Below the pieces are notes generated by a model, which was given only the letters and a program-made list of their open reading frames with translations, did not search any database and was not told where the DNA came from. A stretch of DNA of 64,000 nt, taken from contig NZ_LT629732.1 of NCBI RefSeq assembly GCF_900104745.1, forward strand, positions 3,521,981-3,585,980, written 5' to 3'. The DNA is from Actinopolymorpha singaporensis (GTDB lineage Bacteria > Actinomycetota > Actinomycetes > Propionibacteriales > Actinopolymorphaceae). Shown in pieces: positions 1-64,000 of the stretch. Made by a program: the position numbers and the translations under genes. The first letter of the stretch is position 1. The number at the start of each line of letters is the position of its first letter.

Positions 1-745
1 CGACGAGGTACTGGTGGTTGAGGAACGAACCGCCGTTCGCCGCCTGGAAGAAGTGGTCGGCGACGATGTACTTCGGCGCACCGGGGGCGTGGAGGTAGCG
101 GTAGATCGGCAATTGCGTCGTGTCGTACACGCCCATGGCCAGTCCGATGGCATCGCTTCCGGTGACGTAGCGGTCCTGCCTGCCACCGTCGATCTGGTAC
201 TTCTCCTCGTAGAAGCGGTGGTTCAGGTCGCGGGTGCAGCCTCCGGGCTGGGCGCCCGGGCTGTCCTTGAGAATCCCTTCCGGGTTGGGCGCACCCGGTG
301 CGGGACACGTCCGGTCGGTCGCGGCGATGTAGTCGTCGATGGTGAACGGCGCGTTCGTGAAGTGACTGGCACTGACGCCGTGCGCGGTGTCGGTGCACGT
401 GGTCGACAGTGGAGGGGATTTCAGGTTCACGTCCCGTTGCGGCAGGCAGCCGAACGGTGTTCCGTCCTGCGCGACCTGGACGGTGTGCGCCGGGTCCGCG
501 GCGGAAAGGCCCTCGACGGTCTGCCCGTTGACCTCGCCCCACGTGCCGTACAGGTTGTCGAAGCTGTGGTTCTCCTCGTAGATCACGACCAGGTGGTGGT
601 AGTTGCCTACCACCTTGGGTGGCCCGCCGTTCGCGACGTCGGCTGCCATCGCCCGCGTCGGCGGTGACGTGGCTGACGTGAGGGCGAGAAGTCCGAGGAG
701 CGAGAGGCACGACCCGACCGACAGCGCCCGCATCCGAGTGCGCAT
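1..745 (-). CDS. Secreted phosphoesterase (phospholipase C / acid phosphatase family), C-terminus cut by window edge
   Basis: The reverse strand reads open from an ATG at 745 to the window edge, giving about 248 residues of a longer protein. GGAGG lies a few bases before the ATG. Residues 1-35 form a signal peptide (arginines, then a Leu/Ala-rich core, then AMA-AD). Residues 57-67 read EENHSFDNLYG, the metal-binding N-terminal motif of the phosphoesterase family that contains bacterial phospholipases C and acid phosphatases (PF04185). The visible part ends inside the alpha/beta fold, so substrate class cannot be judged. It presumably hydrolyses phosphate esters outside the cell. No partner gene is evident; the next gene is a transporter in the same direction with its own ribosome binding site. 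Confidence 0.85.
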   Translation of the reverse strand, partial: MRTRMRALSVGSCLSLLGLLALTSATSPPTRAMAADVANGGPPKVVGNYHHLVVIYEENHSFDNLYGTWGEVNGQTVEGLSAADPAHTVQVAQDGTPFGCLPQRDVNLKSPPLSTTCTDTAHGVSASHFTNAPFTIDDYIAATDRTCPAPGAPNPEGILKDSPGAQPGGCTRDLNHRFYEEKYQIDGGRQDRYVTGSDAIGLAMGVYDTTQLPIYRYLHAPGAPKYIVADHFFQAANGGSFLNHQYLV

Positions 746-840
746 GATTCCTCCCCAACCAGCCGGGGACCTTGATCAGGCCGTCAGGGTGACAGCGAAT
801 CCCGCACCTGTCGAGGACCCTCTTTCTCGGGCACCGCTGT

Positions 841-2205
841 TCAGCGGTGTCCCTGGAGTTCGGCGAGCCGGGGCGCGTTCTCCACGTCCGGGCGGAACGA
901 CGCGTACGCCGTGGCGACGATGCCGACGACGGCGATCGCGGCCGCGTACACGACGACCGGCCACACGCTGTCGAACGCGGCGGTGAGGGCCGTGGCGATC
1001 AGTGGTGCGAAGCCTCCGCCGAGCGTGTTGGAGATCTGGTAGCCGATGTTGACACCCGTGGTGCGGGCCTCCACGTCGAACATCTCGGCCAGCATCGTCT
1101 GCAACGTCCCCTGCATCGCCACACCGGGAATGACGAAGCCGACCACCATGCCCAGCCAGATGAGCACCGCCACGTCGGTCTGGTAGAGCGCGAAGGTCGG
1201 ATAGATCAGCAGCGCGAAGCCGATGCACGCGCCGATGTAGGTCGGACGGCGGCCGACCCTGTCCGACAGGCTTCCCCACAGCGGTGCGACGACGATCTGC
1301 AGAGCGCCGACGATCATCGTGCCGATGAAGCCGACCTGGGCCTGGGTGCCCTTGGACACGATGTAGGCGAGGCCGAACGTGAGGATGACGTAGCCGGCGA
1401 TGCTCTGCGGCAGGCCGATGAGAATGCCGAGTACGGCGTTCTTCGGGTGTCGGCACACCTCCTTGAGCGGGAGCCCACGCTTCGTCCGGTTCCCCTCCTT
1501 CGCCTGCAGGGTCGCGTGCTCCTTGAACTCCTCGGACTCCTCCAGCTTGGACCGGAGTACGACGGCGACGACGGCGAGCACCAGCGCGAAGACGAACGGG
1601 ATGCGCCATCCCCAGGTCATGAAGAACTCTTCGGAGCCGATGCCGAGCGCGGCCATGAAGCCGGCCGAGGCGACGTTCGCGACCCCCGCGCCGCTGATCA
1701 GCAGTGCGCCGAACAGGCCGCGCCGGCCCACCGGCGCGTGCTCGACCACGAGCGAGGCGGCACCACCCATCTCACCGCCCACGAACAGGCCCTGCAGCAT
1801 CCGGAAGAACAGCAGCAGGATCGGCGCCGCGACTCCGATGGAGTCCGCGGACGGGATGAGGCCGATGGCGGCCGTCACGATGCCCATCCCGACGACCGTG
1901 ATCATCAGCGCCTTCTTGCGTCCCATCCGGTCACCCACGTGGCCGAACAGCAGCCCGCCGATCGGGCGCAGAAGGAAGCCGAAAGCGAACGTCGCGAACG
2001 ATTCCAGCGTCCCCACGGTGCTGTTGGAGTTGGGGAAGAACACCGTGGGGAAGACGGTCGCGGAGGCGAGTCCGTAGAGGTAGTAGTCGTAGTACTCCAT
2101 CAGTGTGCCGATGGCTCCGCCCGCGACCATGCGTCGCTGCTTGGGCGGGACGCCGCCGGTCCGCCTTCCGGCCTGCTGCTCGTCGGTGCGCGGCGTCGGT
2201 TCCAT
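841..2205 (-). CDS. MFS transporter, metabolite:H+ symporter (MHS) type
   Basis: A 454-residue integral membrane protein of about 12 hydrophobic segments. The cytoplasmic loop between helices 2 and 3 carries GHVGDRMGRKKAL, the signature of the major facilitator superfamily. Overall it resembles the MHS branch, which includes proline/betaine, citrate, alpha-ketoglutarate and shikimate symporters. ATG 2205 is chosen because AAGGAGAC precedes it; the frame is open further upstream but without a site. It would import an organic acid or zwitterion with protons; the substrate cannot be read. It may be followed by the phosphoesterase in one transcript, as the gap is about 95 bases. Confidence 0.88.
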   Translation of the reverse strand: MEPTPRTDEQQAGRRTGGVPPKQRRMVAGGAIGTLMEYYDYYLYGLASATVFPTVFFPNSNSTVGTLESFATFAFGFLLRPIGGLLFGHVGDRMGRKKALMITVVGMGIVTAAIGLIPSADSIGVAAPILLLFFRMLQGLFVGGEMGGAASLVVEHAPVGRRGLFGALLISGAGVANVASAGFMAALGIGSEEFFMTWGWRIPFVFALVLAVVAVVLRSKLEESEEFKEHATLQAKEGNRTKRGLPLKEVCRHPKNAVLGILIGLPQSIAGYVILTFGLAYIVSKGTQAQVGFIGTMIVGALQIVVAPLWGSLSDRVGRRPTYIGACIGFALLIYPTFALYQTDVAVLIWLGMVVGFVIPGVAMQGTLQTMLAEMFDVEARTTGVNIGYQISNTLGGGFAPLIATALTAAFDSVWPVVVYAAAIAVVGIVATAYASFRPDVENAPRLAELQGHR

Positions 2206-2328
2206 GGGAGTCTCCTTGGCGCGGGGTCCGGTGGGCTGCCTGGCGTGACACCCCTGTGTACTCCCTTGGCCCGGCACTTGATCAACTGCACCCCGGCTCG
2301 GCCGACGCGAAACCCACGGCCGACGGCC

Positions 2329-3555
2329 CTACGGAGCCGTGTCGGTCCAGGTGACCGGGAGTTCGTGCACGCCGTAGATGTTCATGTCGGTCCGCAGTCT
2401 CACCTCGCCGGCGGGGATGGCGAGCGCGAGAGTGGGGAAGCGGCGGAGCAGCCCGGCGATGCCGGCGCGAAGCTCGATGCGGGCAAGTTGCTGGCCGAGA
2501 CACTGGTGGACGCCGTGGCCGAACGACAGGTGGCCGCGGGCGTTGCGCCGAAGGTCCAGGCTGTCCGGGTCGCCGAAACGCAGCGGGTCGTGGTTGGCGG
2601 CGAGCAACGAGACGACGACGGTGGATCCCTTGCCGATCGTCTCACCACACAGCTCGACGTCCTCGGTGGCGTAGCGGTAGAAGATGTCCGCCACGGACAG
2701 ATACCGCATGAGTTCCTCGACGGCACCGGGCAACAGGTCGGGGTCGGCACGCAGCTCGGCCAGCTGCTCGGGGTGCTCCAACAGGGCGAACGTGCCCAGG
2801 GCCAGCATGTTGGCGGTGGTCTCGTGGCCTGCCAGCAGCAGCAGGAAGGCAATGCCGACGAGCTCCTCGATGGAGAGGTCGTCGTCGCGGGCCAGGTCGG
2901 AGAGGATGTCCTCGCCGGGCTCGGCGCGTTTGCCGGTGACGAGTTCGGCGAGATAGCCGGTCATCGCGCCGTACGCCGCCATCTTCTCCGCAAGCGTCTG
3001 GTCCCTGACCAGGAACTTCGCCGAGTTGACCTGGAAGTTGGCGCGGTCCTCGTAGGGGACGCCGAGCAGCTCGCAGATCACCAGCGAGGGCACCGGTAGG
3101 GCGAACTCCCTGACCAGATCGACCGGCGGCGTGAGGCGAGCCAGCTCGTCCAGTTGCCGCTCGACGATGTCGATGATCTGTTCCTCCAGCAGCTTCATGC
3201 GCCGGACGGTGAAGGCCCCGACGAGCTTGCGCCGAAGCCGGCTGTGGTCGGGCGGGTCCATGGCGATGAACAGGCCCGGTACCTGCGGTGAGGGTTCGGT
3301 GGCGGCGGGCATACCGGGCGTCTCGTACGGTACGTGCACGACGCCGAGGTCCTGGCGGGAGCTGAACCGCGTGTCGGCCATCAGCCGGCGGACCGCCTCG
3401 TAGCCGGTGACCAGCCAGCCCTGGTGACCGTCGGGGAAGATCATCGGACTGACGGGCCTCACCTCGCGCAGCCGGGTGATCTCGCGCGGCGGGTCGAACG
3501 GGCCCGCGTCCCGCTCCATGGGCAGGCCGTGGGGAATGGAAACCGTCTGGCTCAT
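2329..3555 (-). CDS. Cytochrome P450
   Basis: A 408-residue soluble bacterial P450 of normal length. It has the I-helix oxygen-activation motif AGHETT near residue 240 and the heme-binding loop FGHGVHQCLG with Cys352 as the thiolate ligand. ATG 3555 (MSQTVSIPHG) is preferred over upstream in-frame starts because it gives the usual P450 N-terminus and has GAAGGGAC upstream. No ferredoxin or reductase gene is adjacent, so electrons must come from elsewhere. It is divergent from the SARP-type regulator; three 11-bp direct repeats at 3669-3696 lie in the shared upstream region, so control by that regulator is likely. It probably hydroxylates or tailors a secondary metabolite or xenobiotic; the substrate is unknown. 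Confidence 0.93.
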   Translation of the reverse strand: MSQTVSIPHGLPMERDAGPFDPPREITRLREVRPVSPMIFPDGHQGWLVTGYEAVRRLMADTRFSSRQDLGVVHVPYETPGMPAATEPSPQVPGLFIAMDPPDHSRLRRKLVGAFTVRRMKLLEEQIIDIVERQLDELARLTPPVDLVREFALPVPSLVICELLGVPYEDRANFQVNSAKFLVRDQTLAEKMAAYGAMTGYLAELVTGKRAEPGEDILSDLARDDDLSIEELVGIAFLLLLAGHETTANMLALGTFALLEHPEQLAELRADPDLLPGAVEELMRYLSVADIFYRYATEDVELCGETIGKGSTVVVSLLAANHDPLRFGDPDSLDLRRNARGHLSFGHGVHQCLGQQLARIELRAGIAGLLRRFPTLALAIPAGEVRLRTDMNIYGVHELPVTWTDTAP

Positions 3556-3607
3556 CGGGGATGTCCCTTCCGTGGCGCCGTCCAGCGGCGCCCTCTCGTG
3601 GGGTCTT

Positions 3608-3647
3608 CTCGTGGCCTCGTGGGCTCGTGGCCTCGTGGCCTTGTGGT
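3608..3647. repeat. Five tandem 8-bp repeats upstream of the P450
   Basis: Five contiguous octamers of the form CTCGTGGC occupy this stretch (third copy ends in G, last reads CTTGTGGT), with a further copy at 3595-3602. They lie in the P450 leader between its start and the SARP-like repeats. They are outside any supported gene and could be a slippage-prone satellite or a binding array. Confidence 0.6.
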
Positions 3648-3668
3648 GGCCACGATCTCCGGCGGACC

Positions 3669-3696
3669 TGACACGGGCCTGACACGGTTCTGACAC
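3669..3696. promoter_or_regulatory. Candidate SARP operator: three TGACAC repeats at 11-bp spacing
   Basis: TGACAC begins at 3669, 3680 and 3691, each preceded by C and mostly followed by GG, so the period is exactly one helical turn (11 bp). Direct heptamers at 11-bp spacing are the known recognition pattern of SARP/AfsR DNA-binding domains. The array lies between the divergent P450 and the SARP-type gene and could control both. The same array occurs at 8609-8636. Confidence 0.65.
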
Positions 3697-3779
3697 CGGC
3701 CCTCCCGTCCCCGCCGCCGCACCGGCGGCACACCGAAGACCACGGAGGCCGGCCGGTCGACCATGGCAAAATCAGCCGG

Positions 3780-6700
3780 GTGCAGGTCGGGATACTGGGA
3801 CCGTTCGAGGTTCATACGGACGACGGCGCCCTGGCCGACGTGCCCGGCGCCCGGTTGCGCGCGCTGCTGGTCGCCCTCGCGCTCGACCCGGGCCGCGCGG
3901 TCCCGAAGGCCGCGCTGGTCGACTGGATCTGGGGCGAGCACCCGCCTGCCGACGCGGCGAACGCCCTGCAGCGGTTGGCGTCCCGGCTGCGGAAGGCGCT
4001 GCCGGCAGGGGTGGTCGAGGGGCAGCCGGACGGCTATCGCCTGAGGGTGGAGCCCGACGCCGTCGACGCCGTACGGTTCGAACGCCTTCTCGCCCGCGCC
4101 CGAGGCGACGAGGACCTCCGGCGGCTGCGCGAGGCGCTCGCTCTCTGGCGCGGAGCGGCCATGCAGGACGTCGGGTTGCCTGACAGCGCGGCGTTCGACG
4201 CGGCGGTGACGCGGCTGGAAGGGCTGCGCCTGGCAGCCCTGGAGGACCGGTTCGACGCGGAGATCGCCCTCGGCCACGGCGCGGAGCTGGTCACCGAGCT
4301 CACCGATCTGGTGGCCGCCCACCCGGTGCGCGAACGTCTCGTCTCCGCGTTGATGCGTGCGCTCGTCGCCACCGGCCGGGACGCAGAGGCGCTGCGCGTG
4401 TTCGAGCGGACGAGGGAGGTCCTGGCCGACGAACTCGGCGCCGACCCCTCGGCGGAGCTGTCCGCGTTGCACGTCGCGTTGCTGAGGGGCGAGGTGGGAG
4501 GCCGGGAGCAGCCTGTCAAGACCAACGTGCGTGCGGAGCTGACCAGCTACGTGGGCAAGGACGCCGATGTCAGCGCGGTCCGTGAGCTGCTCGCCGAGCA
4601 CCGGCTCACGACGCTGATCGGGCCAGGCGGCTCGGGCAAGACGAGGTTGGCAACCGAAACCGCACGCACGCTGGTCGGTGACCTGCCGGACGGCGCCTGG
4701 CTGGTCGAACTCGCCGTGGTCGGCACCGGCGGCGACGTGGCGCAAGCGACGCTTGACGCGATCGGGCTGCGGGACGCGCTGCTCGGTGACGCACCGGATG
4801 CGGACCCTGCGGATCGCGTCGTCGCCGCGATCCGCGACCGGGCGATGCTGCTGGTCCTGGACAACTGCGAGCACGTGATCGAGTCCGCCGCGACGTTCGC
4901 CCACCGGGTGCTCGGAGAGTGCCGGCGGTTGCGGATCCTCGCGACGAGCAGGGAACCACTCGGCATCACCGGTGAGGCACTGTGGCCGGTGGCGCCGTTG
5001 CTGCTGCCCGCCGAGGACGCCGACCCGGGCGAGATCGAGTCCGCCCCGGCCGTCCGGCTGCTGCGGGACCGGGCCGGCGCCGTGCGCAAGGAGCTCGCGA
5101 CCGACTCGGCAGACGGGCACACGCCGGCGACGTTGGCGCGCGTGTGCCGGGCACTGGACGGGATGCCTCTCGCGATCGAACTCGCCGCGGCCAGGTTGCG
5201 CACCATGTCGCTCGACCAGCTCGCCAACCGGCTCGACGACCGGTTCCGCCTGTTGACCGGCGGCAGCCGGACCGCGCTGCCCCGGCACCGCACGCTGCGT
5301 GCGGTGATCGACTGGAGCTGGGAGCTGCTCACCGACGCCGAACGCGTGCTCCTGCGCAGGCTCTCGGTGTTCTCCGGCGGAGCGAGCCTGGAAGCGGCCG
5401 AGGGAGTCTGCGCGGGCGGCACCGTCGAGGAGGACCAGGTGCTGGAGTTGCTGACCGCGCTGACGGAGAAGTCGCTGCTGGTCACCGAAGGCGACTCGGC
5501 GCTGCGCTACCGGATGCTCGGCACCATCAGGGAGTACGCCGGGCAGCGGCTCGCCGAGGCGGGGGAGACGGAGCCGGCCCGTCGCGCGCACCTGGCGTAC
5601 TTCACCCAACTCGCCGAAACCGCGGAGCCGCATCTTCGCCGCGCCGAGCAGCTGAGGTGGCTCGCCACGTTGGAGGCCGAGCACGACAACATCGCCGCCG
5701 CGATGCGCGGTGCGCTCGCGGCCGGCGACGCCCAGGCGGCGATGCGGCTCGCCGCGGGCGCCGGGTGGTACTGGTGGCTCGCCGGGCACAAGGCGGAGGG
5801 CCACGAGCTGATCATGGCCGCCACCGCCCTGCCCGGCGAGGTGACCGACGAGGTTCGGGCCACCGCGTACGCGTACGTCACCGCCTTCCTGACGTCGGGG
5901 CGGGAAAGTGATCAGCACCAGGCGGTGGAGTGGATCCACAGGGTGTACGAGCTGGGCGGGCGCGTCGAGCGCCGGCACCCGGCGGTGGGGCTCGTCGGTG
6001 CGCTGGAACGCATGCTGCAGGATCCGGACGCAGCCCTGTCGGCGTGGGAGCCGCTGCTGGCCGACGAGGACCCGTGGGCACGCGCCCTCGCCCGGTTGCA
6101 ACTCGGCAAGATGCGGATCCAGCTCGGCCGGAAAGGGCCGGAAGCCGACGCCCACCTGCAGAAGGCGCTCTCGGAGTTCCGGGCGCTCGGGGAACGCTGG
6201 GGCATCTCGTTCGCGCTGACCGAACTGGCCGACCTGATCGCCATGCGCGGCGACTTCACCAGTGCGTGCGAACACTACGAGCACGCGATCGCGGTCGTCA
6301 CCGAGGTCGGTGCGGTCGAGGACGTCGTACGCATGCGGTCCCGGCAGGCCCAGCTGTACTGGCTGTCGGGCGACGAGGAGTCGGCGGCTGCGGCCATGGC
6401 GGAGGCGCAGCGGTACGCCGACCAGGTCGGCTGGGCGAACGCGCTGACCGAGCTGGCCCTGGCCAGGGCGGAGCTCGCCCGCTGGAGCGGCGACGCCGAG
6501 CAGGCCCGCCGGCAACTCGACATCGCCACGGCCGTGCTGGGCAACGCCGCCGAGCGGGCAGGCATGCGCGCGATGCGACACGACCTGCTCGGCTACCTCG
6601 CCGACGATCTCGACGACGCACGCGAGCACCGCGCGGCGGCCCTCGACGCGGCAGCCGAGGCGGGCAACGCACCCCAGATCGCCCGGGCTCTGGTCGGGAT

Positions 6701-6920
6701 CGCGGAGCTGGCGCTGCGCCGGGATCAGTACGACCAGGCGGCCCGACTGCTCGCGGCGAGCACGAGCCTGCGCGGCCGGCCGGATCGTTCCCAACCCGAC
6801 GTGGCCCGGATCGAGGAGGCTGCCCGGCGTCGCCTCGGTGACGCGCGGTTCACCGAGGCGACGCGGGAGGGTGCCGGGGCGAGCTGGCAGGAGCTCGCCG
6901 CGGTCACGCTCGCTTCCTGA
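3780..6920 (+). CDS. AfsR/SARP-family transcriptional regulator with NB-ARC-type ATPase and TPR region
   Basis: A 1046-residue regulator. Residues 1-90 match the OmpR-like winged helix of SARPs and about 95-240 the bacterial transcriptional activation domain (BTAD). About 255-600 is an STAND ATPase with Walker A GPGGSGKTR near 281 and a Walker B-like LLVLDNCEHV near 360. The rest is alpha-helical TPR-like repeats. This is the AfsR architecture. The GTG at 3780 gives the typical SARP start (VQVGILGPFEV); no convincing Shine-Dalgarno sequence precedes it. Proteins of this class activate secondary-metabolite or efflux genes by recruiting RNA polymerase at 11-bp direct repeats; matching repeats lie upstream of this gene, the P450 and the ABC exporter. 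The 3' end overlaps the convergent permease gene by 17 bases. Confidence 0.92.
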   Translation: MQVGILGPFEVHTDDGALADVPGARLRALLVALALDPGRAVPKAALVDWIWGEHPPADAANALQRLASRLRKALPAGVVEGQPDGYRLRVEPDAVDAVRFERLLARARGDEDLRRLREALALWRGAAMQDVGLPDSAAFDAAVTRLEGLRLAALEDRFDAEIALGHGAELVTELTDLVAAHPVRERLVSALMRALVATGRDAEALRVFERTREVLADELGADPSAELSALHVALLRGEVGGREQPVKTNVRAELTSYVGKDADVSAVRELLAEHRLTTLIGPGGSGKTRLATETARTLVGDLPDGAWLVELAVVGTGGDVAQATLDAIGLRDALLGDAPDADPADRVVAAIRDRAMLLVLDNCEHVIESAATFAHRVLGECRRLRILATSREPLGITGEALWPVAPLLLPAEDADPGEIESAPAVRLLRDRAGAVRKELATDSADGHTPATLARVCRALDGMPLAIELAAARLRTMSLDQLANRLDDRFRLLTGGSRTALPRHRTLRAVIDWSWELLTDAERVLLRRLSVFSGGASLEAAEGVCAGGTVEEDQVLELLTALTEKSLLVTEGDSALRYRMLGTIREYAGQRLAEAGETEPARRAHLAYFTQLAETAEPHLRRAEQLRWLATLEAEHDNIAAAMRGALAAGDAQAAMRLAAGAGWYWWLAGHKAEGHELIMAATALPGEVTDEVRATAYAYVTAFLTSGRESDQHQAVEWIHRVYELGGRVERRHPAVGLVGALERMLQDPDAALSAWEPLLADEDPWARALARLQLGKMRIQLGRKGPEADAHLQKALSEFRALGERWGISFALTELADLIAMRGDFTSACEHYEHAIAVVTEVGAVEDVVRMRSRQAQLYWLSGDEESAAAAMAEAQRYADQVGWANALTELALARAELARWSGDAEQARRQLDIATAVLGNAAERAGMRAMRHDLLGYLADDLDDAREHRAAALDAAAEAGNAPQIARALVGIAELALRRDQYDQAARLLAASTSLRGRPDRSQPDVARIEEAARRRLGDARFTEATREGAGASWQELAAVTLAS

Positions 6921-7647
6921 ACGTCGAACGCGCCCAGACGTACCCGACGATCGCGATGCCGGCGCACCAGGCGACGGCGATCACCGCATCACCGGGCGAA
7001 GGTGCGCCGTTGAGCAGCCCCCGCAGGGTTTCGATGATCGGCGTGAACGGTTGGTACTCCGCGAACTGCCGTACACCCGGCCCCATCTTCGCAGCCGGCA
7101 CGATCGCGCTGCTGAAGAACGGGAGCATCACCAGCGGCACCGAGGCGAGGCCGGCCGTCTCCGGGGACTTCGCCGCCAGTCCCAGAGCGACCGTGAGCCA
7201 GCCGACCGCGAGGCCGAGCAGAACGACGATGCCCACCGCGCCGAGCCAGTCGAGAAGACCCGCAGACGGCCTGAACCCCAGCGCGAAGGCCACTCCCACG
7301 AGAGCGCCGACGGCGACCAGGTTGGTGAGCACGCTGGCGACGACGTGACCGGTCAGCACCGCGCCGCGGGACACGTCCATGACCTTGAACCGGTTGATGA
7401 TGCCCCTCGTCAGGTCGGCGTTGACAGCCGTCGCCACCGAGCCCAGTCCGTAGCAGACGGCCAGCAGCATCAGACCCGGCGTCGCGTAGTCGACGTAATC
7501 GACCCCGACGCTGAACGCGTCGCCGAGCATGTAGACGAACATCAGCATCACCACGACCGGCATCAGGACCGCGTTGAACACCGTCATCGGGTTCCGGGCG
7601 ACGTGCTTGAAGTTGCGGCGCAACATCACCATCGAGTGGGACTTCAT
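6904..7647 (-). CDS. ABC-2 type transporter permease (drug-resistance DrrB-like)
   Basis: A 247-residue membrane protein with about six hydrophobic helices and the ABC-2 permease pattern (N-terminus MKSHSMVMLRRNFKHVARNP, then PVVVMLMFVYMLG). It starts at ATG 7647, inside the stop of the ATP-binding gene (ATGA overlap), so the two are translationally coupled and form one exporter, probably with two copies of each subunit. DrrAB-type exporters remove hydrophobic drugs or export the host's own metabolite. The 3' end overlaps the SARP gene by 17 bases on the opposite strand. Confidence 0.9.
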   Translation of the reverse strand: MKSHSMVMLRRNFKHVARNPMTVFNAVLMPVVVMLMFVYMLGDAFSVGVDYVDYATPGLMLLAVCYGLGSVATAVNADLTRGIINRFKVMDVSRGAVLTGHVVASVLTNLVAVGALVGVAFALGFRPSAGLLDWLGAVGIVVLLGLAVGWLTVALGLAAKSPETAGLASVPLVMLPFFSSAIVPAAKMGPGVRQFAEYQPFTPIIETLRGLLNGAPSPGDAVIAVAWCAGIAIVGYVWARSTFRKRA

Positions 7648-8585
7648 TTCGCTGCTACCTCCGTGGCGTGGCCCGTCAGGGCGAGGAAAACGTCGTCGAG
7701 ATCGGGAGTGTGGACGGAGAACTCCTCGGCACTGAGCGAGTACTCGTCGAGCCTGTCCAGTAAGGCCCGCAGCGCCCTCGTTCCGCCGTCGCCGGGAACC
7801 CGAAGCGCCAGCGCATCCTCGTCCCGTATGGAGTCGGAGAGGACCAGCGCTGCCGCGTCGAGTTCCGCAGCGGTGGCGAACCGGAGCCGGACGCAGGCAC
7901 CGGGCAGCCGGCGCTTGAGCTCGCCGGCAGTGCCCTGGGCGACCAGGCGGCCCTGGTCGAGCACCGCGATCCGGTCGGCGAGCTGGTCGGCCTCGTCGAG
8001 ATACTGCGTGGTCAGGAAGATCGTCACGCCGTCGGCGACCAGCTCCCGGACGATCGACCACATGGTGCGCCGGCTGCGCGGATCAAGGCCCGTCGTCGGC
8101 TCGTCCAGGAAGATGATCCGCGGGTTGCCGACGAGCGTCATCGCCAGGTCGAGCTTGCGGCGCATGCCTCCGGAGTACGTCGAGACGGGTTTTCGTGCAG
8201 CCTCCGCGAGATCGAAGCGCTCCAGCAGATCGGTGACGATCCGCCTACTCCGCTTGGCGGGGACCGGGGCGAGGTCCACCATCAGCTGGAGGTTCTCCTG
8301 GCCGGTCAGCAGCTCGTCCACAGCCGCGAACTGACCGGTGACCCCGATCGCCGCGCGTACCGCCCTGGCGTCGGTCGCGACGTCGTGTCCGGCGACGCGG
8401 ACCGTGCCGCTGTCGGCGTTGATCAACGTCGTCAGGATGTTCACCATCGTCGTCTTTCCGGCACCGTTCGGGCCGAGCAGGGAGAAGATCGTTCCCGTGG
8501 GTACGTCGAGGTCGATGCCGTCGAGCACGACCTTGTCCTTGTAGGCCTTCCGCAGTCCACAGACCGCGATCGCTGAAGTTGTCAT
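7644..8585 (-). CDS. ABC transporter ATP-binding protein (daunorubicin-resistance DrrA-like)
   Basis: A 313-residue ATPase with Walker A GPNGAGKTT, signature YSGGMRRKLDLA, Walker B IIFLDEPTTGLD, and the C-terminal extension typical of DrrA-type subunits (about 310-330 residues). ATG 8585 gives MTTSAIAVCGLRKAY; an upstream extension lacks domain content. It energises the permease encoded immediately downstream. Three TGACAC-type repeats at 11-bp spacing lie 24-51 bases upstream, the same arrangement as beside the SARP gene, so SARP activation of this two-gene operon is likely. Confidence 0.93.
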   Translation of the reverse strand: MTTSAIAVCGLRKAYKDKVVLDGIDLDVPTGTIFSLLGPNGAGKTTMVNILTTLINADSGTVRVAGHDVATDARAVRAAIGVTGQFAAVDELLTGQENLQLMVDLAPVPAKRSRRIVTDLLERFDLAEAARKPVSTYSGGMRRKLDLAMTLVGNPRIIFLDEPTTGLDPRSRRTMWSIVRELVADGVTIFLTTQYLDEADQLADRIAVLDQGRLVAQGTAGELKRRLPGACVRLRFATAAELDAAALVLSDSIRDEDALALRVPGDGGTRALRALLDRLDEYSLSAEEFSVHTPDLDDVFLALTGHATEVAAK

Positions 8586-8608
8586 GCGGCGACTCTCGCC
8601 GGTCGCCC

Positions 8609-8636
8609 TGACACAGACCTGACCTCGCCCTGACAC
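8609..8636. promoter_or_regulatory. Candidate SARP operator: three TGAC repeats at 11-bp spacing before the ABC exporter
   Basis: TGACAC, TGACCT and TGACAC begin at 8609, 8620 and 8631, exactly 11 bp apart and in the same orientation relative to the downstream minus-strand gene as the array at 3669-3696. The array sits just upstream of the exporter start at 8585, where a SARP would contact the promoter. Confidence 0.65.
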
Positions 8637-8712
8637 GGCCCGTCCGAGGCTGGCCAGCAGGGTGGCCGGAACTGGAAACGACAGTTGTCAAAAACCAGCA
8701 GAAATCATTTTT

Positions 8713-8728
8713 TATTCTTCTCGTCACC
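8713..8728 (+). repeat. 16-bp leader element shared with the intact binding-protein gene (copy 1)
   Basis: The 16 bases TATTCTTCTCGTCACC occur here and again at 10653-10668. Each copy lies about 75-78 bases before the start of its binding-protein gene. This shows that the duplication included the upstream region; TATTCT could serve as a -10 hexamer. Confidence 0.6.
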
Positions 8729-8790
8729 GGATGAGACCCAGTCGGTACGCAGGGTTCACCGATTTCGGTTGGTTGCGAGGAGATCGGGTG

Positions 8791-10428
8791 GTGATACGCA
8801 TGGTGCGTCGACCGGCGACCCACGACAGTGCAGTCGAGAGCCAACGGGAAGGGCTGACCCGCCGTGCGCTCCTGCACCGGTCTGGAGTCGCGGCGGCGGT
8901 CTTCTCCGTCGGCGCCTGCAGTTCCGGATCGGGTGAGCCGGAGGGGCCGAAGAAGGGGACGACACCTTCCGGAAGCCCGAACCGCAAAGGATCAGACCGC
9001 AAGCCGCTCGCGCCCCCTGCGTCGTTCAAGGAGGCTCCTGTGCTCGCCGCACAGGTGAGGCAGGGCACGCTGCCACCGGTGGAGAAACGCCTTCCGGAAA
9101 GCCCCTACGTCGTGCCGCACAACCGGCTCGAGCCGGGCAACTACGGCGGCACCCTGAGGATGATGCTGCCGGCACTGACAACGCCCAGATGAAGCAGTAC
9201 ATGTACGGCCACTCACCATTGCGGTGGCTCAACGACGGCCTCGACATCGGCCCGGCCTGGTCGAGAGCTGGGAGTCCAACGAGGACGCGTCGGAGTGGAC
9301 GCTGCACTTCCGCAAGGGACTGAAGTGGTCCGACGGCCGGCCGTGGACCACCGCGGACGTCATGTTCTGGTGGGAGGACATGGTCCTCAACGAGGACCAC
9401 CCCGAGGTGCCCCCGGACGAGGCGAAGTCCGGCAAGGGCACGCTCATGCAGATGAGCGCGCCCCACGACTTCACGATCGTGATGAAGTTCGACGCGGCGC
9501 CCCGCACCGCTGACCGCCGACCGGCTCGCCATGTGGGTCAAACGGGGGAGCGGACCCGGCTGGATGGAACCGAAGCACTACATGAAGCAGTTCCACCCGC
9601 GTTACAACAAGTCCGTCCCCAAGGACTGGGCCAGCGCCGACGGCGAGTTCGAGAAGAAGCGCAACTGGCAGTTGAACCCCGTCAACCCGACCATGACAGG
9701 CTGGCGGCTGAAGTCGTACAAGGAAGGCCGTCAGCTCACCTGGGAACGCAACCCCTACTACTGGTGTGTCGACCGGAAGGGCAACCAGCTTCCCTACATC
9801 GACACCCTCACGGTCGGAGCAGTGCAGAACCCTGAGGTCGCCAAACTGCATATCCAGCAGGGCAAGCTCGACTATCTCATCGGCTCGTTCATGGGCGTGG
9901 TACTCGGTTCCGTCAGGCTCTCTCACACGCCTTCATGTCCAACTCCGGCTGGGGCGTCGGTGACGGCCCGAACTGCCTGGTCTACCCCAGTGGCTCGTCC
10001 CGTTGGAGCCGAGCCGGTGGGCGCCGCTGGAAGGGCAGTACTACAACGTGCGGGGCACTCCGGAAGAAGGCAAGGAAGAAGACGTCGATCCCTTCAAGCG
10101 GACGCCGCCCCGGATGGCCCCCGAGCCGGGTGGACCGGTCGAGCGGCTCTGGAAGCTGCACGACCAGAGCAAGACCGAGGCCGACGAACTCGCTCGGCAC
10201 CGCCTCGTGTGGGAGATCACGAAGATCCACATCAAGGAGGGGCCGTTCTTCCAGGGCTCGGTCTCGAACTCACCCGAGATCGTGCTCGTACACCAGGAAC
10301 TGAAGAACGTCCCCCGCCGGAACAACCTTGCCCAGGGCGGCTTCACCGCTCCCTGGATCCACCCCACACCGGCGGTCTACGACCCCGAGGTGATGTTCTG
10401 GTCCGCTCCGGAGAAGCACAAGGGCTGA
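8791..10428 (+). pseudogene. Decayed copy of the family-5 solute-binding lipoprotein gene
   Basis: This is a broken tandem duplicate of the intact gene at 10728-12902. A GTG at 8791 follows GAGGAG and opens a Tat lipoprotein N-terminus (GLTRRALLHRSG, then SVGACSSG with the lipobox Cys). By alignment with the intact copy I find a 1-base loss near 9175, a 1-base loss near 9256, a 4-base gain near 9495, a net loss of about 535 bp near 9930, and a further 1-base loss near 9990. Between these, stretches match closely (for example PGWMEPKHYMKQFHPRYNKS) and the C-terminus is conserved up to the stop at 10428. No full-length protein can be made. Either copying left a defective gene or the first copy decayed after duplication. 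Confidence 0.88.
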
Positions 10429-10727
10429 TTCTCTCGGTCGTTCTTCTGTCCCGGTCCGGTGCCAACGAGAGGTTGCGTGCGCACCGTGATCTGTCGGCGA
10501 CACGACTCCTGGCATGGGCTCCAGCGCGTGATCAGGATCGTGCCCGGAGTCACGAAACACTGTCCGAAACCCATTGCACACAGCCGGTCGGCGTTATGCC
10601 GTTGTTAGCTGGCCGAAATCGGAAAACCCACGGCAAACCAAGGTGGCGTACCTATTCTTCTCGTCACCCCCGGTGAGCTCGGCCAGTACGGCGGCCTCAC
10701 CGCTCGTAGCCGCAGCGTTGGGATTCG
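10429..10727 (+). promoter_or_regulatory. Intergenic region with the second copy of the 16-bp leader element
   Basis: About 300 bases between the pseudogene and the intact binding-protein gene contain no supportable gene. The one recognisable element is the 16-bp sequence at 10653-10668, identical to 8713-8728 and equally distant from the start codon. A transcription start for the intact gene is probably here; no clear -35 hexamer at proper spacing could be chosen. Confidence 0.5.
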
Positions 10728-12902
10728 GTGGTGAAACGTATGGTCCGTCGAACAACGACCAACAACCCCGCAGGCGAGAACCAGCAGAAAGGGCTGACGC
10801 GTCGGAGTCTCCTGTACGGGTCCGCGGTCGCGGCCGCGGCCCTTTCCCTCGCCGGCTGTAACTCCAGCTCCGGCGGGCAGGAAGGCAGTAAGAAGACCGC
10901 GGCGAAGTCCGGAAGCGCGAACCGGAAGGGTTCGGCACGCAAGCCGCTCGCGCCCCCGTCGTCCTTCAAGGAAGCTCCCACGCTCGCCGCGCAGGTGAAG
11001 GCGGGGAAGCTGCCACCGGTGGAGAAGCGGCTCCCGGAGAAGCCGTACGTCGTTCCGCACAACTGGCTGGAGCCCGGCACCTACGGCGGCAACGTGCGGA
11101 TCATGATCCCTGCCACCGACGACGGTCAGCTCAAGGAGTACATGTACGGCCACTCCCCGCTGCGTTGGCTCAACGACGGCCTGGACATCGGGCCGGGACT
11201 GGTCGAGAGCTGGTCGTCCAACGCCGACGCGTCGGAGTGGACCCTGCACTTCCGCAAGGGGCTGAAGTGGTCCGACGGCCAGCCGTGGACCACCGCGGAC
11301 GTGATGTTCTGGTGGGAGGACATGGTCCTCAACGAACAGCACTCCGAGGTTCCACCCGACGAGGCCAAGTCGGGCAAGGGCACGGTCATGAAGATGACCG
11401 CACCGGACGACTACACGCTCGTGATGAAGTTCGACGCGCCCGCACCGCTGACCGCCGACCGGCTCGCCATGTGGGTCAACCGGGGCATCGGACCCGGCTG
11501 GATGGAACCGAAGCACTACATGAAGCAGTTCCACCCGCGTTACAACAAGTCGGTCCCCAAGGACTGGGCCAGCGCCGACGGTGAGTTCGAGAAGAAGCGG
11601 AACTGGCAGATCAACCCGGACAGCCCGACCATGACCGGCTGGCGGCTGAAGTCGTACAAGGAAGGCCGCCAGAGCACCTGGGAACGCAACCCCTACTACT
11701 GGTGCGTCGACCGGCAGGGCAACCAGCTTCCCTACGTCGACACGCTCACGGCCGCCGCCGTACAGAACCAGGAAGTCGCCAAACTCCAGATCCAGCAGGG
11801 CAAGATCGACTTCCTGGTCGGCGGCTTCATGGGCGTTTCGCTGAGCGACGTGTCGGGACTGAAGGCGGCGCAGAAGTCGAGCAAGACCGTACCCATCCTC
11901 TGGGACGCCGGCGACGGCACCGGGGCCGCGTTCTTCTTCAACTACGACTACTACGAGGAGAACCTCCGCAAGCTGATCCGGGAGCCGAAGTTCCGGCAGG
12001 CACTGTCGTTGGCGTTCAACCGCGACGACGCCCAGAAGACGATCTACTTCAACACCGGTGAGAAGACCACCGGAACGATGAGCACCAAGGCCATCGAGTA
12101 CCACGTCGACGACCAGGGCAAGCAGGTCTACAAGCAGTGGCGTGACAGCTACGTGAACCACGACCCCGAGAGGGCGAAGAAGATCCTCGACGAGCTCGGG
12201 GTGGTGGACAAGAATGGCGACGGCAAGCGGGAGGCGCCCGACGGCAGCAAGCTGATCATCCGGCTGCAGTACGCCTCCAACGTCGGCAACGACTACAAGA
12301 AGCTGAACGACCTGCTGGTGCGCGACTGGAAGGCGATCGGACTCGACGCTCGTCAGTTCCCCATCTCGCCGGAGGCGTACGGCACCGAGTGGAACACCGG
12401 CAAGCTCATGTCCAACTCGGGCTGGGGTGTCGGCGACGGTCCGAACTGCCTGGTCTACCCGCAGTGGCTCGTCCCGTTGGAGCCGAGCAGGTGGGCTCCG
12501 CTGGAGGGGCAGTTCTACAACGTACGTGGCACCCCGGACGAGCACAAGCAGAAGAACGTCGACCCCTACAAGCGGACACCACCCCGGATGGAGCCGGAGC
12601 CGGGCGGCCCGGTCGCGCGACTGTGGAAGCTGTACGACAAGAGCAAGACCGAGGTCGACGAGATGGGCCGGCACCGACTGGTGTGGGAGATGACGAAAAT
12701 CCACATCGAGGAAGGCCCGTTCTTCCAGGGTTCGGTGTCGAACGCGCCCTCGGTCATGCTCGCGCACCAGGAACTGAAGAACGTCCCCCGGAAGGAGAAC
12801 CTCGCCCAGGGCGGCTTCACCGCTCCGTGGATCCACCCGACACCGGCGGTCTACGACCCCGAGACGGTGTTCTGGTCGAATCCCGACCAGCACAAGGGAT
12901 AG
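10728..12902 (+). CDS. Tat-exported lipoprotein, ABC transporter family-5 solute-binding protein
   Basis: A 724-residue extracytoplasmic binding protein, longer than usual for the oligopeptide/nickel type (about 530-600). Residues 25-26 are the twin arginines (GLTRRSLLYGS), followed by a hydrophobic stretch and the lipobox LAGC with Cys44, so it is a Tat-exported lipid-anchored protein. The mature part has the family-5 features FRKGLKWSDGQPWTTADV and later ERNPYYWCVD. It would capture a peptide, sugar or similar solute, but no DppB/DppC/DppD-type genes are nearby, so it is an orphan that must use a distant transporter. The start lies in GTG-GTG; either may be used. A decayed tandem copy precedes it and a more distant paralogue is at 17574-19637. 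Confidence 0.9.
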   Translation: MVKRMVRRTTTNNPAGENQQKGLTRRSLLYGSAVAAAALSLAGCNSSSGGQEGSKKTAAKSGSANRKGSARKPLAPPSSFKEAPTLAAQVKAGKLPPVEKRLPEKPYVVPHNWLEPGTYGGNVRIMIPATDDGQLKEYMYGHSPLRWLNDGLDIGPGLVESWSSNADASEWTLHFRKGLKWSDGQPWTTADVMFWWEDMVLNEQHSEVPPDEAKSGKGTVMKMTAPDDYTLVMKFDAPAPLTADRLAMWVNRGIGPGWMEPKHYMKQFHPRYNKSVPKDWASADGEFEKKRNWQINPDSPTMTGWRLKSYKEGRQSTWERNPYYWCVDRQGNQLPYVDTLTAAAVQNQEVAKLQIQQGKIDFLVGGFMGVSLSDVSGLKAAQKSSKTVPILWDAGDGTGAAFFFNYDYYEENLRKLIREPKFRQALSLAFNRDDAQKTIYFNTGEKTTGTMSTKAIEYHVDDQGKQVYKQWRDSYVNHDPERAKKILDELGVVDKNGDGKREAPDGSKLIIRLQYASNVGNDYKKLNDLLVRDWKAIGLDARQFPISPEAYGTEWNTGKLMSNSGWGVGDGPNCLVYPQWLVPLEPSRWAPLEGQFYNVRGTPDEHKQKNVDPYKRTPPRMEPEPGGPVARLWKLYDKSKTEVDEMGRHRLVWEMTKIHIEEGPFFQGSVSNAPSVMLAHQELKNVPRKENLAQGGFTAPWIHPTPAVYDPETVFWSNPDQHKG

Positions 12903-12928
12903 GCCGCTCGGTCGACCTACCGCGTCGG

Positions 12929-12970
12929 TGGCCGGTGCCCTCGGACCAGTGTTCCGGGGTCACCGGCCAC
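12929..12970. terminator. Hairpin between convergent binding-protein and DUF488 genes
   Basis: GTGGCCGGTG at 12929-12938 pairs perfectly with CACCGGCCAC at 12961-12970, and inner bases (CCC.CGGA with TCCG.GGG) extend the stem around a loop of about seven bases. It lies just past the stop at 12902, and its right arm overlaps the last codons and stop of the convergent DUF488 gene. It can act as a bidirectional terminator; there is no T-tract, as usual in high-GC actinomycetes. Confidence 0.6.
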
Positions 12971-13337
12971 GGCCGTCCTTCGTCCCCTGCAGGCGCTGAG
13001 CGAGCACCGCGGCCTGGCTGTGCTCGACGTCCTTCGTCGCCGTCAGGAGGGTCACCGAGCTTCGGCGTGCGAGCTTGCGGAGCCGGTCGAGGACGGCGTC
13101 GCGTTCGGGCTCGGACAGTTCGGCGGAGTAGCGGCGCCGGAACTCTTCGAACTTCTCCGGTTGGTGGCTGTACCACTTGCGCAGCTGTGTGGACGGCGCG
13201 ATCTCCTTCTCCCACGAGTCAAGTGCGGCCGCCTCCTTGGTGAGGCCTCTCGGCCAGACCCGGTCGACGAGAACCCGCGTACCGTCCTCCGATGAGGGTG
13301 GGTCGTAGACCCTCCGAAGCCGGACTCTGGTCGTCAC
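12960..13337 (-). CDS. DUF488 family protein
   Basis: A 125-residue protein beginning VTTRVRLRRVYDPPSSEDG and containing VLVDRVWPRGLTKE and a WEKEIAPSTQLRKWY block, the conserved signature of the DUF488 (YeaO-like) family. GTG 13337 is chosen because AGGAGGTGAGGATC directly precedes it. Members are small soluble proteins of unsettled function, sometimes found in stress or uptake contexts. It stands alone here, between the terminator of the upstream secreted protein and that of the convergent binding protein. Confidence 0.85.
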   Translation of the reverse strand: MTTRVRLRRVYDPPSSEDGTRVLVDRVWPRGLTKEAAALDSWEKEIAPSTQLRKWYSHQPEKFEEFRRRYSAELSEPERDAVLDRLRKLARRSSVTLLTATKDVEHSQAAVLAQRLQGTKDGRGR

Positions 13338-13430
13338 GATCCTCACCTCCTGCGCAAACCTGTGCATGCCTGGCTGGTCGGCCAGGTGTGTCCCTGCATT
13401 CAGGATCGCTCGCGTTGGGCTGAGACGGAA

Positions 13431-13476
13431 ACGGCGTCGGCCGGTGACCGCGACAGTGGTCACCGGCCGACGCCGT
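13431..13476. terminator. Perfect 19-bp hairpin downstream of the beta-propeller gene
   Basis: Bases 13431-13449 are exactly complementary to 13458-13476, with an 8-base loop. This lies about 45 bases past the stop of the minus-strand gene ending at 13520 and before the DUF488 gene, so it is a strong intrinsic terminator candidate. A second GC-rich inverted repeat (CCCGGCCGGGC-type) follows at about 13478-13512. Confidence 0.75.
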
Positions 13477-13519
13477 TGCCCGGCCCGGCCGGGCCAGGTG
13501 CCCGGCCGGGCTGTAGTCC

Positions 13520-16447
13520 TTACGGGTTGGTGGCCGCCGTGGGCTTGTGCGCGTTCCACCACTCGTCCTGCGAGGCGTCGCCGCCGGCGTAGTGCACGGT
13601 CGGCATGGCCAGCTTCCAGATGCCCCGACCGTAGGTGGCGGCGTACAGGTGGTCGTCGCCCTTCGGCCCCGGCTCCAGGTCGTTAACGACGGTCGCCGGC
13701 AGGCCGGTTCCGAGCCTGGCCCAGTTGCCGGCCGCGTCGCGGAGGAAGACGCCGAAGTCCGTGCCGAGAGCGACCCTGCCGCCGTCGACGTACTTCACCG
13801 TGTTGGCCGGTACGTCAGGAAGGCTGGTCGAGGCATCGCTGCCGTTGGACCAGTCGTGCCACGTCACGCCGTCGGTGGACTCGAACAGGTGCCCGACGCC
13901 CGCACCCGGCCCCTCGACCCAGTGCCGCGAGAACCCGTTGAACGCCAGCAGGTAGTGAACCTGCCCGGTGGCGTCGTGGTAGACGTCCGTCCCGGAGATC
14001 ATCCGGTTCGGCAGCGTACCGACGACCTTGCCGCCCGCGTCGACCACCTTGGCATCGCCGGTGGTCACGATCTTCCAGCCGTGGGTGGCGGAGCCGTCCT
14101 TGAGCGCCGCGGCGTTGGCCTGCCCGAACGCGTAGCCGCTTTCGAACGCGCTGCCGGCGTTGCACGAGCCGCAGAACGGCACGATGGCGTCACCCCGGTC
14201 GGAGGCGACCGCCGTCGCGGTGCGCGCGGCGGTGCCGGCTGCGTTCGTGCCCAGATCGACGAGCTGGTTCCAGTCCTTGCCGGAGGCGATGTTGAAGCCC
14301 TTGGTGTTCAGCCAGACGTGCTGCCCGCCGGCCAGCCAGTTGTCGATGTCCTGGTGGTCGGCGGCGAACGGCGCGGTGAACCGGGCCGTCGTCTCCGGCG
14401 GCTTGATGCTGCGCGTGTGCGCCTTGCCGAGGTCGGTGAACGAGTCGGTCCCGGTCGCAGCGGCGCACACATTGGTCACCCGCATCGCCAGGTCGACGTA
14501 CTCCTGGACGATCCGGCAGCCGTCGTTCGGGTCGACGAGGACGTCGCCGCCGTCGCCGCCGAAGTTGGAGCCCATCGTCTTCTCGGACGAGGCACCGGTG
14601 AACAGGATGGAGCCACCGTTGTCCTGGAGACCACCGCTGACCACGACGCCGTTGTGGTCGTACGCCCTCGTGCCCATGATGGCCGCCGCCTTGTCCGGGT
14701 CGACCTTGCCGATGCCGACGGCGTAGTACTGCAGAAAGTCCGGCGTTCCGCTCTGCGGAGCGCTGAGGCTCTGCCAGTCGGTTGCGTGGCCACCGCTGTT
14801 GGTCCGGCCGCTGACCGGCCGGGTGTAGAGCCCGCCGTCGTTGCCGACGTAGAGCCGGCCGTTGGCGATCGCGGCGGCGTGCTGGTCGGAGTGCGTTGTG
14901 CTCGGGCAGCCCAGCTGGTCGGCGTTCGGGTCGCTGCCCCAGCAGGAGAAGAAGAAGTTCCAGTACGGGCCGGGGGTGGTCCAGCTCGCTCCGGAGTTCT
15001 TCGTCTCGTAGACCTCCTCGAGCCCCGCGAACACGTGGTCGTCGTTCGCCGGGTCGACGGCGAGGAACTGGTTGTACCAGGCCTGGACGCCGGGCTGGTA
15101 GCCCGGGTTCACCGCACCGGCGTGCTTGACGGTCGGGTCCAGCGCGGAGCCGGCCTGTGCCAGCTTGTGCGAGTCGGCGATCTTGGACCACGGTCCGGCC
15201 ACCGAGCCGCTGTTCGAGACGTAGATGCCGCCGAGTTCGGAGTAGCTGATGCCCTGGCTGGCGTGGTCGGGGTTGTGCACGAGCGCGTACAGCTTCTTCC
15301 GGCCCCAGGCGAAGGTGGTCCGTCCGATGTCCTTCGGATTGATCGAGCCGGTCACGTTCGACCTCGCGAACGTCCACGACTGCGTGCCCGCGTCGTAGCG
15401 CCCGTCGTACCAACCGTTGTCGCTGCCGCCGGCGACCCAGCCGAAGGCGGCGACCAGGTGGTTGTCGTTCGCGGGCTCGATGGCGACGTCGGTGACGTAG
15501 TTGTCGGTGCTGTGGGTGCCGGTGGGAGTCTCGCCGGGCAGCGCGCTCGGGTTGGGCACGAACACCGGCTGCCAGTTGGCGTTCAGGTCCGTGGTCGAGT
15601 GGCGCCACAGCCCGAAGCTCGACGGGGCGTACGCCCAGGTGCCGGCCTTGTTGAACCGGATCTGCTGGATGACGGCGCCGTCGAAGAGGTTCTTACGCGT
15701 GCCGGTCTGGCCGGGCGCGGCGTCTCCGTCGGCCAGGTGGGTCCAGACGGGCGTGGTGCTCGCGTGCTCGGCGACCCAGACGCCGTCACCGGTGTAGGTG
15801 GTGGCGCCGGTCGACCCGTCGCCGGTGGCGTACCACAGCTCGTCCCGGGCGGCGACGTAGGCGAGCGCACCGCTCGACAGCGCGGGCACTCCGCCGCTGA
15901 CGTCGGAGATTGGCGTCCACGGGCCGTTCTGGGCGACGTTCTTGCGGTAGACACCGCCGCCGGCACCGGCCGCGAACAGGTAGTCGCCCCCGGCCGCGAG
16001 CGCCTGGACCCGGCCGGTCACGAAGCCGCTGCCTGCAGTCGTGTTGGCGTAGTAGTCGCGGTAGCGCTGGTCGTCGGAGTTGTAGGGGACGTCGCTGACC
16101 TCGTCCCAGGCTCCACCCGTCGACGTCATGCCGTGGATGTGGTCGACTGCCGCGGTGTAGCCGCCCTGGAGCGCGAAGCCCGGAGCGTTGCGTGCGTCGT
16201 CGAACTGGGCGAGGGCGCTGGTGATCTCCTTCGTCTCGCCACCGGCGCCGTCGGCCTCGTCGACGCCCTGGATCTCGTGCAGGTACTCCTTCGCTACGTG
16301 GGGTAGCGCTGTTCGGTGCGTGGTCTCGCCTGTGCCTTGGGGGGTGGCGGTCGTGCTCACTGCGACCACGGTTGCTGAGACCGCAGCGATCGCTGCGCAG
16401 GTCAGAGCAAGTGGGCGACGAGGCCGACGGAGAGGTACTCCGGACAC
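13520..16447 (-). CDS. Large secreted beta-propeller (sortilin/BNR-type) protein
   Basis: A 975-residue secreted protein. The GTG at 16447 is preceded by GAGGAG. Residues 1-35 form a signal peptide (arginine-rich start, then ALTCAAIAAVSATVVAVS). The rest is made of repeated Trp/Gly/Asp-rich strands such as GVYRKNVAQNGPWTPISD, GLYTRPVSGRT and HLFESTDGVTWHDW, the Asp-box-like repeats of sortilin/VPS10 and BNR beta-propellers seen in secreted glycosidases and binding proteins. No catalytic acid pair can be assigned with confidence, so xyloglucanase-like activity is only possible. It is transcribed alone and ends at a strong hairpin. Confidence 0.78.
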   Translation of the reverse strand: MSGVPLRRPRRPLALTCAAIAAVSATVVAVSTTATPQGTGETTHRTALPHVAKEYLHEIQGVDEADGAGGETKEITSALAQFDDARNAPGFALQGGYTAAVDHIHGMTSTGGAWDEVSDVPYNSDDQRYRDYYANTTAGSGFVTGRVQALAAGGDYLFAAGAGGGVYRKNVAQNGPWTPISDVSGGVPALSSGALAYVAARDELWYATGDGSTGATTYTGDGVWVAEHASTTPVWTHLADGDAAPGQTGTRKNLFDGAVIQQIRFNKAGTWAYAPSSFGLWRHSTTDLNANWQPVFVPNPSALPGETPTGTHSTDNYVTDVAIEPANDNHLVAAFGWVAGGSDNGWYDGRYDAGTQSWTFARSNVTGSINPKDIGRTTFAWGRKKLYALVHNPDHASQGISYSELGGIYVSNSGSVAGPWSKIADSHKLAQAGSALDPTVKHAGAVNPGYQPGVQAWYNQFLAVDPANDDHVFAGLEEVYETKNSGASWTTPGPYWNFFFSCWGSDPNADQLGCPSTTHSDQHAAAIANGRLYVGNDGGLYTRPVSGRTNSGGHATDWQSLSAPQSGTPDFLQYYAVGIGKVDPDKAAAIMGTRAYDHNGVVVSGGLQDNGGSILFTGASSEKTMGSNFGGDGGDVLVDPNDGCRIVQEYVDLAMRVTNVCAAATGTDSFTDLGKAHTRSIKPPETTARFTAPFAADHQDIDNWLAGGQHVWLNTKGFNIASGKDWNQLVDLGTNAAGTAARTATAVASDRGDAIVPFCGSCNAGSAFESGYAFGQANAAALKDGSATHGWKIVTTGDAKVVDAGGKVVGTLPNRMISGTDVYHDATGQVHYLLAFNGFSRHWVEGPGAGVGHLFESTDGVTWHDWSNGSDASTSLPDVPANTVKYVDGGRVALGTDFGVFLRDAAGNWARLGTGLPATVVNDLEPGPKGDDHLYAATYGRGIWKLAMPTVHYAGGDASQDEWWNAHKPTAATNP

Positions 16448-16710
16448 GTCTGCTCCTCGAGAGCAAGAAGGGTGGGTGCGCTGGGGCTGGCCCCAAATGT
16501 TCGTTTAGTTTCTACACGCAACGAGCGCTTCTGTCATGGCGCTCCGGGGCCCTTTCCCTCCGGACCGGGGCCCGACGGGTGAGGTACGTCGTCCGCGGCC
16601 GCACCTAGCCTGCGCGTAACGGCCTCTGAGCCTGCCGGAGCGGCGGTGCACCGAGCCGCTTCCCGTGTGCCCGGGCGGCCGCCTCGTGTTCGAGTGACTG
16701 GGGGGACTGG

Positions 16711-17508
16711 ATGAACGACAGCGACTCCGGCCGACGAAGTGGCATCGAGGACGCGAACGCACAGGACTGGCTGGGCTCGAACCAGGACCCCGACGTCCTG
16801 CTGAGCGTCCCCGACCTCGGCGTGGACAAGATCACCCTCACGGTCGAGGATCTCCAGGCGGACGTCGACCTTCACGCGCGGGTCCTGCAGGTCGTCGACC
16901 TGCACGTGGGCGCCCACGCGTCGCTGGGAAAGGTCGACCTGGAGATCGACAACGTGCACGCGCAGGCCATGCTCAAGGTCAAGCTGGACAAGGTGGCCGA
17001 AGTCGTGGACCGGGTGCTCCGGACGATCGACAACAACCCCGAGATCGTCACCAGCCTGACGGCACCCGTCGGCCGAGGTGTCGAGGAACTCGGTCGCGGC
17101 GCGGGCGAGGGCGTGCGCGCTCTGGGCCGAGGCTCGTCCTCAGGGACGGAGGACGCCGCGTCGGGCGAGCCCGCGGCGGAGAAGGCTCCATCGGTGGAGA
17201 CCGACTATGACGTTGACTACGACGAGCCCGACCGCGACGAGCCCGACCGCGACGAGTCCGATCGCGACGAGTCCGATCGCGACGAGCCCGACCGCGACGA
17301 ATCTGATCGCGACGAGTCCGACCGCGACGGGGGAGACCGCCACGGCGGAGACGGCGACGAGGGGGAGCGACGTACCGAGCACCGGAGGAGGAGCGCCCAC
17401 CAGGCAGGCCGGACGGAGCCGGACCGCCGGGGTGAGAGGGCGCGGGACAGGAGGGACCGAGACGAGATCCGTTCCCGAAGGCGGCGCCGCGAGTCCGAGG
17501 GGCGTTAG
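16711..17508 (+). CDS. Conserved actinobacterial protein with Asp-Arg-rich repeat tail
   Basis: A 265-residue protein of two parts. Residues 1-120 are an ordered domain (VDKITLTVEDLQADVDLHAR, then a LHVGAHASLGKVDLEIDNVHAQ pattern, then IDNNPEIVTSLT) that I recall from uncharacterised actinobacterial proteins. From about 170 to 210 the sequence is pentapeptide-like repeats of the form DEPDR/DESDR, highly charged and surely disordered, followed by an Arg-rich end. Alternating hydrophobic residues in the first part suggest beta-strands. ATG 16711 follows a GGGGGGAC tract. No function can be assigned; the repeats may vary in number by slippage. Confidence 0.75.
   Translation: MNDSDSGRRSGIEDANAQDWLGSNQDPDVLLSVPDLGVDKITLTVEDLQADVDLHARVLQVVDLHVGAHASLGKVDLEIDNVHAQAMLKVKLDKVAEVVDRVLRTIDNNPEIVTSLTAPVGRGVEELGRGAGEGVRALGRGSSSGTEDAASGEPAAEKAPSVETDYDVDYDEPDRDEPDRDESDRDESDRDEPDRDESDRDESDRDGGDRHGGDGDEGERRTEHRRRSAHQAGRTEPDRRGERARDRRDRDEIRSRRRRRESEGR
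17215..17340 (+). repeat. Coding tandem repeat (GACGA-type 15-bp units)
   Basis: About eight imperfect 15-bp units, GACGAGyCyGAyCGC in form, encode the Asp-Glu-Ser/Pro-Asp-Arg repeats. Units differ by single transitions, which marks expansion by slippage or unequal exchange. Confidence 0.8.
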
Positions 17509-17573
17509 CGTCCACCCACACGTTCGGGCAGCTCGAACGACCGCGCTTCCCGTGGCACCTGTCTCGACGCGAC

Positions 17574-19637
17574 TCAGGACGTGACGAAGTACTGCTCCGG
17601 TGCGGTCGGGCCCGGGGTGGGGTAGCGCCAGGACGCGATCATCGACTTCGGCACGTTGTGGAAGTTCTTGCGCTTGATGCCGAACGTCCCGACCGGGAGG
17701 ACGGTCCCCAGCACCCAGAACTCCTCCGCCGCGATCCGCAGGATCTCCATGAACAGCTGACGCCTGCGGGTCTCGTCGACGGTCTCCCCGATCTGGTCGT
17801 ACAGGCTCATCTGGCGACGTGCGGCCTCGGGCGGCTTCTCGCCGCTCTTTCCGCGGCTGGTGTACCAGGTCGCCCACAGGAGCGCGAAGTTCGACTCGTT
17901 GTTGGCCGGGAAGTACCACCGCGGATCGACGATCCCGTCGCGGAGGCCGCCGTCGCCGGTCCACACGCTGGCGTCGTGTTTGTTCGCCTCCTTGCGGGTG
18001 TAGTACAGCGAACGGTCGATCGAGTAGAGGTTCATCTTCACCCCGACGCGTTCCCAGTAACCGCGGACAAGTTGGAGTGCGTCGATCTGGGTCGGCTCCT
18101 CGGTGATCACGTCGACGTTGAACGTCAGCCGTTTCCCGTCCGGTCGCAGCCTGAAGCCCTGGGGGTCGCGGCGGGTGTAGCCGGCGCGGTCCAGGTGCTG
18201 GTCGGCGAGCTTCGGGTCGTACGTCGTGTACTGCGTGGCGAGCCGCTCGAGGTAGAACTCCGACTCCTTGCGCGGAGCCGCCTGCCAGGGTTCGCCCTGG
18301 CGCTGGTAGACCGCCGCGATGATCTCCTTCCGGTTGATCGCGTGGGACAGGCCGATCCGGAAGTCGCGGTTCAGGAAGACCTCCCGGAGCTTTCGGTCCG
18401 GGTGGTTGAGGTTGAACGCGATGACCGTCTTGTTCATCGTCGAGTCGAGTCCCTCGACGAACTCGTACCCGCCGCGGTCCCGGTTCTGTGCCAGCACCGG
18501 CTTGTTCTTCGGCGTACCGAGGTTCGGGTTGTAGAACGTCGGGCAGAGGAACTCGAACTCTCCGTCCATCGCCCGCAGCAGTGCGGCTTCCTGGTCGCTG
18601 ATCACGTGCCGAACGATGCGGTCGAGGTAGGGAAGCTGACGGCCCTCGGGGTCGGTCTTCCAGTAGTACGGGTTGCGTTCGAGGACCATCCGCGTGCCCT
18701 GCTGGGTGACGCTGGTGGTGTGCCACGCCGTCAGCAGCGGAACCTCCGGCTGCCAGATGTTGCCGATCCACCCCTGTGACCCGCCCTTCTGGGCGAAGAG
18801 CTGATACCAGTGGTCGGTCTTCTCCTTCTTCAGCAGCTCATCGATGTTCTTGTTGTACTTGGGGTGGAACTGGCTGAAGTAGTGCTTGGGGCAGATGGTC
18901 AGCACGTGCGCACCGTTGGACGCCAACTGCTCGAGGAACAAGCCGTTCGGCTTGGTGAAGACGAAGCGGAACGTGTGCTCGTCCACCACTTCCAGTCGTG
19001 CGGGCCGGTCGGCGGTGACGAAGAAGGACGGCGGTGCGGAGAACAGCTCGTTGTTGAGCACCACGTCGTCGTAGGCGAAGGCGATGTCCTCGGTGGTGAA
19101 GGGTTTTCCGTCCGACCACTTCATGCCCCGGCGCAGGTGGAAGGTGTACCGCAGACCGCCGCCGCCGATCTCCCACGACCGAACGACGTTGGGGATCACC
19201 TTCTTCCAGTCCGCACTCCACCGGACCAGCCACTCGTAGTAGACCTCCGCGCCGCCGGCCGCAGGGGGACTGTCGCCGAACAGGTCCCACTGGCCTCCGT
19301 ATGTGCCGAGTCGCTCCTGTGGCGTGACCACCAGAGGATCGGTGGGCAGGCGTTGTTTCAGCGGCGGAAGCTGGGCGGCCCTGACGCGTCTGGTCAGCTC
19401 CGGCGCCTCCTTGGCGCCGGCGGAAACGCTCTGCCCGCCGGCGCCGCCGCCCTGTTTCGCCTGCGGTTTGGTGGACAACATGTCGCAGCCGGACGCGAAC
19501 GCGGCGGTGACCACAACACCGCCGGTACGCAGCAAATGTCGCCGTGACGGGTTACGCCGGACCAGCCTCTCAGGCTCAGGCTCAGGCTCGTGCTCCGGGG
19601 TCTGTTCGACGGCATCGTTCGACCGATCTCGGGGCAT
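17574..19637 (-). CDS. Tat-exported lipoprotein, orphan family-5 solute-binding protein
   Basis: A 687-residue paralogue of the protein at 10728-12902. ATG 19637 (MPRDRSNDAVEQ) is preceded by AGAGAGG. The N-terminus has a run of Glu-Pro pairs, twin arginines at 32-33 (NPSRRHLLRTGG) and a lipobox ASGC with Cys51, so Tat export and lipid anchoring are likely. The body shows family-5 binding-protein landmarks (HLRRGMKWSDGKPFTTEDIA, LERNPYYWKTDPEG). No permease or ATPase gene is near, as for the other copy. Solute unknown; large proteins of this kind in actinomycetes often sit near carbohydrate genes. Confidence 0.9.
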   Translation of the reverse strand: MPRDRSNDAVEQTPEHEPEPEPERLVRRNPSRRHLLRTGGVVVTAAFASGCDMLSTKPQAKQGGGAGGQSVSAGAKEAPELTRRVRAAQLPPLKQRLPTDPLVVTPQERLGTYGGQWDLFGDSPPAAGGAEVYYEWLVRWSADWKKVIPNVVRSWEIGGGGLRYTFHLRRGMKWSDGKPFTTEDIAFAYDDVVLNNELFSAPPSFFVTADRPARLEVVDEHTFRFVFTKPNGLFLEQLASNGAHVLTICPKHYFSQFHPKYNKNIDELLKKEKTDHWYQLFAQKGGSQGWIGNIWQPEVPLLTAWHTTSVTQQGTRMVLERNPYYWKTDPEGRQLPYLDRIVRHVISDQEAALLRAMDGEFEFLCPTFYNPNLGTPKNKPVLAQNRDRGGYEFVEGLDSTMNKTVIAFNLNHPDRKLREVFLNRDFRIGLSHAINRKEIIAAVYQRQGEPWQAAPRKESEFYLERLATQYTTYDPKLADQHLDRAGYTRRDPQGFRLRPDGKRLTFNVDVITEEPTQIDALQLVRGYWERVGVKMNLYSIDRSLYYTRKEANKHDASVWTGDGGLRDGIVDPRWYFPANNESNFALLWATWYTSRGKSGEKPPEAARRQMSLYDQIGETVDETRRRQLFMEILRIAAEEFWVLGTVLPVGTFGIKRKNFHNVPKSMIASWRYPTPGPTAPEQYFVTS

Positions 19638-19728
19638 GGCAACCGCCTCTCTTTGCAGGGAGGCTAGAGCGGTCCTGTGGGTCCGTACACGGCTTGGTGC
19701 GACCATCTTCGGACGGGGAGCAACCTTC

Positions 19729-20526
19729 CTACACCTGACCGCTGTCTAGAAGGTCGCCGCCAGAATCCCTGCTGATGAAGTCGGAGAGCATCATCCGTGG
19801 TGTGTCGAGCACGTTCGGCGCTGCGACGTGGAGCACGCGCTGGTTCATCAGTACGACGTCGCCCGGCCGACCGCAGAGCTCGACAACCCGAACGTGGGCG
19901 CCGTCGATGTCCGCGCCCTCGAAGTAACGGCGGAGCTGATCCTCACCCGTGACCGGTCGCTGCCACAGGTCGGCGAACCAGCCGTGACGGCCTGCAAGTA
20001 CGGCTTTCATGCCGCTGGTCTTCATGAACCCTCCTGCCTGCTGACAGAGTTGCCAGGTCAGTCGGTGTGAGCCGGCCATGACCAGGGTGCCGCCGCCGCG
20101 AGGGCGTACCTCGTCAAGGAAGGTGAAGGCGACGAGTCCAGGCGTCGCTCCGGTGGACCACTGGGTGGAGTCGACGTGCCAGTTCCTGGCCGGGATCGCC
20201 CAGTCCTGGTGTGGGTTCGGGAAGGTCACGAGCGGGTGACCCCAGTGTGCAGGCCGGACCCATGCCGTTCCCAGGAGGTCGGTGAAGGGCTCGGACAGAT
20301 ATTCACTCAGTCCGTCGAAAGCACCTGTGCGCATGAGGGTCTTGAAGCCGGTGCGGGCTTCGAGGGGCTTCCAGGTGGTGGGGTCGTCGTACCTGCGACC
20401 GTGCATGAGGGACAGGAAGTCCCACAGGCGGTCACGCATTGCCAGTGCCTCGGCCGTCGGCACCGTCCGGGGCAGCGGGAGCAGCCCGTCCAGTTCGAAC
20501 CGTGCCATCTGCTCGGTGGTCAACAT
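19729..20526 (-). CDS. Phytanoyl-CoA dioxygenase (PhyH) family Fe(II)/2-oxoglutarate oxygenase, copy 1
   Basis: A 265-residue soluble enzyme. The iron-binding facial triad is visible: His117 and Asp119 in WHVDST and His233 in RVLHVAAPN; Arg244 in DTPRMML can bind 2-oxoglutarate. AGGAGAAG precedes ATG 20526. The family hydroxylates or halogenates small organic substrates using O2 and 2-oxoglutarate. A second enzyme of the same subfamily is at 22174-22959; the two share the C-terminal block PNVLDTPRMML and the N-terminal DDPTTW, so they are duplicates that have diverged. Substrate unknown; the enzyme begins a group of small metabolic genes. Confidence 0.88.
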   Translation of the reverse strand: MLTTEQMARFELDGLLPLPRTVPTAEALAMRDRLWDFLSLMHGRRYDDPTTWKPLEARTGFKTLMRTGAFDGLSEYLSEPFTDLLGTAWVRPAHWGHPLVTFPNPHQDWAIPARNWHVDSTQWSTGATPGLVAFTFLDEVRPRGGGTLVMAGSHRLTWQLCQQAGGFMKTSGMKAVLAGRHGWFADLWQRPVTGEDQLRRYFEGADIDGAHVRVVELCGRPGDVVLMNQRVLHVAAPNVLDTPRMMLSDFISRDSGGDLLDSGQV

Positions 20527-20791
20527 CGCTCACTTCTCCTGGTCCGGGCCGGAGCGGCGACGTGACCCTCGGAAAGACAACGAGTCACATCACCAGATCC
20601 GGCGTAGGTGAATCTGGCTGGTGACTTCGGGTGTCTGCCCGAAGGTAGCGCCGACGCTACCTCTCGGACCTTTGTCCGCGCTACCCGATTCCTTCTCCGC
20701 CGGCGCCGACGGTCGGCACCTCGCGGGAAGGGACCGACGCGGCATGGTGAAGAGTGGGTTGAAAGCTCCTGACACAGAAAGGAGTACGCCC

Positions 20792-21313
20792 ATGAAGATC
20801 AACCGATCTTCGTTCGCCGGGATGCTCGCGTCGGGCGTGGCGGTGGTGGCGCTCACGACCGGTGGCGTGGCGGCCGCCGACAACCCGGCCACTGCTGGCA
20901 GTGGGACGCAGCCGGCCCAGGTGACACAGACCACGCGGACACTGCAGATGCGACCGTCGGACGACATGCACGGCATGCATGGAATGCACGGCATGTTCGA
21001 ACGGGTGCTGCACGGTGAGTTCGTCATGGCGAAGCCTGGAGGCGGCCACCAGACCTTGCTGGTCCAGCGAGGTGCGGTGCAGAGTGTTGGCTCCACCGAG
21101 ATCACGTTGCGCAGCAGCGATGGCTTCCGGGGCGCCTACACCGTCGGTGCGGACGCAATGGTCGTCGCCGGACGGAACGGCATCGCGTCGATCAAGGATG
21201 GCGACCAGGTGGTCGTGGTCGCGACGGGAAGCACTCAGAACGCGACCGCGGTGCACGTGTTCGACCTCTCGCTCATCAAGTCTCATCACGGCAAGCAGCA
21301 GATGCCTCGCTGA
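20792..21313 (+). CDS. Small secreted protein with HGM repeat
   Basis: A 173-residue protein starting at ATG 20792, with AAAGGAG eight bases upstream. Residues 1-29 form a signal peptide (MKINRSSFAGMLASG, then VALTTGGVAAA-D). After a low-complexity Thr/Gln stretch comes DMHGMHGMHGMF, a His/Met run that could bind copper or another soft metal. The C-terminal half (TEITLRSSDGFRGAYTVGAD, IKDGDQVVVVAT) looks like a small beta-barrel of the DUF5666 kind found in secreted actinobacterial proteins. It lies convergent to the acetyltransferase and divergent from the PhyH enzyme. Function unknown. Confidence 0.8.
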   Translation: MKINRSSFAGMLASGVAVVALTTGGVAAADNPATAGSGTQPAQVTQTTRTLQMRPSDDMHGMHGMHGMFERVLHGEFVMAKPGGGHQTLLVQRGAVQSVGSTEITLRSSDGFRGAYTVGADAMVVAGRNGIASIKDGDQVVVVATGSTQNATAVHVFDLSLIKSHHGKQQMPR

Positions 21314-21328
21314 CGCGAGCATGCCAGC

Positions 21329-22132
21329 TCAGCGAGGGCGAAACGCGAAGAGGTGGTAGAGCCGCTGCAGTGTGAAGCCCACAGACTCGGCAGTGCGGTA
21401 CGACCCCAGATTGTCGTCGTTGCAGTGCCAGCCGACCTCGGTCACCCCCTGGTCGAATGCGAGCGTGACAGCCGCTCCGGCGACCTGGGAAGCAAGTCCG
21501 CGGCGGCGGTGCTCGGGTGCGGTGTGGATGCCGATCTCGGCACGGTTGCCGACCACGCAGTCGGCCAGGCTCCAGCTGGCGACGGCATCGCCGTGCAGTG
21601 CCACCGCGCCGAAGGCATGGGAGAGAAACCTGTCTTTGCTACCCCAGTTGCCTTCCATCCAGCGCCGCAGGTGGCCAGGCACGTTCTGCTGCCGGAGGAA
21701 CGCCGCGTCGATCGGGACGATTCGGTACCCGGGAATCGGGTTCGGCCGGGGCGTCGGCTGGTCGGTGCCGAGCAGGTAGTGCCGCCGCAGTACTGCGACG
21801 TGGGTGAGTTCCGGCGCGAGCATCTGCGCAGCCTGCGCCCAGCCGTCGTCGTGGGCGCAGGACAGCGCAAGATCCTCGTCACGTCCGGGCAAGAAGGTAG
21901 CTGCCAGGTGTTCGTGCAAGCCCGCGACGACACGGCTGTTCGTGGGGTCGCCACCGACGAAGTTTCCCTCCGGGCTGTGTACGAACACCGCACTCGGGCG
22001 TACGGAGTCATCGGCGAACACTTGGCCAGGCATCGCACCGGCGAGTACCGCCACCAGGCTGAGCTGGTGATCAATCCCGGCGAGCAGCGGACCGACGGCG
22101 GCGTACGCCTGCCGGGGGAGCCTTCTGAGCAA
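21329..22132 (-). CDS. GNAT acetyltransferase, ZmaR-like
   Basis: The frame encodes a GCN5-related N-acetyltransferase whose C-terminal part (ASWSLADCVVGNRAEIGIHT, then RRRGLAS with the acetyl-CoA loop, then GWHCNDDNLGSYRTAESVGF) matches the family containing the zwittermicin A resistance protein ZmaR. The frame is open far upstream, but that part overlaps the PhyH gene ending at 22174 and has no site. I place the start at TTG 22132, four bases after GGAGG, giving 267 residues; this is uncertain. Such enzymes acetylate amino groups of small molecules, sometimes antibiotics. The gene follows the second PhyH gene with a gap of about 40 bases, so they may share a transcript. Confidence 0.75.
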   Translation of the reverse strand: MLRRLPRQAYAAVGPLLAGIDHQLSLVAVLAGAMPGQVFADDSVRPSAVFVHSPEGNFVGGDPTNSRVVAGLHEHLAATFLPGRDEDLALSCAHDDGWAQAAQMLAPELTHVAVLRRHYLLGTDQPTPRPNPIPGYRIVPIDAAFLRQQNVPGHLRRWMEGNWGSKDRFLSHAFGAVALHGDAVASWSLADCVVGNRAEIGIHTAPEHRRRGLASQVAGAAVTLAFDQGVTEVGWHCNDDNLGSYRTAESVGFTLQRLYHLFAFRPR

Positions 22133-22173
22133 CCGTCCTCCACTAGTCGGAAACTCCCGGGTAGCGGCCGATG

Positions 22174-22959
22174 TCAGGTCTGCGGAGCCTTCTCGTTCGC
22201 CACGATGTGCACGAGCATCATGCGCGGGGTGTCGAGGACGTTCGGTGCAGGTGCGTGAAGTGAGCGGGAGTTCATCAGGATCACGTCGCCCGGCTCGCCG
22301 GTCAGCTCCGCCACGTGCAGTGGCACCCCGTCGACGACCGCGCCGTCGTGAAGGTACCGCCGACGTCGATCGCCGGCAGCGTTCCGCGTCCAGAGGTCGC
22401 GGAGCCACACGTCGCGGGACGCCAGTCGAGCCTTGAGTTCTGAGGACCGAAGGCGGGCGTCAGGGCCGACGGCGGCGACGGTTCGCCGTACAAGCTGGTG
22501 CGACCCGGCTACAACGACGGTCCCGCCTCCACCGGGTGCCGTGGGCGCCAGGAAGGTGAAGATCGTCACCGCCTGTACGTCGTCGGCGCTGCCAAGGCCG
22601 TCGGTGTGCCAGCTCAGGTACGGCACGTCCCAGGAGGTGCCCGGCAGCGGGAACGTCACCAGGGGGCGGCCCCAGTTCCTCGGCCGGCGCCAGTTGTCCG
22701 GGCCGAGCAGGTCGTCCAGTGCGGTGCACACGGCGTCCGAACCCATGGAGTCGAACACCCCGGCTCGGCTGAGAGCCTGGAAGTACCACGCCTTCTCGAC
22801 CGTCCAGGTCGTCGGATCGTCACGGCTGATTTCGTACTTGTCGGCGAGGAAGTCCCACACCTGCTCGCGCATCGCAGCGACCTCGGGCAACGGGATCGCC
22901 TTACGGAGACGGACGATGCCGAGTCGATCGAACTGCCGACGCTGGGCGTGTGAGAGCAC
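22174..22959 (-). CDS. Phytanoyl-CoA dioxygenase (PhyH) family Fe(II)/2-oxoglutarate oxygenase, copy 2
   Basis: A 261-residue paralogue of 19729-20526. The triad is His118 and Asp120 (WHTDGLG) with His235 (RSLHAPAPN); Arg246 follows in DTPRMML. GTG 22959 has an excellent AAGGAGGAG site. The paralogues agree in the N-terminal DDPTTW and the C-terminal block but differ through the substrate-binding middle, so they probably act on different compounds. It leads a likely operon with the ZmaR-like acetyltransferase. Substrate unknown. Confidence 0.88.
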   Translation of the reverse strand: MLSHAQRRQFDRLGIVRLRKAIPLPEVAAMREQVWDFLADKYEISRDDPTTWTVEKAWYFQALSRAGVFDSMGSDAVCTALDDLLGPDNWRRPRNWGRPLVTFPLPGTSWDVPYLSWHTDGLGSADDVQAVTIFTFLAPTAPGGGGTVVVAGSHQLVRRTVAAVGPDARLRSSELKARLASRDVWLRDLWTRNAAGDRRRRYLHDGAVVDGVPLHVAELTGEPGDVILMNSRSLHAPAPNVLDTPRMMLVHIVANEKAPQT

Positions 22960-23057
22960 AGCTCCTCCTTCGCCTCGCCAAGGAGTGATGACAGGCGGCC
23001 GACGAACAGACCGTAACGAGGTGTGAGATCGGTGTCACCCAGATTTCCGCTTGAAGA

Positions 23058-23975
23058 TCATCCGAGCCGTGCGAGTGCGGCACGGATGACGGTTTCGACC
23101 CGCTCGGCCATTGCCTGGTGATCTGCCGGTGCCGAGTGCGGCATCTGCTCCGAGGCGTGGGACAGCCAACCCGACCCGAAGGCCAGCAGGCTTCGGAGAT
23201 CGCAGCGCGGGTCCACGCGTACGCCGGCCTCCTTCTCGTACCAGTTCAGGAATTCCTCCGCCGCTTCCGCGCTCAGCAACGCGGCCAGCCCCAGCCGGCA
23301 CAGCCCGACGTCTGTCTCGCGCCGGCCGCTGCCCGCGAACGTCCAGTCCACCACGCCCGACAGTGCGCGGTCCCGCCACAGCATGTTCAGCGGCTGGTAG
23401 TCACCGTGCACGAAGACGGGCTGGCGGGCCGATTCGTGAGCGCCGGCGGCGGCCTCGTTCACGGCACCGGCCAGGCCGGCGTCGCGCGTCCACCCATGGA
23501 TGGTGCGCTCGTCGAATCCGTGCGGATCCGTCGCCGCGAGCTCTTCGGCCGGGACCCGGTGAATCCGGCTCAGAACAGATGCCATCTTGCGTACGCCGTC
23601 GGCGAGGTCCTTCGGGCTGCGCGCCGGGTGACCGGGCAGAGCCGTCATCAGCAGCGCCGGCACGCCCGTCCGGCCGCCGGACCTGTCAGCCGCCAGAAGA
23701 CGTGGCACCGGCAGTTCATGGCCCGCAAGTGCCCGGAGGCCGGCCGCCTCGCGGTCGACCAGTCCTGGTCCCCAGTCCCGCCACTGGTCGCCTGCCCATC
23801 GGCGCAGTACGACGTCGACTTCGCGGCCACCGGCGACCACGCTCAGCCGGTCCATGGTGGCAGTGAGGCCGCCGACCAACCTGGCGGTCCGCACGACTCT
23901 TGCGTTGCCACCGACGGCAGCCTCGACCCATCTCAGAGCCTGTTCCGACGGCGAGCGGTGTTCGCGCCTACCCAT
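23058..23975 (-). CDS. Phosphotransferase of the aminoglycoside phosphotransferase (APH) family
   Basis: A 305-residue kinase-fold protein with the catalytic loop VHGDYQPLNMLW and the metal-binding VVDWTF, so the Asp and Asn needed for phosphotransfer are present. The N-lobe (VGGLTATMDRLSV, VVLRRW) has a short glycine-rich strand. The ATG at 23975 shares its A with the TGA of the acetyltransferase upstream (TGATG), so the two are coupled. Enzymes of this family phosphorylate aminoglycosides, sugars, choline or homoserine; the pairing with an acetyltransferase hints at modification of one small molecule, but drug resistance cannot be claimed. Confidence 0.85.
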   Translation of the reverse strand: MGRREHRSPSEQALRWVEAAVGGNARVVRTARLVGGLTATMDRLSVVAGGREVDVVLRRWAGDQWRDWGPGLVDREAAGLRALAGHELPVPRLLAADRSGGRTGVPALLMTALPGHPARSPKDLADGVRKMASVLSRIHRVPAEELAATDPHGFDERTIHGWTRDAGLAGAVNEAAAGAHESARQPVFVHGDYQPLNMLWRDRALSGVVDWTFAGSGRRETDVGLCRLGLAALLSAEAAEEFLNWYEKEAGVRVDPRCDLRSLLAFGSGWLSHASEQMPHSAPADHQAMAERVETVIRAALARLG

Positions 23976-24544
23976 CAGGACGACTGGACGCTGCCGAGTG
24001 AGTGAGCCGCGGCGTACTCCTCGATCGTCATGCCCATCAGCACGACGTCGTGGTACTTCCCGGCGAAGTACTGCGACCTTCGGCGTCGGCCCTCCACGAC
24101 GAAGCCGAGCTTCTCGTGCACCGTCAGAGAAGCTGTGTTGTAGGCGTAGATCTCCACATCGCACTTCTGGAAGCGCCGTTCGCCGAACATGTACCGCAAC
24201 AGCAGGACGATCGCCTCGCTGGCGTAGCCGCGCCGCTGGAAGTCAGAACCGATCGCGATGCCGTAGGAGAAGACCCCGGAGTTCTTGTCGATCCTGTTAG
24301 TGCCGAAGGAGCCGACGAGCCGGCCCTCGGCAAGCGACTCGATACCGGCACCGAACGCGTCGTCGTCAGGCGTTCCGACGCCGGACTCGAGATATCGGCG
24401 ATAACCGGCCTTCGAACGTGGCGGGTGGAGTCGGTCGTTGTTGCGCATGACCGTGCTGTCCTGGTCGAACTCCATCAACAGGTGGAACTCTTCGGGCTCG
24501 ATGCCCCGCAGCCGCACGCGTTCGCCAACCCAGATCGAGCTCAC
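23975..24544 (-). CDS. GNAT acetyltransferase, RimJ/RimL type
   Basis: A 189-residue protein with the pattern of the ribosomal-protein/N-terminal acetyltransferase branch: FSYGIAIGSDFQRRGYASEA (acetyl-CoA pyrophosphate loop), then YNTASLTVHEKLGFVVEGRR. GTG 24544 gives VSSIWVGERVRLRGIEPEEF, the expected first strand; an open upstream extension has no homology. It is translationally coupled to the phosphotransferase downstream. Substrate unknown: a peptide N-terminus, an amino sugar or an amine. Confidence 0.82.
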   Translation of the reverse strand: MSSIWVGERVRLRGIEPEEFHLLMEFDQDSTVMRNNDRLHPPRSKAGYRRYLESGVGTPDDDAFGAGIESLAEGRLVGSFGTNRIDKNSGVFSYGIAIGSDFQRRGYASEAIVLLLRYMFGERRFQKCDVEIYAYNTASLTVHEKLGFVVEGRRRRSQYFAGKYHDVVLMGMTIEEYAAAHSLGSVQSS

Positions 24545-24727
24545 GCGCCGGACCGTAGCAGGGTCTGGTGCGGCGAGGCGACCAGAAATCGTGGAACCGG
24601 ATGGCCGGTGGTCGTGGAGGTGACGAGTGCGCCGGGCGTGCCGGCCCTGTTCCCGGCACCGAAGCTTGTCCGGGATGTCTTGTGGGTACAGACCAGACGT
24701 CGAAACGAAGAACCTATTCATGTGGGA

Positions 24728-25144
24728 GTGGAGCTGTCGTTTTTCCATCGGCAGGAGCTTCAGCATTCGGCCACGCCCGAGATGGCTGACGCGGTGTTCG
24801 CGAGGAAGCTGCCGCGATCTTCTCTTCGGCATCGGGGCGGAGGAGTTCGGCCATGTGGAGATGCTTGCCACCATGATCGCCCAACTGTTGGAGGGAGCTC
24901 CGGTCGGCGTGACCGAGGGGCGATCCAGGACGACCCAACCGTCGCGGCGATCATCGGTGGTACGGACGTGCGACATGCCATCGTCGCGGGCGCCGGCGCG
25001 CGTCCGGTGGACAGCATGGGCAATGGCCAACGCGCACGCGGAGATGCAGGGCGACTGCAGGTGGCCATGGAGGACCGGCGAGTGTCGTACCAGTACATCA
25101 ACTTCTCGGACGGCCTGGCTCCCACCCCGACCTGCCCCACATGA
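24728..25144 (+). pseudogene. Manganese catalase remnant
   Basis: Pieces of a manganese (di-Mn, ferritin-like) catalase lie in two frames. FFHRQELQHSATPE from 24740 has lost the normal initiator Met, replaced by a Ser codon. Then comes RDLLFGIGAEEFGHVEMLAT, carrying the E-x2-H manganese ligands. Back in the first frame follow QDDPTVAAIIGG and HAIVAGAGARPVDSMGN, and finally INFSDG near the C-terminus. Roughly 35 residues are missing after VFARKL, more around MGN, and there are at least three frame changes. An intact enzyme is about 290 residues; here only about 130 survive. The enzyme would have destroyed hydrogen peroxide. Confidence 0.8.
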
Positions 25145-25448
25145 CCGGACCCGCGACCGGTGGCGACCTGTCGTTCGACGTCCTCGCCGCCCTGGCGGCC
25201 TCGGCCCCCGCCATAGTCTGCGGTGACACCGGGGTTGCTCATCTGGCGAGTGCCTTCGGCACCCCGTCGGTCGTACTTTTCGGGCCCGTCCCGCCCGCAC
25301 GCTGGGGGCCGCCGGATCGCCCCAGCACAGGGCTCTGTGGCATTCCGGCCCGCCCGGTGACCCGCACGGTGAGGGGGTCGATCCGCTGGCGTCCATCCAG
25401 GTGCCTGAGGTGCTCGACACGCTGCGTTCGTTGCTGGTCCTGCCCTGA
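25138..25448 (+). pseudogene. Glycosyltransferase family 9 (heptosyltransferase-like) C-terminal remnant
   Basis: In one frame the DNA reads SAPAIVCGDTGVAHLASAFG followed by TPSVVLFGPVPPARWGPPD, the nucleotide-sugar-binding end of GT9 transferases. After about 25320 the homologous reading continues in another frame as HRALWHSGPPGDPHG and ends LDTLRSLLVLP with a TGA at 25446-25448. The N-terminal two thirds (over 200 residues) are absent. The fragment abuts the catalase remnant directly, so a deletion appears to have joined two broken genes. Confidence 0.75.
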
Positions 25449-25505
25449 CCTACGGCGCGATCCCCGAGCCGAACACGTCCGTCCTCACCAGGCGCCAGGA
25501 GATGG

Positions 25506-26246
25506 TTACGGCCAGGACGGCTCCGCTCGCGGGATGATGACCAGCTCGGGAACGACGCTGCCGGGCGGGACGGACAACGCGTACATCACCGTGTCCGCCA
25601 CGATCTCCGGCGGTTGCAGCTTGCTCGTGTCGGCGTCGGGGAACCTGTCCATGATGAACGGGGTTTCCATTCCCCCGGCGATGATGCCGGTCACGCCGAT
25701 GCCCATACAGTCGCGCTGGGCCTCCTGGAACAACGTGTGTGTGAAGGCGCGCAAGCCTGACTTGCTCGCGGCGTACGGGCCGGCCTCGGTCCAGGTCCGA
25801 AGCGAGGCGGTGGACAGGATGTTCACGATATGTCCTGCCCCCTGTTCGACCATCCGCCGATAGGTGGCGAGGCAGAGGTTGACGGGGCCGACCAGGTTGG
25901 TGGTGATCACCTGGGCGGCTTCGGCCGGGGACAGGTGCTCGATCGGCTTGGACACGTCGACCGCGGCACAGTTGACCAGGATGTCGAGGGACCCGGCCTC
26001 GTCACAGACTGTCTCTACTGCCTCGTGAACCAGGTCCGCGTCACGAACGTCGAGCGACAGCGGCGTGGCAGTGGATCCGGTGCTCCGTAGTTCCGAACAC
26101 AGCCCCATCAGCAGTTCGGTCCGCACGTCGGCGATCCACACGGCCACTCCACTCGCGGCCAGCCGTCGGCTGATCGCCGCGCCGAGGCCCCGCGCGCCAC
26201 CGGTGACAAGGGCCGACCTGTGTCGGAGTTGCACCATGAGGTCCAC
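25506..26246 (-). CDS. Short-chain dehydrogenase/reductase (SDR)
   Basis: A 246-residue classical SDR: cofactor loop TGGARGLG at 15-22, the VNCAAV structural motif near 91 (NAG replaced by CAA), Ser145 in NILSTAS, and catalytic Tyr158 and Lys162 in YAASK. It should use NAD(H) or NADP(H) on an alcohol or ketone. The C-terminus PELVIIPRAEPSWP resembles SDRs I recall beside family-9 glycosyltransferases in actinomycete heptose loci, which fits the GT9 remnant next door; that link is inference. The start may be GTG 26246 or ATG 26237; neither has a strong site. Confidence 0.88.
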   Translation of the reverse strand: MDLMVQLRHRSALVTGGARGLGAAISRRLAASGVAVWIADVRTELLMGLCSELRSTGSTATPLSLDVRDADLVHEAVETVCDEAGSLDILVNCAAVDVSKPIEHLSPAEAAQVITTNLVGPVNLCLATYRRMVEQGAGHIVNILSTASLRTWTEAGPYAASKSGLRAFTHTLFQEAQRDCMGIGVTGIIAGGMETPFIMDRFPDADTSKLQPPEIVADTVMYALSVPPGSVVPELVIIPRAEPSWP

Positions 26247-26390
26247 TTCTTCCGCCGTCGCTGCAGGAGCACTGACGCCTATACCCGCAGGTGCGGGCTC
26301 GCCAACGACGTCCCAGGGCGGATGGGCGGATGGTGCCAGGCGAGGCGCACACCAGCTGTAGCTTGCGCTCGTACCCGCATCGGGACCCGG

Positions 26391-26714
26391 TCAGTCGCCG
26401 ATGACGCAGAAGAGGTTGCCGTCTGGGTCCGCGAGCACGACGAAGTCGGCATCTTCGGGATAGACCCAGTCGGGCTTCGTCGCGCCCAGTGCCAGCAGGC
26501 GCTCGACCTCCGCCTGCTGCTGACCGGGCTCCGCCCACAGGTCGAGGTGGGTGCGATCCGTCTCGTCCAGGTGCAGTCGGGCGCCCTTGCCGGCGGGGTC
26601 GACGAGGAAGTCCGGGTTTTCCGGCGTGGGTTGGTACCCCAGCGCCTTGGACCAGAACCCCGAGGCCCGGTGGCGGTCGGACACATTCAGGACGATCGCT
26701 CCGATGTTCACCAT
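26391..26714 (-). CDS. VOC superfamily (glyoxalase/bleomycin-resistance-like) protein
   Basis: A 107-residue single-domain protein with the paired beta-alpha-beta-beta-beta modules of the vicinal oxygen chelate fold: IGAIVLNVSDRHRASGFWSK at the start, LHLDETDRTHLDLWAE in the middle, and FVVLADPDGNLFCVIG at the end. The last Glu-type metal ligand position reads Cys-Val-Ile, so metal chemistry is doubtful. ATG 26714 gives the usual start; an in-frame ATG 30 bases earlier is possible. Many such proteins bind or modify small compounds; a specific role cannot be named. Confidence 0.8.
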   Translation of the reverse strand: MVNIGAIVLNVSDRHRASGFWSKALGYQPTPENPDFLVDPAGKGARLHLDETDRTHLDLWAEPGQQQAEVERLLALGATKPDWVYPEDADFVVLADPDGNLFCVIGD

Positions 26715-26937
26715 CGCCACATCGTGTCGTACCCCGGCCGACATGCGGACTCAGCCAGGCCGCCGGAGCCCCCGATGTCACACCTGGGGTCTCCCGCACG
26801 TCCCTTGGTCGGGACGGTCCGAGAGAAGCGCGGAAAAGGATCGCGAAACACCGTCGGAGAACTGGGCTGTCGGTGGTGAAGTTCGAGGTGGCACGTGAGG
26901 ATGGCTGGTGTCCCCAACGCAGATCGGGAGGTCCGTC

Positions 26938-27336
26938 ATGCATCCGTTCGGGGTGGCCATGCAGGCACACCACGTCGAGAGCGCGGTGGCTCTGCTGGCA
27001 GAGGACGTCGAGTTCCGCAGTCCCGTCGTCTTCGCGCCGTACCGCGGCCGTGATGCGGTCGCTCCTCTTCTGTACGCCGTGGCCGAGGTGCTGCAGGACT
27101 TCCGCTACACACGGGAGATCGGCGCCGGCTCGCACGACGTAGCCCTGGTCTTCCGGGCGCGTGCGGGTGACCGGGAACTCGAGGGATGTGACTTCCTGCA
27201 CGTCGACGAGTCCGGCGCGATCGACGAGCTGTGCGTCATGATCCGGCCGATGTCCGGCATACACGCGCTGGCGGAGCAGATGAGAGCGGTGCTGGAGGGC
27301 CGGGCCCAGACAGGTGACGAGGCCACGAGACGCTAG
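26938..27336 (+). CDS. SnoaL-like (NTF2-fold) protein
   Basis: A 132-residue protein starting at ATG 26938 with GGGAGG upstream. The pattern MQAHHVESAVALLAEDVEFR, then FAPYRGRDAVAPLLYAVAEV, then LEGCDFLHVDESGAIDEL is that of the NTF2-like/SnoaL family of small alpha+beta barrels that act as isomerases, hydroxylase partners or ligand binders. It is convergent to the broken SnoaL-like gene at 27333. No partner indicates its ligand. Confidence 0.82.
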   Translation: MHPFGVAMQAHHVESAVALLAEDVEFRSPVVFAPYRGRDAVAPLLYAVAEVLQDFRYTREIGAGSHDVALVFRARAGDRELEGCDFLHVDESGAIDELCVMIRPMSGIHALAEQMRAVLEGRAQTGDEATRR

Positions 27337-27635
27337 CCAGCCTTCGCGTTCCAGATGTCGCGGTGCAACCGCCACCGGCCTTTGGTCCTCTTCCACACGA
27401 CCACGTACTTCACCACCCGTGCCGCCGCCGAGCGTCCGCGTCGCCTCGCCGACCTCGGAGCCGGTACGGCTGGACTGTTCGTCGTCGAGCGTCCGGAGCC
27501 GAACGTCCGTGAGCCCGGTCTGCTGCGCCACCGCCGTCCACATCTGCCTGATCGCCTCCGGCCCCTGACGACCGGGCCGTCCGGCGGGAGCGCGATCGCG
27601 TCGGAGGTGTAGAGCGAATGCGAACCGCGGTCGGG
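27333..27635 (-). pseudogene. Broken SnoaL-like/DUF4440 gene
   Basis: Reading downward on the minus strand, SLYTSDAIALPPDGPVVRG starts in one frame, the homologous reading continues as EAIRQMWTAVAQQTGL and TDVRLRTLDDEQ in a second frame, then returns to the first as VVKYVVVWKRTKGRWRLHRD and ends IWNAKAG at 27333. This is a SgcJ/EcaC-type NTF2-fold protein interrupted by at least two frameshifts, with a shortened N-terminus. It lies beside an intact SnoaL-like gene of only distant similarity. Confidence 0.7.
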
Positions 27636-27671
27636 CCCGTCGAGGGATCTTTGCACTGCTAACGTCCCGCC

Positions 27672-28712
27672 ATGGCTGATTCACCGATCAGGGTCGGTTT
27701 CGTCGGTGCCGGAGCCAACACCCGCCTCCGCCATATTCCGAACCTCCGGGCCCTGCCGGGAGTCGAACTGGTCGCGGTGGCGAACCGAACCCGCGAGTCG
27801 GGCGCCCGGATCGCCGGCAAGTACGGCCTCCAGCGTGTGGAGGACGACTGGCGCCGGGTGGTCGAAGCGCCCGACATCGATGCGGTCTGTGTCGGCACCT
27901 GGCCCGACCTGCACCGCGACGTCACCGTGGCTGCGCTCCGGGCGGGCAAGCACGTGCTGTGCGAGGCGCGGATGGCCAGGAACGCCGACGAGGGCCGCGA
28001 GATGCTCGCCGCCTCCCGCGAGGCGCCACACCTCGTCGCGCAGCTGGTGCCGTCCCCGTTCACCCTGGAGTTCGACTCCACGCTGGCGTCGATGATCAGC
28101 GACGGCCGGCTCGGTGACGTCCTGGCCGTCGAGGTCCACGCCGGCCAGTCGTTCGTCGACCGGAACGCACCCCTGCACTGGCGGCAGGAGGCCGGTATCA
28201 GCGGCAACAACATCCTGAGCATGGGCATCTGGTACGAAGCGATGATGCGGTGGCTCGGCACTGCGAAGCGCGTGACGGCGATGACCATGACGGCTGTTCC
28301 CCGGCGCAGGGACGACCACGGGAACTGGCACGAGGTCAAGGTGCCCGACCACGTGGACATTCTCGCGACGCTGGGCGGTGGCGGCGTCGCTCACCTGCGG
28401 TTCAGCAGCGTGACCGGACTCGCCCCGCAGACGGAGCTGTGGATCTTCGGGTCCGAGGGCACCGTGCGCTTCGAGCCGGACTCCGGACGACTCACCGCCG
28501 GACGACGGGGCGACAGGGAGCTGAGCGAGGTAGCGGTTCCAGCCGGGCAGCGTATCGGGTGGCGCGTCGAGGAGGAGTTCGTCAACGCCGTCCGGGGACG
28601 GGAGAAGGTCACGCGTACGACGTTCGAGGACGGCGTCCGCTACATGGAGTTCACCGACGCGGTCAGTCGTAGCGCCGCGACGGGACAGACCGTCGACGTC
28701 GCCGACCTCTGA
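27672..28712 (+). CDS. Gfo/Idh/MocA family oxidoreductase, variant lacking the EKP lysine
   Basis: A 346-residue NAD(P)-dependent dehydrogenase-like protein. The N-terminal Rossmann fold starts IRVGFVGAGANTRLRHIP; the C-terminal half is the family's alpha/beta domain with SGNNILSMGIWYEAMMRWLG. The usual EKP motif, whose Lys helps catalysis, reads CEARMA here, so the Lys is absent. Several uncharacterised family members show this change, and the enzyme may use a different base or not oxidise at all. ATG 27672 gives MADSPIRVGFVG. Sugar or inositol substrates are usual; none is indicated by neighbours. Confidence 0.86.
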   Translation: MADSPIRVGFVGAGANTRLRHIPNLRALPGVELVAVANRTRESGARIAGKYGLQRVEDDWRRVVEAPDIDAVCVGTWPDLHRDVTVAALRAGKHVLCEARMARNADEGREMLAASREAPHLVAQLVPSPFTLEFDSTLASMISDGRLGDVLAVEVHAGQSFVDRNAPLHWRQEAGISGNNILSMGIWYEAMMRWLGTAKRVTAMTMTAVPRRRDDHGNWHEVKVPDHVDILATLGGGGVAHLRFSSVTGLAPQTELWIFGSEGTVRFEPDSGRLTAGRRGDRELSEVAVPAGQRIGWRVEEEFVNAVRGREKVTRTTFEDGVRYMEFTDAVSRSAATGQTVDVADL

Positions 28713-28765
28713 GGGCCCCAGGTCGCCCGGAGCGGGCGGCGGAGCGGGCGGACCCTACGGGCCGA

Positions 28766-29827
28766 TCACCCGGGGTGGGCCCCGTCGAGGGTGACGACAT
28801 GCGGCGTACCGACGACCCTCACCGAGACACGCGATCCGACCGCTGGTGCCTCGTCACCCAGGACGCGTGCGCTCACGTCGACGGAGTCTCCGCGAGGGTC
28901 GTCGAGGCGGAGTTCGACGAGGGCGTCGTGGCCGTAGAACACCGTACGCGTCACTTCGGCGACGTACGGAGACGCGGTGGGCTCGCCGAGGCGGAGCTGC
29001 TCCGGCCGGATGAGCACCTCGCAGGGACCCGAGCCCGACACGTCAGGGACCGGCAGTTCTCCGAGGGCGCAGGTGACGACTCCGTTGTCCAGCCAGCCGG
29101 GCAGGAAGCAGGCCTCGCCGAGTGACACCGCCGAACGGCGGTCGGTCGGCGCCCGGTAGACGTACGCGGGCGCACCGACCTGCGTCAGCCGGCCCTCGTG
29201 CATGATCGCCACCTGGTCGGCGAACGACAGGGCCTCGGCCCGGTCGTGGGTCACGAGCACGACGGTGGCCTGCTCGTGCGCGAGAGCGGCGGCGACCGCC
29301 TCACGCGTCGCCACCCGGAGCTCGGGGTCGAGGGCCGAGAACGGCTCGTCGAGCAGGACGATCCGCGGCCGGCGCGCGAGGGCCCGGGCCAGTGCTACCC
29401 GCTGCTGCTGGCCACCGGACAGCTGGTCGGGACGCCGGTGCGCGAGATCACCGGTCAAGCCGACGAGTTCGAGCAGGTCACCGACCCCGGCTCTGGCGCG
29501 GCGCTCCCGGCGCGGCAGCCCGTAGGAGATGTTGGCGGCGACATCGAGGTGGGGGAAGAGGTTGCCTTCCTGCGCGACGTACCCGAGGCCGCGCTTCTCC
29601 GGCGCCACCCACACGCCGGGGCCGGCCACGACCTCGTCCCCGACCCGAACCTCGCCGGTGTCGGGGCGCATGAAGCCGGCGACGACGCGCAGCAGGGTCG
29701 TCTTGCCACATCCGGACGGACCGAGCACCGCTGTCGTACTGCCGGCTCGAACCGCGAGGTCGATGCCGTGCAGGACGGGCGTGCCGGAGTGCGACGCGGT
29801 GATTCCCGAGAGTTGGAGAGACCTCAC
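28766..29827 (-). CDS. Iron(III)-type ABC transporter ATP-binding protein
   Basis: A 353-residue ATPase: Walker [10 protein letters not shown] at 36-44, the signature [15 protein letters not shown], Walker [13 protein letters not shown], and a C-terminal TOBE-like regulatory domain ([13 protein letters not shown] onward), as in FbpC/PotA-type importers. It overlaps the permease gene by four bases (ATGA), so the two are coupled. With the permease and binding protein it makes a complete importer for ferric iron. Iron-responsive control of the operon is suggested by boxes upstream of the binding-protein gene. Confidence 0.92.
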
Positions 29828-31458
29828 GTGCGGGATTCCTCGTTCCTACCGTGGAGCAGCAAGTAGGTCAGCGGTGCCGAGAGTACGACGAGCGCCGCGG
29901 CGTACGGCGCGGCGGCGGCGTAGTCGAGCGAGGCGCTCGCGTGCCAGAACGCCGTGGCGAGCGTGTGGGTGCCGGTGGGGGCGAGCAGGAGTGTTGCCGT
30001 CAGTTCGGTGGTGACGGCGATGAACACGAGCGCGAACCCCGCCATGGTGCCACGGAGCATGAGCGGCAACTGCACGCGCCAGAACGCGCGGACGGGGCTG
30101 TCGCCGAGTGTGCGGGCGGCGTCGGCGAGCTCGGGCGGCACCGCCGCGATGGCGGCGCGCGTGGCGACCATGGCGCGGGGGAGGAAGAGGATGGTGTACG
30201 CGATCACGAGAACCATGGTGGTCTGGTAGAGCGGGCGTACGAAACTGATCGTCAGCGTGATGAGCGCGAGCGCCACGACGACACCCGGAAGCGACGCCGC
30301 GACGTAGGTGACGCGCTCGACGGCCACGGCGAACCACGACCGGCTCCGCGCGATGAGCCACGCGGCCGGGACCGTCGCCACCGTCGTGACGGCCGCGGCG
30401 ACGAGGCCGAGGCTCAGGGTCGACCACAGCGTCGGGCCGAGGTTGGCCGGCTCGGTCGCCTGGTCGGCCCGGGAGAGCCAGGTGCCGAGGCTCCAGGCCG
30501 GGACCCCGAGGGCGAGAGCGGTGAGGACGGTCAGCCCGAGGAGGGCGAACGGCGTGGCCCGGCCGAGCCGTCCCCGCGTGGCCCGGCGGACCGTCCCCGA
30601 GCCGACGCGCGCGTGCCGCACCCGCCCCCGGGCGAGCAGTTCCAGCGTGAGGACCATTCCCGCGATGCCCATGAGGACCACGGCGAGGACACTGCCCGAG
30701 CGGCTGTCGAAGGCCACCTCGAACTGGTCGAGGATCGCCGTGGTGAACGTCGGGAACCGGAGCATCTCCAGGGCGCCGTACTCCGCGAGCAGGTGCAGGG
30801 CCACGAGCAGCACGCCGCCGAGCAGGGCAGGGCGGACCTGCGCGAGCCCGACCCGAGCGAAGGTGCGCCACGGCCCGTGCCCGAGGGCCCGCGCGGCGTC
30901 CTCGAGGCCCTGGTCGAGGGTGCGCAGGAGCGCCGCGACCGGCAGGAACACGAACGGGAAGTACGACAGGGAGGTCACGATGACGGCTCCGGCGAGCCCC
31001 TCGAACCCCGGCACGAGCGCGGACCAGGCGAAGCTGTTGACGAAGGAGGGCACGGCGAGGGGCGCCACGAGCGCGATGCGCCAGAAGGCCGTTCCCGGCA
31101 GCGACGTCCGCTCGACGAGCCACGCGGCGCCGACGCCGAGCACGATCGAGATCGCGCAGGTCAGCACGAGCAGCGACACGGTGTTGACGAGGAGTTCGCC
31201 GATCCGGGGGCGCCAGACGAGCGCGAACGCCTTACCCGCCCCGGACTCGAAGGCCTTGAATACGACGACGACGAGGGGCAGCGCGCACACCAGCGCGACC
31301 GCGAGCGCGGCCGCCCGCAGCGGCAGGGAGTCCCCGGGAGCCCGGCGTCCGGCCCGGCGCCCGGCCAGGCGCCCGGCCCGGCGCCCGGCCCGGCGTACGG
31401 ATCGATCCGAGGGTGGGCCACCCGCGGGCGGGGCTGTACGCGTCTGCGTGGACGTCAC
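29824..31458 (-). CDS. Iron(III)-type ABC transporter permease (fused two-domain, FbpB-like)
   Basis: A 544-residue membrane protein with two copies of the binding-protein-dependent permease domain (about 12 helices); EAA-type loops read DAARALGHGPWRTFARVGLA and DAARTLGDSPVRAFWRVQLP. Each is the contact site for the ATPase. The GTG at 31458 abuts the TAG of the binding-protein gene. An N-terminal extension of about 50 residues is an Arg/Ala/Gly repeat (RRAGRRAGRLAGRRAG) before the first helix and probably stays in the cytoplasm. It forms the channel for ferric iron uptake. Confidence 0.92.
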   Translation of the reverse strand: MTSTQTRTAPPAGGPPSDRSVRRAGRRAGRLAGRRAGRRAPGDSLPLRAAALAVALVCALPLVVVVFKAFESGAGKAFALVWRPRIGELLVNTVSLLVLTCAISIVLGVGAAWLVERTSLPGTAFWRIALVAPLAVPSFVNSFAWSALVPGFEGLAGAVIVTSLSYFPFVFLPVAALLRTLDQGLEDAARALGHGPWRTFARVGLAQVRPALLGGVLLVALHLLAEYGALEMLRFPTFTTAILDQFEVAFDSRSGSVLAVVLMGIAGMVLTLELLARGRVRHARVGSGTVRRATRGRLGRATPFALLGLTVLTALALGVPAWSLGTWLSRADQATEPANLGPTLWSTLSLGLVAAAVTTVATVPAAWLIARSRSWFAVAVERVTYVAASLPGVVVALALITLTISFVRPLYQTTMVLVIAYTILFLPRAMVATRAAIAAVPPELADAARTLGDSPVRAFWRVQLPLMLRGTMAGFALVFIAVTTELTATLLLAPTGTHTLATAFWHASASLDYAAAAPYAAALVVLSAPLTYLLLHGRNEESRT

Positions 31459-32493
31459 CTAGAGGATCCCGGCCTTCGTCATGAGGTCGATGACCCTGGG
31501 CCCGTTGAGCTTGAACGGGTCGACCTTCGGCGCCTGGAGCGAGTCGAGCGGCGGGAGCTTCGGGTCCGACGCCGCGCCCTTGCCGACGGCGTACTCCTTG
31601 GAGTCGGTCGTGCCCAGCGCCTTCTGGCCTTCCTTGCTGGTGATGAACGCCAGGAACTTCTGCGCCTCGGCCGCGTGCTTGCTGCTCTTGAGGACGGCGC
31701 CACCCGAGAGGCTGACGAACGCGCCCGGGTCCTCGTGCTTGAAGTAGTGCAGCTTGGTGTTACCGCTGCTCTGCTTGTCGAGGGCCTGGTCGCGGTACCA
31801 GTAGTAGTGGTAGATGACGCCCATCGCGGACTGGCCGGCGTTGACGGCCTTCATCGTCGCGATGTTGTTCTGGTAGATCTTCGCACCCGACTTCAGGCCG
31901 GACAGCCACCGGGAGGTCTTGGCCTCACCCTCGATGGCGAGCATGGCGGAGACGATCGCCTGGAAGTCGGCGCCGCCCGCGGCCGCTCCCCACTTGCCGG
32001 CGTACTCCGGCTTGGCGAGGTCCATCAGGGACTTCGGCAGCTGCGCCTGCGAGACCTTGCTCGGGTTGTAGACGAGAACGGTGGAGCGGGCCGCGATGCC
32101 GACCCAGTTCTTCGAGGACGGGTGGTACCGGTCACCGACCTGGGCCAGGGTGGCGGCGTCGACGGGCGCGAGCAGGCCGGCGTTCTGGACCGTCGTCATC
32201 GCGGGGGAGTTCTCGGTGAGGAAGACGTCGGCCGGCGAGCCGGCTCCCTCCTGGACGATCTGTGCGCCCATCGACGAGTCGTCGCCGTAGCGGATCTGGA
32301 CCTGGATCCCCGTCTTGTCCTGGAACTCCCGCCCCCACTCCTCGGTGAGGTTCTCGTGCTGGGCGCTGTAGATCGTCAACTTCGACTTGTCGAGCTCCCC
32401 GGTGGCTTCGAGGCTCCTGCTGCATGCCGACAGGCCGAGGGTGGTCGCGGCCGCCACGACAGCGGCGAGGATCATGGTGCGTCGGCGCGTCAC
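31459..32493 (-). CDS. Iron(III) ABC transporter substrate-binding lipoprotein (FbpA/FutA-like)
   Basis: A 344-residue lipoprotein. GTG 32493 follows AGGAG at normal distance and gives VTRRRTMILAAVVAAATTLG followed by the lipobox LSAC with Cys24. The mature part begins LTIYSAQHENLTEEWGREFQ, typical of ferric-binding proteins, and contains IYHYYWYRDQ, whose clustered tyrosines match the iron-coordinating Tyr pair of FbpA/FutA. It captures ferric ions outside the membrane for the permease/ATPase encoded just downstream. Two DtxR/IdeR-like boxes lie in the divergent region upstream, so repression by iron is expected. Confidence 0.92.
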   Translation of the reverse strand: MTRRRTMILAAVVAAATTLGLSACSRSLEATGELDKSKLTIYSAQHENLTEEWGREFQDKTGIQVQIRYGDDSSMGAQIVQEGAGSPADVFLTENSPAMTTVQNAGLLAPVDAATLAQVGDRYHPSSKNWVGIAARSTVLVYNPSKVSQAQLPKSLMDLAKPEYAGKWGAAAGGADFQAIVSAMLAIEGEAKTSRWLSGLKSGAKIYQNNIATMKAVNAGQSAMGVIYHYYWYRDQALDKQSSGNTKLHYFKHEDPGAFVSLSGGAVLKSSKHAAEAQKFLAFITSKEGQKALGTTDSKEYAVGKGAASDPKLPPLDSLQAPKVDPFKLNGPRVIDLMTKAGIL

Positions 32494-32597
32494 GAGGAAA
32501 CTCCTGGTGGCTCGAACGTTGGGCGGCGCGGCCCGGGGCGTGCAGCCGGTCGTGGGTAGGTGGTCACGGGTGGGTGGTCTCGACTGCGATGGCAAGC

Positions 32598-32629
32598 CCA
32601 GGAAAGGCTAACCTCGCTGAAGCGAGGTT
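32598..32629. promoter_or_regulatory. Candidate DtxR/IdeR iron box with an adjoining palindrome
   Basis: At 32605-32614 the sequence AGGCTAACCT equals the right half of the IdeR/DmdR consensus (TTAGGTTAGGCTAACCTAA); the whole 19-mer 32598-32616 matches at about 13 positions. It runs into a perfect inverted repeat, AACCTCGCT at 32610-32618 and AGCGAGGTT at 32621-32629, whose right arm again contains an AGGTTA half site. The site lies about 105 bases upstream of the binding-protein start, so it is placed for iron control of the importer operon. Confidence 0.55.
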
Positions 32630-32669
32630 AACCGAGACGACCCGAGGTGGCCGCACTCGGCCCCGGGAT

Positions 32670-32698
32670 TTGATTTAGGGTTGCCTACCCTATTTACT
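32670..32698 (+). promoter_or_regulatory. Iron box and promoter of the adenylation-acyltransferase gene, probably leaderless
   Basis: The 19-mer 32675-32693 (TTAGGGTTGCCTACCCTAT) matches the IdeR/DmdR box at about 15 positions and is itself nearly palindromic (AGGG.T...A.CCCT). A possible -35 TTGATT (32670-32675) and -10 TATTTA (32691-32696) flank it with 15-bp spacing, so a bound repressor would block polymerase. The start codon GTG at 32706 lies where transcription should begin, and no Shine-Dalgarno is seen, which suggests a leaderless mRNA. Confidence 0.6.
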
Positions 32699-32705
32699 AC
32701 CTCGC

Positions 32706-35300
32706 GTGACCGCGAGCGCCGTACCTCTGGCCCCGTCACCGACCCTGCCCTGGGTGTCTCGGCTCGGGATCCACGGCACACGTCCGGCGCTGCGCACCTC
32801 CGTGGGCACCGCGGAGGGCACCGTCACGTACGCCGACCTCGCCCGCCGGGTCGACGACTTCGCCGCGCGCCTCGCCGGACCGCGCCGCCTCGTCCAGGTC
32901 GAGGGACGCTCCACGGTGGACACCGTCGTCGGCTACCTCGCGGCTCAGACCGCGGGCCACGTGGTGCTGCTGGTCGCGCCCGGCGAGCCCGCCGCCCGGC
33001 TGCGGGAGACCTACCGCCCCGACATCGTGCTGGATCCGGCCGGTGGGGTCGAGGTCGTCCGCGAGACGTCCGATCACCTGCTGCACCCCGATCTCGCGCT
33101 CCTGCTCAGCACGAGTGGCTCGACGGGTTCGGCCAAGCTCGTACGCCTGTCCGCGGCCAACCTGGCCGCCAACGCCGAGCAGATCACCGCCGCTCTCGGA
33201 GTCCGCCCCGACGACTGTGCGGCGCTCACCCTGCCGATCACGTACTGTTACGGCCTGTCGGTGCTGCACACCCACCTCGCCGCGGGGGCGAGCCTGCTGC
33301 TCACCGACCTCTCCGTCGTCGAAGACTGCTTCTGGCGGCTCTTCCACGCGGCCGGGGCCACGACCTTCCCCGGCGTTCCGCACACCTTCGAACTCCTCGA
33401 GCGCAGCGGCTTCGCCGAGCGGGACCTGCCGAGTCTGAGGTACGTGACCCAGGCCGGCGGCCGGATGGAGCCCGAGCGCGTCCGGCTGTTCGCCGAACTC
33501 GGCCGCACGCGCGGCTGGGATCTCGTCGTCATGTACGGCCAGTCCGAGGCGACCGCGCGGATGACCTGCCTGCCGCCCGATCTCGCCGCCGAGCACCCCG
33601 ACACCGTCGGTGTCCCCGTACCCGGCGCGACGATCGACGTGGTGGACGGCGAGATCGTGTTCCGCGGGCCCAACGTCATGCTCGGGTACGCGGAGGAGCC
33701 GGCCGACCTCGCGCTCGGGCGCACCGTCTTCGAGCTGCGTACCGGCGACCTCGGTGAGCTGACTGACGACGGTCTCGTCCGCGTCGTCGGCCGGCGCGCG
33801 CGCTTCGTCAAGGTGCTCGGGCACCGCATCGACCTCGACGCCCTCGAAGGTCGCCTCCGCTCGCAGGGACACGACGTACGGGCCACCGGACGTGACGGGC
33901 TGGTCGTCGTCGCGTGCGATGTCGCGTCCGCGCCCGCCCGGGAGTCGCTGAGGCGCGCGGCCATGCGCGCGTGCGGCGTACCGCGCGAGGCCGTGCGGAT
34001 CGTCTTCGTCCGGGACCAGCCGCTGCTCGTGTCGGGCAAACCCGACTACTCAGCACTCCTCGCGCTGGCCTGCCCGGCCCCGGCGGGGGAGGGGCCTGCA
34101 CCCACCGGGGAGACGGACGGGCGGGCAGTAGCCACTCTCTACGGCCGCCTGCTCCAGCGCGACGTCGAGGACGAGGCGACCTTCGTCTCCCTTGGCGGCG
34201 ACTCCCTCTCCTACGTGGAGGTGTCGATCCGGCTGGAGGAACTGCTCGGCCGGCTCCCGCCGAACTGGCACGTGACACCGGTGCGCGATCTGGAGCTGCT
34301 GCGGCCGGACGGAAAGGGCCGTCGGCGGCGCGGGCCGGCCACCCTCCTCACGCGTACGACGTGGCGCACGATGGAGACGAGTGTCTGGTTGCGCGCCCTC
34401 GCGATCCTCCTCATCGTCGGCACCCACGCCGGTCTCTTCGCGCTCCAGGGCACGGCCAACGCCCTGCTGGTCATCGCCGGCTACCAGGTCGCGCGCTTCC
34501 AGCTGGTCGACCCCGGGCGCCGGCGCCGGGCTCGCAGACTCGTCGGCGCGGCGGTGCGGATCGCCGTACCCAGCCTCGTCGTCATCGTCGGTGCGCATCT
34601 GCTCGGTGGCTACTACGAGACCCGCAACCTCTTCCTGGCGAACTGGGTGTTCGGCGAGCAGCAACTCGGTCCGCCGTGGCGGTTCTGGTTCATCGAGGCA
34701 ATGGTCGTCGCGCTTGTGGTCGTCGCCGCCGTCAACGCCTCCCGCCGGGTCGCCGACCTGGACCGGCGTCACCCGTTCGGCCTGCCACTCGCACTCACCG
34801 TCGCCGCGTTCGTGCTCTTCCGGCTTCCGGTCCTGCCACTGCCGGTGCCCCGCATGCAGGGTTCGGCACTGGTCGTGCTGTACCTCTTCCTCCTCGGCTG
34901 GGCTCTGGCACGAGTGTCGACGCCGGCACAGAAGCACCTCATGACCGTGTTCGTGATCGTGACGATCGGCACCTTCTCGTTCAATCCGGCGCGGGACGGC
35001 CTCACGATCGCGTTCGTTCTGCTCATGCTGTGGCGGCCGGTGACGCGGGTGCCGAGTGTCCTCGTACCGGTCGTCCAGGTGCTCGCGGCAGCGTCGCTGT
35101 ACATCTACGTCATTCACTGGCAGGCACTCGAACTGCTGTGGGGACATCCGATCACGGCGTTCGCCGGATCCCTCGCGTCGGGGCTCGCCTACTGGTGGAT
35201 CTGGACGCGCCCCGTCGCGACGGCCTGGGGCGGCCTTTCGCAGCGGATCTGGCAGCGGGTCCCCGGGAGTTGGTCGCCGGGACACAGGGCAACTCCGTGA
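32706..35300 (+). CDS. Adenylation - carrier protein - membrane acyltransferase fusion
   Basis: An 864-residue protein of three domains. Residues 1-455 are an AMP-forming adenylation domain: A3 STSGSTGSAK near 135-144, A5 YGQSEAT 276-282, A7 TGDLGEL 345-351, A8 region 361-380, and A10 SGKPDY with Lys444. Residues 470-530 are a phosphopantetheine carrier with LGGDSL, attachment at Ser499. Residues 555-850 are about ten membrane helices of an acyltransferase-3 (OafA-like) type, with His573 in RALAILLIVGTHAG. I infer activation of an acid, loading on the carrier and transfer at the membrane to an acceptor. The iron box and divergence from the Fe(3+) importer suggest a role in iron limitation, perhaps acylating a surface glycan or siderophore. 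Substrate unknown. Confidence 0.85.
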   Translation: MTASAVPLAPSPTLPWVSRLGIHGTRPALRTSVGTAEGTVTYADLARRVDDFAARLAGPRRLVQVEGRSTVDTVVGYLAAQTAGHVVLLVAPGEPAARLRETYRPDIVLDPAGGVEVVRETSDHLLHPDLALLLSTSGSTGSAKLVRLSAANLAANAEQITAALGVRPDDCAALTLPITYCYGLSVLHTHLAAGASLLLTDLSVVEDCFWRLFHAAGATTFPGVPHTFELLERSGFAERDLPSLRYVTQAGGRMEPERVRLFAELGRTRGWDLVVMYGQSEATARMTCLPPDLAAEHPDTVGVPVPGATIDVVDGEIVFRGPNVMLGYAEEPADLALGRTVFELRTGDLGELTDDGLVRVVGRRARFVKVLGHRIDLDALEGRLRSQGHDVRATGRDGLVVVACDVASAPARESLRRAAMRACGVPREAVRIVFVRDQPLLVSGKPDYSALLALACPAPAGEGPAPTGETDGRAVATLYGRLLQRDVEDEATFVSLGGDSLSYVEVSIRLEELLGRLPPNWHVTPVRDLELLRPDGKGRRRRGPATLLTRTTWRTMETSVWLRALAILLIVGTHAGLFALQGTANALLVIAGYQVARFQLVDPGRRRRARRLVGAAVRIAVPSLVVIVGAHLLGGYYETRNLFLANWVFGEQQLGPPWRFWFIEAMVVALVVVAAVNASRRVADLDRRHPFGLPLALTVAAFVLFRLPVLPLPVPRMQGSALVVLYLFLLGWALARVSTPAQKHLMTVFVIVTIGTFSFNPARDGLTIAFVLLMLWRPVTRVPSVLVPVVQVLAAASLYIYVIHWQALELLWGHPITAFAGSLASGLAYWWIWTRPVATAWGGLSQRIWQRVPGSWSPGHRATP

Positions 35301-35310
35301 AGGTGGACGC

Positions 35311-38300
35311 TCACGACCGCCACTCTCGGGTGTACGGAATGTCGACCCGGGCGCCTTCGGCCACGTCGTAACGGAAGCCCCTGCCGAAGTCGTTCGGGTC
35401 GGCGTACCCGCGGACAGTGGTGATGTCGCCGATGTCGAGCACCACCGTGGTGTCGTCGGTGAAGCGTGCACCGTGGACGCGGTAGACGGCGTTGCGCGCG
35501 TTGGTGTCGGCGGTGGCCCGTGGGTTGACGGCGAAGTTCGGCGAGTTCGACTCGGGCCGCCAGGCGGGGGAGGAGATGTCCTCGAAGTCGGCGTTCTCGA
35601 CGGTGGTTCCGGAGATGGCCACGTCGTCGAACATCACCGCGACGCCGAAGTTGCTGACCGCCTTCCTGCTGAGAAGTCGCAACGTGAGTACGGCACTGCT
35701 CTTGCCGGCAAGCGGTCCGGTGACGTCGGCGGTGAGCACTCGCCACTCGCCCGCGCCGGCGACGTCTCGTTCGACCACGACCGCGCCGTCGATCAGCACC
35801 TGCACGAAGAAGTAGCCGGCCGTGGCTCCCGCGAAGTCGTCGTTCACCCTCACCGACAGCTGATGTGAGGTCGCCTGGTCGACGGTGATCTGCTGGGTCA
35901 GCGCGCCGAAGTCTCCGGCCTGCGATCGGGTCCTGGACGGAAACGCGATCCTCGCGTACGTGGACTGGGGAACGGTGACGTAGGCGTAGCTGTCCTGCAG
36001 TTTCAGGCCGGCCGGGACTCCGGCGTCGAGCTTGACGGTGAGCTGGTTGCTGACCGACAGGTCGCGGGTGAAGTCCCGCAACGTGCCGGTCGCGGCGGCC
36101 GGGCCCTGCATCTGTGGTAGCGGTCCCAGGAAGCTCGCCCCGTGGGTCCACGCGTACTCCGGCGCACCGCCGCGGGTGGAGTAGATCCCGAACGAACCGC
36201 GGAACCTGAGCTCCTGGCGGTTGCCGAGCTCGACCTTCAACATCACGTCGGTCCGCAGCGAGTTGACGATGTGGTCGACGCGGCCGTTGGTCAGCTCCAC
36301 GCGTACCGCAGCCGCCTCGTGCGCGGCGATGGTGCCGTCGATGGCCCGCACCGGCAGCATCGAGACCGACCGCACCACCCGGCGGTCGACGTACGGCTCG
36401 ATGAGCGAGACGAACTGGCTGGTGAGTTGCTTCCCCGCGGGAGCCTGCCGATGGGCGAGGAGGTAGCGCAACTTCGGCGGGTTGCCCGGCTTGTTGCGAG
36501 GCGGAGTGCCGTCGCAGATCGCCACATCGTCCACCTCGGACAGCATGGTGAGCCGCAGGTGGAGGTTCGGGTCGGGGTCGTGCACGCCCCAGGTGTCCTT
36601 GACCTTCCAGTCCACGCTGAATCGCCCGGTGGGACTGGTGTCCCGCGACACGTTGTCCAGCCAGTCGAAACCGCTGGCGTTGCTGCGGTACGGCGCGTCG
36701 TCTGGCGGCATGGGTACGTCCGGGCCGGCGTAGGTCCCGGTGGGCTGGTCGACGAGGGTCAGCCCTTCGGCAGTCGCGGGGCCCTCCGCGGCGTGGAAGG
36801 AGAAGTGGTGGTCGGTGCCGCCGACGACGCGGAACACGTCGAACGCGTAGAAGTCGGTGTCGTCGACCTTCACCATCGCCGAGAGCCGTCGGTAGGTGCT
36901 GGTCTGGGTGTACGCCGCCGGCGCCGAGGTGTCGCACAGCTGTACGCGATCACCGGCAGCGAAGCCGTGCGGCGTGCCCACCCACTGCTCGGCCTGTGGC
37001 CGCTTGTCGACCACCACCGTGTTGTGGGCGACGGTGTTCTGGTTCCACTCCTGCGTACGGATGCTGGCGTCGGCGAACTCCGGGTAGCCGAGGTCGGGCA
37101 ACAGGTCCACGCCGAAGCCGTGCATGCCGAGGTTGAGCGCGTCGAGGTGGCCGTGCCCGAAGGTGCGGCCGTAGTACACCCACAGGTCGCGCGCCTTGTC
37201 TTCGACGCCGTCACGCAGCATGGCGATGCCGTACCCGGTGAGGTTCTCACTGGGCGGCTGCCACGTGCCGTGCTCGGCGATGACCTTGCGGATCCGTTGC
37301 TGGACGCCGGGAACGTCCGGGCTGAAGAGGTTGCCGTAGAGGTTGTCGGTGCTGTTGCCGTTCATCAGGTACGCCATCTGGGCGTACTCCGGCAGGCCGA
37401 ACTTCTCGAAGAAGTAGAAGAACTCGCTGGGGGAGCCGAACAGGCCGGGGGCGCCGGTCGAGCCGGTGTCGCCGATCTGCGGGACGTAGGCACCCAGCAT
37501 CACCAGCGGATGCATGCCCTGGAACATCTTCCGGAACTTCGGGTGCTCGTACAGGTCCGCAGCGGGATAACCGGTGTACCCGTCGAGGACGTCGGCGATG
37601 CCACGCATGTGGCCGATCCACAGCCGGTTGTATCCCGGCGAGGCCTCGTTGCCCATGCCGTCGCGGTCCACGACGTCCACGAGCGTGCGGTAGACGTCGC
37701 CGCCCGATACGCGGTACTCGGGCGGAGGACCCAGGCTGCCCGTCTTGAAGACGAAGTCGATCCACTCCTTCGTCTCCGACGGCGAGTCCAGTACGACACC
37801 GGCGAGGGTGACCGACCGCTGGTGCATGCCGAAGTTGCCCCGGATCCTGCCGGCCTGGACGTTGGGGTACACCTGCCGGAGGATGCCGTTCTCGATGTTC
37901 ACCCGGATCGCGGCAGGGGAGTCCTTCGGCGCAAGGCCGTACTGCCTGGCCTTCTCCGACAGGAAGGGCACCACGTCGGCCTCGTCGGCGTTCGCGATCG
38001 CCGGGAAGAAGGCGTCGTAGGCGTCGCAGATCAGCTGGGAGAGCCCGGTCTCCCAGATGCAGCCGACCACCTTCCCCCTACCGCTCAGGCCGTCGGAGTG
38101 GAGGTAGCCGTCGGATCGCTTGTACGGCGTGGTGTCCATCGACGGGTACACGTCAGCGATCCGGTCGAGCAGGATCAGTCCCGCGTGGGCGTACCTGACG
38201 TCCCCGGTGGTGATGAAGGCGTCGCGCAGTGCGGGAAGTCCGTTGTAGATGGAGGCGGCGCCGGAGTAGAGCGCGGTCGCGCTGTACCAGACCAGCCAGT

Positions 38301-39015
38301 GGTTGTAGTACGGGACGAACGTCCACTTGGCGCCGTGGTCGTCGACCCAGCCGAAGCCGTCGTCGACACCCCAGGTCGGACCCTTCTCCGGGTACAGCTC
38401 GTTGACGAGCAGACTGCGGTCGGCGCGCGCCCGGTCGAAGTTGCCGTGCTCGTCCAGACCGCTCGCGTAGAACGCGCCGAAGTCGTTGGTGGGGTAGATC
38501 CGCGGCCGCCCGGAGTCCTCCGGTACCGAAGGGTCGATCAGCTTCCACGGCTGCTTGATCGGATCGGCGAGCCACGGGTAGTTCCCGAAACGGTAGATGT
38601 CCTTGCCGGTGACGGGGGAGCCGAGGTCCTGGTTCACGGCGTAGCTGCGCGGCAGGCCCTGGCCGGTGACCAGCTTCCAGAGCCAGTCGTCGCCCTTGGC
38701 GAGAAGGGGCTCGGCCTTCGCGACGGCGGCGTCACGGGCCTCCTTCGCCCAGTCGTACTGCTCGACGTTGCGGCGGGCCGCCGCCACCATCTCGTCGGTG
38801 TAGATCGTCGGCTTCGCCTTGGTCGGTACGTCTGCGAGAGCGAGCGCGGGCGCGACCGTCGGGGCGGCCAGGACCGTGGTCGCGGCCGCCGGGTCGGGAA
38901 CGAGGGGCGGCAGCATCGCAGCCGTGCCGAGGAGCATGCCGTACCGCAGGACGTCGCGGCGACTGGGCTGGAAACCACCCCGCGACGGTGGCACGGGTTC
39001 GCCGTATCCGCTCAT
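35311..39015 (-). CDS. Large secreted heparinase II/III-like polysaccharide lyase with C-terminal carbohydrate-binding region
   Basis: A 1234-residue secreted protein. ATG 39015 has CGAGGTG upstream and begins a Tat signal (PSRRDVLRYGMLLGTAAMLP). An alpha-helical barrel follows (residues about 80-600), then the heparinase II/III-like beta-sandwich with GRTFGHGHLDALNLGMHGFG, DLLPDLGYPEF and WNQNTVAHNTVVVDKR, which carry the conserved catalytic and metal-site His residues. The last 350 residues include jelly-roll modules resembling carbohydrate-binding domains (SHQLSVRVNDDFAG, VAVMFDDVAISG). It should cleave an acidic polysaccharide outside the cell by beta-elimination; the polymer is unknown. 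Its promoter shares a 39-bp bipartite element with the broken glycosidase upstream. Confidence 0.86.
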   Translation of the reverse strand: MSGYGEPVPPSRGGFQPSRRDVLRYGMLLGTAAMLPPLVPDPAAATTVLAAPTVAPALALADVPTKAKPTIYTDEMVAAARRNVEQYDWAKEARDAAVAKAEPLLAKGDDWLWKLVTGQGLPRSYAVNQDLGSPVTGKDIYRFGNYPWLADPIKQPWKLIDPSVPEDSGRPRIYPTNDFGAFYASGLDEHGNFDRARADRSLLVNELYPEKGPTWGVDDGFGWVDDHGAKWTFVPYYNHWLVWYSATALYSGAASIYNGLPALRDAFITTGDVRYAHAGLILLDRIADVYPSMDTTPYKRSDGYLHSDGLSGRGKVVGCIWETGLSQLICDAYDAFFPAIANADEADVVPFLSEKARQYGLAPKDSPAAIRVNIENGILRQVYPNVQAGRIRGNFGMHQRSVTLAGVVLDSPSETKEWIDFVFKTGSLGPPPEYRVSGGDVYRTLVDVVDRDGMGNEASPGYNRLWIGHMRGIADVLDGYTGYPAADLYEHPKFRKMFQGMHPLVMLGAYVPQIGDTGSTGAPGLFGSPSEFFYFFEKFGLPEYAQMAYLMNGNSTDNLYGNLFSPDVPGVQQRIRKVIAEHGTWQPPSENLTGYGIAMLRDGVEDKARDLWVYYGRTFGHGHLDALNLGMHGFGVDLLPDLGYPEFADASIRTQEWNQNTVAHNTVVVDKRPQAEQWVGTPHGFAAGDRVQLCDTSAPAAYTQTSTYRRLSAMVKVDDTDFYAFDVFRVVGGTDHHFSFHAAEGPATAEGLTLVDQPTGTYAGPDVPMPPDDAPYRSNASGFDWLDNVSRDTSPTGRFSVDWKVKDTWGVHDPDPNLHLRLTMLSEVDDVAICDGTPPRNKPGNPPKLRYLLAHRQAPAGKQLTSQFVSLIEPYVDRRVVRSVSMLPVRAIDGTIAAHEAAAVRVELTNGRVDHIVNSLRTDVMLKVELGNRQELRFRGSFGIYSTRGGAPEYAWTHGASFLGPLPQMQGPAAATGTLRDFTRDLSVSNQLTVKLDAGVPAGLKLQDSYAYVTVPQSTYARIAFPSRTRSQAGDFGALTQQITVDQATSHQLSVRVNDDFAGATAGYFFVQVLIDGAVVVERDVAGAGEWRVLTADVTGPLAGKSSAVLTLRLLSRKAVSNFGVAVMFDDVAISGTTVENADFEDISSPAWRPESNSPNFAVNPRATADTNARNAVYRVHGARFTDDTTVVLDIGDITTVRGYADPNDFGRGFRYDVAEGARVDIPYTREWRS

Positions 39016-39141
39016 GAAAGCACCTCGGTTGGGTCGTATCGGCCGGTACGTCGACGGCAGCGGTTCACGGCTGTCGATCGCGGTGCACTCAGTCCGGGTT
39101 GCATCGACTGAGTAGAGGCGCCGCGCGCTTCTTGGTGCCAG

Positions 39142-39203
39142 AACATAGACACGGAGGAGGTTTCGGGCAAGACCTAAAGTCGTGCCTTGGCCGCACCGGG
39201 CCA
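39142..39203 (-). promoter_or_regulatory. Promoter and bipartite element of the lyase gene (copy 1)
   Basis: On the minus strand, TGGCCCGGTGCGGCCA (39203-39188, TGGCC/GGCCA palindrome arms) is followed after 7 bases by ACTTTAGGTCTTGCCC (39180-39165). Its TTGCCC end can serve as a -35 hexamer; 17 bases on is TATGTT (39147-39142), a good -10. Both 16-mers and the 7-base gap recur at 40381-40419. This looks like an operator or a special-sigma promoter upstream of polysaccharide genes. Confidence 0.65.
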
Positions 39204-39212
39204 CCCGGCGAA

Positions 39213-40318
39213 TCAACGAGCGGGGGAGCCGGCGAGCGCCGGTGGGAGCCGGTACACCACCATCGACTCGGCCGGCACGACGTCGATGAGCGCCCGCTGG
39301 TCGGCAGTCCTGGCGGGCCTTGGACGCAACACCGTTCGCTGCTGGGCGATCGCGTCGGACACCGAGCTCTCGTCGAGCTGATAGCGCAGGGCTCGTGATG
39401 CCTGGCCGAGAACTCCCACCTCGACGTCCACATCGCGTTCCAAGCACAGCCAGCTCAGCAGTGCCACCAGGTGGTCGGCCAGGTCGGCGTAGCGATCCGG
39501 TGACCAGTCCAGGGGCCGCCACATCACGAGGTTAGCCCGGGTGCCCAGACTGCCGTACAGGCGAAGGTCCGCCAGCAGCGCCTGCACCATCGGGCCGCCG
39601 AAGTCATGGCGTTCGCCGGAGACCCACCAGGTCGTGTCGGTGAACACCCGGACCCACGACGGCCGCAACGCCGACAGTCGTTCCTCCACGATGCCGCGCT
39701 GCTGCGCCGTCAGGGCGCGGGGTGCGAACGCATACATGCCTCCAGCGACACGTCGTCGAACGCGGCCTCTCCGTGTCCGTCCAGGAGCAGGCGGATCGCG
39801 ATCGTGGTGGTGTCCGGCGGAACCTCGCCCAGCATCTCGATCCGGACCCAGTCGTGGGTGCTCCAGAGCGAACCCGACTGTGACCACGTGATCCGCTTGC
39901 CGGCGGCGTCGAGGTAGTCGATGGCGAGATAGGCGCCGTACCCGTCGGCCGCCTCCCTGGTACGCACCCACGCTGACATGCGCAGCAGCGTTCGCACAGC
40001 CGACGCGGCCAGTCGTTGCCCCACATTCGGCCAGGCGACCGGCGCCTGTTCTGGGACGATAATGACCGCCCCACCACCGCCGTTCCGTCCCGCACCGACA
40101 CGGATCTCCACCGATGCCGGGGCTTCGACGACCCGCTCCCACGCGGACGGGGTCTGCTCGAACTCGTCGTCGTCAACCGGAAGTTGCTCGGCGACGCCGA
40201 GACTGTCTGCACCGAAGACGTTCGGCCCCAACTCGCCGGCCGGTCCGGCCGCCGAGACGACCGCGGGCACAGCTGCGAAGTTGTCCTTCGCGTCAGCTGG
40301 GGGAGTTGCGACTGCCAT
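39213..40318 (-). pseudogene. Broken glycoside hydrolase with N-terminal carbohydrate-binding module
   Basis: From ATG 40318 the minus strand encodes about 200 residues with a CBM4/9-like jelly roll (LLRMSAWVRTREAADGYGAY, HDWVRIEMLGEVPPDTTTIA, GEAAFDDVSLEA) and then stops at 39710. The homologous reading continues in another frame with MYAFAPRALTAQQRGIVEER and LRPSWVRVFTDTTWW, the start of a TIM-barrel glycosidase. Soon after, the frame passes to what looks like a C-terminal beta-domain ending AESMVVYRLPPALAG at 39213. The barrel is far too short, so besides the frameshift near 39725 a large internal deletion is likely. The promoter element at 40381-40419 is intact. Confidence 0.65.
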
Positions 40319-40357
40319 TCCCGGGTGAACGGAATGCGGCCGGCTGCACCAGCCCGA

Positions 40358-40419
40358 AGATGGGCAGGGCCTGAGTTTCCGGGCAAGACCCAAAGTGCAG
40401 AGGTGGCCGCACCGGGCCA
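40358..40419 (-). promoter_or_regulatory. Promoter and bipartite element (copy 2)
   Basis: On the minus strand TGGCCCGGTGCGGCCA (40419-40404), 7 bases, then ACTTTGGGTCTTGCCC (40396-40381) repeat the element upstream of the lyase gene with one base change. TTGCCC is followed after 17 bases by CCATCT (40363-40358), a weak -10. It precedes the broken glycosidase gene starting at 40318. Confidence 0.6.
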
Positions 40420-40420
40420 T

Positions 40421-40734
40421 CGACGCCGGTCGATGATGACTCAGGAAAGAAGTACGCCCACCTTGGATTGGTCGACAGGCTGGTCAAAGCTGCGTGGAGC
40501 GGCTTGACGCAATCGACAGGTCGGCGTACAGGTCCCACATGCGCCGGCAGTTCTGGTGGTCAACGCCGCCGGACGCCGGCCGACGTGGGTTGACACCGCT
40601 GGCTCGGTTCAGTACTCCTTCAACGGACCCAGTCCGCTGGTTGGCGCGACGAGCGACGTTTCCGGACGCACGAGGCACTCGAACAGGGCGAACGTCCGTC
40701 GGCGCGGCCTCCTCGAAGAGACAGGGACTGACCC
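40421..40734. other. Intergenic stretch, nothing recognised
   Basis: About 310 bases between the divergent glycosidase remnant and metalloprotease gene. Small open frames here have no recognisable domain. It must contain the metalloprotease promoter, but no convincing hexamers stand out. Confidence 0.4.
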
Positions 40735-41703
40735 ATGAGCTCCAACGGCGAAACGAACGGCTCGGAGATCGACGCGACACCGAATGGGGACACGCCAACC
40801 GTTCGGCGGTGCGCGACCATGGACGTGCACCGGCGCCTCCTCTCGACCAGTCCAGAGTACGTTCACGCCCGGGACCTGATCGAGAACGAGACCATGCGCC
40901 TGATCCAGGGCGCCGGCCGGGACGGGGTGACACGCATTCCCGTGGTCGTTCATGTCGTCTGGAACACCGCGGACCAGAACATCGCCGACGATCAGATCAC
41001 GTCCCAGATCGAGGTGCTGAACCAGGACTTCCGGCGTACGAACGCCGATGTGAGCAACACGCCGTCCGCGTTTCTCGCTTTGGCCAGTGATGCTCGGGCC
41101 GAGTTCTTCCTTGCCGAGACGGCGCCGGACGGATCGCCGACCACCGGGACAGAGCGTCGGCAGACGTCGGTGCAGTCGTTCAGCGACGACGACGCTGTGA
41201 AGTCGTCCAGCTCAGGTGGGCTCGACGCGTGGCCGGCTGCCAACTACCTCAACATCTGGGTCTGCCCGCTGGGAGGTGGCCTGCTCGGGTACGCGCAGTT
41301 CCCCGGCGGCCCGCCGGACACGGACGGCGTCGTGATCCTGCACTCGGGGTTCGGGACCACCGGCACGGCGGCCGCTCCGTTCGACCTTGGCCGTACGACC
41401 ACCCACGAGGTCGGCCACTGGCTCAACCTCAATCACATCTGGGGCGACGACGGCACTGGCTGCACCGGCACGGACAACGTGTCCGACACTCCGAACCAGG
41501 GCGGCCCGAACTACGGGAGGCCCACCTTCCCGCACGTCAGTTGTGACAACGGGCCGGATGGCGACATGTTCATGAACTACATGGACTATGTCGACGACGC
41601 GGCCATGGTGATGTTCTCGGCCGGGCAGGTGGCGCGCATGCAGGCATGCCTGGAAGGCCCGCGCAGTTCGATTGGTGAGGAGGCTCCTGTTTCATCTGCG
41701 TGA
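40735..41703 (+). CDS. Zinc metalloprotease of the M43 (pappalysin/cytophagalysin) type
   Basis: A 322-residue protease. The zinc site [11 protein letters not shown] has His224, Glu225, His228 and His234 (HExxHxxGxxH-like, with Asn at the Gly position), followed by [10 protein letters not shown] and the Met-turn MNYMDY near 280-285. An early block [12 protein letters not shown] and a Cys pair (TGC, VSC) are also typical of M43. The length matches the catalytic unit alone. ATG 40735 gives [20 protein letters not shown], with no signal peptide or Tat motif, although family members are normally secreted. It may stay inside or leave by another route. Substrate proteins unknown. Confidence 0.87.
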
Positions 41704-41766
41704 CCGTCCGTCGTGGATACTACTGGGGGGAGCGGGCTGCTTACCCGCGACGGAGAGGTTCGGACA

Positions 41767-42078
41767 ATGAGCGCGCCCGATGATCAGGGCCCGATCCGCG
41801 GCAACTGGACCCACTCGTACGAAGAGGACGCTTCGGGGATCGAGGTCTATCGACCGACCGCCACGTTTCCCTTCCCTCCGGCGCGAAGAGGTCGTGAACG
41901 ACTCACGTTCGACGGTGACCAGGTGGTTGTGTCCCCACCCGGACCCGATGACCGGACACGGCCAAGGGCGACCCTACGGCGCCTCGGCACGGGGAGGTTC
42001 GGCGAACCGGAAACCGGTGCCGAGGGATTCGAGATCGTGGAGGCCACACCGGACGTCGTCCGGATACGTCGCAGCTGA
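41767..42078 (+). CDS. Small uncharacterised protein
   Basis: A 103-residue soluble protein from ATG 41767, preceded by GGAGAGG. It starts MSAPDDQGPIRGNWTHSYEE, has a Pro/Arg-rich centre (FPFPPARRGRERL) and ends EIVEATPDVVRIRRS. It contains no lysine. The alternating strands (ERLTFDGDQVVVSPPG, FEIVEATPDVVRI) suggest a small beta structure. It lies 63 bases after the metalloprotease in the same direction and may be cotranscribed, for example as an inhibitor or partner; this is speculation. I do not recognise a named family. Confidence 0.65.
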   Translation: MSAPDDQGPIRGNWTHSYEEDASGIEVYRPTATFPFPPARRGRERLTFDGDQVVVSPPGPDDRTRPRATLRRLGTGRFGEPETGAEGFEIVEATPDVVRIRRS

Positions 42079-42240
42079 CCCAGCCGGCCGCGCTGACGTC
42101 AGCGGCGAAGGTCGTGGAACATGACGTGCAGGTACTCGCCCAGTGCTCGACCCACACCTTGCGCGCGTTCGGCGCCACCATCAGGTTGCCGCTCGCGATG
42201 TGCGAACCGGGACCGGGCCAACAGCCGAGCACAGGCGAGG

Positions 42241-43302
42241 TCAGAGGTCGACCACCTGTCCCGTGGCGATGGACTCGTCCGCCGCCATCACGATGCGCAG
42301 GCTGGTGACCGCGTCGTCCATCTCGCTGCCGAGGTCGAGATCGTTGATGATCGCCCGGAGCAGATGCCGTTGCTCCTTCTCGCAGAGCTCGTCGTGGTCG
42401 GGTTCGTCTGCCATGTCAATGCGTTCGTCACGCAGGTCGTAGGTGCCGTCGGGGGACTTCTCGGCGTGGTGCCAAAGGATCTGGTTCGTACGAGTGTGCG
42501 CGTTGATGTCGTCGGAGCGGACTGCGACGTCGCTCGACTCCGCCATCACGATCGACACCGAACCGTTCGGGCCGATGACGTCCTTGACGAAGAAGGCGGT
42601 CTCGCTCATCATCGGGCCCCAGCCGGCCTCGTACCACCCGACCGAGCCGTCGGCGAAGGTGACCTGCAGCATGCCGTAGTTGTTCAGCGGAACCTCGTCG
42701 GTGAGCCGGGCGCCGATGGCGTGCACGCGCACCGGCTTCGCGGCGGTCATCCGGCACATCACGTCGACGTAGTGCACTCCGCAGTCGACGATCGGCGGGA
42801 AGCTGCCCATGAGGCGTTTGTGCCAGTCCCAGGTCTCGCCGTTGGACTGCTGGTTGAGATTCATCCGGAACACCAGCGGAGCGCCGAGCTGACGCGCGAT
42901 CTCGACGAATCCGGTCCAGGACGGGTGCTGGCGCAGGATGTATCCGACGACCAGCTTCCGTCCGGTACGCCGCGCGGTGTCGACGACGGCCCGCGCCGAC
43001 TCCACGGTCTCGGCAAGCGGCTTCTCGACGAAGACGTGAGCGCCGGCCTCCATCGCCTGGATGGCGTATGCGGCGTGGCTGTCGGGCAGCGTGTTGATCG
43101 ACACGACGTCCGGACGTAGCTCGCTCAGTGCCTCCTCGTAGCTGGTGAACCTCTTCGCGTCCTTGAGCGGCTCGGGCAGGTCCAGGTCCGTCACGTGCCG
43201 GGTGCACACACCCACCACGTCGTACTCCGGGATGCGGGCGTAGGCCAGCGCGTGGGACATGCCCATGTTCCCCAGCCCGACCACCAGAACCCGCTGACTC
43301 AT
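42241..43302 (-). CDS. Gfo/Idh/MocA family oxidoreductase
   Basis: A 353-residue enzyme with the Rossmann start RVLVVGLGNMGMSHALAYAR, the catalytic VEKPLAE motif with its Lys intact, and the family C-terminal domain including DCGVHYVDVMCRM, where the Asp and His of the substrate site lie. It should oxidise a sugar, inositol or amino-sugar hydroxyl with NAD(P). ATG 43302 is used; GAGGTG precedes it. It differs in motif and sequence from the other family member at 27672-28712. It stands alone and is divergent from the glucose-6-phosphate dehydrogenase homologue. Confidence 0.9.
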   Translation of the reverse strand: MSQRVLVVGLGNMGMSHALAYARIPEYDVVGVCTRHVTDLDLPEPLKDAKRFTSYEEALSELRPDVVSINTLPDSHAAYAIQAMEAGAHVFVEKPLAETVESARAVVDTARRTGRKLVVGYILRQHPSWTGFVEIARQLGAPLVFRMNLNQQSNGETWDWHKRLMGSFPPIVDCGVHYVDVMCRMTAAKPVRVHAIGARLTDEVPLNNYGMLQVTFADGSVGWYEAGWGPMMSETAFFVKDVIGPNGSVSIVMAESSDVAVRSDDINAHTRTNQILWHHAEKSPDGTYDLRDERIDMADEPDHDELCEKEQRHLLRAIINDLDLGSEMDDAVTSLRIVMAADESIATGQVVDL

Positions 43303-43743
43303 GGTTCACCTCGATGCGGTACGCACGTCCGTGCGGTTGCCGATGAGTACATGCCTACTGTGCTGGCGATTCCGCTGAGCGGCAACCTTAGCCGGATGTG
43401 TCCTGCGACGGAGCCACGTGCGGCCACTCGCTGTGTGGCTCTCTCTTCCGCTGGACCCGCAACCGATGGTCGCGGGCCGGCCGTCGAAAGGCCAACCCCG
43501 CGGAGGAGGTCCGGGGCGAACCTCAGGTCTCCGCCGTTAAGGAAGTTCATCGTTACTTCTCGGGTCCGCGCCTTTTGCGTACGGCTTCGACCGAGCCGCG
43601 CGGCGGCTTCGCAGGGCCGCGTGCAGAGCAGTCGGCAATCAGCTGGGTGGAGTGCGACGTACGTTGAACGTGAGGGGCGCTGGGGTGCTGTCACGCGATG
43701 TCAAGGGCCCAGAAACAGCCAGCCGAAGGGGCGGGTGATACCC
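43303..43743. other. Divergent intergenic region
   Basis: About 440 bases between the oxidoreductase and the dehydrogenase homologue. I find no gene with domain content. A palindrome GCACGTCCGTGC lies at about 43323-43334 just upstream of the oxidoreductase start and could be an operator. No clear promoter hexamers were chosen. Confidence 0.35.
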
Positions 43744-45117
43744 GTGAACGACCAACGAGCGGACTCCATGGTCATTTTCGGTGCGACCGGTGACCTGGCC
43801 ATGCTGCAGACCTACCCCGCTCTGGTAAGCCTGGTCGAGCGAGGCGTGCTGGACTTTCCCATCATCGGAGTGGGACACCATGAGAGGTCGCGCGAGTATC
43901 TTCGCGACTACGCGAGAAAGTCCCTGCAGCGCGCAGGCATCGACACACGCGGCCAGTCTGCCGCGAGGTTGGTGAGTCTGCTCGACTACGTGGCCGGCGA
44001 CCTCGACGACGACACCACGTACCAGGCCATTTCCGACCGGCTCGGAGAGCGGCGGGGCACGCTCTTCTACCTGGAGGTGCCCCCGAGTCTGTTCGGACGC
44101 ATCGCGGAGGGGATCGCATCCGTCGGACGGCAGCGTGATTCGCGGGTGATGGTGGAGAAGCCGTTCGGCACGGACCTCGCCAGCGCACGAGAGCTGAGCG
44201 CCACCATGCACAAGGTCTTCCCGGAGGACGCGATCTTCCGCGTGGACCACTGGCTGGCCCTGGAATCGCTGGAGAACATCCTCTATACGCGATTCGCCAA
44301 CTCCATCCTCGACCCGTTGCTCAACGAGCGCTACGTCGAGCACATCGAGATCACGATGGCCGAGGACTTCGGTGTCGCGGACCGCGGGGCGTTCTACGAG
44401 CAGACCGGCGCGATCCGGGACGTGCTGCAGAACCATCTGCTGCAACTTCTGGTGAGCGTCCTTGCCGACGAGCCGAGGCTGGGTGTGCGGACATGGCGAT
44501 CCGAGCGAACCCGCGCCATGCAGGAGCTGCGGCCGTTGCGCGCACACGAGGTGGTTCGAGGTCAGTACGTCGGGTACCGAGACGTCGACGGAACAGCACC
44601 GGACTCCACGGTCGAGACGTTCGTCGCGGTTCGGCTGACCTCGGATTCGCCACGCTGGTCCGGCGTTCCCATCGACATCCGAGCCGGCAAGTGCATGCCG
44701 GTGACCGCGACAGAGCTCACGATCCGGTTTCGCCCGCCGGCACGAGACGTCTGCGGCATCGAGAACTTCGGCCAGATGAACGAGCTGCGGTTCCGCGTAC
44801 GCCCTGAAACCGCGATGACCCTCACCCTGGCCGGTAAGCGGCCCGGCATCGCCGCGCGGGCCCAGACCGAAGAACTCACCTTCGCTCAGCAACCGGGCCT
44901 GGATCCACGCCCCTACGACCGGCTGATCGGCGCCGCCCTCGACGGCGACGACTTCTACTTCGCCCGAGAAGACTCCGTAGACGCCGCCTGGAAGGTCGTC
45001 GACCCCGTCCTTGGCGACGCGGCACCCGTCCACTCATACCAGCCGGGCACCTGGGGACCAGGCGAAGCGGACAGCCTCCTCCCTGACGGCGTGACCTGGC
45101 ACGACCCGACCGCGTAA
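43744..45117 (+). CDS. Glucose-6-phosphate dehydrogenase family protein, divergent active site
   Basis: A 457-residue protein aligned along its length with glucose-6-phosphate dehydrogenase, which makes 6-phosphogluconolactone and NADPH. Kept: the cofactor loop GATGDLA (13-19), EKPFG with Lys139, Asp168-His169, and the catalytic base His231 in QNHLLQLL, plus RAGK near 319. Changed: the conserved KRK after the loop is MLQ (20-22), and the RIDHYLGKE substrate site is RVDHWLALE, so the phosphate-binding Lys is Leu173. Overall size is somewhat below the usual 480-510. I recall similar forms in other actinomycetes, so it is probably functional but with a different substrate or coenzyme preference. 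GTG 43744 is the likely start; GTG 43735 is possible. Confidence 0.85.
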   Translation: MNDQRADSMVIFGATGDLAMLQTYPALVSLVERGVLDFPIIGVGHHERSREYLRDYARKSLQRAGIDTRGQSAARLVSLLDYVAGDLDDDTTYQAISDRLGERRGTLFYLEVPPSLFGRIAEGIASVGRQRDSRVMVEKPFGTDLASARELSATMHKVFPEDAIFRVDHWLALESLENILYTRFANSILDPLLNERYVEHIEITMAEDFGVADRGAFYEQTGAIRDVLQNHLLQLLVSVLADEPRLGVRTWRSERTRAMQELRPLRAHEVVRGQYVGYRDVDGTAPDSTVETFVAVRLTSDSPRWSGVPIDIRAGKCMPVTATELTIRFRPPARDVCGIENFGQMNELRFRVRPETAMTLTLAGKRPGIAARAQTEELTFAQQPGLDPRPYDRLIGAALDGDDFYFAREDSVDAAWKVVDPVLGDAAPVHSYQPGTWGPGEADSLLPDGVTWHDPTA

Positions 45118-45120
45118 GGG

Positions 45121-45729
45121 CTACGAGCGGGAGGAGGGGACGAGCGGCGACCCGTCGATGAGGTGGTGAACGTCCTGGACCGCAGGCTCGGCGAGTGGAA
45201 CTCCGGGGATCCTCAGATCGAGGCATATGCGGACAACCTGTTCGAAGCATGCCCGGTATGCTTGCCCGTTCTGCCACACCGAGATCATTCGGAGTCCGCG
45301 CTCCTCGCGGTAGCAGACGTGGTACAGCCGCTCGGGGGGTTCGCCGTAGCCGGCTTCAGCGAGGCGCTTCATGATCTCTTCGTACTGGCTGCCGTTCATG
45401 CCGGGCGGCTCGAACCTGGCCAGGAGGCACCCGGGCGTCGCGGTGCCCTTCCATGGCGGCCTGCTGATGTCGTAGACCGGGCAGACGTCGGCCTCCATCG
45501 GCTTGCCTCCGAGGTCCACGAGGACCGGCATGAGCTCTTCGGCGAATTCCTGGAAGTGCCGCGGAGAATCCCAGACGTCGACGATCTTCAGGTGATCCGG
45601 ACGTCCGTAGCACACGTGGTAAAAGCGACCGGCAGGTGAGCCCGCGCCACCGGCCTCCAAACGAGTGAGGAGCTCGTCGTAGGCCTCCCCACTCAGAAGG
45701 TCCTGATCCCACTTGAACAAGTCGGCCAT
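45121..45729 (-). CDS. Protein of two tandem antibiotic-biosynthesis-monooxygenase-like repeats
   Basis: A 202-residue protein made of two homologous halves. The first has AYDELLTRLEAGGAGSPAGR, FYHVCYGRPDHLKIVDVWDS; the second QYEEIMKRLAEAGYGEPPER, LYHVCYREERGLRMISVWQN. Each is a ferredoxin-like alpha/beta unit of the dimeric ABM/DUF1330 kind, so the protein probably folds like an internal dimer. Such folds act as cofactor-free oxygenases, heme-degrading enzymes or sensors. ATG 45729 (MADLFKWDQDLLSG) is chosen; a longer frame lacks homology. It is convergent to the dehydrogenase gene with three bases between the stops. Confidence 0.72.
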   Translation of the reverse strand: MADLFKWDQDLLSGEAYDELLTRLEAGGAGSPAGRFYHVCYGRPDHLKIVDVWDSPRHFQEFAEELMPVLVDLGGKPMEADVCPVYDISRPPWKGTATPGCLLARFEPPGMNGSQYEEIMKRLAEAGYGEPPERLYHVCYREERGLRMISVWQNGQAYRACFEQVVRICLDLRIPGVPLAEPAVQDVHHLIDGSPLVPSSRS

Positions 45730-46049
45730 CTGCCACCTGCCTTCCGTGGGGCCGCCCGCGGGTTGGTGAGACATCTGCCTGGGCACGCGATGGCTCGCGA
45801 CATGCACGAACAGTTCGGTTGCTCCCATGGTTACACGGTGACGCGGCTCGCTTCCGATGCCGCCTACCGGCTACCAGGACGGTGGTGTTGAGGCGATCGC
45901 GACGAAGAGATACGCGGGACCCGCAATGCTGATTCGTCCCACCCCGCCCTAGCCTGATTCCATTGAACGTGATGGACGCGAGCCTGGTACGCCGGGACTG
46001 CGAATCCCGAGGTTTCAGGGCCGGTCCGATTGCCGGGAGGTGTCCGCGT

Positions 46050-46589
46050 ATGGGAGCCAGTCTCAGTATTCGGAGCATCGTGGGCGAACTGGAAAAGGCC
46101 CGCGCTGTCGAAGATGTCGAGAGGATCGTGAAAAGGGGCGTTCGCCGGATCCTGGCGGCGGACGGCTCGACCTTCGTTCTTCTCGACCACGAGATGTGCT
46201 ATTACGCGGACGAGGACGCGATGAGCCCTTTGTGGAAGGGGCAGCGTTTCCCTGTCCGGGAGTGCGTGAGCGGCTGGGCGATGTTGAACCGCCGCACCGT
46301 TGTCATCACCGACATCCGGCGGGACCGCCGCATCCCTGGCGAGGCGTACCGTCCGACGTTCGTCCGGAGCCTTGTCATGGCCCCCATCCTCAGTCCCGCT
46401 CCACTCGGGGCCCTGGGCGCGTACTGGGCACAGACACGTCGCCCGTGGCACTTCCAGGTCGCCGCGCTGGAGGAGATCAGCAAGCTCGCAGCCGCTGCCC
46501 TCGAACAGTTCCCGGATGGTCTTCCCGATCCCGGCTTCCCGTTGCCGGACGCACAAAGCTGGCGGGTGCGGCCGATCTCTGCGGTCTGA
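46050..46589 (+). CDS. GAF domain protein
   Basis: A 179-residue protein from ATG 46050 with GGGAGG upstream. After an N-terminal helix (IRSIVGELEKARAVEDVERI) comes one GAF domain: GVRRILAADGSTFVLLDHEM, then FPVRECVSGWAMLNRRTVVI, TDIRRDRRIPGEAY and GAYWAQTRRP. No histidine kinase, PAS or output domain is attached. It could sense a small molecule or redox state and act through a partner. The gene is convergent to the epimerase gene. Ligand unknown. Confidence 0.82.
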   Translation: MGASLSIRSIVGELEKARAVEDVERIVKRGVRRILAADGSTFVLLDHEMCYYADEDAMSPLWKGQRFPVRECVSGWAMLNRRTVVITDIRRDRRIPGEAYRPTFVRSLVMAPILSPAPLGALGAYWAQTRRPWHFQVAALEEISKLAAAALEQFPDGLPDPGFPLPDAQSWRVRPISAV

Positions 46590-46622
46590 CCACAGCTCCA
46601 ATCGGCCGGGAAGACGCCTCGC

Positions 46623-47660
46623 TCATCCACGGGCGTTCGCGGGCCTGCGTGGCACGGGAGCCGGGACGACGCTGCGGTCCGGTTCGTGTTCGCCGTTCGT
46701 TCTCCCAGCCAGAACCGGTTCCAGCCGGGTCCGATGCCAGGCGACCTGGCTGGCCAGTCCGTCCACAAGGTCGACCGTGGGTGTCCAGCCGAGGAGCCGG
46801 CGAGCTTCGTCGCAGCGGGCCCAGGTCTCCTCGACGTCGCCCGCCTGGTGATCGACCCTCGCAACCTGCAAGGGCGACGGTACGAGTCCGGCCAACAGGT
46901 TCAGCACACTGTTGACGTTCGCCCGGCTTCCGCCGGCGATGTTGAGCACCTTGCCAGGTGGCAGATCGGCCTCGGTCGCGAGCACGTTGGCCCGTACGAC
47001 GTCGTCAACGTGGGTGAAGTCGCGTACCTGCTCCCCGCTGCCGTACACCTTGATCTGCGCGCCCCGGCACCCCGCCTCGACGAACCGGTGGAACGCCATG
47101 TCGGGTCGCTGGCGTGGTCCGTACACGGTGAAGTACCGCAGCGACACCGTGGACAGGCCGTAGTTGGCGGCGTAGGCGCCGCAGAGGTGCTCGCCCGCGA
47201 GTTTGGTGACGCCGTACGGGCTGAACGGTCGTGGCAGCGCCTCCTCGGACGTGGGATAGCTCGCGGCGTTGCCGTAGACGGACGAACTCGACGCGTAGAC
47301 GAACCTGCGGACGCCCGCGTTCCTGGCCGCCTCGAGCAGACGTTGGGTCGCCACGACGTTGTGGGTGACGTACTCGGAAAACCCCCGCCCCCAGGAAGGC
47401 CGCACACCGGGAAGGCCCGCCTGGTGGAGTACGACGTCGACGCCGGACACGATCTCGGCCAGATCCGCCGCACCCAGATCGATCTCCAGCAAGGAGAAAT
47501 TCGGCTTCGACCGCAGCTGCCGGAGGTTGTCCTCTTTTGCCGCGCGCGGATAATTGGCGGTGAAACAGTCGACGCCGATCAGTTCCGTCGCGCGCGGCAA
47601 CAGGTGCTCGGCCACCTGGCTTCCGATGAAACCGGCGACCCCGGTCACGAGATATCGCAT
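46623..47660 (-). CDS. NAD-dependent nucleotide-sugar epimerase/dehydratase
   Basis: A 345-residue extended SDR: NAD loop GVAGFIGS at 7-14, Ser124-126 in YASSSSVYG, catalytic Tyr149 and Lys153 in SPYGVTK, and the sugar-nucleotide motif RYFTVYGPRQRPDMA. It resembles UDP-glucose 4-epimerase and UDP-glucuronate epimerase. ATG 47660 follows GGAGAG. The C-terminal 30 residues are Arg/Pro-rich and probably disordered. It is divergent from the seven-gene glycosyltransferase/kinase operon and probably supplies its activated sugar. Confidence 0.9.
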   Translation of the reverse strand: MRYLVTGVAGFIGSQVAEHLLPRATELIGVDCFTANYPRAAKEDNLRQLRSKPNFSLLEIDLGAADLAEIVSGVDVVLHQAGLPGVRPSWGRGFSEYVTHNVVATQRLLEAARNAGVRRFVYASSSSVYGNAASYPTSEEALPRPFSPYGVTKLAGEHLCGAYAANYGLSTVSLRYFTVYGPRQRPDMAFHRFVEAGCRGAQIKVYGSGEQVRDFTHVDDVVRANVLATEADLPPGKVLNIAGGSRANVNSVLNLLAGLVPSPLQVARVDHQAGDVEETWARCDEARRLLGWTPTVDLVDGLASQVAWHRTRLEPVLAGRTNGEHEPDRSVVPAPVPRRPANARG

Positions 47661-48089
47661 CTTTCTCTCCGGCTTTCCCTGCACCGCTGTGGTGCGCGAG
47701 TTTCGTGCCCGACTTTGGTGCCCCGAATTTGATGGGAAACTTTTTGTGGTCGGAACGTGAGTGCTGGCGAGTCGTTCAGTGCACGTTAACCGACCGGCTA
47801 CCTGGTCGAGTGCCGAATGCAAAGCAACTGAAAAGTCCCGACGAAACCGCTGGTCGGGCAAAGAAGGGGGAGTGTGGCCGACTGGTTGGACACAAACGAT
47901 CAGTGATCGACCAGTCGAGCGTGAAACCGGCAACTCGTCGGCCCCCGGGCGGTGAACTGAAGGTAAAGGGAAGACAAGCAACCGGCCTCCACGATATGAC
48001 TACTTCTTGACGCCGTGAAAGCGGTGTTCCACACAATTGTTTGTGGCGGTCCTTTCGCGTGGCCACACATACGGGCGGGAGCTGAAGCC
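47661..48089. promoter_or_regulatory. Divergent promoter region of the epimerase and the glycosyltransferase/kinase operon
   Basis: About 430 bases of lower GC content than the flanks, with no supportable gene. CGACTGGT at 47879-47886 and ACCAGTCG at 47910-47917 form an inverted repeat enclosing a smaller CGATC/GATCG pair at about 47897-47909. This nested palindrome is placed between the divergent genes and is a good operator candidate. A TTGACG at 48007-48012 could be a -35 for the operon, though no good -10 follows at 17 bases. Confidence 0.5.
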
Positions 48090-49361
48090 ATGGCGGAAAG
48101 CGCGGCCGAGGCCAGGTTGCTCATTTACTCCCAGGATGGTCTGGGGTTGGGCCACATGCGGCGTACGACGCTGCTCGCAACCGAATTCCTCCGCTCCCGT
48201 GTGCCCGCAAGCACGCTGACCATCTCAGACTCGCCGCTGGGCCAGTTTTTCTCGCCCGCCGGCGGCCATGATTATCTGAAGCTGCCGTGTATCCGCAAAA
48301 CTGGTCCGGGGCTATGGCATCCGGTCGCCCTGTCGTCGCCGTTCGACGACGTACTCGCCCTGCGCCGCGAACTGATCCGTAGCGCGATGGTGAACTTCCG
48401 CCCGGACGTCTTCCTGGTCGACCACATGCCCACCGGTGCGATGGGCGAGCTGGTCCCTGCCCTGGAGGCAGCCCGGTCCAGACCGGTGCGCGTGGTGCTC
48501 GGCCTGCGCGACATCCTCGACGCGCCCGAGACGGTTCGGCGGCGATGGCGGCTCGAAGGGGCGTTCGAGACGATCGAACGCCACTACGACGACGTGCTCG
48601 TCTACGGCTCGCGCGAGGTGTACGACGTGGCCGCGGAGTACGACTGGCCGGCGGCCACGGCCCAGCGGGTGCGCTACTGCGGATACGTGTGCGCGACGGA
48701 GTCGAGCGAGGATCACGCCGAGGTGCGCGAACGCTACCTCGACGGCGCGCCCACCGACTCCTCCCTCGTCGTGGCGATGGCCGGTGGAGGCGCGGACGCC
48801 TACCCGTTGTTCGACGCACTGCTTCGGTCGCTTCCGAAGTTGCTCGTCGACAGGCCGTGCGTCGTCGTCCTCGTCACCGGGCCCTTCCTCCCGGAGGAGG
48901 AGCGGTGCCGCCTTGCGGCTCGCGCAGGTGACCTGCCGGTCCACATTCTCCCGGCGGTCGGCGATTCGCTGAGCTACATCGGGGCGGCCGATCTGGTCAT
49001 CGCGATGGCCGGCTACAACACGACTGTCGAGATCCTCAGCCAGAACAAGCCCGCTCTTCTGGTGCCGCGCAGCGGTCCGAGCGCGGAGCAGCAGCTCAGG
49101 GCGCGGTTGTTCGCCGAGCGAGGTTGGGTGCACTGGCTGCCGCCCGACGAACTCGCGGGGGAGGCGCTCGGCGCTGCCGCCGCGCGGATCCTGGCCGGAG
49201 AGTCCCCTACGGCGGACTACCCGCCGGACCTGCGTGGCCGCGAGGTGGCGGCCCAGCGGCTACTGGCCGGCCTGCACCAGGTGAAGCCGAGATCCGAGGC
49301 GCGGGTGGTGGCGCCCGTCCCGGCCTCGGTCGGGGACCCACAACTCCTGGTCGACGGCTGA
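48090..49361 (+). CDS. Glycosyltransferase of the MurG-like (GT-B, family 28-type) fold
   Basis: A 423-residue predicted GT-B enzyme, first gene of the operon. The N-terminus LLIYSQDGLGLGHMRRTTLL is the acceptor-side glycine loop and His; the C-terminal half has YIGAADLVIAMAGYNTTVEI followed by LSQNKPALLVPRSGPSAEQQ, the nucleotide-sugar-binding region of family-28-like enzymes. ATG 48090 has GGGAG upstream. It should transfer a sugar from an NDP-sugar to a small-molecule or lipid acceptor at the membrane face. One base separates its stop from the next start, so expression is coupled to the kinases. Confidence 0.85.
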   Translation: MAESAAEARLLIYSQDGLGLGHMRRTTLLATEFLRSRVPASTLTISDSPLGQFFSPAGGHDYLKLPCIRKTGPGLWHPVALSSPFDDVLALRRELIRSAMVNFRPDVFLVDHMPTGAMGELVPALEAARSRPVRVVLGLRDILDAPETVRRRWRLEGAFETIERHYDDVLVYGSREVYDVAAEYDWPAATAQRVRYCGYVCATESSEDHAEVRERYLDGAPTDSSLVVAMAGGGADAYPLFDALLRSLPKLLVDRPCVVVLVTGPFLPEEERCRLAARAGDLPVHILPAVGDSLSYIGAADLVIAMAGYNTTVEILSQNKPALLVPRSGPSAEQQLRARLFAERGWVHWLPPDELAGEALGAAAARILAGESPTADYPPDLRGREVAAQRLLAGLHQVKPRSEARVVAPVPASVGDPQLLVDG

Positions 49362-49362
49362 C

Positions 49363-50805
49363 GTGACCGGCACCTCCTCGACCGCGTCCGGGCGGACCGC
49401 CCGGCTCGTCGCCGGCCACTGCGGGCTGGAAGGCGTCCGCCGGGCCGTCAGCGACCCGTTGGCCCACGGCCTGCAGCCGTTGCTGGACCAGTGCCTGCCA
49501 GCTCGGCCGGGCCTGGCGCCCCCGCGCCTGCTGCGGTCGAAGTACAAGCCGGGCCGCAAGCTCACCGCGTACTACACCCTCGAGGCAGGGAGCGACTGCC
49601 GGGCTCCCCGTCATATCGCCGTCACGTGGTCGACGGTTCCGGCCGACCTCGGCGAAGCTTCGGCACTGGAACCCGAGGCGGAGGCACGCGGCCTGGTGGA
49701 GCCCTTCACCCAGCTGGTAGCCGCCTCGCCGGACGGCTGCCTCACGCTCATGACGGCCCCGATCGATCCGGCGTTCCCGGCCCTTGTCCGCCTCTACGAG
49801 CCCGGCTACGTGACCGCGACGGCCTCGAGCCTCGACCGCCGGTCCACGGCGGGCCGGGGAGAGGTCCACACCATCCGCTATCGCCCCGGCCAGCGGCATG
49901 TTCTCCGCGTCGTGACAGCCGAAGCCGCCGGACAGCTGGAAGTGTCCCCGCCGGCCTCGGGCGGAAGCATCGTCAAGGTGTACCGGGACGAGACCGGTGC
50001 GCTGGTGACCGCGGTCGCGGCGGCGCTGGACGCCGTGCTGACCGCCTCGGTGCCGGGAGTCCGGCCGGCGCGGTCGATCGGGTACGTCGAGGCCGACCGC
50101 GCGGCGTGGTGGGCAGTGGAGGACGGCGAGCCGCTGTGGCGGCGGTTGTCCGACCCACGGGCGCCCGAGATGCTCCGCAGGATCGGCCAGGCCGTGCGGT
50201 TGGTGCATGAGGCGGGACCTGTCCCGGTCGACAGCGCGCGGCCGGGAGCGGCGTCGTGGCCGGGCCAGGCGTCGGCACACCCGTGGATCCCGGCGTTGCC
50301 GCGACACGACGCGTTCGCGGAGCTGGCCGTAACCGCCCGCGCCGCCGAACACATCCACGGCCTGCTCCCACACGTCGGCGCCCGGATGCGGGACGTCATC
50401 AGCCGGCTCGGTGTCGCCCTCGACGCCCGCCCGGCCGAACCGGTTACTCTGACCCACGGGGACCTGAAGTGCGACAACCTCCTTGCCACACAGGGCGAAG
50501 TTCGGTTGATCGACCTGGACAGAGCTGCGATCGCGGAGCCCGCCCTGGACCTGGGGAAGTTCGTCGCGGACGTGTCGTGGTGGTGTGACTCACTGGGCGT
50601 GGACGCGCGGCCGGCGATCTCGGCGTTCGTCGACGGGTACGGTCCCTGCGACCGCGTCCGGCTGGCCCGGGCGCGCGACCTCGCGGTGCTCTTCCACCTC
50701 AAGCTCGCAGCCCGACGGATCCCGGTGCACCACCCGCAGTGGGCGGAGCGCGTCGTCCGCGCCGTCCGCCTGGCCGAGAACGCGGTGGCCGGAGGTGCGC
50801 GGTGA
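49363..50805 (+). CDS. APH-fold phosphotransferase, operon kinase 1
   Basis: A 480-residue kinase-like protein. The C-terminal half has the full catalytic set: HGDLKCDNLL near 364-373 (catalytic Asp, metal Asn) and RLIDLDRAA for the second metal Asp. The N-terminal half is unusual: two strand motifs of the form Y-x-PG-x-R (SKYKPGRKLTAYYTL near 60, IRYRPGQRHVLRV near 170) recur, as in all the kinases of this operon. The protein is therefore longer than plain APH enzymes (about 260-300). GTG 49363 begins two bases after the preceding stop. It probably phosphorylates a sugar or the operon's product; of the six kinase domains here it has the most canonical site. Confidence 0.83.
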   Translation: MTGTSSTASGRTARLVAGHCGLEGVRRAVSDPLAHGLQPLLDQCLPARPGLAPPRLLRSKYKPGRKLTAYYTLEAGSDCRAPRHIAVTWSTVPADLGEASALEPEAEARGLVEPFTQLVAASPDGCLTLMTAPIDPAFPALVRLYEPGYVTATASSLDRRSTAGRGEVHTIRYRPGQRHVLRVVTAEAAGQLEVSPPASGGSIVKVYRDETGALVTAVAAALDAVLTASVPGVRPARSIGYVEADRAAWWAVEDGEPLWRRLSDPRAPEMLRRIGQAVRLVHEAGPVPVDSARPGAASWPGQASAHPWIPALPRHDAFAELAVTARAAEHIHGLLPHVGARMRDVISRLGVALDARPAEPVTLTHGDLKCDNLLATQGEVRLIDLDRAAIAEPALDLGKFVADVSWWCDSLGVDARPAISAFVDGYGPCDRVRLARARDLAVLFHLKLAARRIPVHHPQWAERVVRAVRLAENAVAGGAR

Positions 50806-52982
50806 GCGCGGGAGCGTTCGCGACGGCGGACGCCTCGCTCGCCGGGCTGGATCCCGCCCTGCCGCACCTGGGCAAGGTGATGGCCGAAGCCTCCCGTACG
50901 CCGGGGTTCAGCCGACACGACACACGCTGGACGCCGGGCGAACGCTGCGTCCTCGCCTACCGGGTGACGTCTCTCGCGGGGACGGAGACGTTCGTGGCCT
51001 GGGAGGTGACGCCGGAGGGGGCGACGCGACACGACTATCGGGCCGACCCCGCGCTGCCGGGCCTGGCCGCAGCTGCCGACGAGGTGGCGGTGAGCGACCT
51101 GCTCGGGGCGCGGCTGGGCACCGGAATGGTTCGCGGCTGCGTCATCGAACCGGTGAGGTATCGCCCAGGGTCCCGCTGCGTCCTGCGGTACCGGCTCCGG
51201 ACCGACGCCGGTACGCACGTGTTGTACGCCAAGGTGTTCGGGTCGACCGGGGAGAAGGCATCCGCGTCGACCGTGCCGGCCGCACTCACCGAGCTGGCGA
51301 CGGCGGCCCCTCGCTGGCTGCTGGCCCGACTGGTCCTCACCTGGCCGGATCACGCCGTCCTCGTGCACGAAGGGGTCGGCGGGCGCTGTCTGTCCGACGT
51401 GCTCCGGGATCCGGCCGTGCCGCCACGTGCGCGGGCGCGGCTGGCGTACCGGCTGGGCACTCTGCTGGCCCGGCTCCACGGACTGCCTGTCGCGGCACCC
51501 ACCCGGAACGGAACGGACCTCCTGCGGGTCGTCTCCGATTCGCTGGCGGCCGTGCGGAAGGTCGATCCGAACGCCGGCCGGCGGCTCACGGCGGTGCTCG
51601 ACCGGCTCTCGTCCTGGCTGCCCTCGCCCGGAGCGCAGGTCCTCGGGCACGGGGGGTTCCGGCCCGGTCAGGTCGTCGCCACCGGGAACCGGTTGACGCT
51701 CCTGGACCTGGACGGCGCCTGCCGGTGCGCCGCCGAGCGCGACCTCGGCGCCGCACTCGCCCACCTGCTGTGGCAGGGGGTACGGCACGCGGGGGAGCGC
51801 CCCGCCATCGAGGCGGCGGCGCGGGCGTTCGTCGCCGGCTACGAGCAGCGGGCCGGACTGGTCGACCCCGACGCGCTGTCGTGGTGGCAGTGCCTCGCGC
51901 TGGTCTCGCTCGCGGGTCGGCGCTACCGCCGGCTCGAAGTGGACAGTTGGCACCGCGTCCCCGCCCTGCTCGACTGTCTCGAACGACTGGTCGCGGCCCT
52001 GCCCACCCGTACGCCGGCACCGCTGGCCGGACACCTCCTGGACCGGCACGCGATGACGCGGGCACTGCGACCCGAGCTCGTCCCGGTCGCCGCCGAGCCC
52101 GCGGGGCTGGACGTCACGGCCGCGCGGCAGATCAAGCACGCGCCCGGGCGGCGTACCGTCCTCCAGTACGTCGTCCGCGGTCTTCGGCCCGGCGCCCCGA
52201 CCCGGCTCATCGGCAAGACGTTCGCACAGCCGCACCGAGCCGCGCTCGCCGACGCCAACCTGCGCGCGCTCGCCGACGGCCCCTTCAAGGACCGTGGCGC
52301 GCTCCGTGTACCGGAGCCGCTGCCCTCGCCCCTGGAACGCGGGCTGATGCTCTACCGGCACTGCGGCGGCGTCCCGCTCGACCGGCTGGACGGACTGCCT
52401 GCGCTCGCGGGCGTACGGGCCGCGGCACGCTGGCTGGCCCGACTGCACCGCAGCGAAGTCGTCCTCGCCCGGCGCCTCGACCTGAGGGCGGAGTCCGCCG
52501 ATGCTCGTGCGTGGGCGAGTCTGGTCGCGGACCGGGAACCAGGCCTGCTCGGCCTGGCCTGGCGGCTGGCCGACGGCTGGACGCGCGCCGCGCAGCTGAC
52601 TCCGCCCGGTGCCGACGTACCGATCCACAAGGACTTCCATGCGGGCCACGTCCTCGTCGACATCGCCGTGACCGTCATCGACCTGGACGAGGCCCGGATG
52701 GGCGACCCCGCACTGGACCTGGCGCACTTCTGCGCCTACCTCGACCTGCGCGCCGATCCGGCTCAGGCGGACGCGCTGCGGCGGGCGTTCCTCGACGAGT
52801 ACGCCACCCTGGCCGGCCGGCCTGCCCTCGGCCGCACCGCACACTTCGGCGCGTACACCTGGCTGAAGATCGCGAAGCAACTCGTCCTGGGCACCGGACC
52901 ACACCGGTGCGCAGAGGGTCCGGCGCGCAGCCGTGAGGTGGCCCGCGCACTTCAGAGGGGGCTGGAATGCCTGGACGCGTGA
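50802..52982 (+). CDS. Double APH-fold phosphotransferase, operon kinase 2
   Basis: A 726-residue protein with two kinase-like domains in tandem. The first has GHGGFRPGQVV near 282: the catalytic Asp is Gly, though LLDLDGA follows, so this half is likely a pseudokinase. The second has IHKDFHAGHVLV near 606, with catalytic Asp present and the metal Asn replaced by His, then VIDLDEA. Each half is preceded by Y/H-x-PG-x-R strands (RYRPGSRCVLRYRL, IKHAPGRRTVLQYV). GTG 50802 overlaps the previous stop (GTGA). One half may bind and regulate while the other acts; this is inference. The end overlaps the next gene by 16 bases. Confidence 0.8.
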   Translation: MSAGAFATADASLAGLDPALPHLGKVMAEASRTPGFSRHDTRWTPGERCVLAYRVTSLAGTETFVAWEVTPEGATRHDYRADPALPGLAAAADEVAVSDLLGARLGTGMVRGCVIEPVRYRPGSRCVLRYRLRTDAGTHVLYAKVFGSTGEKASASTVPAALTELATAAPRWLLARLVLTWPDHAVLVHEGVGGRCLSDVLRDPAVPPRARARLAYRLGTLLARLHGLPVAAPTRNGTDLLRVVSDSLAAVRKVDPNAGRRLTAVLDRLSSWLPSPGAQVLGHGGFRPGQVVATGNRLTLLDLDGACRCAAERDLGAALAHLLWQGVRHAGERPAIEAAARAFVAGYEQRAGLVDPDALSWWQCLALVSLAGRRYRRLEVDSWHRVPALLDCLERLVAALPTRTPAPLAGHLLDRHAMTRALRPELVPVAAEPAGLDVTAARQIKHAPGRRTVLQYVVRGLRPGAPTRLIGKTFAQPHRAALADANLRALADGPFKDRGALRVPEPLPSPLERGLMLYRHCGGVPLDRLDGLPALAGVRAAARWLARLHRSEVVLARRLDLRAESADARAWASLVADREPGLLGLAWRLADGWTRAAQLTPPGADVPIHKDFHAGHVLVDIAVTVIDLDEARMGDPALDLAHFCAYLDLRADPAQADALRRAFLDEYATLAGRPALGRTAHFGAYTWLKIAKQLVLGTGPHRCAEGPARSREVARALQRGLECLDA

Positions 52983-54238
52983 TCCTCGTCGTGCGCAGCT
53001 GGCCGCGCCTGTCCCAGACGTTCATCCTCAACGAGGTGCTGGCGATGGAACGGCGCGGAGCCGAGCTCACCATCGTCAGCCTCGCCCACTCCAACGAGCA
53101 GCGCCGCCAATCCCAGGTTGACAAGGTGCGCGCGCCGATACTTTTCCTCGACGACGTCGGGTTCCGGGCGCGCTGGTCGCGGATCGCCGGCCACGCGCAC
53201 GTCCTGGCCGCCGCCCCGGTGCGCTATGTCGCAACGCTGCTTCACGTCCTGGCCAATCCGGGACTGAGCCGGGGATACGCCACCTGCTCGGCCGTCCGTT
53301 GCTTCGGCCACGCCGTCGTGGTGGCGGTGCTGGTGCTCCGGCTGCGACGTTCCGACGCGCGGACGCCACACCTGCACGCCCACTTCGCCCACGATCCCGC
53401 CCTGGTGGGGATGCTCACGCGCCGCCTCACCGGAGTGCCGTTCAGCTTCACCGCCCACGCGCGGGACCTGTACCAGATCCCGCCGGCCAGCCTGGTCGCG
53501 CGGGCGGCCGCGGCCAACGCCGTGGTGACCTGCTGCCAGGTCAACGCCGACTACATCGCGAGGACCGTCCCGGCCGAGGTGCGGCCGCCGGTACAGGTGA
53601 TTCACCACGGCGTCGAACTCGACCGCTTCTCTCCCACCCTCCGGGCTCCCGGCCGGGACCTCACGCTCGTGTCGGTCGGGCGGTTGGTGGAGAAGAAGGG
53701 GTTCGCCGACCTGCTCCGTGCCTGGGCCGCCCTGGCTGCGGCCGGCTACCGCTTCCGCGGTGAGATCTACGGCGACGGGCCGCTGCGGCGAGAGCTGACC
53801 GAACTCAGCACTCGGCTCGGGCTGGGTGAGCTGGTCTCCTTCCACGGTGAGCGGGATCGTGACGAGATCGCCCGCGCCCTCGCCCGGACCGACGTGTTCG
53901 TGCTCACTCCGTGCGTCACCGAGGACGGCGATCGCGACGGGATCCCGAACGTCCTCGTGGAGGCGATGGCCTGCGGGATCCCCGTCGTCACCACCGCGAC
54001 CGGCGGCATACCCGAGCTGGTGCGGTCGGGCGAGAACGGCCTGGTCGCCCCGCCCGGTGACATGGCCGCGATCACCGCACACCTCGCCGTACTGGCGTCC
54101 GACCCGGCGTTGCGGCGCAGGCTCGGGGAGAGCGGCCGCCGAACGGTCGAGTCGGGGTACGACGTCGAGGCCGCGGCACTCGCGCTGGAGGCCGTCTTCG
54201 ACCCGCGGACCCCGCTCACGGCGGAGGTGGCCTCGTGA
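52967..54238 (+). CDS. Glycosyltransferase family 4
   Basis: A 423-residue GT-B transferase. The donor domain carries VSVGRLVEKKGFADLLRAWA, then EIYGDGPLRRELTELSTRLG, and the E-x7-E motif region GIPNVLVEAMACGIPVVTT with ATGGIPELVRSGENGL. The N-terminal half (LVVRSWPRLSQTFILNEVLA, HLHAHFAH) is typical of family-4 enzymes acting on polysaccharide or secondary-metabolite acceptors. ATG 52967 lies inside the end of kinase 2, and its own end overlaps kinase 3 by four bases. With the MurG-like enzyme it provides a second sugar transfer in this pathway. Confidence 0.92.
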   Translation: MPGRVILVVRSWPRLSQTFILNEVLAMERRGAELTIVSLAHSNEQRRQSQVDKVRAPILFLDDVGFRARWSRIAGHAHVLAAAPVRYVATLLHVLANPGLSRGYATCSAVRCFGHAVVVAVLVLRLRRSDARTPHLHAHFAHDPALVGMLTRRLTGVPFSFTAHARDLYQIPPASLVARAAAANAVVTCCQVNADYIARTVPAEVRPPVQVIHHGVELDRFSPTLRAPGRDLTLVSVGRLVEKKGFADLLRAWAALAAAGYRFRGEIYGDGPLRRELTELSTRLGLGELVSFHGERDRDEIARALARTDVFVLTPCVTEDGDRDGIPNVLVEAMACGIPVVTTATGGIPELVRSGENGLVAPPGDMAAITAHLAVLASDPALRRRLGESGRRTVESGYDVEAAALALEAVFDPRTPLTAEVAS

Positions 54239-55659
54239 CGCGGGTTCCGCACCGTACGACGGTCCACCCGTTCCGGCCCGGCGTCGGCGCGGCCGGTCAG
54301 TCTGCCGGTGAGGCCGGGCGGTTCGCCGAAGCGCTGCTGCCGCGCGTGATGGGCCCGCGGCTGGCCGCCGCCCTGGGCGGTGCCGATGGTCGGTCCCCCC
54401 GCGCCTGCCACGTGCTGGACGCGAAGTACGAGCCCGGCCATCGGGCGGTGGTGCTTTACCAGTCCGCCGAACACCTGGTCCGCGGGGACCTGCTCGGCGA
54501 CGAGATGCTCGGCGACGAGATGCTCGGCGGTGACTGGCTCGGTGACGGCCCGCTCGGCGCTGGCGGGCCGGCTCTCGCAGACGGGCCGGTCGTCGCGCCC
54601 GGCGTACGACTGTCGGTCTTTCCGTACGACCCGGACCTGCCCTGGCTGCGGCGCGTTCTGGACCCGGCCGTCCTCGCCGACCGGATGCGCGCAGCCCTCG
54701 GCGACCGGGCGTCCACCCGCAATCGGCGTTGCCGGGTTCGGCTCCTGCGCTACCGGCCCGGCAAGCGGGCGACGCTGTGGATGGAGTTCGGTCCCGGTGA
54801 CCCGGCGTACGTCGTGAAGGTCTACCACGACCCCGACAAGGCGTCGGCGGTAGCGCGCGAGGGCCGCGCCCTGGCAGTGGCGCCGTCCCCCGCGGGGGTA
54901 CTCCGGCTGGCGCCGCCCGTCGCCCACTTCCCCGACCTGGCGACAGTCGTGCAGGAGGCGGTACCCGGTGTGCCGCTCGAGCGCCTGTGGGCCAGGGGGA
55001 GGGCACGGCCGGCAGCCTCGGCGGCGGGTGCGGTCGCCGGGATACGCCAGGCGGCCCGGGCGCTCGCCGAACTCCACGCGTACCCGGTGATCAGCACGCG
55101 GGAGCGGCCGGTCGAACGCGAGCTACGTCGCTTCGGGCTCCGCGCGGCCCGGATCGCCACGGTCGACGAGCCGCTGGGCACGGCGCTGGCAGCGTTGGCC
55201 GAGCGGCTCCTCAGGACGCGGTCCGCCGTAGCCCACACGGGGGCGGGGAACGACGGCCTCGTGCACGGTGACTGCAAGCCGAGCCAGTTCCTGCTCGACG
55301 GTCACCGGGTGGTCATGCTCGACCTCGACCACTGTGGCGTCGCGCACCTTGCCGGAGACCTCGGCACGTTCCTCGCATCCCTTACCCAGCAGGCAGTCCG
55401 GGGCAGGCTGGTCGGAGGCAGACCCGCGGACGCCGACCTTCTCGCCGTGCTCGGTGAGGAGTTCCTCACCGCCTACATCCGCACACGCGGCGGTGGGGAC
55501 GATCCCGGTGCGCGCCTGGAAGCTCGTTGGTACGAGGCGGTCGCGCTCGAACGGAAGGCCCTGCGGGCATTCGCCCGCGCACCGCGATCGCCGTTACCTG
55601 GTGCGCTCGCCGCCCAGGCACATCGATGTCTCGACAAGCTGGAAAGAACACGGCCGTGA
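54235..55659 (+). CDS. APH-fold phosphotransferase, operon kinase 3
   Basis: A 474-residue kinase-like protein. The catalytic loop reads HGDCKPSQFLL near 343, with Asp present but Gln in place of the metal-binding Asn, then VMLDLDHCG. Two Y-x-PG-x-R strands (LDAKYEPGHRAVVLYQ near 64, LRYRPGKRATLWMEF near 168) repeat the operon's pattern. A short internal repeat LLGDEMLGDEMLGGDWLGDG lies near 88-107 in a variable loop. GTG 54235 overlaps the glycosyltransferase stop (GTGA). It probably transfers phosphate to a sugar or glycoside intermediate. Confidence 0.8.
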   Translation: MTRVPHRTTVHPFRPGVGAAGQSAGEAGRFAEALLPRVMGPRLAAALGGADGRSPRACHVLDAKYEPGHRAVVLYQSAEHLVRGDLLGDEMLGDEMLGGDWLGDGPLGAGGPALADGPVVAPGVRLSVFPYDPDLPWLRRVLDPAVLADRMRAALGDRASTRNRRCRVRLLRYRPGKRATLWMEFGPGDPAYVVKVYHDPDKASAVAREGRALAVAPSPAGVLRLAPPVAHFPDLATVVQEAVPGVPLERLWARGRARPAASAAGAVAGIRQAARALAELHAYPVISTRERPVERELRRFGLRAARIATVDEPLGTALAALAERLLRTRSAVAHTGAGNDGLVHGDCKPSQFLLDGHRVVMLDLDHCGVAHLAGDLGTFLASLTQQAVRGRLVGGRPADADLLAVLGEEFLTAYIRTRGGGDDPGARLEARWYEAVALERKALRAFARAPRSPLPGALAAQAHRCLDKLERTRP

Positions 55660-58600
55660 CTTCCACGATGACGCGGGGTGGCGCCTACACCCCTCCCACC
55701 GAACGCAAGGTCAGCGACCTGCGCCGCACCATGCGGCTCTTCCGGCGGTTCAAGGGCGGCAGACGTGCCTACGTGGGCGCCCTTGCCCTGTTGGCGTTCG
55801 AGGCACTGACCGCGATCGCCGAGCCGTACCCGATCGCCAGCCTGGTCGACTTCCTGCAGACCGGGCGGCCGACGCCGCGCGAGTGGGGGATTCCGGCGTT
55901 CATCCCCTCCGTCCGGATCGAGACGATCGCGGTGCTCACACTGGCGATCGTGCTGATCGCAGTGATCAACAGTGCGGCCGACTCGCTCGCCGAGGTCTGC
56001 ATGGCGCGAGCCGGCCGGGTGCTCGGCTACAACATGCGGGTCGCGATGTACTCGCACCTGCAGCGGTTGTCGCTGGCCTACCACGACAAGAAGCGCACCG
56101 GTGACGTGCTGACCCGGGTCACCGGCGACGTCCTCGTACTGGAGGAGTTCGTCGTCGCGTCGATCAGCAACATCGTCGGCAGCGCGATGGTGCTGGTCGG
56201 CACGTTCGCCGTCCTGCTGTGGCAGTCGTGGAACGTCGCCCTGGTGGCGCTGTGTGTCGTACCGCTGCTGGCCGGTATCTCGCAGTACTTCTCCCGGCGG
56301 ATCAAGGCCGCGTCGAAGACGCAACGCACCCGGGAAGGTGAGCTCGCCTCGACCGCGCAGGAGATGCTCACCTCCATTCGGCTCGTGCAGAGCTACGGGC
56401 GCGGCACCGTCGACCTGCAGCGGTTCTCCGGCCAGACCGAGCAGAGCATGCGCGCGTCGTTGCGGACCGCGAACGTGCAGGCGCAGTTCAGCTTCGTCAT
56501 CGCCCTCGCCGAGGCGCTGGCCATCTCCGCCGTCGTCTGGATCGGCATCTTCCTGCTGGACCGGCGGGCGATCACCGTCGGCACGCTGGTGCTGTTCATC
56601 CTGCTGCTGCGCAACATGTTCAAGCCTGCCCGCAAGATCGTCAGCGAGTGGTACAAGGTCGGCAAGGTCTTCGCGAGTGTGGAGCGGATCGACGACCTGC
56701 TCGACCGTAGCGTCGACGTCCGCGACGAGCCCGACGCGGTGGCGGCCCCACCGCTCAAGGGGCGTGTGACCTTCCGGCACGTGGGCTTCCAGTACCCCGC
56801 CGAGCACGCGGACGGGTCACGTGCGAACGGCAGGCCGACGGTCCTGCGCGACGTGGACTTCGAGGTCTCACCGGGTGAGATCGTCGCCCTCGTCGGGCAC
56901 AGCGGCGCGGGCAAGAGCACGATCGCGCAGTTGGTGCCCCGCCTCTACGACGCGACCAGCGGCGAGGTGCTGCTCGACGGGCACGACCTGCGCGGCCTAA
57001 CGCTCGCGTCGGTGCGCAGCCAGGTGAGCCTTGTCCTGCAGGACACGGTGTTGCTGAGCGGCACCGTCGCGGAGAACATCGCCTACGGCATCGAGAACGC
57101 CACCATGGAACGCATCGAGGCGGCGGCCCGCGCGGCCAACGCCCACGGGTTCATCGAGGAACTGCCGGACGGGTACGACACCCACCTGGCCGAACGGGCC
57201 ACGACGCTGTCGGGCGGACAGCGCCAGCGGCTCTCGATCGCCAGGGCCTTCATCCGGGAGACCCCGATCCTCATCCTCGACGAGCCCACGAACGGGCTCG
57301 ACCGGGAGTCGACCCGCCTCGTGGTCGATGCGCTGCGCACGCTGATGCGGGGGAAAACGACCATCATCATCTCCCACGACCCGGACCTGATCCGGTTCGC
57401 CGACCGGGTTCTGGAGGTCGCCGACGGCGTGATCGTCGACGGGCCCAGGTCGTCGTACGCCACACCGCCGGACGCCACACCGCTGGACGGGTCCGGAGGC
57501 GACGGACTTTCCCGCGGGTCCGGCGGGTCCGGCGGGTCCGGCGGCGGCCCGGCCGGGAACGGCTTCCTGCCCACTCGCCCCGGTCACCGGCCGTCGATGC
57601 TCGCGGAGCCGTTGTATCCCCGACTGCCCGACCTGCGGCAGGCGACGGATCCCACCTTCGCCGCGCAGGCGGTCGAGCAGACCCTGCTGCCGCCCACTGC
57701 GACCCACTCGGTGCTCGACGCGCGAGTGGAGAAACTCTGGTACCTCCCCGACGGAACCTGCGCTCTGCGGTACGCCGTGCGGATCGCGGAGAACGTGCCC
57801 GGCAGGGCGTCGGACTGGATGCCCGAACGCACGGTGCTCGCTCGCGTCCATCCGGACAACCACGCTGCGACGGCATACGTCGAGGAGCGCCTGGAGACAC
57901 TGGCCGAGCGCGTCGAGAGCCTCCATCCGGCCGGGCCGTGGCGACGGTGGGCGGGCGTGGTCGGGGGCACCGGGATCGCGGTCCACCCGTTCCCCCTGGA
58001 CCCCGCGCTGCCAACCCTGGCGCGTGCCGTCGACCCGGGCGCACTGGCCGAGCTCGCAGGTGCCGGTCTCGCCGATCCCGCCGGGTCCGCCGGCTGGTCG
58101 AGCCGGGTGGTGCACTATCCGCGCGAGGGTGCCTGCGTTCTCCGCTACGAGCGGCCACCCGGCAACGGCTCCGGCCCGAAGTCCCTGTACGGGAAGGTGT
58201 ACGAGGACGGTGGCGGTGAAGCGACCGCCGCGACGCTGAGGGCTCTTCGCCCTTCCGGACCGGGCACCGCGGCGGACTGCCTCCGTCTGCCCCGCCTGGT
58301 CGGCTACCTGCCCGAGCTGCGGCTGCTTCTCACCGAGGCCGTGCCGGGCGAGCCGCTGTTGCGCGCCGGGTCGTGGACCTGGTCCGCTGCCGGCTCCGCG
58401 CCGACCTCGCGGGCCGCACTCGAGTCGATGGCGAGGGCCGGGCGGGTGCTTGCCGCTCTCCACCCCCGCGAGAGCCTCGACGCCCATGCGTACTCCCGGG
58501 CCGAGGAGATTGCCGCCGTCAGGCACGACCTCGACACCGTACGGCAGGTGTGGCCGGAGGTAGCGGACCATGTGCGGTGGCACCTTGCCGGACTGCTCGA

Positions 58601-59024
58601 CCCGATGGTCGACATACCCGACTCCGAACAGGTCCTGTGCCACGGCGACTTCACCCCGGCGCAGCTCCTGGTCGGCTCGGGCGACATGGCGTTGGTGGAC
58701 CTGGACACGGTTCGCCGTGGTGAGCGCGCCGTCGACCTTGGCCGTTTCCTGGCCCACCTGCAGCTCGCGGGAACCAAGGCGGCCGGCGCCGCCGCGTGGC
58801 CCCTGCTGGACGAACTGGGCCGGGCCTTTCTGCGGGCCTACGCCGAGGCCTCCCCATCGGTGGCGCTCGAACCGGACCTGCTCGACCGGATCTCTGTGCA
58901 CCGCGACGCGAGCCTCGCCCGGACCGCTCTGCGGGCCTGCCGGCAGCTCAAGGACGACCGGCTGAGAACCGCGCTGGAACTGCTCGACGACAACGACGAC
59001 TGGACTCGGAGGATTACCCGATGA
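55656..59024 (+). CDS. ABC exporter fused to an APH-fold kinase domain
   Basis: A 1122-residue fusion. Residues 1-340 are a six-helix exporter membrane domain; 360-600 an ATPase with Walker A GHSGAGKST near 414, LSGGQRQRLSIARAF near 518 and LILDEPTNG near 538. A Gly/Ser-rich linker (about 611-638, with GGSGGSGGG) leads to a kinase-like domain. In it the Y-x-PG strand is degraded (RVVHYPREGACVLRYE), but CHGDFTPAQLLV near 995 and LVDLDTV keep the catalytic Asp, with Gln for the metal Asn. GTG 55656 overlaps kinase 3's stop and follows GGAAAGA. I infer phosphorylation physically tied to export. An assembly error is unlikely, as the frame runs through without change and the linker is of normal linker composition. 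Confidence 0.87.
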   Translation: MTSTMTRGGAYTPPTERKVSDLRRTMRLFRRFKGGRRAYVGALALLAFEALTAIAEPYPIASLVDFLQTGRPTPREWGIPAFIPSVRIETIAVLTLAIVLIAVINSAADSLAEVCMARAGRVLGYNMRVAMYSHLQRLSLAYHDKKRTGDVLTRVTGDVLVLEEFVVASISNIVGSAMVLVGTFAVLLWQSWNVALVALCVVPLLAGISQYFSRRIKAASKTQRTREGELASTAQEMLTSIRLVQSYGRGTVDLQRFSGQTEQSMRASLRTANVQAQFSFVIALAEALAISAVVWIGIFLLDRRAITVGTLVLFILLLRNMFKPARKIVSEWYKVGKVFASVERIDDLLDRSVDVRDEPDAVAAPPLKGRVTFRHVGFQYPAEHADGSRANGRPTVLRDVDFEVSPGEIVALVGHSGAGKSTIAQLVPRLYDATSGEVLLDGHDLRGLTLASVRSQVSLVLQDTVLLSGTVAENIAYGIENATMERIEAAARAANAHGFIEELPDGYDTHLAERATTLSGGQRQRLSIARAFIRETPILILDEPTNGLDRESTRLVVDALRTLMRGKTTIIISHDPDLIRFADRVLEVADGVIVDGPRSSYATPPDATPLDGSGGDGLSRGSGGSGGSGGGPAGNGFLPTRPGHRPSMLAEPLYPRLPDLRQATDPTFAAQAVEQTLLPPTATHSVLDARVEKLWYLPDGTCALRYAVRIAENVPGRASDWMPERTVLARVHPDNHAATAYVEERLETLAERVESLHPAGPWRRWAGVVGGTGIAVHPFPLDPALPTLARAVDPGALAELAGAGLADPAGSAGWSSRVVHYPREGACVLRYERPPGNGSGPKSLYGKVYEDGGGEATAATLRALRPSGPGTAADCLRLPRLVGYLPELRLLLTEAVPGEPLLRAGSWTWSAAGSAPTSRAALESMARAGRVLAALHPRESLDAHAYSRAEEIAAVRHDLDTVRQVWPEVADHVRWHLAGLLDPMVDIPDSEQVLCHGDFTPAQLLVGSGDMALVDLDTVRRGERAVDLGRFLAHLQLAGTKAAGAAAWPLLDELGRAFLRAYAEASPSVALEPDLLDRISVHRDASLARTALRACRQLKDDRLRTALELLDDNDDWTRRITR

Positions 59025-60529
59025 TGCCCCTGAACGACGACCTGGTGGTCGACCCCCTGACGGCGTTCGCGTCGTTGCCGGAGTGGCTTGCCGCCTGCAT
59101 GATGCCCGACCGCGTGGAGGAAGCCCTGCGGCGCCACGTACCCGAGATCGCCGACGGGCAGGTCCGGCTGTTGTCCTGCGTACCGCAGCGGTTGAGGGCG
59201 AAGGGGACGCGGTGGCTGGCGCGCTACCGGCTCCGGGTCGACCCCGGCCGAGACGGTGGCGACGGCGACGTCGTCCTCGTCGGCAATCTCTGGCCGCCGT
59301 CCGCCGAGCTGCCGGACATGGGCGCGACGGCAGACCGGCCCGGCGTGGGCGAACTGGCGGACCATCCGGTTGCGACCGACGCGCCGTTCGGCACGTCGGG
59401 CTGGAGCTGCTGGCTTCCCGAACTCCGGCTCGCACTCCACGTGGAGCTGGCCGACGAGGCGCTGCCCGCGGTGCCGTCTTTGGTCGAGCCGGACCTGGCC
59501 GCCCGGTTGATCGAGAGTGTCCTGCTCGACGCCGGCCATGGCGAGGTCAGGGTCGCGAGTTGCGCGCCGGACGTCGTTCGCTACAAGCCGGGCAGCCGGT
59601 GCACTGTGGTGGCCCGGATGACGTACGCCGAGGAGCACGCCGACCGCGGGCTGCCCGACCCCGTGGTGCTGAAAACCCACCAGGGTGACAAGGGAAACAC
59701 CGCCTGGCAGGCGATGCGGGCCTTGTGGGACACGGAGTTGAGCGACGGCAAGGTGGTGACGCTGGCCGAACCGCTGGCCTATCGTCCACGGGAACGGATC
59801 CTCGTGCAGGGCCCCGTGCCGGGCGAACAGACCCTGAAGGAACTCGCCCGGACGGCCATCGCCGACGGCAGTGACCGGGCGCTCGGGCGGCTGCGGGACG
59901 AACTCGCCCGGACGGCGGTGGCACTCGCGGCACTTCACGGGTGCGGGGCGACGTATGGTCGGACGGCGACGTTCGACGAGGAGCTTGCCGAGGTCGACGA
60001 GGTGATCGCGAGGCTGGCTCAGTCGGTGCCCGAGCTGCGCCCGGCGGCGCGGCCGCTGCTCACCCGGATGCGGCAAAACGCCGGTGCCATGCCCGACGAC
60101 CCGGCGGTGTGCGTCCACCACGACTTCCGCCCCGCGCAGGTACTCCTCGACAAGGGCGCCATCGGGTTCATCGACTTCGACGGCTCCTGCATGGCAGAAC
60201 CCGCGCTCGACCTCGGCCGGTTCCGGGCGAAGCTGCGTGACATCGGGATCAGCGTCCTGGCGGCGAGTGGGCAGCCGATGGCCGGCACGCCGCTTTCGGA
60301 CAACCTGGCTCTGCTCGACGACCTGTGCGAGGGCTTCCTGGCGGCCTACCAGGACCATGCGGCGGTCTCCCGCGACCGGGTGCTGCTGTGGGAGACGTGC
60401 GACCTGCTGACCGCCATGCTGCACGCGTGGACCAAGGTGCGGCTCGCCCGGATCGGTCCGCGGCTGACCGTCCTCACCCACCAACTGCGGTCGGCCCGGT
60501 TCGGCGACCTGACAAGCGCTGGGGAGTAG
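59021..60529 (+). CDS. APH-fold phosphotransferase, operon kinase 5
   Basis: A 502-residue kinase-like protein, last of the operon. The catalytic loop is VHHDFRPAQVLL near 365 (Gly of HGD replaced by His, Asp present, Gln for the metal Asn), then GFIDFDGS. Y-x-PG-x-R strands again occur (VVRYKPGSRCTVVARM near 189); the N-terminal counterpart is less regular (RAKGTRWLARYRL near 62). ATG 59021 overlaps the exporter stop (ATGA) with GGAGG seven bases upstream. Its 3' end overlaps the convergent amidotransferase gene by 56 bases. Confidence 0.8.
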   Translation: MMPLNDDLVVDPLTAFASLPEWLAACMMPDRVEEALRRHVPEIADGQVRLLSCVPQRLRAKGTRWLARYRLRVDPGRDGGDGDVVLVGNLWPPSAELPDMGATADRPGVGELADHPVATDAPFGTSGWSCWLPELRLALHVELADEALPAVPSLVEPDLAARLIESVLLDAGHGEVRVASCAPDVVRYKPGSRCTVVARMTYAEEHADRGLPDPVVLKTHQGDKGNTAWQAMRALWDTELSDGKVVTLAEPLAYRPRERILVQGPVPGEQTLKELARTAIADGSDRALGRLRDELARTAVALAALHGCGATYGRTATFDEELAEVDEVIARLAQSVPELRPAARPLLTRMRQNAGAMPDDPAVCVHHDFRPAQVLLDKGAIGFIDFDGSCMAEPALDLGRFRAKLRDIGISVLAASGQPMAGTPLSDNLALLDDLCEGFLAAYQDHAAVSRDRVLLWETCDLLTAMLHAWTKVRLARIGPRLTVLTHQLRSARFGDLTSAGE

Positions 60530-62429
60530 GCGCCTGCTCGGCCGAACCCGAGCCGGTCCGCAGCGTTGCCGGGACGGTGTCGATGAACGTACGAAGCCAG
60601 AGTTCGACGTTGACCAGCCGCCAGAAGGCCATCGTCTCCGCGGCTCCCTTACCGGCCACGAAGTCGTCGAAGGCGCGCAGGACGGCTTCCTGCCGCCAGT
60701 AGGGGCGGTCCCGGAAGGACGGCGAGCTGAGAATCTCCCGCAGGCTCTCGTGGATCGTCAGGAACCAGGCCCGTTCCGGCGTGGTGAATCCGATCTTGTT
60801 CCGGCGGCGGTGCACCTTGCTCGGCAGCAGGCCGGCGGTCGAGTCACGTAGCGCCCGCTTGTTCCAGCCCGCGCCGATGATGGCCGAATTGTCCAACGTC
60901 CACAGGGCCCGCAGCAGGTCCATGTCGAGGAACGGCACCCTTCCCTCCATGGAGAAGCGCATGGTGTTGCGGTCCTCATATCGCAGCAGGGCGGGCAGGC
61001 TCTGCCGGAAGAGGTCGTCCTCCAGGCGTCGCTTCACGTCGTCGCGGACCACCTGAAGGGTCTCGTCGGCGTGCGCAGCGGCGAAGTCGGGATCGAGCAG
61101 GTCGGTGATCGGCGTTCTGCTCCGCCGCCGTAACGAGTCAGCGACGCGGAACCGGCCCAGCCGCCACAACACGTCCGCCGAACGGGCGAGCTCGCCGGCG
61201 GCCCGGCGGTTGTCCCCCGACCGCCGGAGCTCACGAAGGTGGACGAGCACGTACGGCGCGTAGCCGGCGAGCAGCTCGTCCGCGCCCTGCCCGTCCAGCA
61301 TCACCGTGACGTGCCGGCTCGCCTTGCGCATCACGCAGTACTGCGCGTACGGGCCGGTGGAGATCACCGGTTCCTGCTGCGTACGAACGAAGTCGGTGAG
61401 CTCGGCCACCAGCCCCTCCGGTTCGGGATACACCTTGTGCACCCGCAACCGGTCCGAGCACCGTGCGGCGACCGCGTCGACGTAGCGTTCCTCGTCGTTG
61501 ATCTGCCCGGGGAAGACCGCCGAGAACGTCTGCTGGCGTGACCCGAGCGCACCTGCGTCGGAGGACTGCTGCCCGAGCAGGCGGTCGAGGCTTGCCACGA
61601 TGGTGGAGGAGTCCAAGCCACCGGACAGGGCCGTTCCCACCGGTACTTCGCTGACCAGCCGGAGCCGGATCGCCGTGCTCAGCGCCCGCGCGAACCGCTC
61701 GCGAGCCGCCGCGTCGTACGGCTGCGGTCGCGAAGCCAGATCCCGCAGCTCGGCGTACAAGTGGGTGTAGGGCTCGACGGTCGCGGTGCCGTCCGGTTCG
61801 AGGATCGCCAGGTGCCCGGGCAACAGCCGGCGGATGCCGTCGAAGAACGTCCGTTCGGTGTCGTCGTGCACACGGTGGCGGAGGTAGCGGTAGACGGTCG
61901 TGTCGTCCGGGCGGCGGGGCAGCCGGCCGGTCGCCAGCAGTGCGCCGATCTCGCTGGCGAACAGAGTCTCACCGGCCGGCCCGGTGGCCAGGTGCAGTGG
62001 CTTGATCCCGAACTGGTCGCGGGCCAGGACGACCCGCCCGGTGACCGTGTCGGCGACCGCGAGGGCGAACATGCCGTTGAACCGGTCGAACGCGGCCGTA
62101 CCCCAGCGTTCGTAGGCGGCCAGCACCACCTCGGTGTCGGAGTCCGTCCGAAAGGTCCGCCCCGCCATGGTGAGCTCGGCGCGCAGGTCCCGGTAGTTGT
62201 AGACCTCACCGTTGTAGCTGAGGACGTACCGGCCGTCGGGGGAGACCATCGGCTGGGCGCCCCGGGCACGGTCGATGATCGCCAGCCGCTGGTGGGCAAG
62301 ACCGAACGCCCGCCCGGTGAAGGTCCCGTCCCCGTCCGGCCCCCGATGCCGCTGTGCCCGGGTCATCGCCGCCAGGACAGGCGCCCCGGTCACCTCGTCC
62401 AGGCCGACGTAACCACCGATGCCGCACAC
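60474..62429 (-). CDS. Asparagine synthetase B-type glutamine amidotransferase
   Basis: A 651-residue class-II amidotransferase/ATP-pyrophosphatase. GTG 62429 (GGAGGAG upstream) places the N-terminal nucleophile Cys2 in VCGIGGYVG; RHRGPDGDG and SYNGEVYNYRDL complete the glutaminase domain. The synthetase domain has the P-loop ALSGGLDSSTIVA and LDGQGADELLAGY. It activates a carboxylate with ATP and transfers ammonia from glutamine. Such genes inside sugar or natural-product clusters usually make an amide in the product rather than asparagine for growth, and that is my reading here. The last 18 codons overlap the convergent kinase gene. Confidence 0.92.
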   Translation of the reverse strand: MCGIGGYVGLDEVTGAPVLAAMTRAQRHRGPDGDGTFTGRAFGLAHQRLAIIDRARGAQPMVSPDGRYVLSYNGEVYNYRDLRAELTMAGRTFRTDSDTEVVLAAYERWGTAAFDRFNGMFALAVADTVTGRVVLARDQFGIKPLHLATGPAGETLFASEIGALLATGRLPRRPDDTTVYRYLRHRVHDDTERTFFDGIRRLLPGHLAILEPDGTATVEPYTHLYAELRDLASRPQPYDAAARERFARALSTAIRLRLVSEVPVGTALSGGLDSSTIVASLDRLLGQQSSDAGALGSRQQTFSAVFPGQINDEERYVDAVAARCSDRLRVHKVYPEPEGLVAELTDFVRTQQEPVISTGPYAQYCVMRKASRHVTVMLDGQGADELLAGYAPYVLVHLRELRRSGDNRRAAGELARSADVLWRLGRFRVADSLRRRSRTPITDLLDPDFAAAHADETLQVVRDDVKRRLEDDLFRQSLPALLRYEDRNTMRFSMEGRVPFLDMDLLRALWTLDNSAIIGAGWNKRALRDSTAGLLPSKVHRRRNKIGFTTPERAWFLTIHESLREILSSPSFRDRPYWRQEAVLRAFDDFVAGKGAAETMAFWRLVNVELWLRTFIDTVPATLRTGSGSAEQAPTPQRLSGRRTGPTAVGG

Positions 62430-62699
62430 CTGAGCTCCTCCCACCGTGCCGACCGACGACAAACGACGGTATGGGTCCCACCTGTACGCAGCCTGTACGC
62501 CGGCTGTGAATGTGGGCTCCGACAGTGGTGAGCCATCGATGATGCGAGGCGGTGCTCGCTGATGACGGCGCCCGGACGGGAGTGCACGGAAGTTCGGACA
62601 GGCGTGCCCGAGACGACGGGCGCCGCCTCTCGTGTCGGAGGGGTGTCGGAGGCGGGTGGTTGACTGCCTGGCGACCGGTCTGAACCCCGAGGAGTGATC

Positions 62700-63896
62700 T
62701 TGCTGGCGCCGTATCGTTCTCTGTTGAGCCTGCCGGGCGCCCGGGGTTTCGTCGTGCCGGGACTCATCGGTCGTTTTCCGTTGTCGATGCTCGGTCTTGG
62801 CACCGTCTTGGTGGTCAGCCTCGAGACAGGTTCGTACACGCTGGCCGGGAGCGTGAGTGGCACGCTGGCGGTAGCCACCGCGCTGGCCGGCCCGATGACC
62901 GGATCCTTGGCCGATCGCTGGGGACAGCGGCGGGTGTTGCTGCCACTGCTGGGGATCTTCGGTGTCGCGACCGGCGCCCTGGTCGCCGCCGCGATGACCG
63001 ACGAGGCCCCCACCTGGCTTCTTTTCCCCCTCGCGGTCGTCTCCGGCGCCGCCGTACCGCAGATCGGCTCGATGGCCAGGCGGCGGTGGAAAATGCTCGC
63101 CGGTGGAAGCGTTCGCTTTGACACCGCACTGTCGCTGGAGTCGGTTCTCGACGCCGGCGTCTTCGTGATCGGGCCTGTCCTGGCGGCATTCCTGGCGACG
63201 AGTGTGTGGCCAGGAGCCGGCGTGGTCGCCGCTGTCACCCTGGCGGTCCTGGGTGGTGTTCTCTTCGCGGCCCAGCACGGCACCGAGCCACCTGGCAGAT
63301 CGGGAGCAGCGACAGGTTGCGAGAGGCGTACCGCCACTCCCGCCTACCGTGTCCGTGGCCTGTGGGTGCTTGTTGCCGCTCACGTGATGATGGGGGTGTG
63401 CTTCGGGACCACCGACCTGTGTGTGATCGCGTTCGCTCAACGTGAGGGTCACAGTGCCCTGGCCGGCGTACTGCTTGCTACCTTCGCGACCGGCAGCGTC
63501 ATCGCCGGCATCGTGTACGGCGTCGTGCGTTGGCGCGCCCCGGTGCGGCTGCGATTCTTGCTGGCCCTGATGGCCATGGCGGCCGCGTCGGTCCCACTCG
63601 TTCTCGCCTCCACCATTCCGGTCATGGCAGCGGGTGCACTGCTGGTCGGCCTGGCGGTGTCACCCGCGCTCATCGCCGGCACCGGACTCGTCGAGCTGCT
63701 CGTGCCCACCGAGAGCCTCACCGAAGGTTTCGCCTGGCTGGCCGCAGCTGTCGGCATCGGGATCGCCCTGGGATCGGCCGTGGCAGGGGGCCTCATCGAC
63801 ACCTACGGCCCCAACCCCACGCTCCTGCTCACCACCTGCGCCGGCCTGACGGCATCGACGATCGCGGGAGCGGGCCGGCGATGGCTGGCCCGATAG
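62700..63896 (+). CDS. MFS transporter (drug-efflux type)
   Basis: A 398-residue membrane protein with about 12 helices and the loop motif GSLADRWGQRRVLLPL between helices 2 and 3. TTG 62700, six bases after GAGGAG, is preferred; GTG 62694 overlaps that site. It is divergent from the amidotransferase gene. It may export the product of the neighbouring operon or provide self-resistance, but this rests on position only. Confidence 0.85.
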   Translation: MLAPYRSLLSLPGARGFVVPGLIGRFPLSMLGLGTVLVVSLETGSYTLAGSVSGTLAVATALAGPMTGSLADRWGQRRVLLPLLGIFGVATGALVAAAMTDEAPTWLLFPLAVVSGAAVPQIGSMARRRWKMLAGGSVRFDTALSLESVLDAGVFVIGPVLAAFLATSVWPGAGVVAAVTLAVLGGVLFAAQHGTEPPGRSGAATGCERRTATPAYRVRGLWVLVAAHVMMGVCFGTTDLCVIAFAQREGHSALAGVLLATFATGSVIAGIVYGVVRWRAPVRLRFLLALMAMAAASVPLVLASTIPVMAAGALLVGLAVSPALIAGTGLVELLVPTESLTEGFAWLAAAVGIGIALGSAVAGGLIDTYGPNPTLLLTTCAGLTASTIAGAGRRWLAR

Positions 63897-64000
63897 GCCT
63901 CCGGCCGGCCTTGGAACAGGCGGCCTCACGGGCTTGGGCTGTCAGGTCGGGCCGTGTCCCGGCTTACGCGTTCGGGCCGCGGCCGCGCGGAGGTGGCGGC

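Follow-up and report, generated by a model that had tools for sequence, protein, structure and literature searches.

Triple repeats at an 11-bp period as predicted operators of a large SARP-type regulator at exporter and P450 promoters

Large SARP-type regulators couple a DNA-binding part to an ATPase/TPR part, and the locus described here raises the question of whether two triple direct repeats in the neighbourhood of such a regulator gene are its operators and, if so, which genes they would serve. Within the window, i.e., the whole stretch of 64,000 nucleotides that was analysed, the features are arranged as follows:

2329..3555, minus strand: cytochrome P450 of 408 aa, best solved match CYP105AS1
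3652..3657, minus strand: predicted -10 element GATCGT of the P450 promoter, starting 39 nt from the array start, a distance also seen in relatives
3669..3696, minus strand: array 1, three direct repeats with an 11-bp period (GTGTCAGaaccGTGTCAGgcccGTGTCAGgtcc, read towards the P450), predicted activator operator
3764..3772, plus strand: the regulator's own promoter-like element TGGCAAAAT, 16 nt before its GTG
3780..6920, plus strand: large SARP-type regulator of 1046 aa, assigned by domain profiles and alignment with AfsR
6904..7647, minus strand: ABC-2 type permease, DrrB-like, convergent with the regulator
7644..8585, minus strand: DrrA-type ABC ATPase (TIGR01188), opening the exporter operon, with its ATG at 8585
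8592..8597, minus strand: predicted exporter -10 element GAGAGT, lying 6 nt ahead of the ATG in a leaderless geometry
8609..8636, minus strand: array 2, three direct repeats with an 11-bp period (GTGTCAGggcgAGGTCAGgtctGTGTCAGggcg, read towards the exporter), middle unit degenerate

A preliminary description of this DNA had reported TGACAC-type arrays with 11-bp spacing, and both positions and spacing proved exact: inspection of the sequence places TGACAC three times at 3669, 3680 and 3691 and the units of array 2 at 8609, 8620 and 8631, the middle one of which, however, reads TGACCT (two mismatches). Array 1 indeed lies between the P450 and the regulator genes and array 2 just before the exporter operon, separated from the ATPase ATG by 23 bases. 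The accompanying picture of a regulator gene flanked on both sides by identical arrays had to be given up, since the middle unit of array 2 differs and this array lies, as seen from the regulator, beyond the convergent exporter operon (6904-8585), whose permease gene overlaps the regulator gene by 17 bp at the 3' ends. On the minus strand, which is that of the genes they face, both arrays take the form GTGTCAGG. Three copies of GTGTCAGGnnn at 11 bp are followed at a fixed distance by a -10-like GAnnGT; array 1 points at the P450 and array 2 at the exporter, both away from the regulator. These promoters have no recognisable -35 hexamer, and their -10 is without its first T. If the A of the exporter ATG is set as +1, the units of array 2 start at -51, -40 and -29. 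The rule given for SARP operators in passages of PMC10936776, i.e., direct repeats at 11 bp with the 3' repeat about 8 bp from the -10, is followed here, the -10 being a predicted one.

Chance repeats were rejected as the origin of the arrays by shuffle and reversed-pattern controls. At up to three mismatches, the window holds two arrays versus 0.06 expected from shuffles, while the whole 6.4-Mb genome (G000) gives three matches at up to two mismatches (none for the reversed pattern) and five at up to three (two for the reversed pattern). The full architecture of units plus -10 is found at three sites in the entire genome, so that the genome-wide search proposed in the preliminary description excludes random occurrence; at all three, 9 nt separate the last 8-letter unit from the predicted GAnnnT. 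The third site lies beyond the window (G000:C1:1004815-1004842), upstream of an alpha/beta-hydrolase gene that is unlinked to the regulator module. A looser search of the genome with two units plus -10 at up to three mismatches returned 31 matches versus 8 for the control, and because this was too noisy, its matches beyond the three known sites were dropped as further targets. Near the other BTAD genes of the genome, four regions (58 kb, corresponding to five of the six other BTAD matches) contained no 7/7 triple of any 7-letter unit at 11 bp. The same scan of BTAD-gene regions showed one stretch (L181) with three overlapping 6/7 triple matches.

The regulator itself carries an N-terminal winged helix (residues 27-76; PF00486, 26.5 bits at a cut-off of 26.2) and then a BTAD domain (95-235; PF03704, 121.3 bits), the order that defines the SARP family, followed by a P-loop ATPase region and TPR. 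Its residues 2-237 align with AfsR (E 2.3e-35). It also belongs to the large SARPs, which are recognised by nucleotide-binding and TPR parts and a size of about 1000 aa: TPR_12 scores over its cut-off, AAA_22 falls just below (25.6 of 27), and the alignment with AfsR extends through the P-loop region to residue 365. The protein lies outside the NCBIfam AfsR equivalog, with 191.4 bits versus a cut-off of 1430.

Comparison of 80 loci with orthologous regulators yielded 113 matches representing 103 distinct arrays (reversed pattern: none), and 76 of the loci contain at least one. Of the four without an array at up to three mismatches, two (L059 and L074) lack both targets within reach, and the other two (L069 and L075) have arrays at 51/52 nt that are weaker, with 14 of 18 letters. 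Of the 64 exporter ATPase genes, 62 have an upstream array that agrees with the motif in 13 or more of its 18 letters, and the A and the T of the -10 are each present in 62/62; the distance from start codon to array start is 51 nt in 34 cases and 52 nt in 26 (60/64 by alignment). For the P450 orthologues the proportion is 35/37, whatever the position of the P450, and where the gene is downstream of the regulator rather than divergent, an array stands before 14/14. The A and T of GAnnGT each recur in 34 of the 35 P450 arrays. In the remaining two loci, L079 and L092, the array is found before a ferredoxin ORF that precedes the P450 (ferredoxin called from a Pfam run on L079). The P450 leader is longer in G000, with the ATG 141 nt from the array start as compared to 48-87 nt, mostly 74-77, in 35 relatives.

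The hydrolase ATG is located 51 nt from its array, as also in G002, G004 and G006, and in the Nocardia locus L015 an 82% hydrolase homologue lies within the module and has an array of its own. This register makes leaderless mRNAs probable for both the exporter and the hydrolase. Searches for the hydrolase gave no solved relative at E 1e-15 and, in NCBIfam, below-cut-off matches only (haloalkane dehalogenase, enol-lactonase, macrolide esterases and others). Array-bearing genes that were inspected encode the exporter, P450, hydrolase, ferredoxin, an MMPL transporter, a DUF4097 protein, a CPBP-type protease and a GtrA-like protein. The MFS gene at 841-2205 was not counted as a module member, because no homologue at E 1e-20 was found in the 80 loci.

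Across the class (394 genomes), the full pattern occurs in 31 of the 38 that carry a regulator of the clade and in 11 of the other 356 (Fisher p 4e-30), the relatives compared not being independent samples. In 32 of the genomes assigned to the clade a match reaches 63% identity or more (in G376 it is split), and in a further six the best match is 53-58%. The latter were included because their loci also carry arrays; without these six, the split is 25/32 versus 17/362 (p 3e-22). At up to three mismatches, the full pattern is absent from 7 of the 32. Three units alone at up to one mismatch occur in 12/38 clade genomes and 10/356 others (p 4e-8; reversed pattern in one genome), and the array without the -10 is less specific for this latter reason. 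Of the 11 genomes that show the pattern without belonging to the clade, at least one (G308) has a plain tandem repeat, and in another, G102, an array lies 52 nt before a DrrA-like gene. The small SARP regulon with P450 and exporter as targets, as envisaged in the preliminary description, is strongly supported by this comparison of sequences across genomes, and the arrangement recurs in many soil actinobacteria (strains of Kribbella, Micromonospora or Amycolatopsis, for instance), apparently as a small chemical-defence regulon.

Both triple repeats are very probably the landing sites of the regulator at the exporter and P450 promoters, and we hold with considerable confidence that such arrays are operators of the adjacent large SARP, acting as an activator that drives an exporter/P450/hydrolase regulon. 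Protomers of the N-terminal winged-helix/BTAD domain would line up along the array, each on its own 11-bp unit and one helical turn from the next. The final unit directly precedes the deficient -10 GAnnGT, and RNA polymerase would be recruited as by AfsR at afsS. In G000, the regulon would consist of three promoters, namely those of the DrrAB-type exporter operon, the P450 and the unlinked alpha/beta-hydrolase. The ATPase/TPR part presumably gates activity on a chemical signal, and the products would therefore export, oxidise and hydrolyse a toxic compound, with the regulator being transcribed from its own promoter.

PhoP is widely distributed in actinobacteria, and it or another widespread regulator of 11-bp repeats might bind the arrays, the SARP gene being incidental. 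PhoP occupies the AfsR site at the afsS promoter according to passages of PMC10972967, so that 11-bp repeats can be shared; nevertheless, we regard this as highly improbable, since a near-ubiquitous regulator would not split the genomes by clade as found, and G000 has three sites only. Repression by the bound regulator, or a brake that a drug would lift, also appears very unlikely. Although the sign of control is not readable from sequence alone and a part of PMC10972967 presents Atr32, a medium-sized SARP, as a negative regulator, the arrays lie upstream of a -10 whose first T is missing and in the same register as the activating AfsR box, and the 39 nt from array start to -10 are fixed in both promoter types, which a repressor site does not need.

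The preliminary description had further suggested that the regulator perhaps controls itself. The end of array 1 and the regulator start are 83 bases apart, and a side effect is physically possible, but its doubling as the regulator's own promoter or autorepression site is improbable. No array faces the regulator gene, which starts with GTG, and an array within 400 bp upstream of it tracks the divergent P450, being present at 22/22 loci with this gene and at 1/58 without; in the one exception (L053), the array has its own divergent ORF at offset 51. The orthologous regulators instead share the upstream consensus TGGCARRAT at about -16 to -8 (80 loci; single positions conserved in 51-77 of 80, with -13 below the threshold for listing and -10 split between G and A). 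Distribution, orientation and this different element leave autoregulation through the arrays unsupported. It is likewise unlikely, if less so, that the module belongs to a biosynthetic cluster in which exporter and P450 serve production and self-protection rather than the handling of foreign compounds. The best-known role of SARPs is the activation of antibiotic biosynthesis (passages of PMC10936776 and PMC10972967) and the P450 is closest to CYP105-type enzymes; however, no synthase was present among the inspected array-bearing genes (within 7 kb), and the hydrolase is unlinked.

Beyond an activator of the exporter, P450 and hydrolase genes, it is a serious but tentative possibility that this large-SARP clade, spread over many actinobacterial genera, consists of chemical-threat sensors and not of antibiotic-production switches. 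A STAND-type ATPase/TPR receptor fused to a SARP activator would then serve an intrinsic multidrug-response regulon through one interchangeable promoter cassette, made up of three or four GTGTCAG units that reach to about -19, then GAnnGT and often the start codon at +1, placed before detoxifying genes (DrrAB exporter, MMPL exporter, P450 with or without ferredoxin, alpha/beta-hydrolase, DUF4097, CPBP-type protease). If true, the regulon could be read from sequence in any actinobacterial genome. Regulator clade and operator as a cognate pair with fixed promoter geometry would allow likely targets to be listed from sequence, and the findings suggest that efflux and detoxification, rather than production, can be under SARP control.

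As to known systems, no description of GTGTCAG/TGACAC repeats as a SARP site was recognised in open-licence PMC text, which is weak evidence; the letters of the repeat occur in a TetR operator table (PMC10933834) and, in PMC7480387 and PMC4057263, in primers only. Operators of PimR-type SARP-LALs resemble the arrays in having three heptameric direct repeats with 4-bp spacers, but, as far as the excerpted text of PMC5930380 goes, differ in their repeat (CGGCAAG), in not overlapping a -35 box and in having a regulator gene as unique target. With daunorubicin-type DrrAB exporter operons, the exporter shares an ATPase that falls within the DrrA subfamily (TIGR01188, 326.8 versus a cut-off of 312.45 bits) and a permease that matches DrrB models below their cut-offs. 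The regulator has the large SARP layout of AfsR from Streptomyces coelicolor, i.e., winged helix, BTAD, P-loop ATPase and TPR. AfsR structures cover the DNA-binding part, of which R92 is retained as R69 (R in 80/81), whereas the DNA-contacting T88 corresponds to R65 (R in 77/81), a residue that may set repeat specificity. The AfsR box (-40 to -19) at afsS likewise comprises 11-bp direct repeats, the last at -29 to -19, followed by a poor -10 (passages of PMC10936776), and the exporter arrays, with the ATG at 51/52 nt, stand in the same register. Unlike the two CGTT(T/C)A-type units of AfsR, the arrays here consist of three GTGTCAG units (four in many relatives, the fourth at a 12-bp spacing), and their targets, again unlike those of AfsR, are an exporter, a P450 and a hydrolase.

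Read on the minus strand, where both fit best as GTGTCAGGnnn repeats, the two predicted operators of triple 11-bp direct repeats face the P450 gene (array 1) and the exporter operon (array 2), respectively, and the locus around the SARP-type regulator is arranged as follows (window positions).

2-745, minus strand: phosphoesterase-family gene (PF04185) at the window edge
841-2205: MFS transporter gene, between the phosphoesterase-family gene and the P450
2329-3555, minus strand: P450, the target faced by array 1
3669-3696: array 1, TGACACGGGCCTGACACGGTTCTGACAC
3764-3772: element ahead of the regulator start, TGGCAAAAT, matching the consensus of 80 regulator loci
3780-6920: regulator, 1046 aa (winged-helix domain, BTAD, P-loop region, TPR)
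6904-7647: exporter, ABC-2 permease, in the operon faced by array 2
7644-8585: exporter, DrrA-type ATPase, in the operon faced by array 2
8609-8636: array 2, TGACACAGACCTGACCTCGCCCTGACAC
8788-10425: broken copy of a family-5 solute-binding protein gene; its homology is spread over more than one reading frame, and the part equivalent to about residues 376-560 is absent
10728-12902: intact version of the solute-binding protein gene

The exporter operon is convergent with the regulator, and the 3' ends of the regulator and permease genes overlap by 17 bp (6904-6920). At up to three mismatches, the three-unit pattern matches twice in the 64-kb window against 0.06 expected from shuffles, and no array besides array 1 and array 2 was found there. 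The genome-wide triple-repeat search proposed in the preliminary description likewise returned few sites: the whole 6.40-Mb genome holds three matches with up to two mismatches, the third lying outside the window (G000:C1:1004815-1004842). At three mismatches, two additional matches appear, as many as the reversed pattern, our control for chance matches, gives. An adjacent GTGTCAG heptamer pair (up to one mismatch) is found in this genome only in array 1 and the third site. At all three sites, a gap of 9 nt separates the last 8-letter unit from a hexamer: GAGAGT or GAAGAT in array 2 and the third site, where the ATG comes after another 6 nt, and GATCGT in array 1, where a leader comes next. 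Counted from the exporter ATG (+1), the array units begin at -51, -40, and -29; in the excerpted text of PMC10936776, the AfsR box at afsS is placed at -40 to -19.

Arrays recur around relatives of the regulator. Of at least 582 confirmed relatives in named genomes, we kept the best 80, whose best segments show 68-81 % identity and which come from Micromonospora, Nocardia, Amycolatopsis, Kribbella, Streptomyces, and other taxa. A scan of these loci, with flanks of up to 7 kb either side of the regulator, yielded 113 matches at up to three mismatches (10, 43, 38, and 22 with zero, one, two, and three) and none of the reversed pattern. Once overlapping registers are merged, 103 distinct arrays remain, with at least one in 76 of the 80 loci; two array-less loci (L059, L074) have neither exporter nor P450, and the other two (L069, L075) carry weaker arrays (14/18 letters) at the usual pre-exporter position. 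Regulator, P450, and array also occur together on plasmid SNP1 of Streptomyces nigrescens HEK616 (L062), so the module can be plasmid-borne.

Within these loci, the array travels with the P450 and the exporter. Among 37 P450 orthologues (at least 70 % identity), a correctly oriented array lies 48-87 nt upstream of 35: 20 of the 22 located upstream and divergent from the regulator, all 14 downstream of it, and the single one elsewhere. In the two exceptions (L079, L092), the array stands farther upstream, ahead of a ferredoxin ORF preceding the P450 (Pfam-confirmed in L079, from translation alone in L092). Exporter ATPase orthologues have an array (up to three mismatches) within 200 nt in 58 of 64 cases, and in 62 the sequence at 48-52 nt agrees with the motif in at least 13 of 18 letters; of the remaining two, L058 does have an array, but a truncated alignment put the exporter start too far inside the gene, and L055 has its exporter directly behind an array-bearing P450. 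From array start to exporter ATG, the distance is 51 nt in 34 orthologues and 52 nt in 26. The distance from array to -10 is constant despite this 1-nt shift of the ATG: A and T of GAnnGT are both kept, each in 62/62 exporter and 34/35 P450 arrays. The information content of the three-letter spacers is at most 0.64 bit per position (background 35 % G, 35 % C). A fourth upstream unit at 12 bp (at least 5/6 letters) precedes 37/62 exporter arrays, for example, as GTGTCA in L021, L033, and L082, but 0/35 P450 arrays, and one at 11 bp precedes 1/62 exporter arrays; in the window it is degenerate. For PimR, the excerpted text of PMC5930380 reports no substantial benefit from an added fourth heptamer.

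That the regulator perhaps also controls itself, as had been proposed, is not supported. The 400 bp upstream of the regulator contain an array in 22/22 loci with a divergent P450 but in only 1/58 without, and these arrays are directed away from the regulator gene. Instead, the regulators of the 80 loci (start codon GTG in 75, ATG in 5) share a separate consensus, TGGCARRAT, located roughly at -16 to -8, its single positions being present in 51-77 of 80 and a one-base shift being hinted at in some; TGGCAAAAT is likely a promoter element of a leaderless gene.

Genome-wide, the site follows the regulator clade. Three units plus GAnnGT (up to three mismatches) occur in 42/394 genomes of the class (reversed pattern, 2/394), namely in 25/32 whose regulator reaches 63 % identity or more, 6/6 having only a 53-58 % relative, and 11/356 of the remainder. 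The units without the -10 (up to one mismatch) occur in 22/394, that is, 12/38 of the clade and 10/356 others (reversed pattern, 1). In the window's taxonomic family, the three-unit pattern (up to two mismatches) is found in 7/8 genomes, one match (G003) looking like an unrelated tandem repeat, and the reversed pattern in 0/8. In G102, whose genome has no close orthologue of the regulator, a perfect three-unit array also lies 52 nt ahead of a DrrA-like gene (51 % identity; L125/L169), where it may mark a more distant clade with the same site.

At the third site, an alpha/beta-hydrolase gene starts 51 nt on; this gene recurs with an array at the same offset in three compared genomes (G002, G004, G006; 86.5, 91.6, and 76.5 % identity), and the Nocardia xishanensis module contains an 82 % homologue that itself carries an array (offset 52). 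Further array-bearing genes in relatives are the following.

L117, L119, L121, L123 (four genomes of a single family): MMPL-family transporter, full array at offset 51 or 52 (Pfam run on L117)
L026, L049, L072, L080, L130: DUF4097 proteins
L073: CPBP-type protease
L019: GtrA-like protein
Relatives: ferredoxin

A gene set for export, oxidation, and hydrolysis would suit a response to toxic compounds, which is what we infer for this regulon.

In searches of open-licence full text, we recognised no description of the present regulator clade and repeat as a pair. The principle, a SARP on 11-bp repeats, is ordinary; the clade is well delimited and has a repeat of its own, an altered recognition helix, and a putative detoxification-type regulon, and its promoters are probably leaderless. 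In AfsR, according to the excerpted text of PMC10936776, T88 and R92 contact the repeat, T88 being described as highly conserved in SARPs. These residues (AfsR numbering hand-counted on the alignment, in agreement with its Q48, W74, P79, R94, and K95) correspond to R65 and R69 of the present regulator, positions occupied by Arg in 77/81 and 80/81 sequences, respectively; a changed recognition residue would fit the changed repeat.
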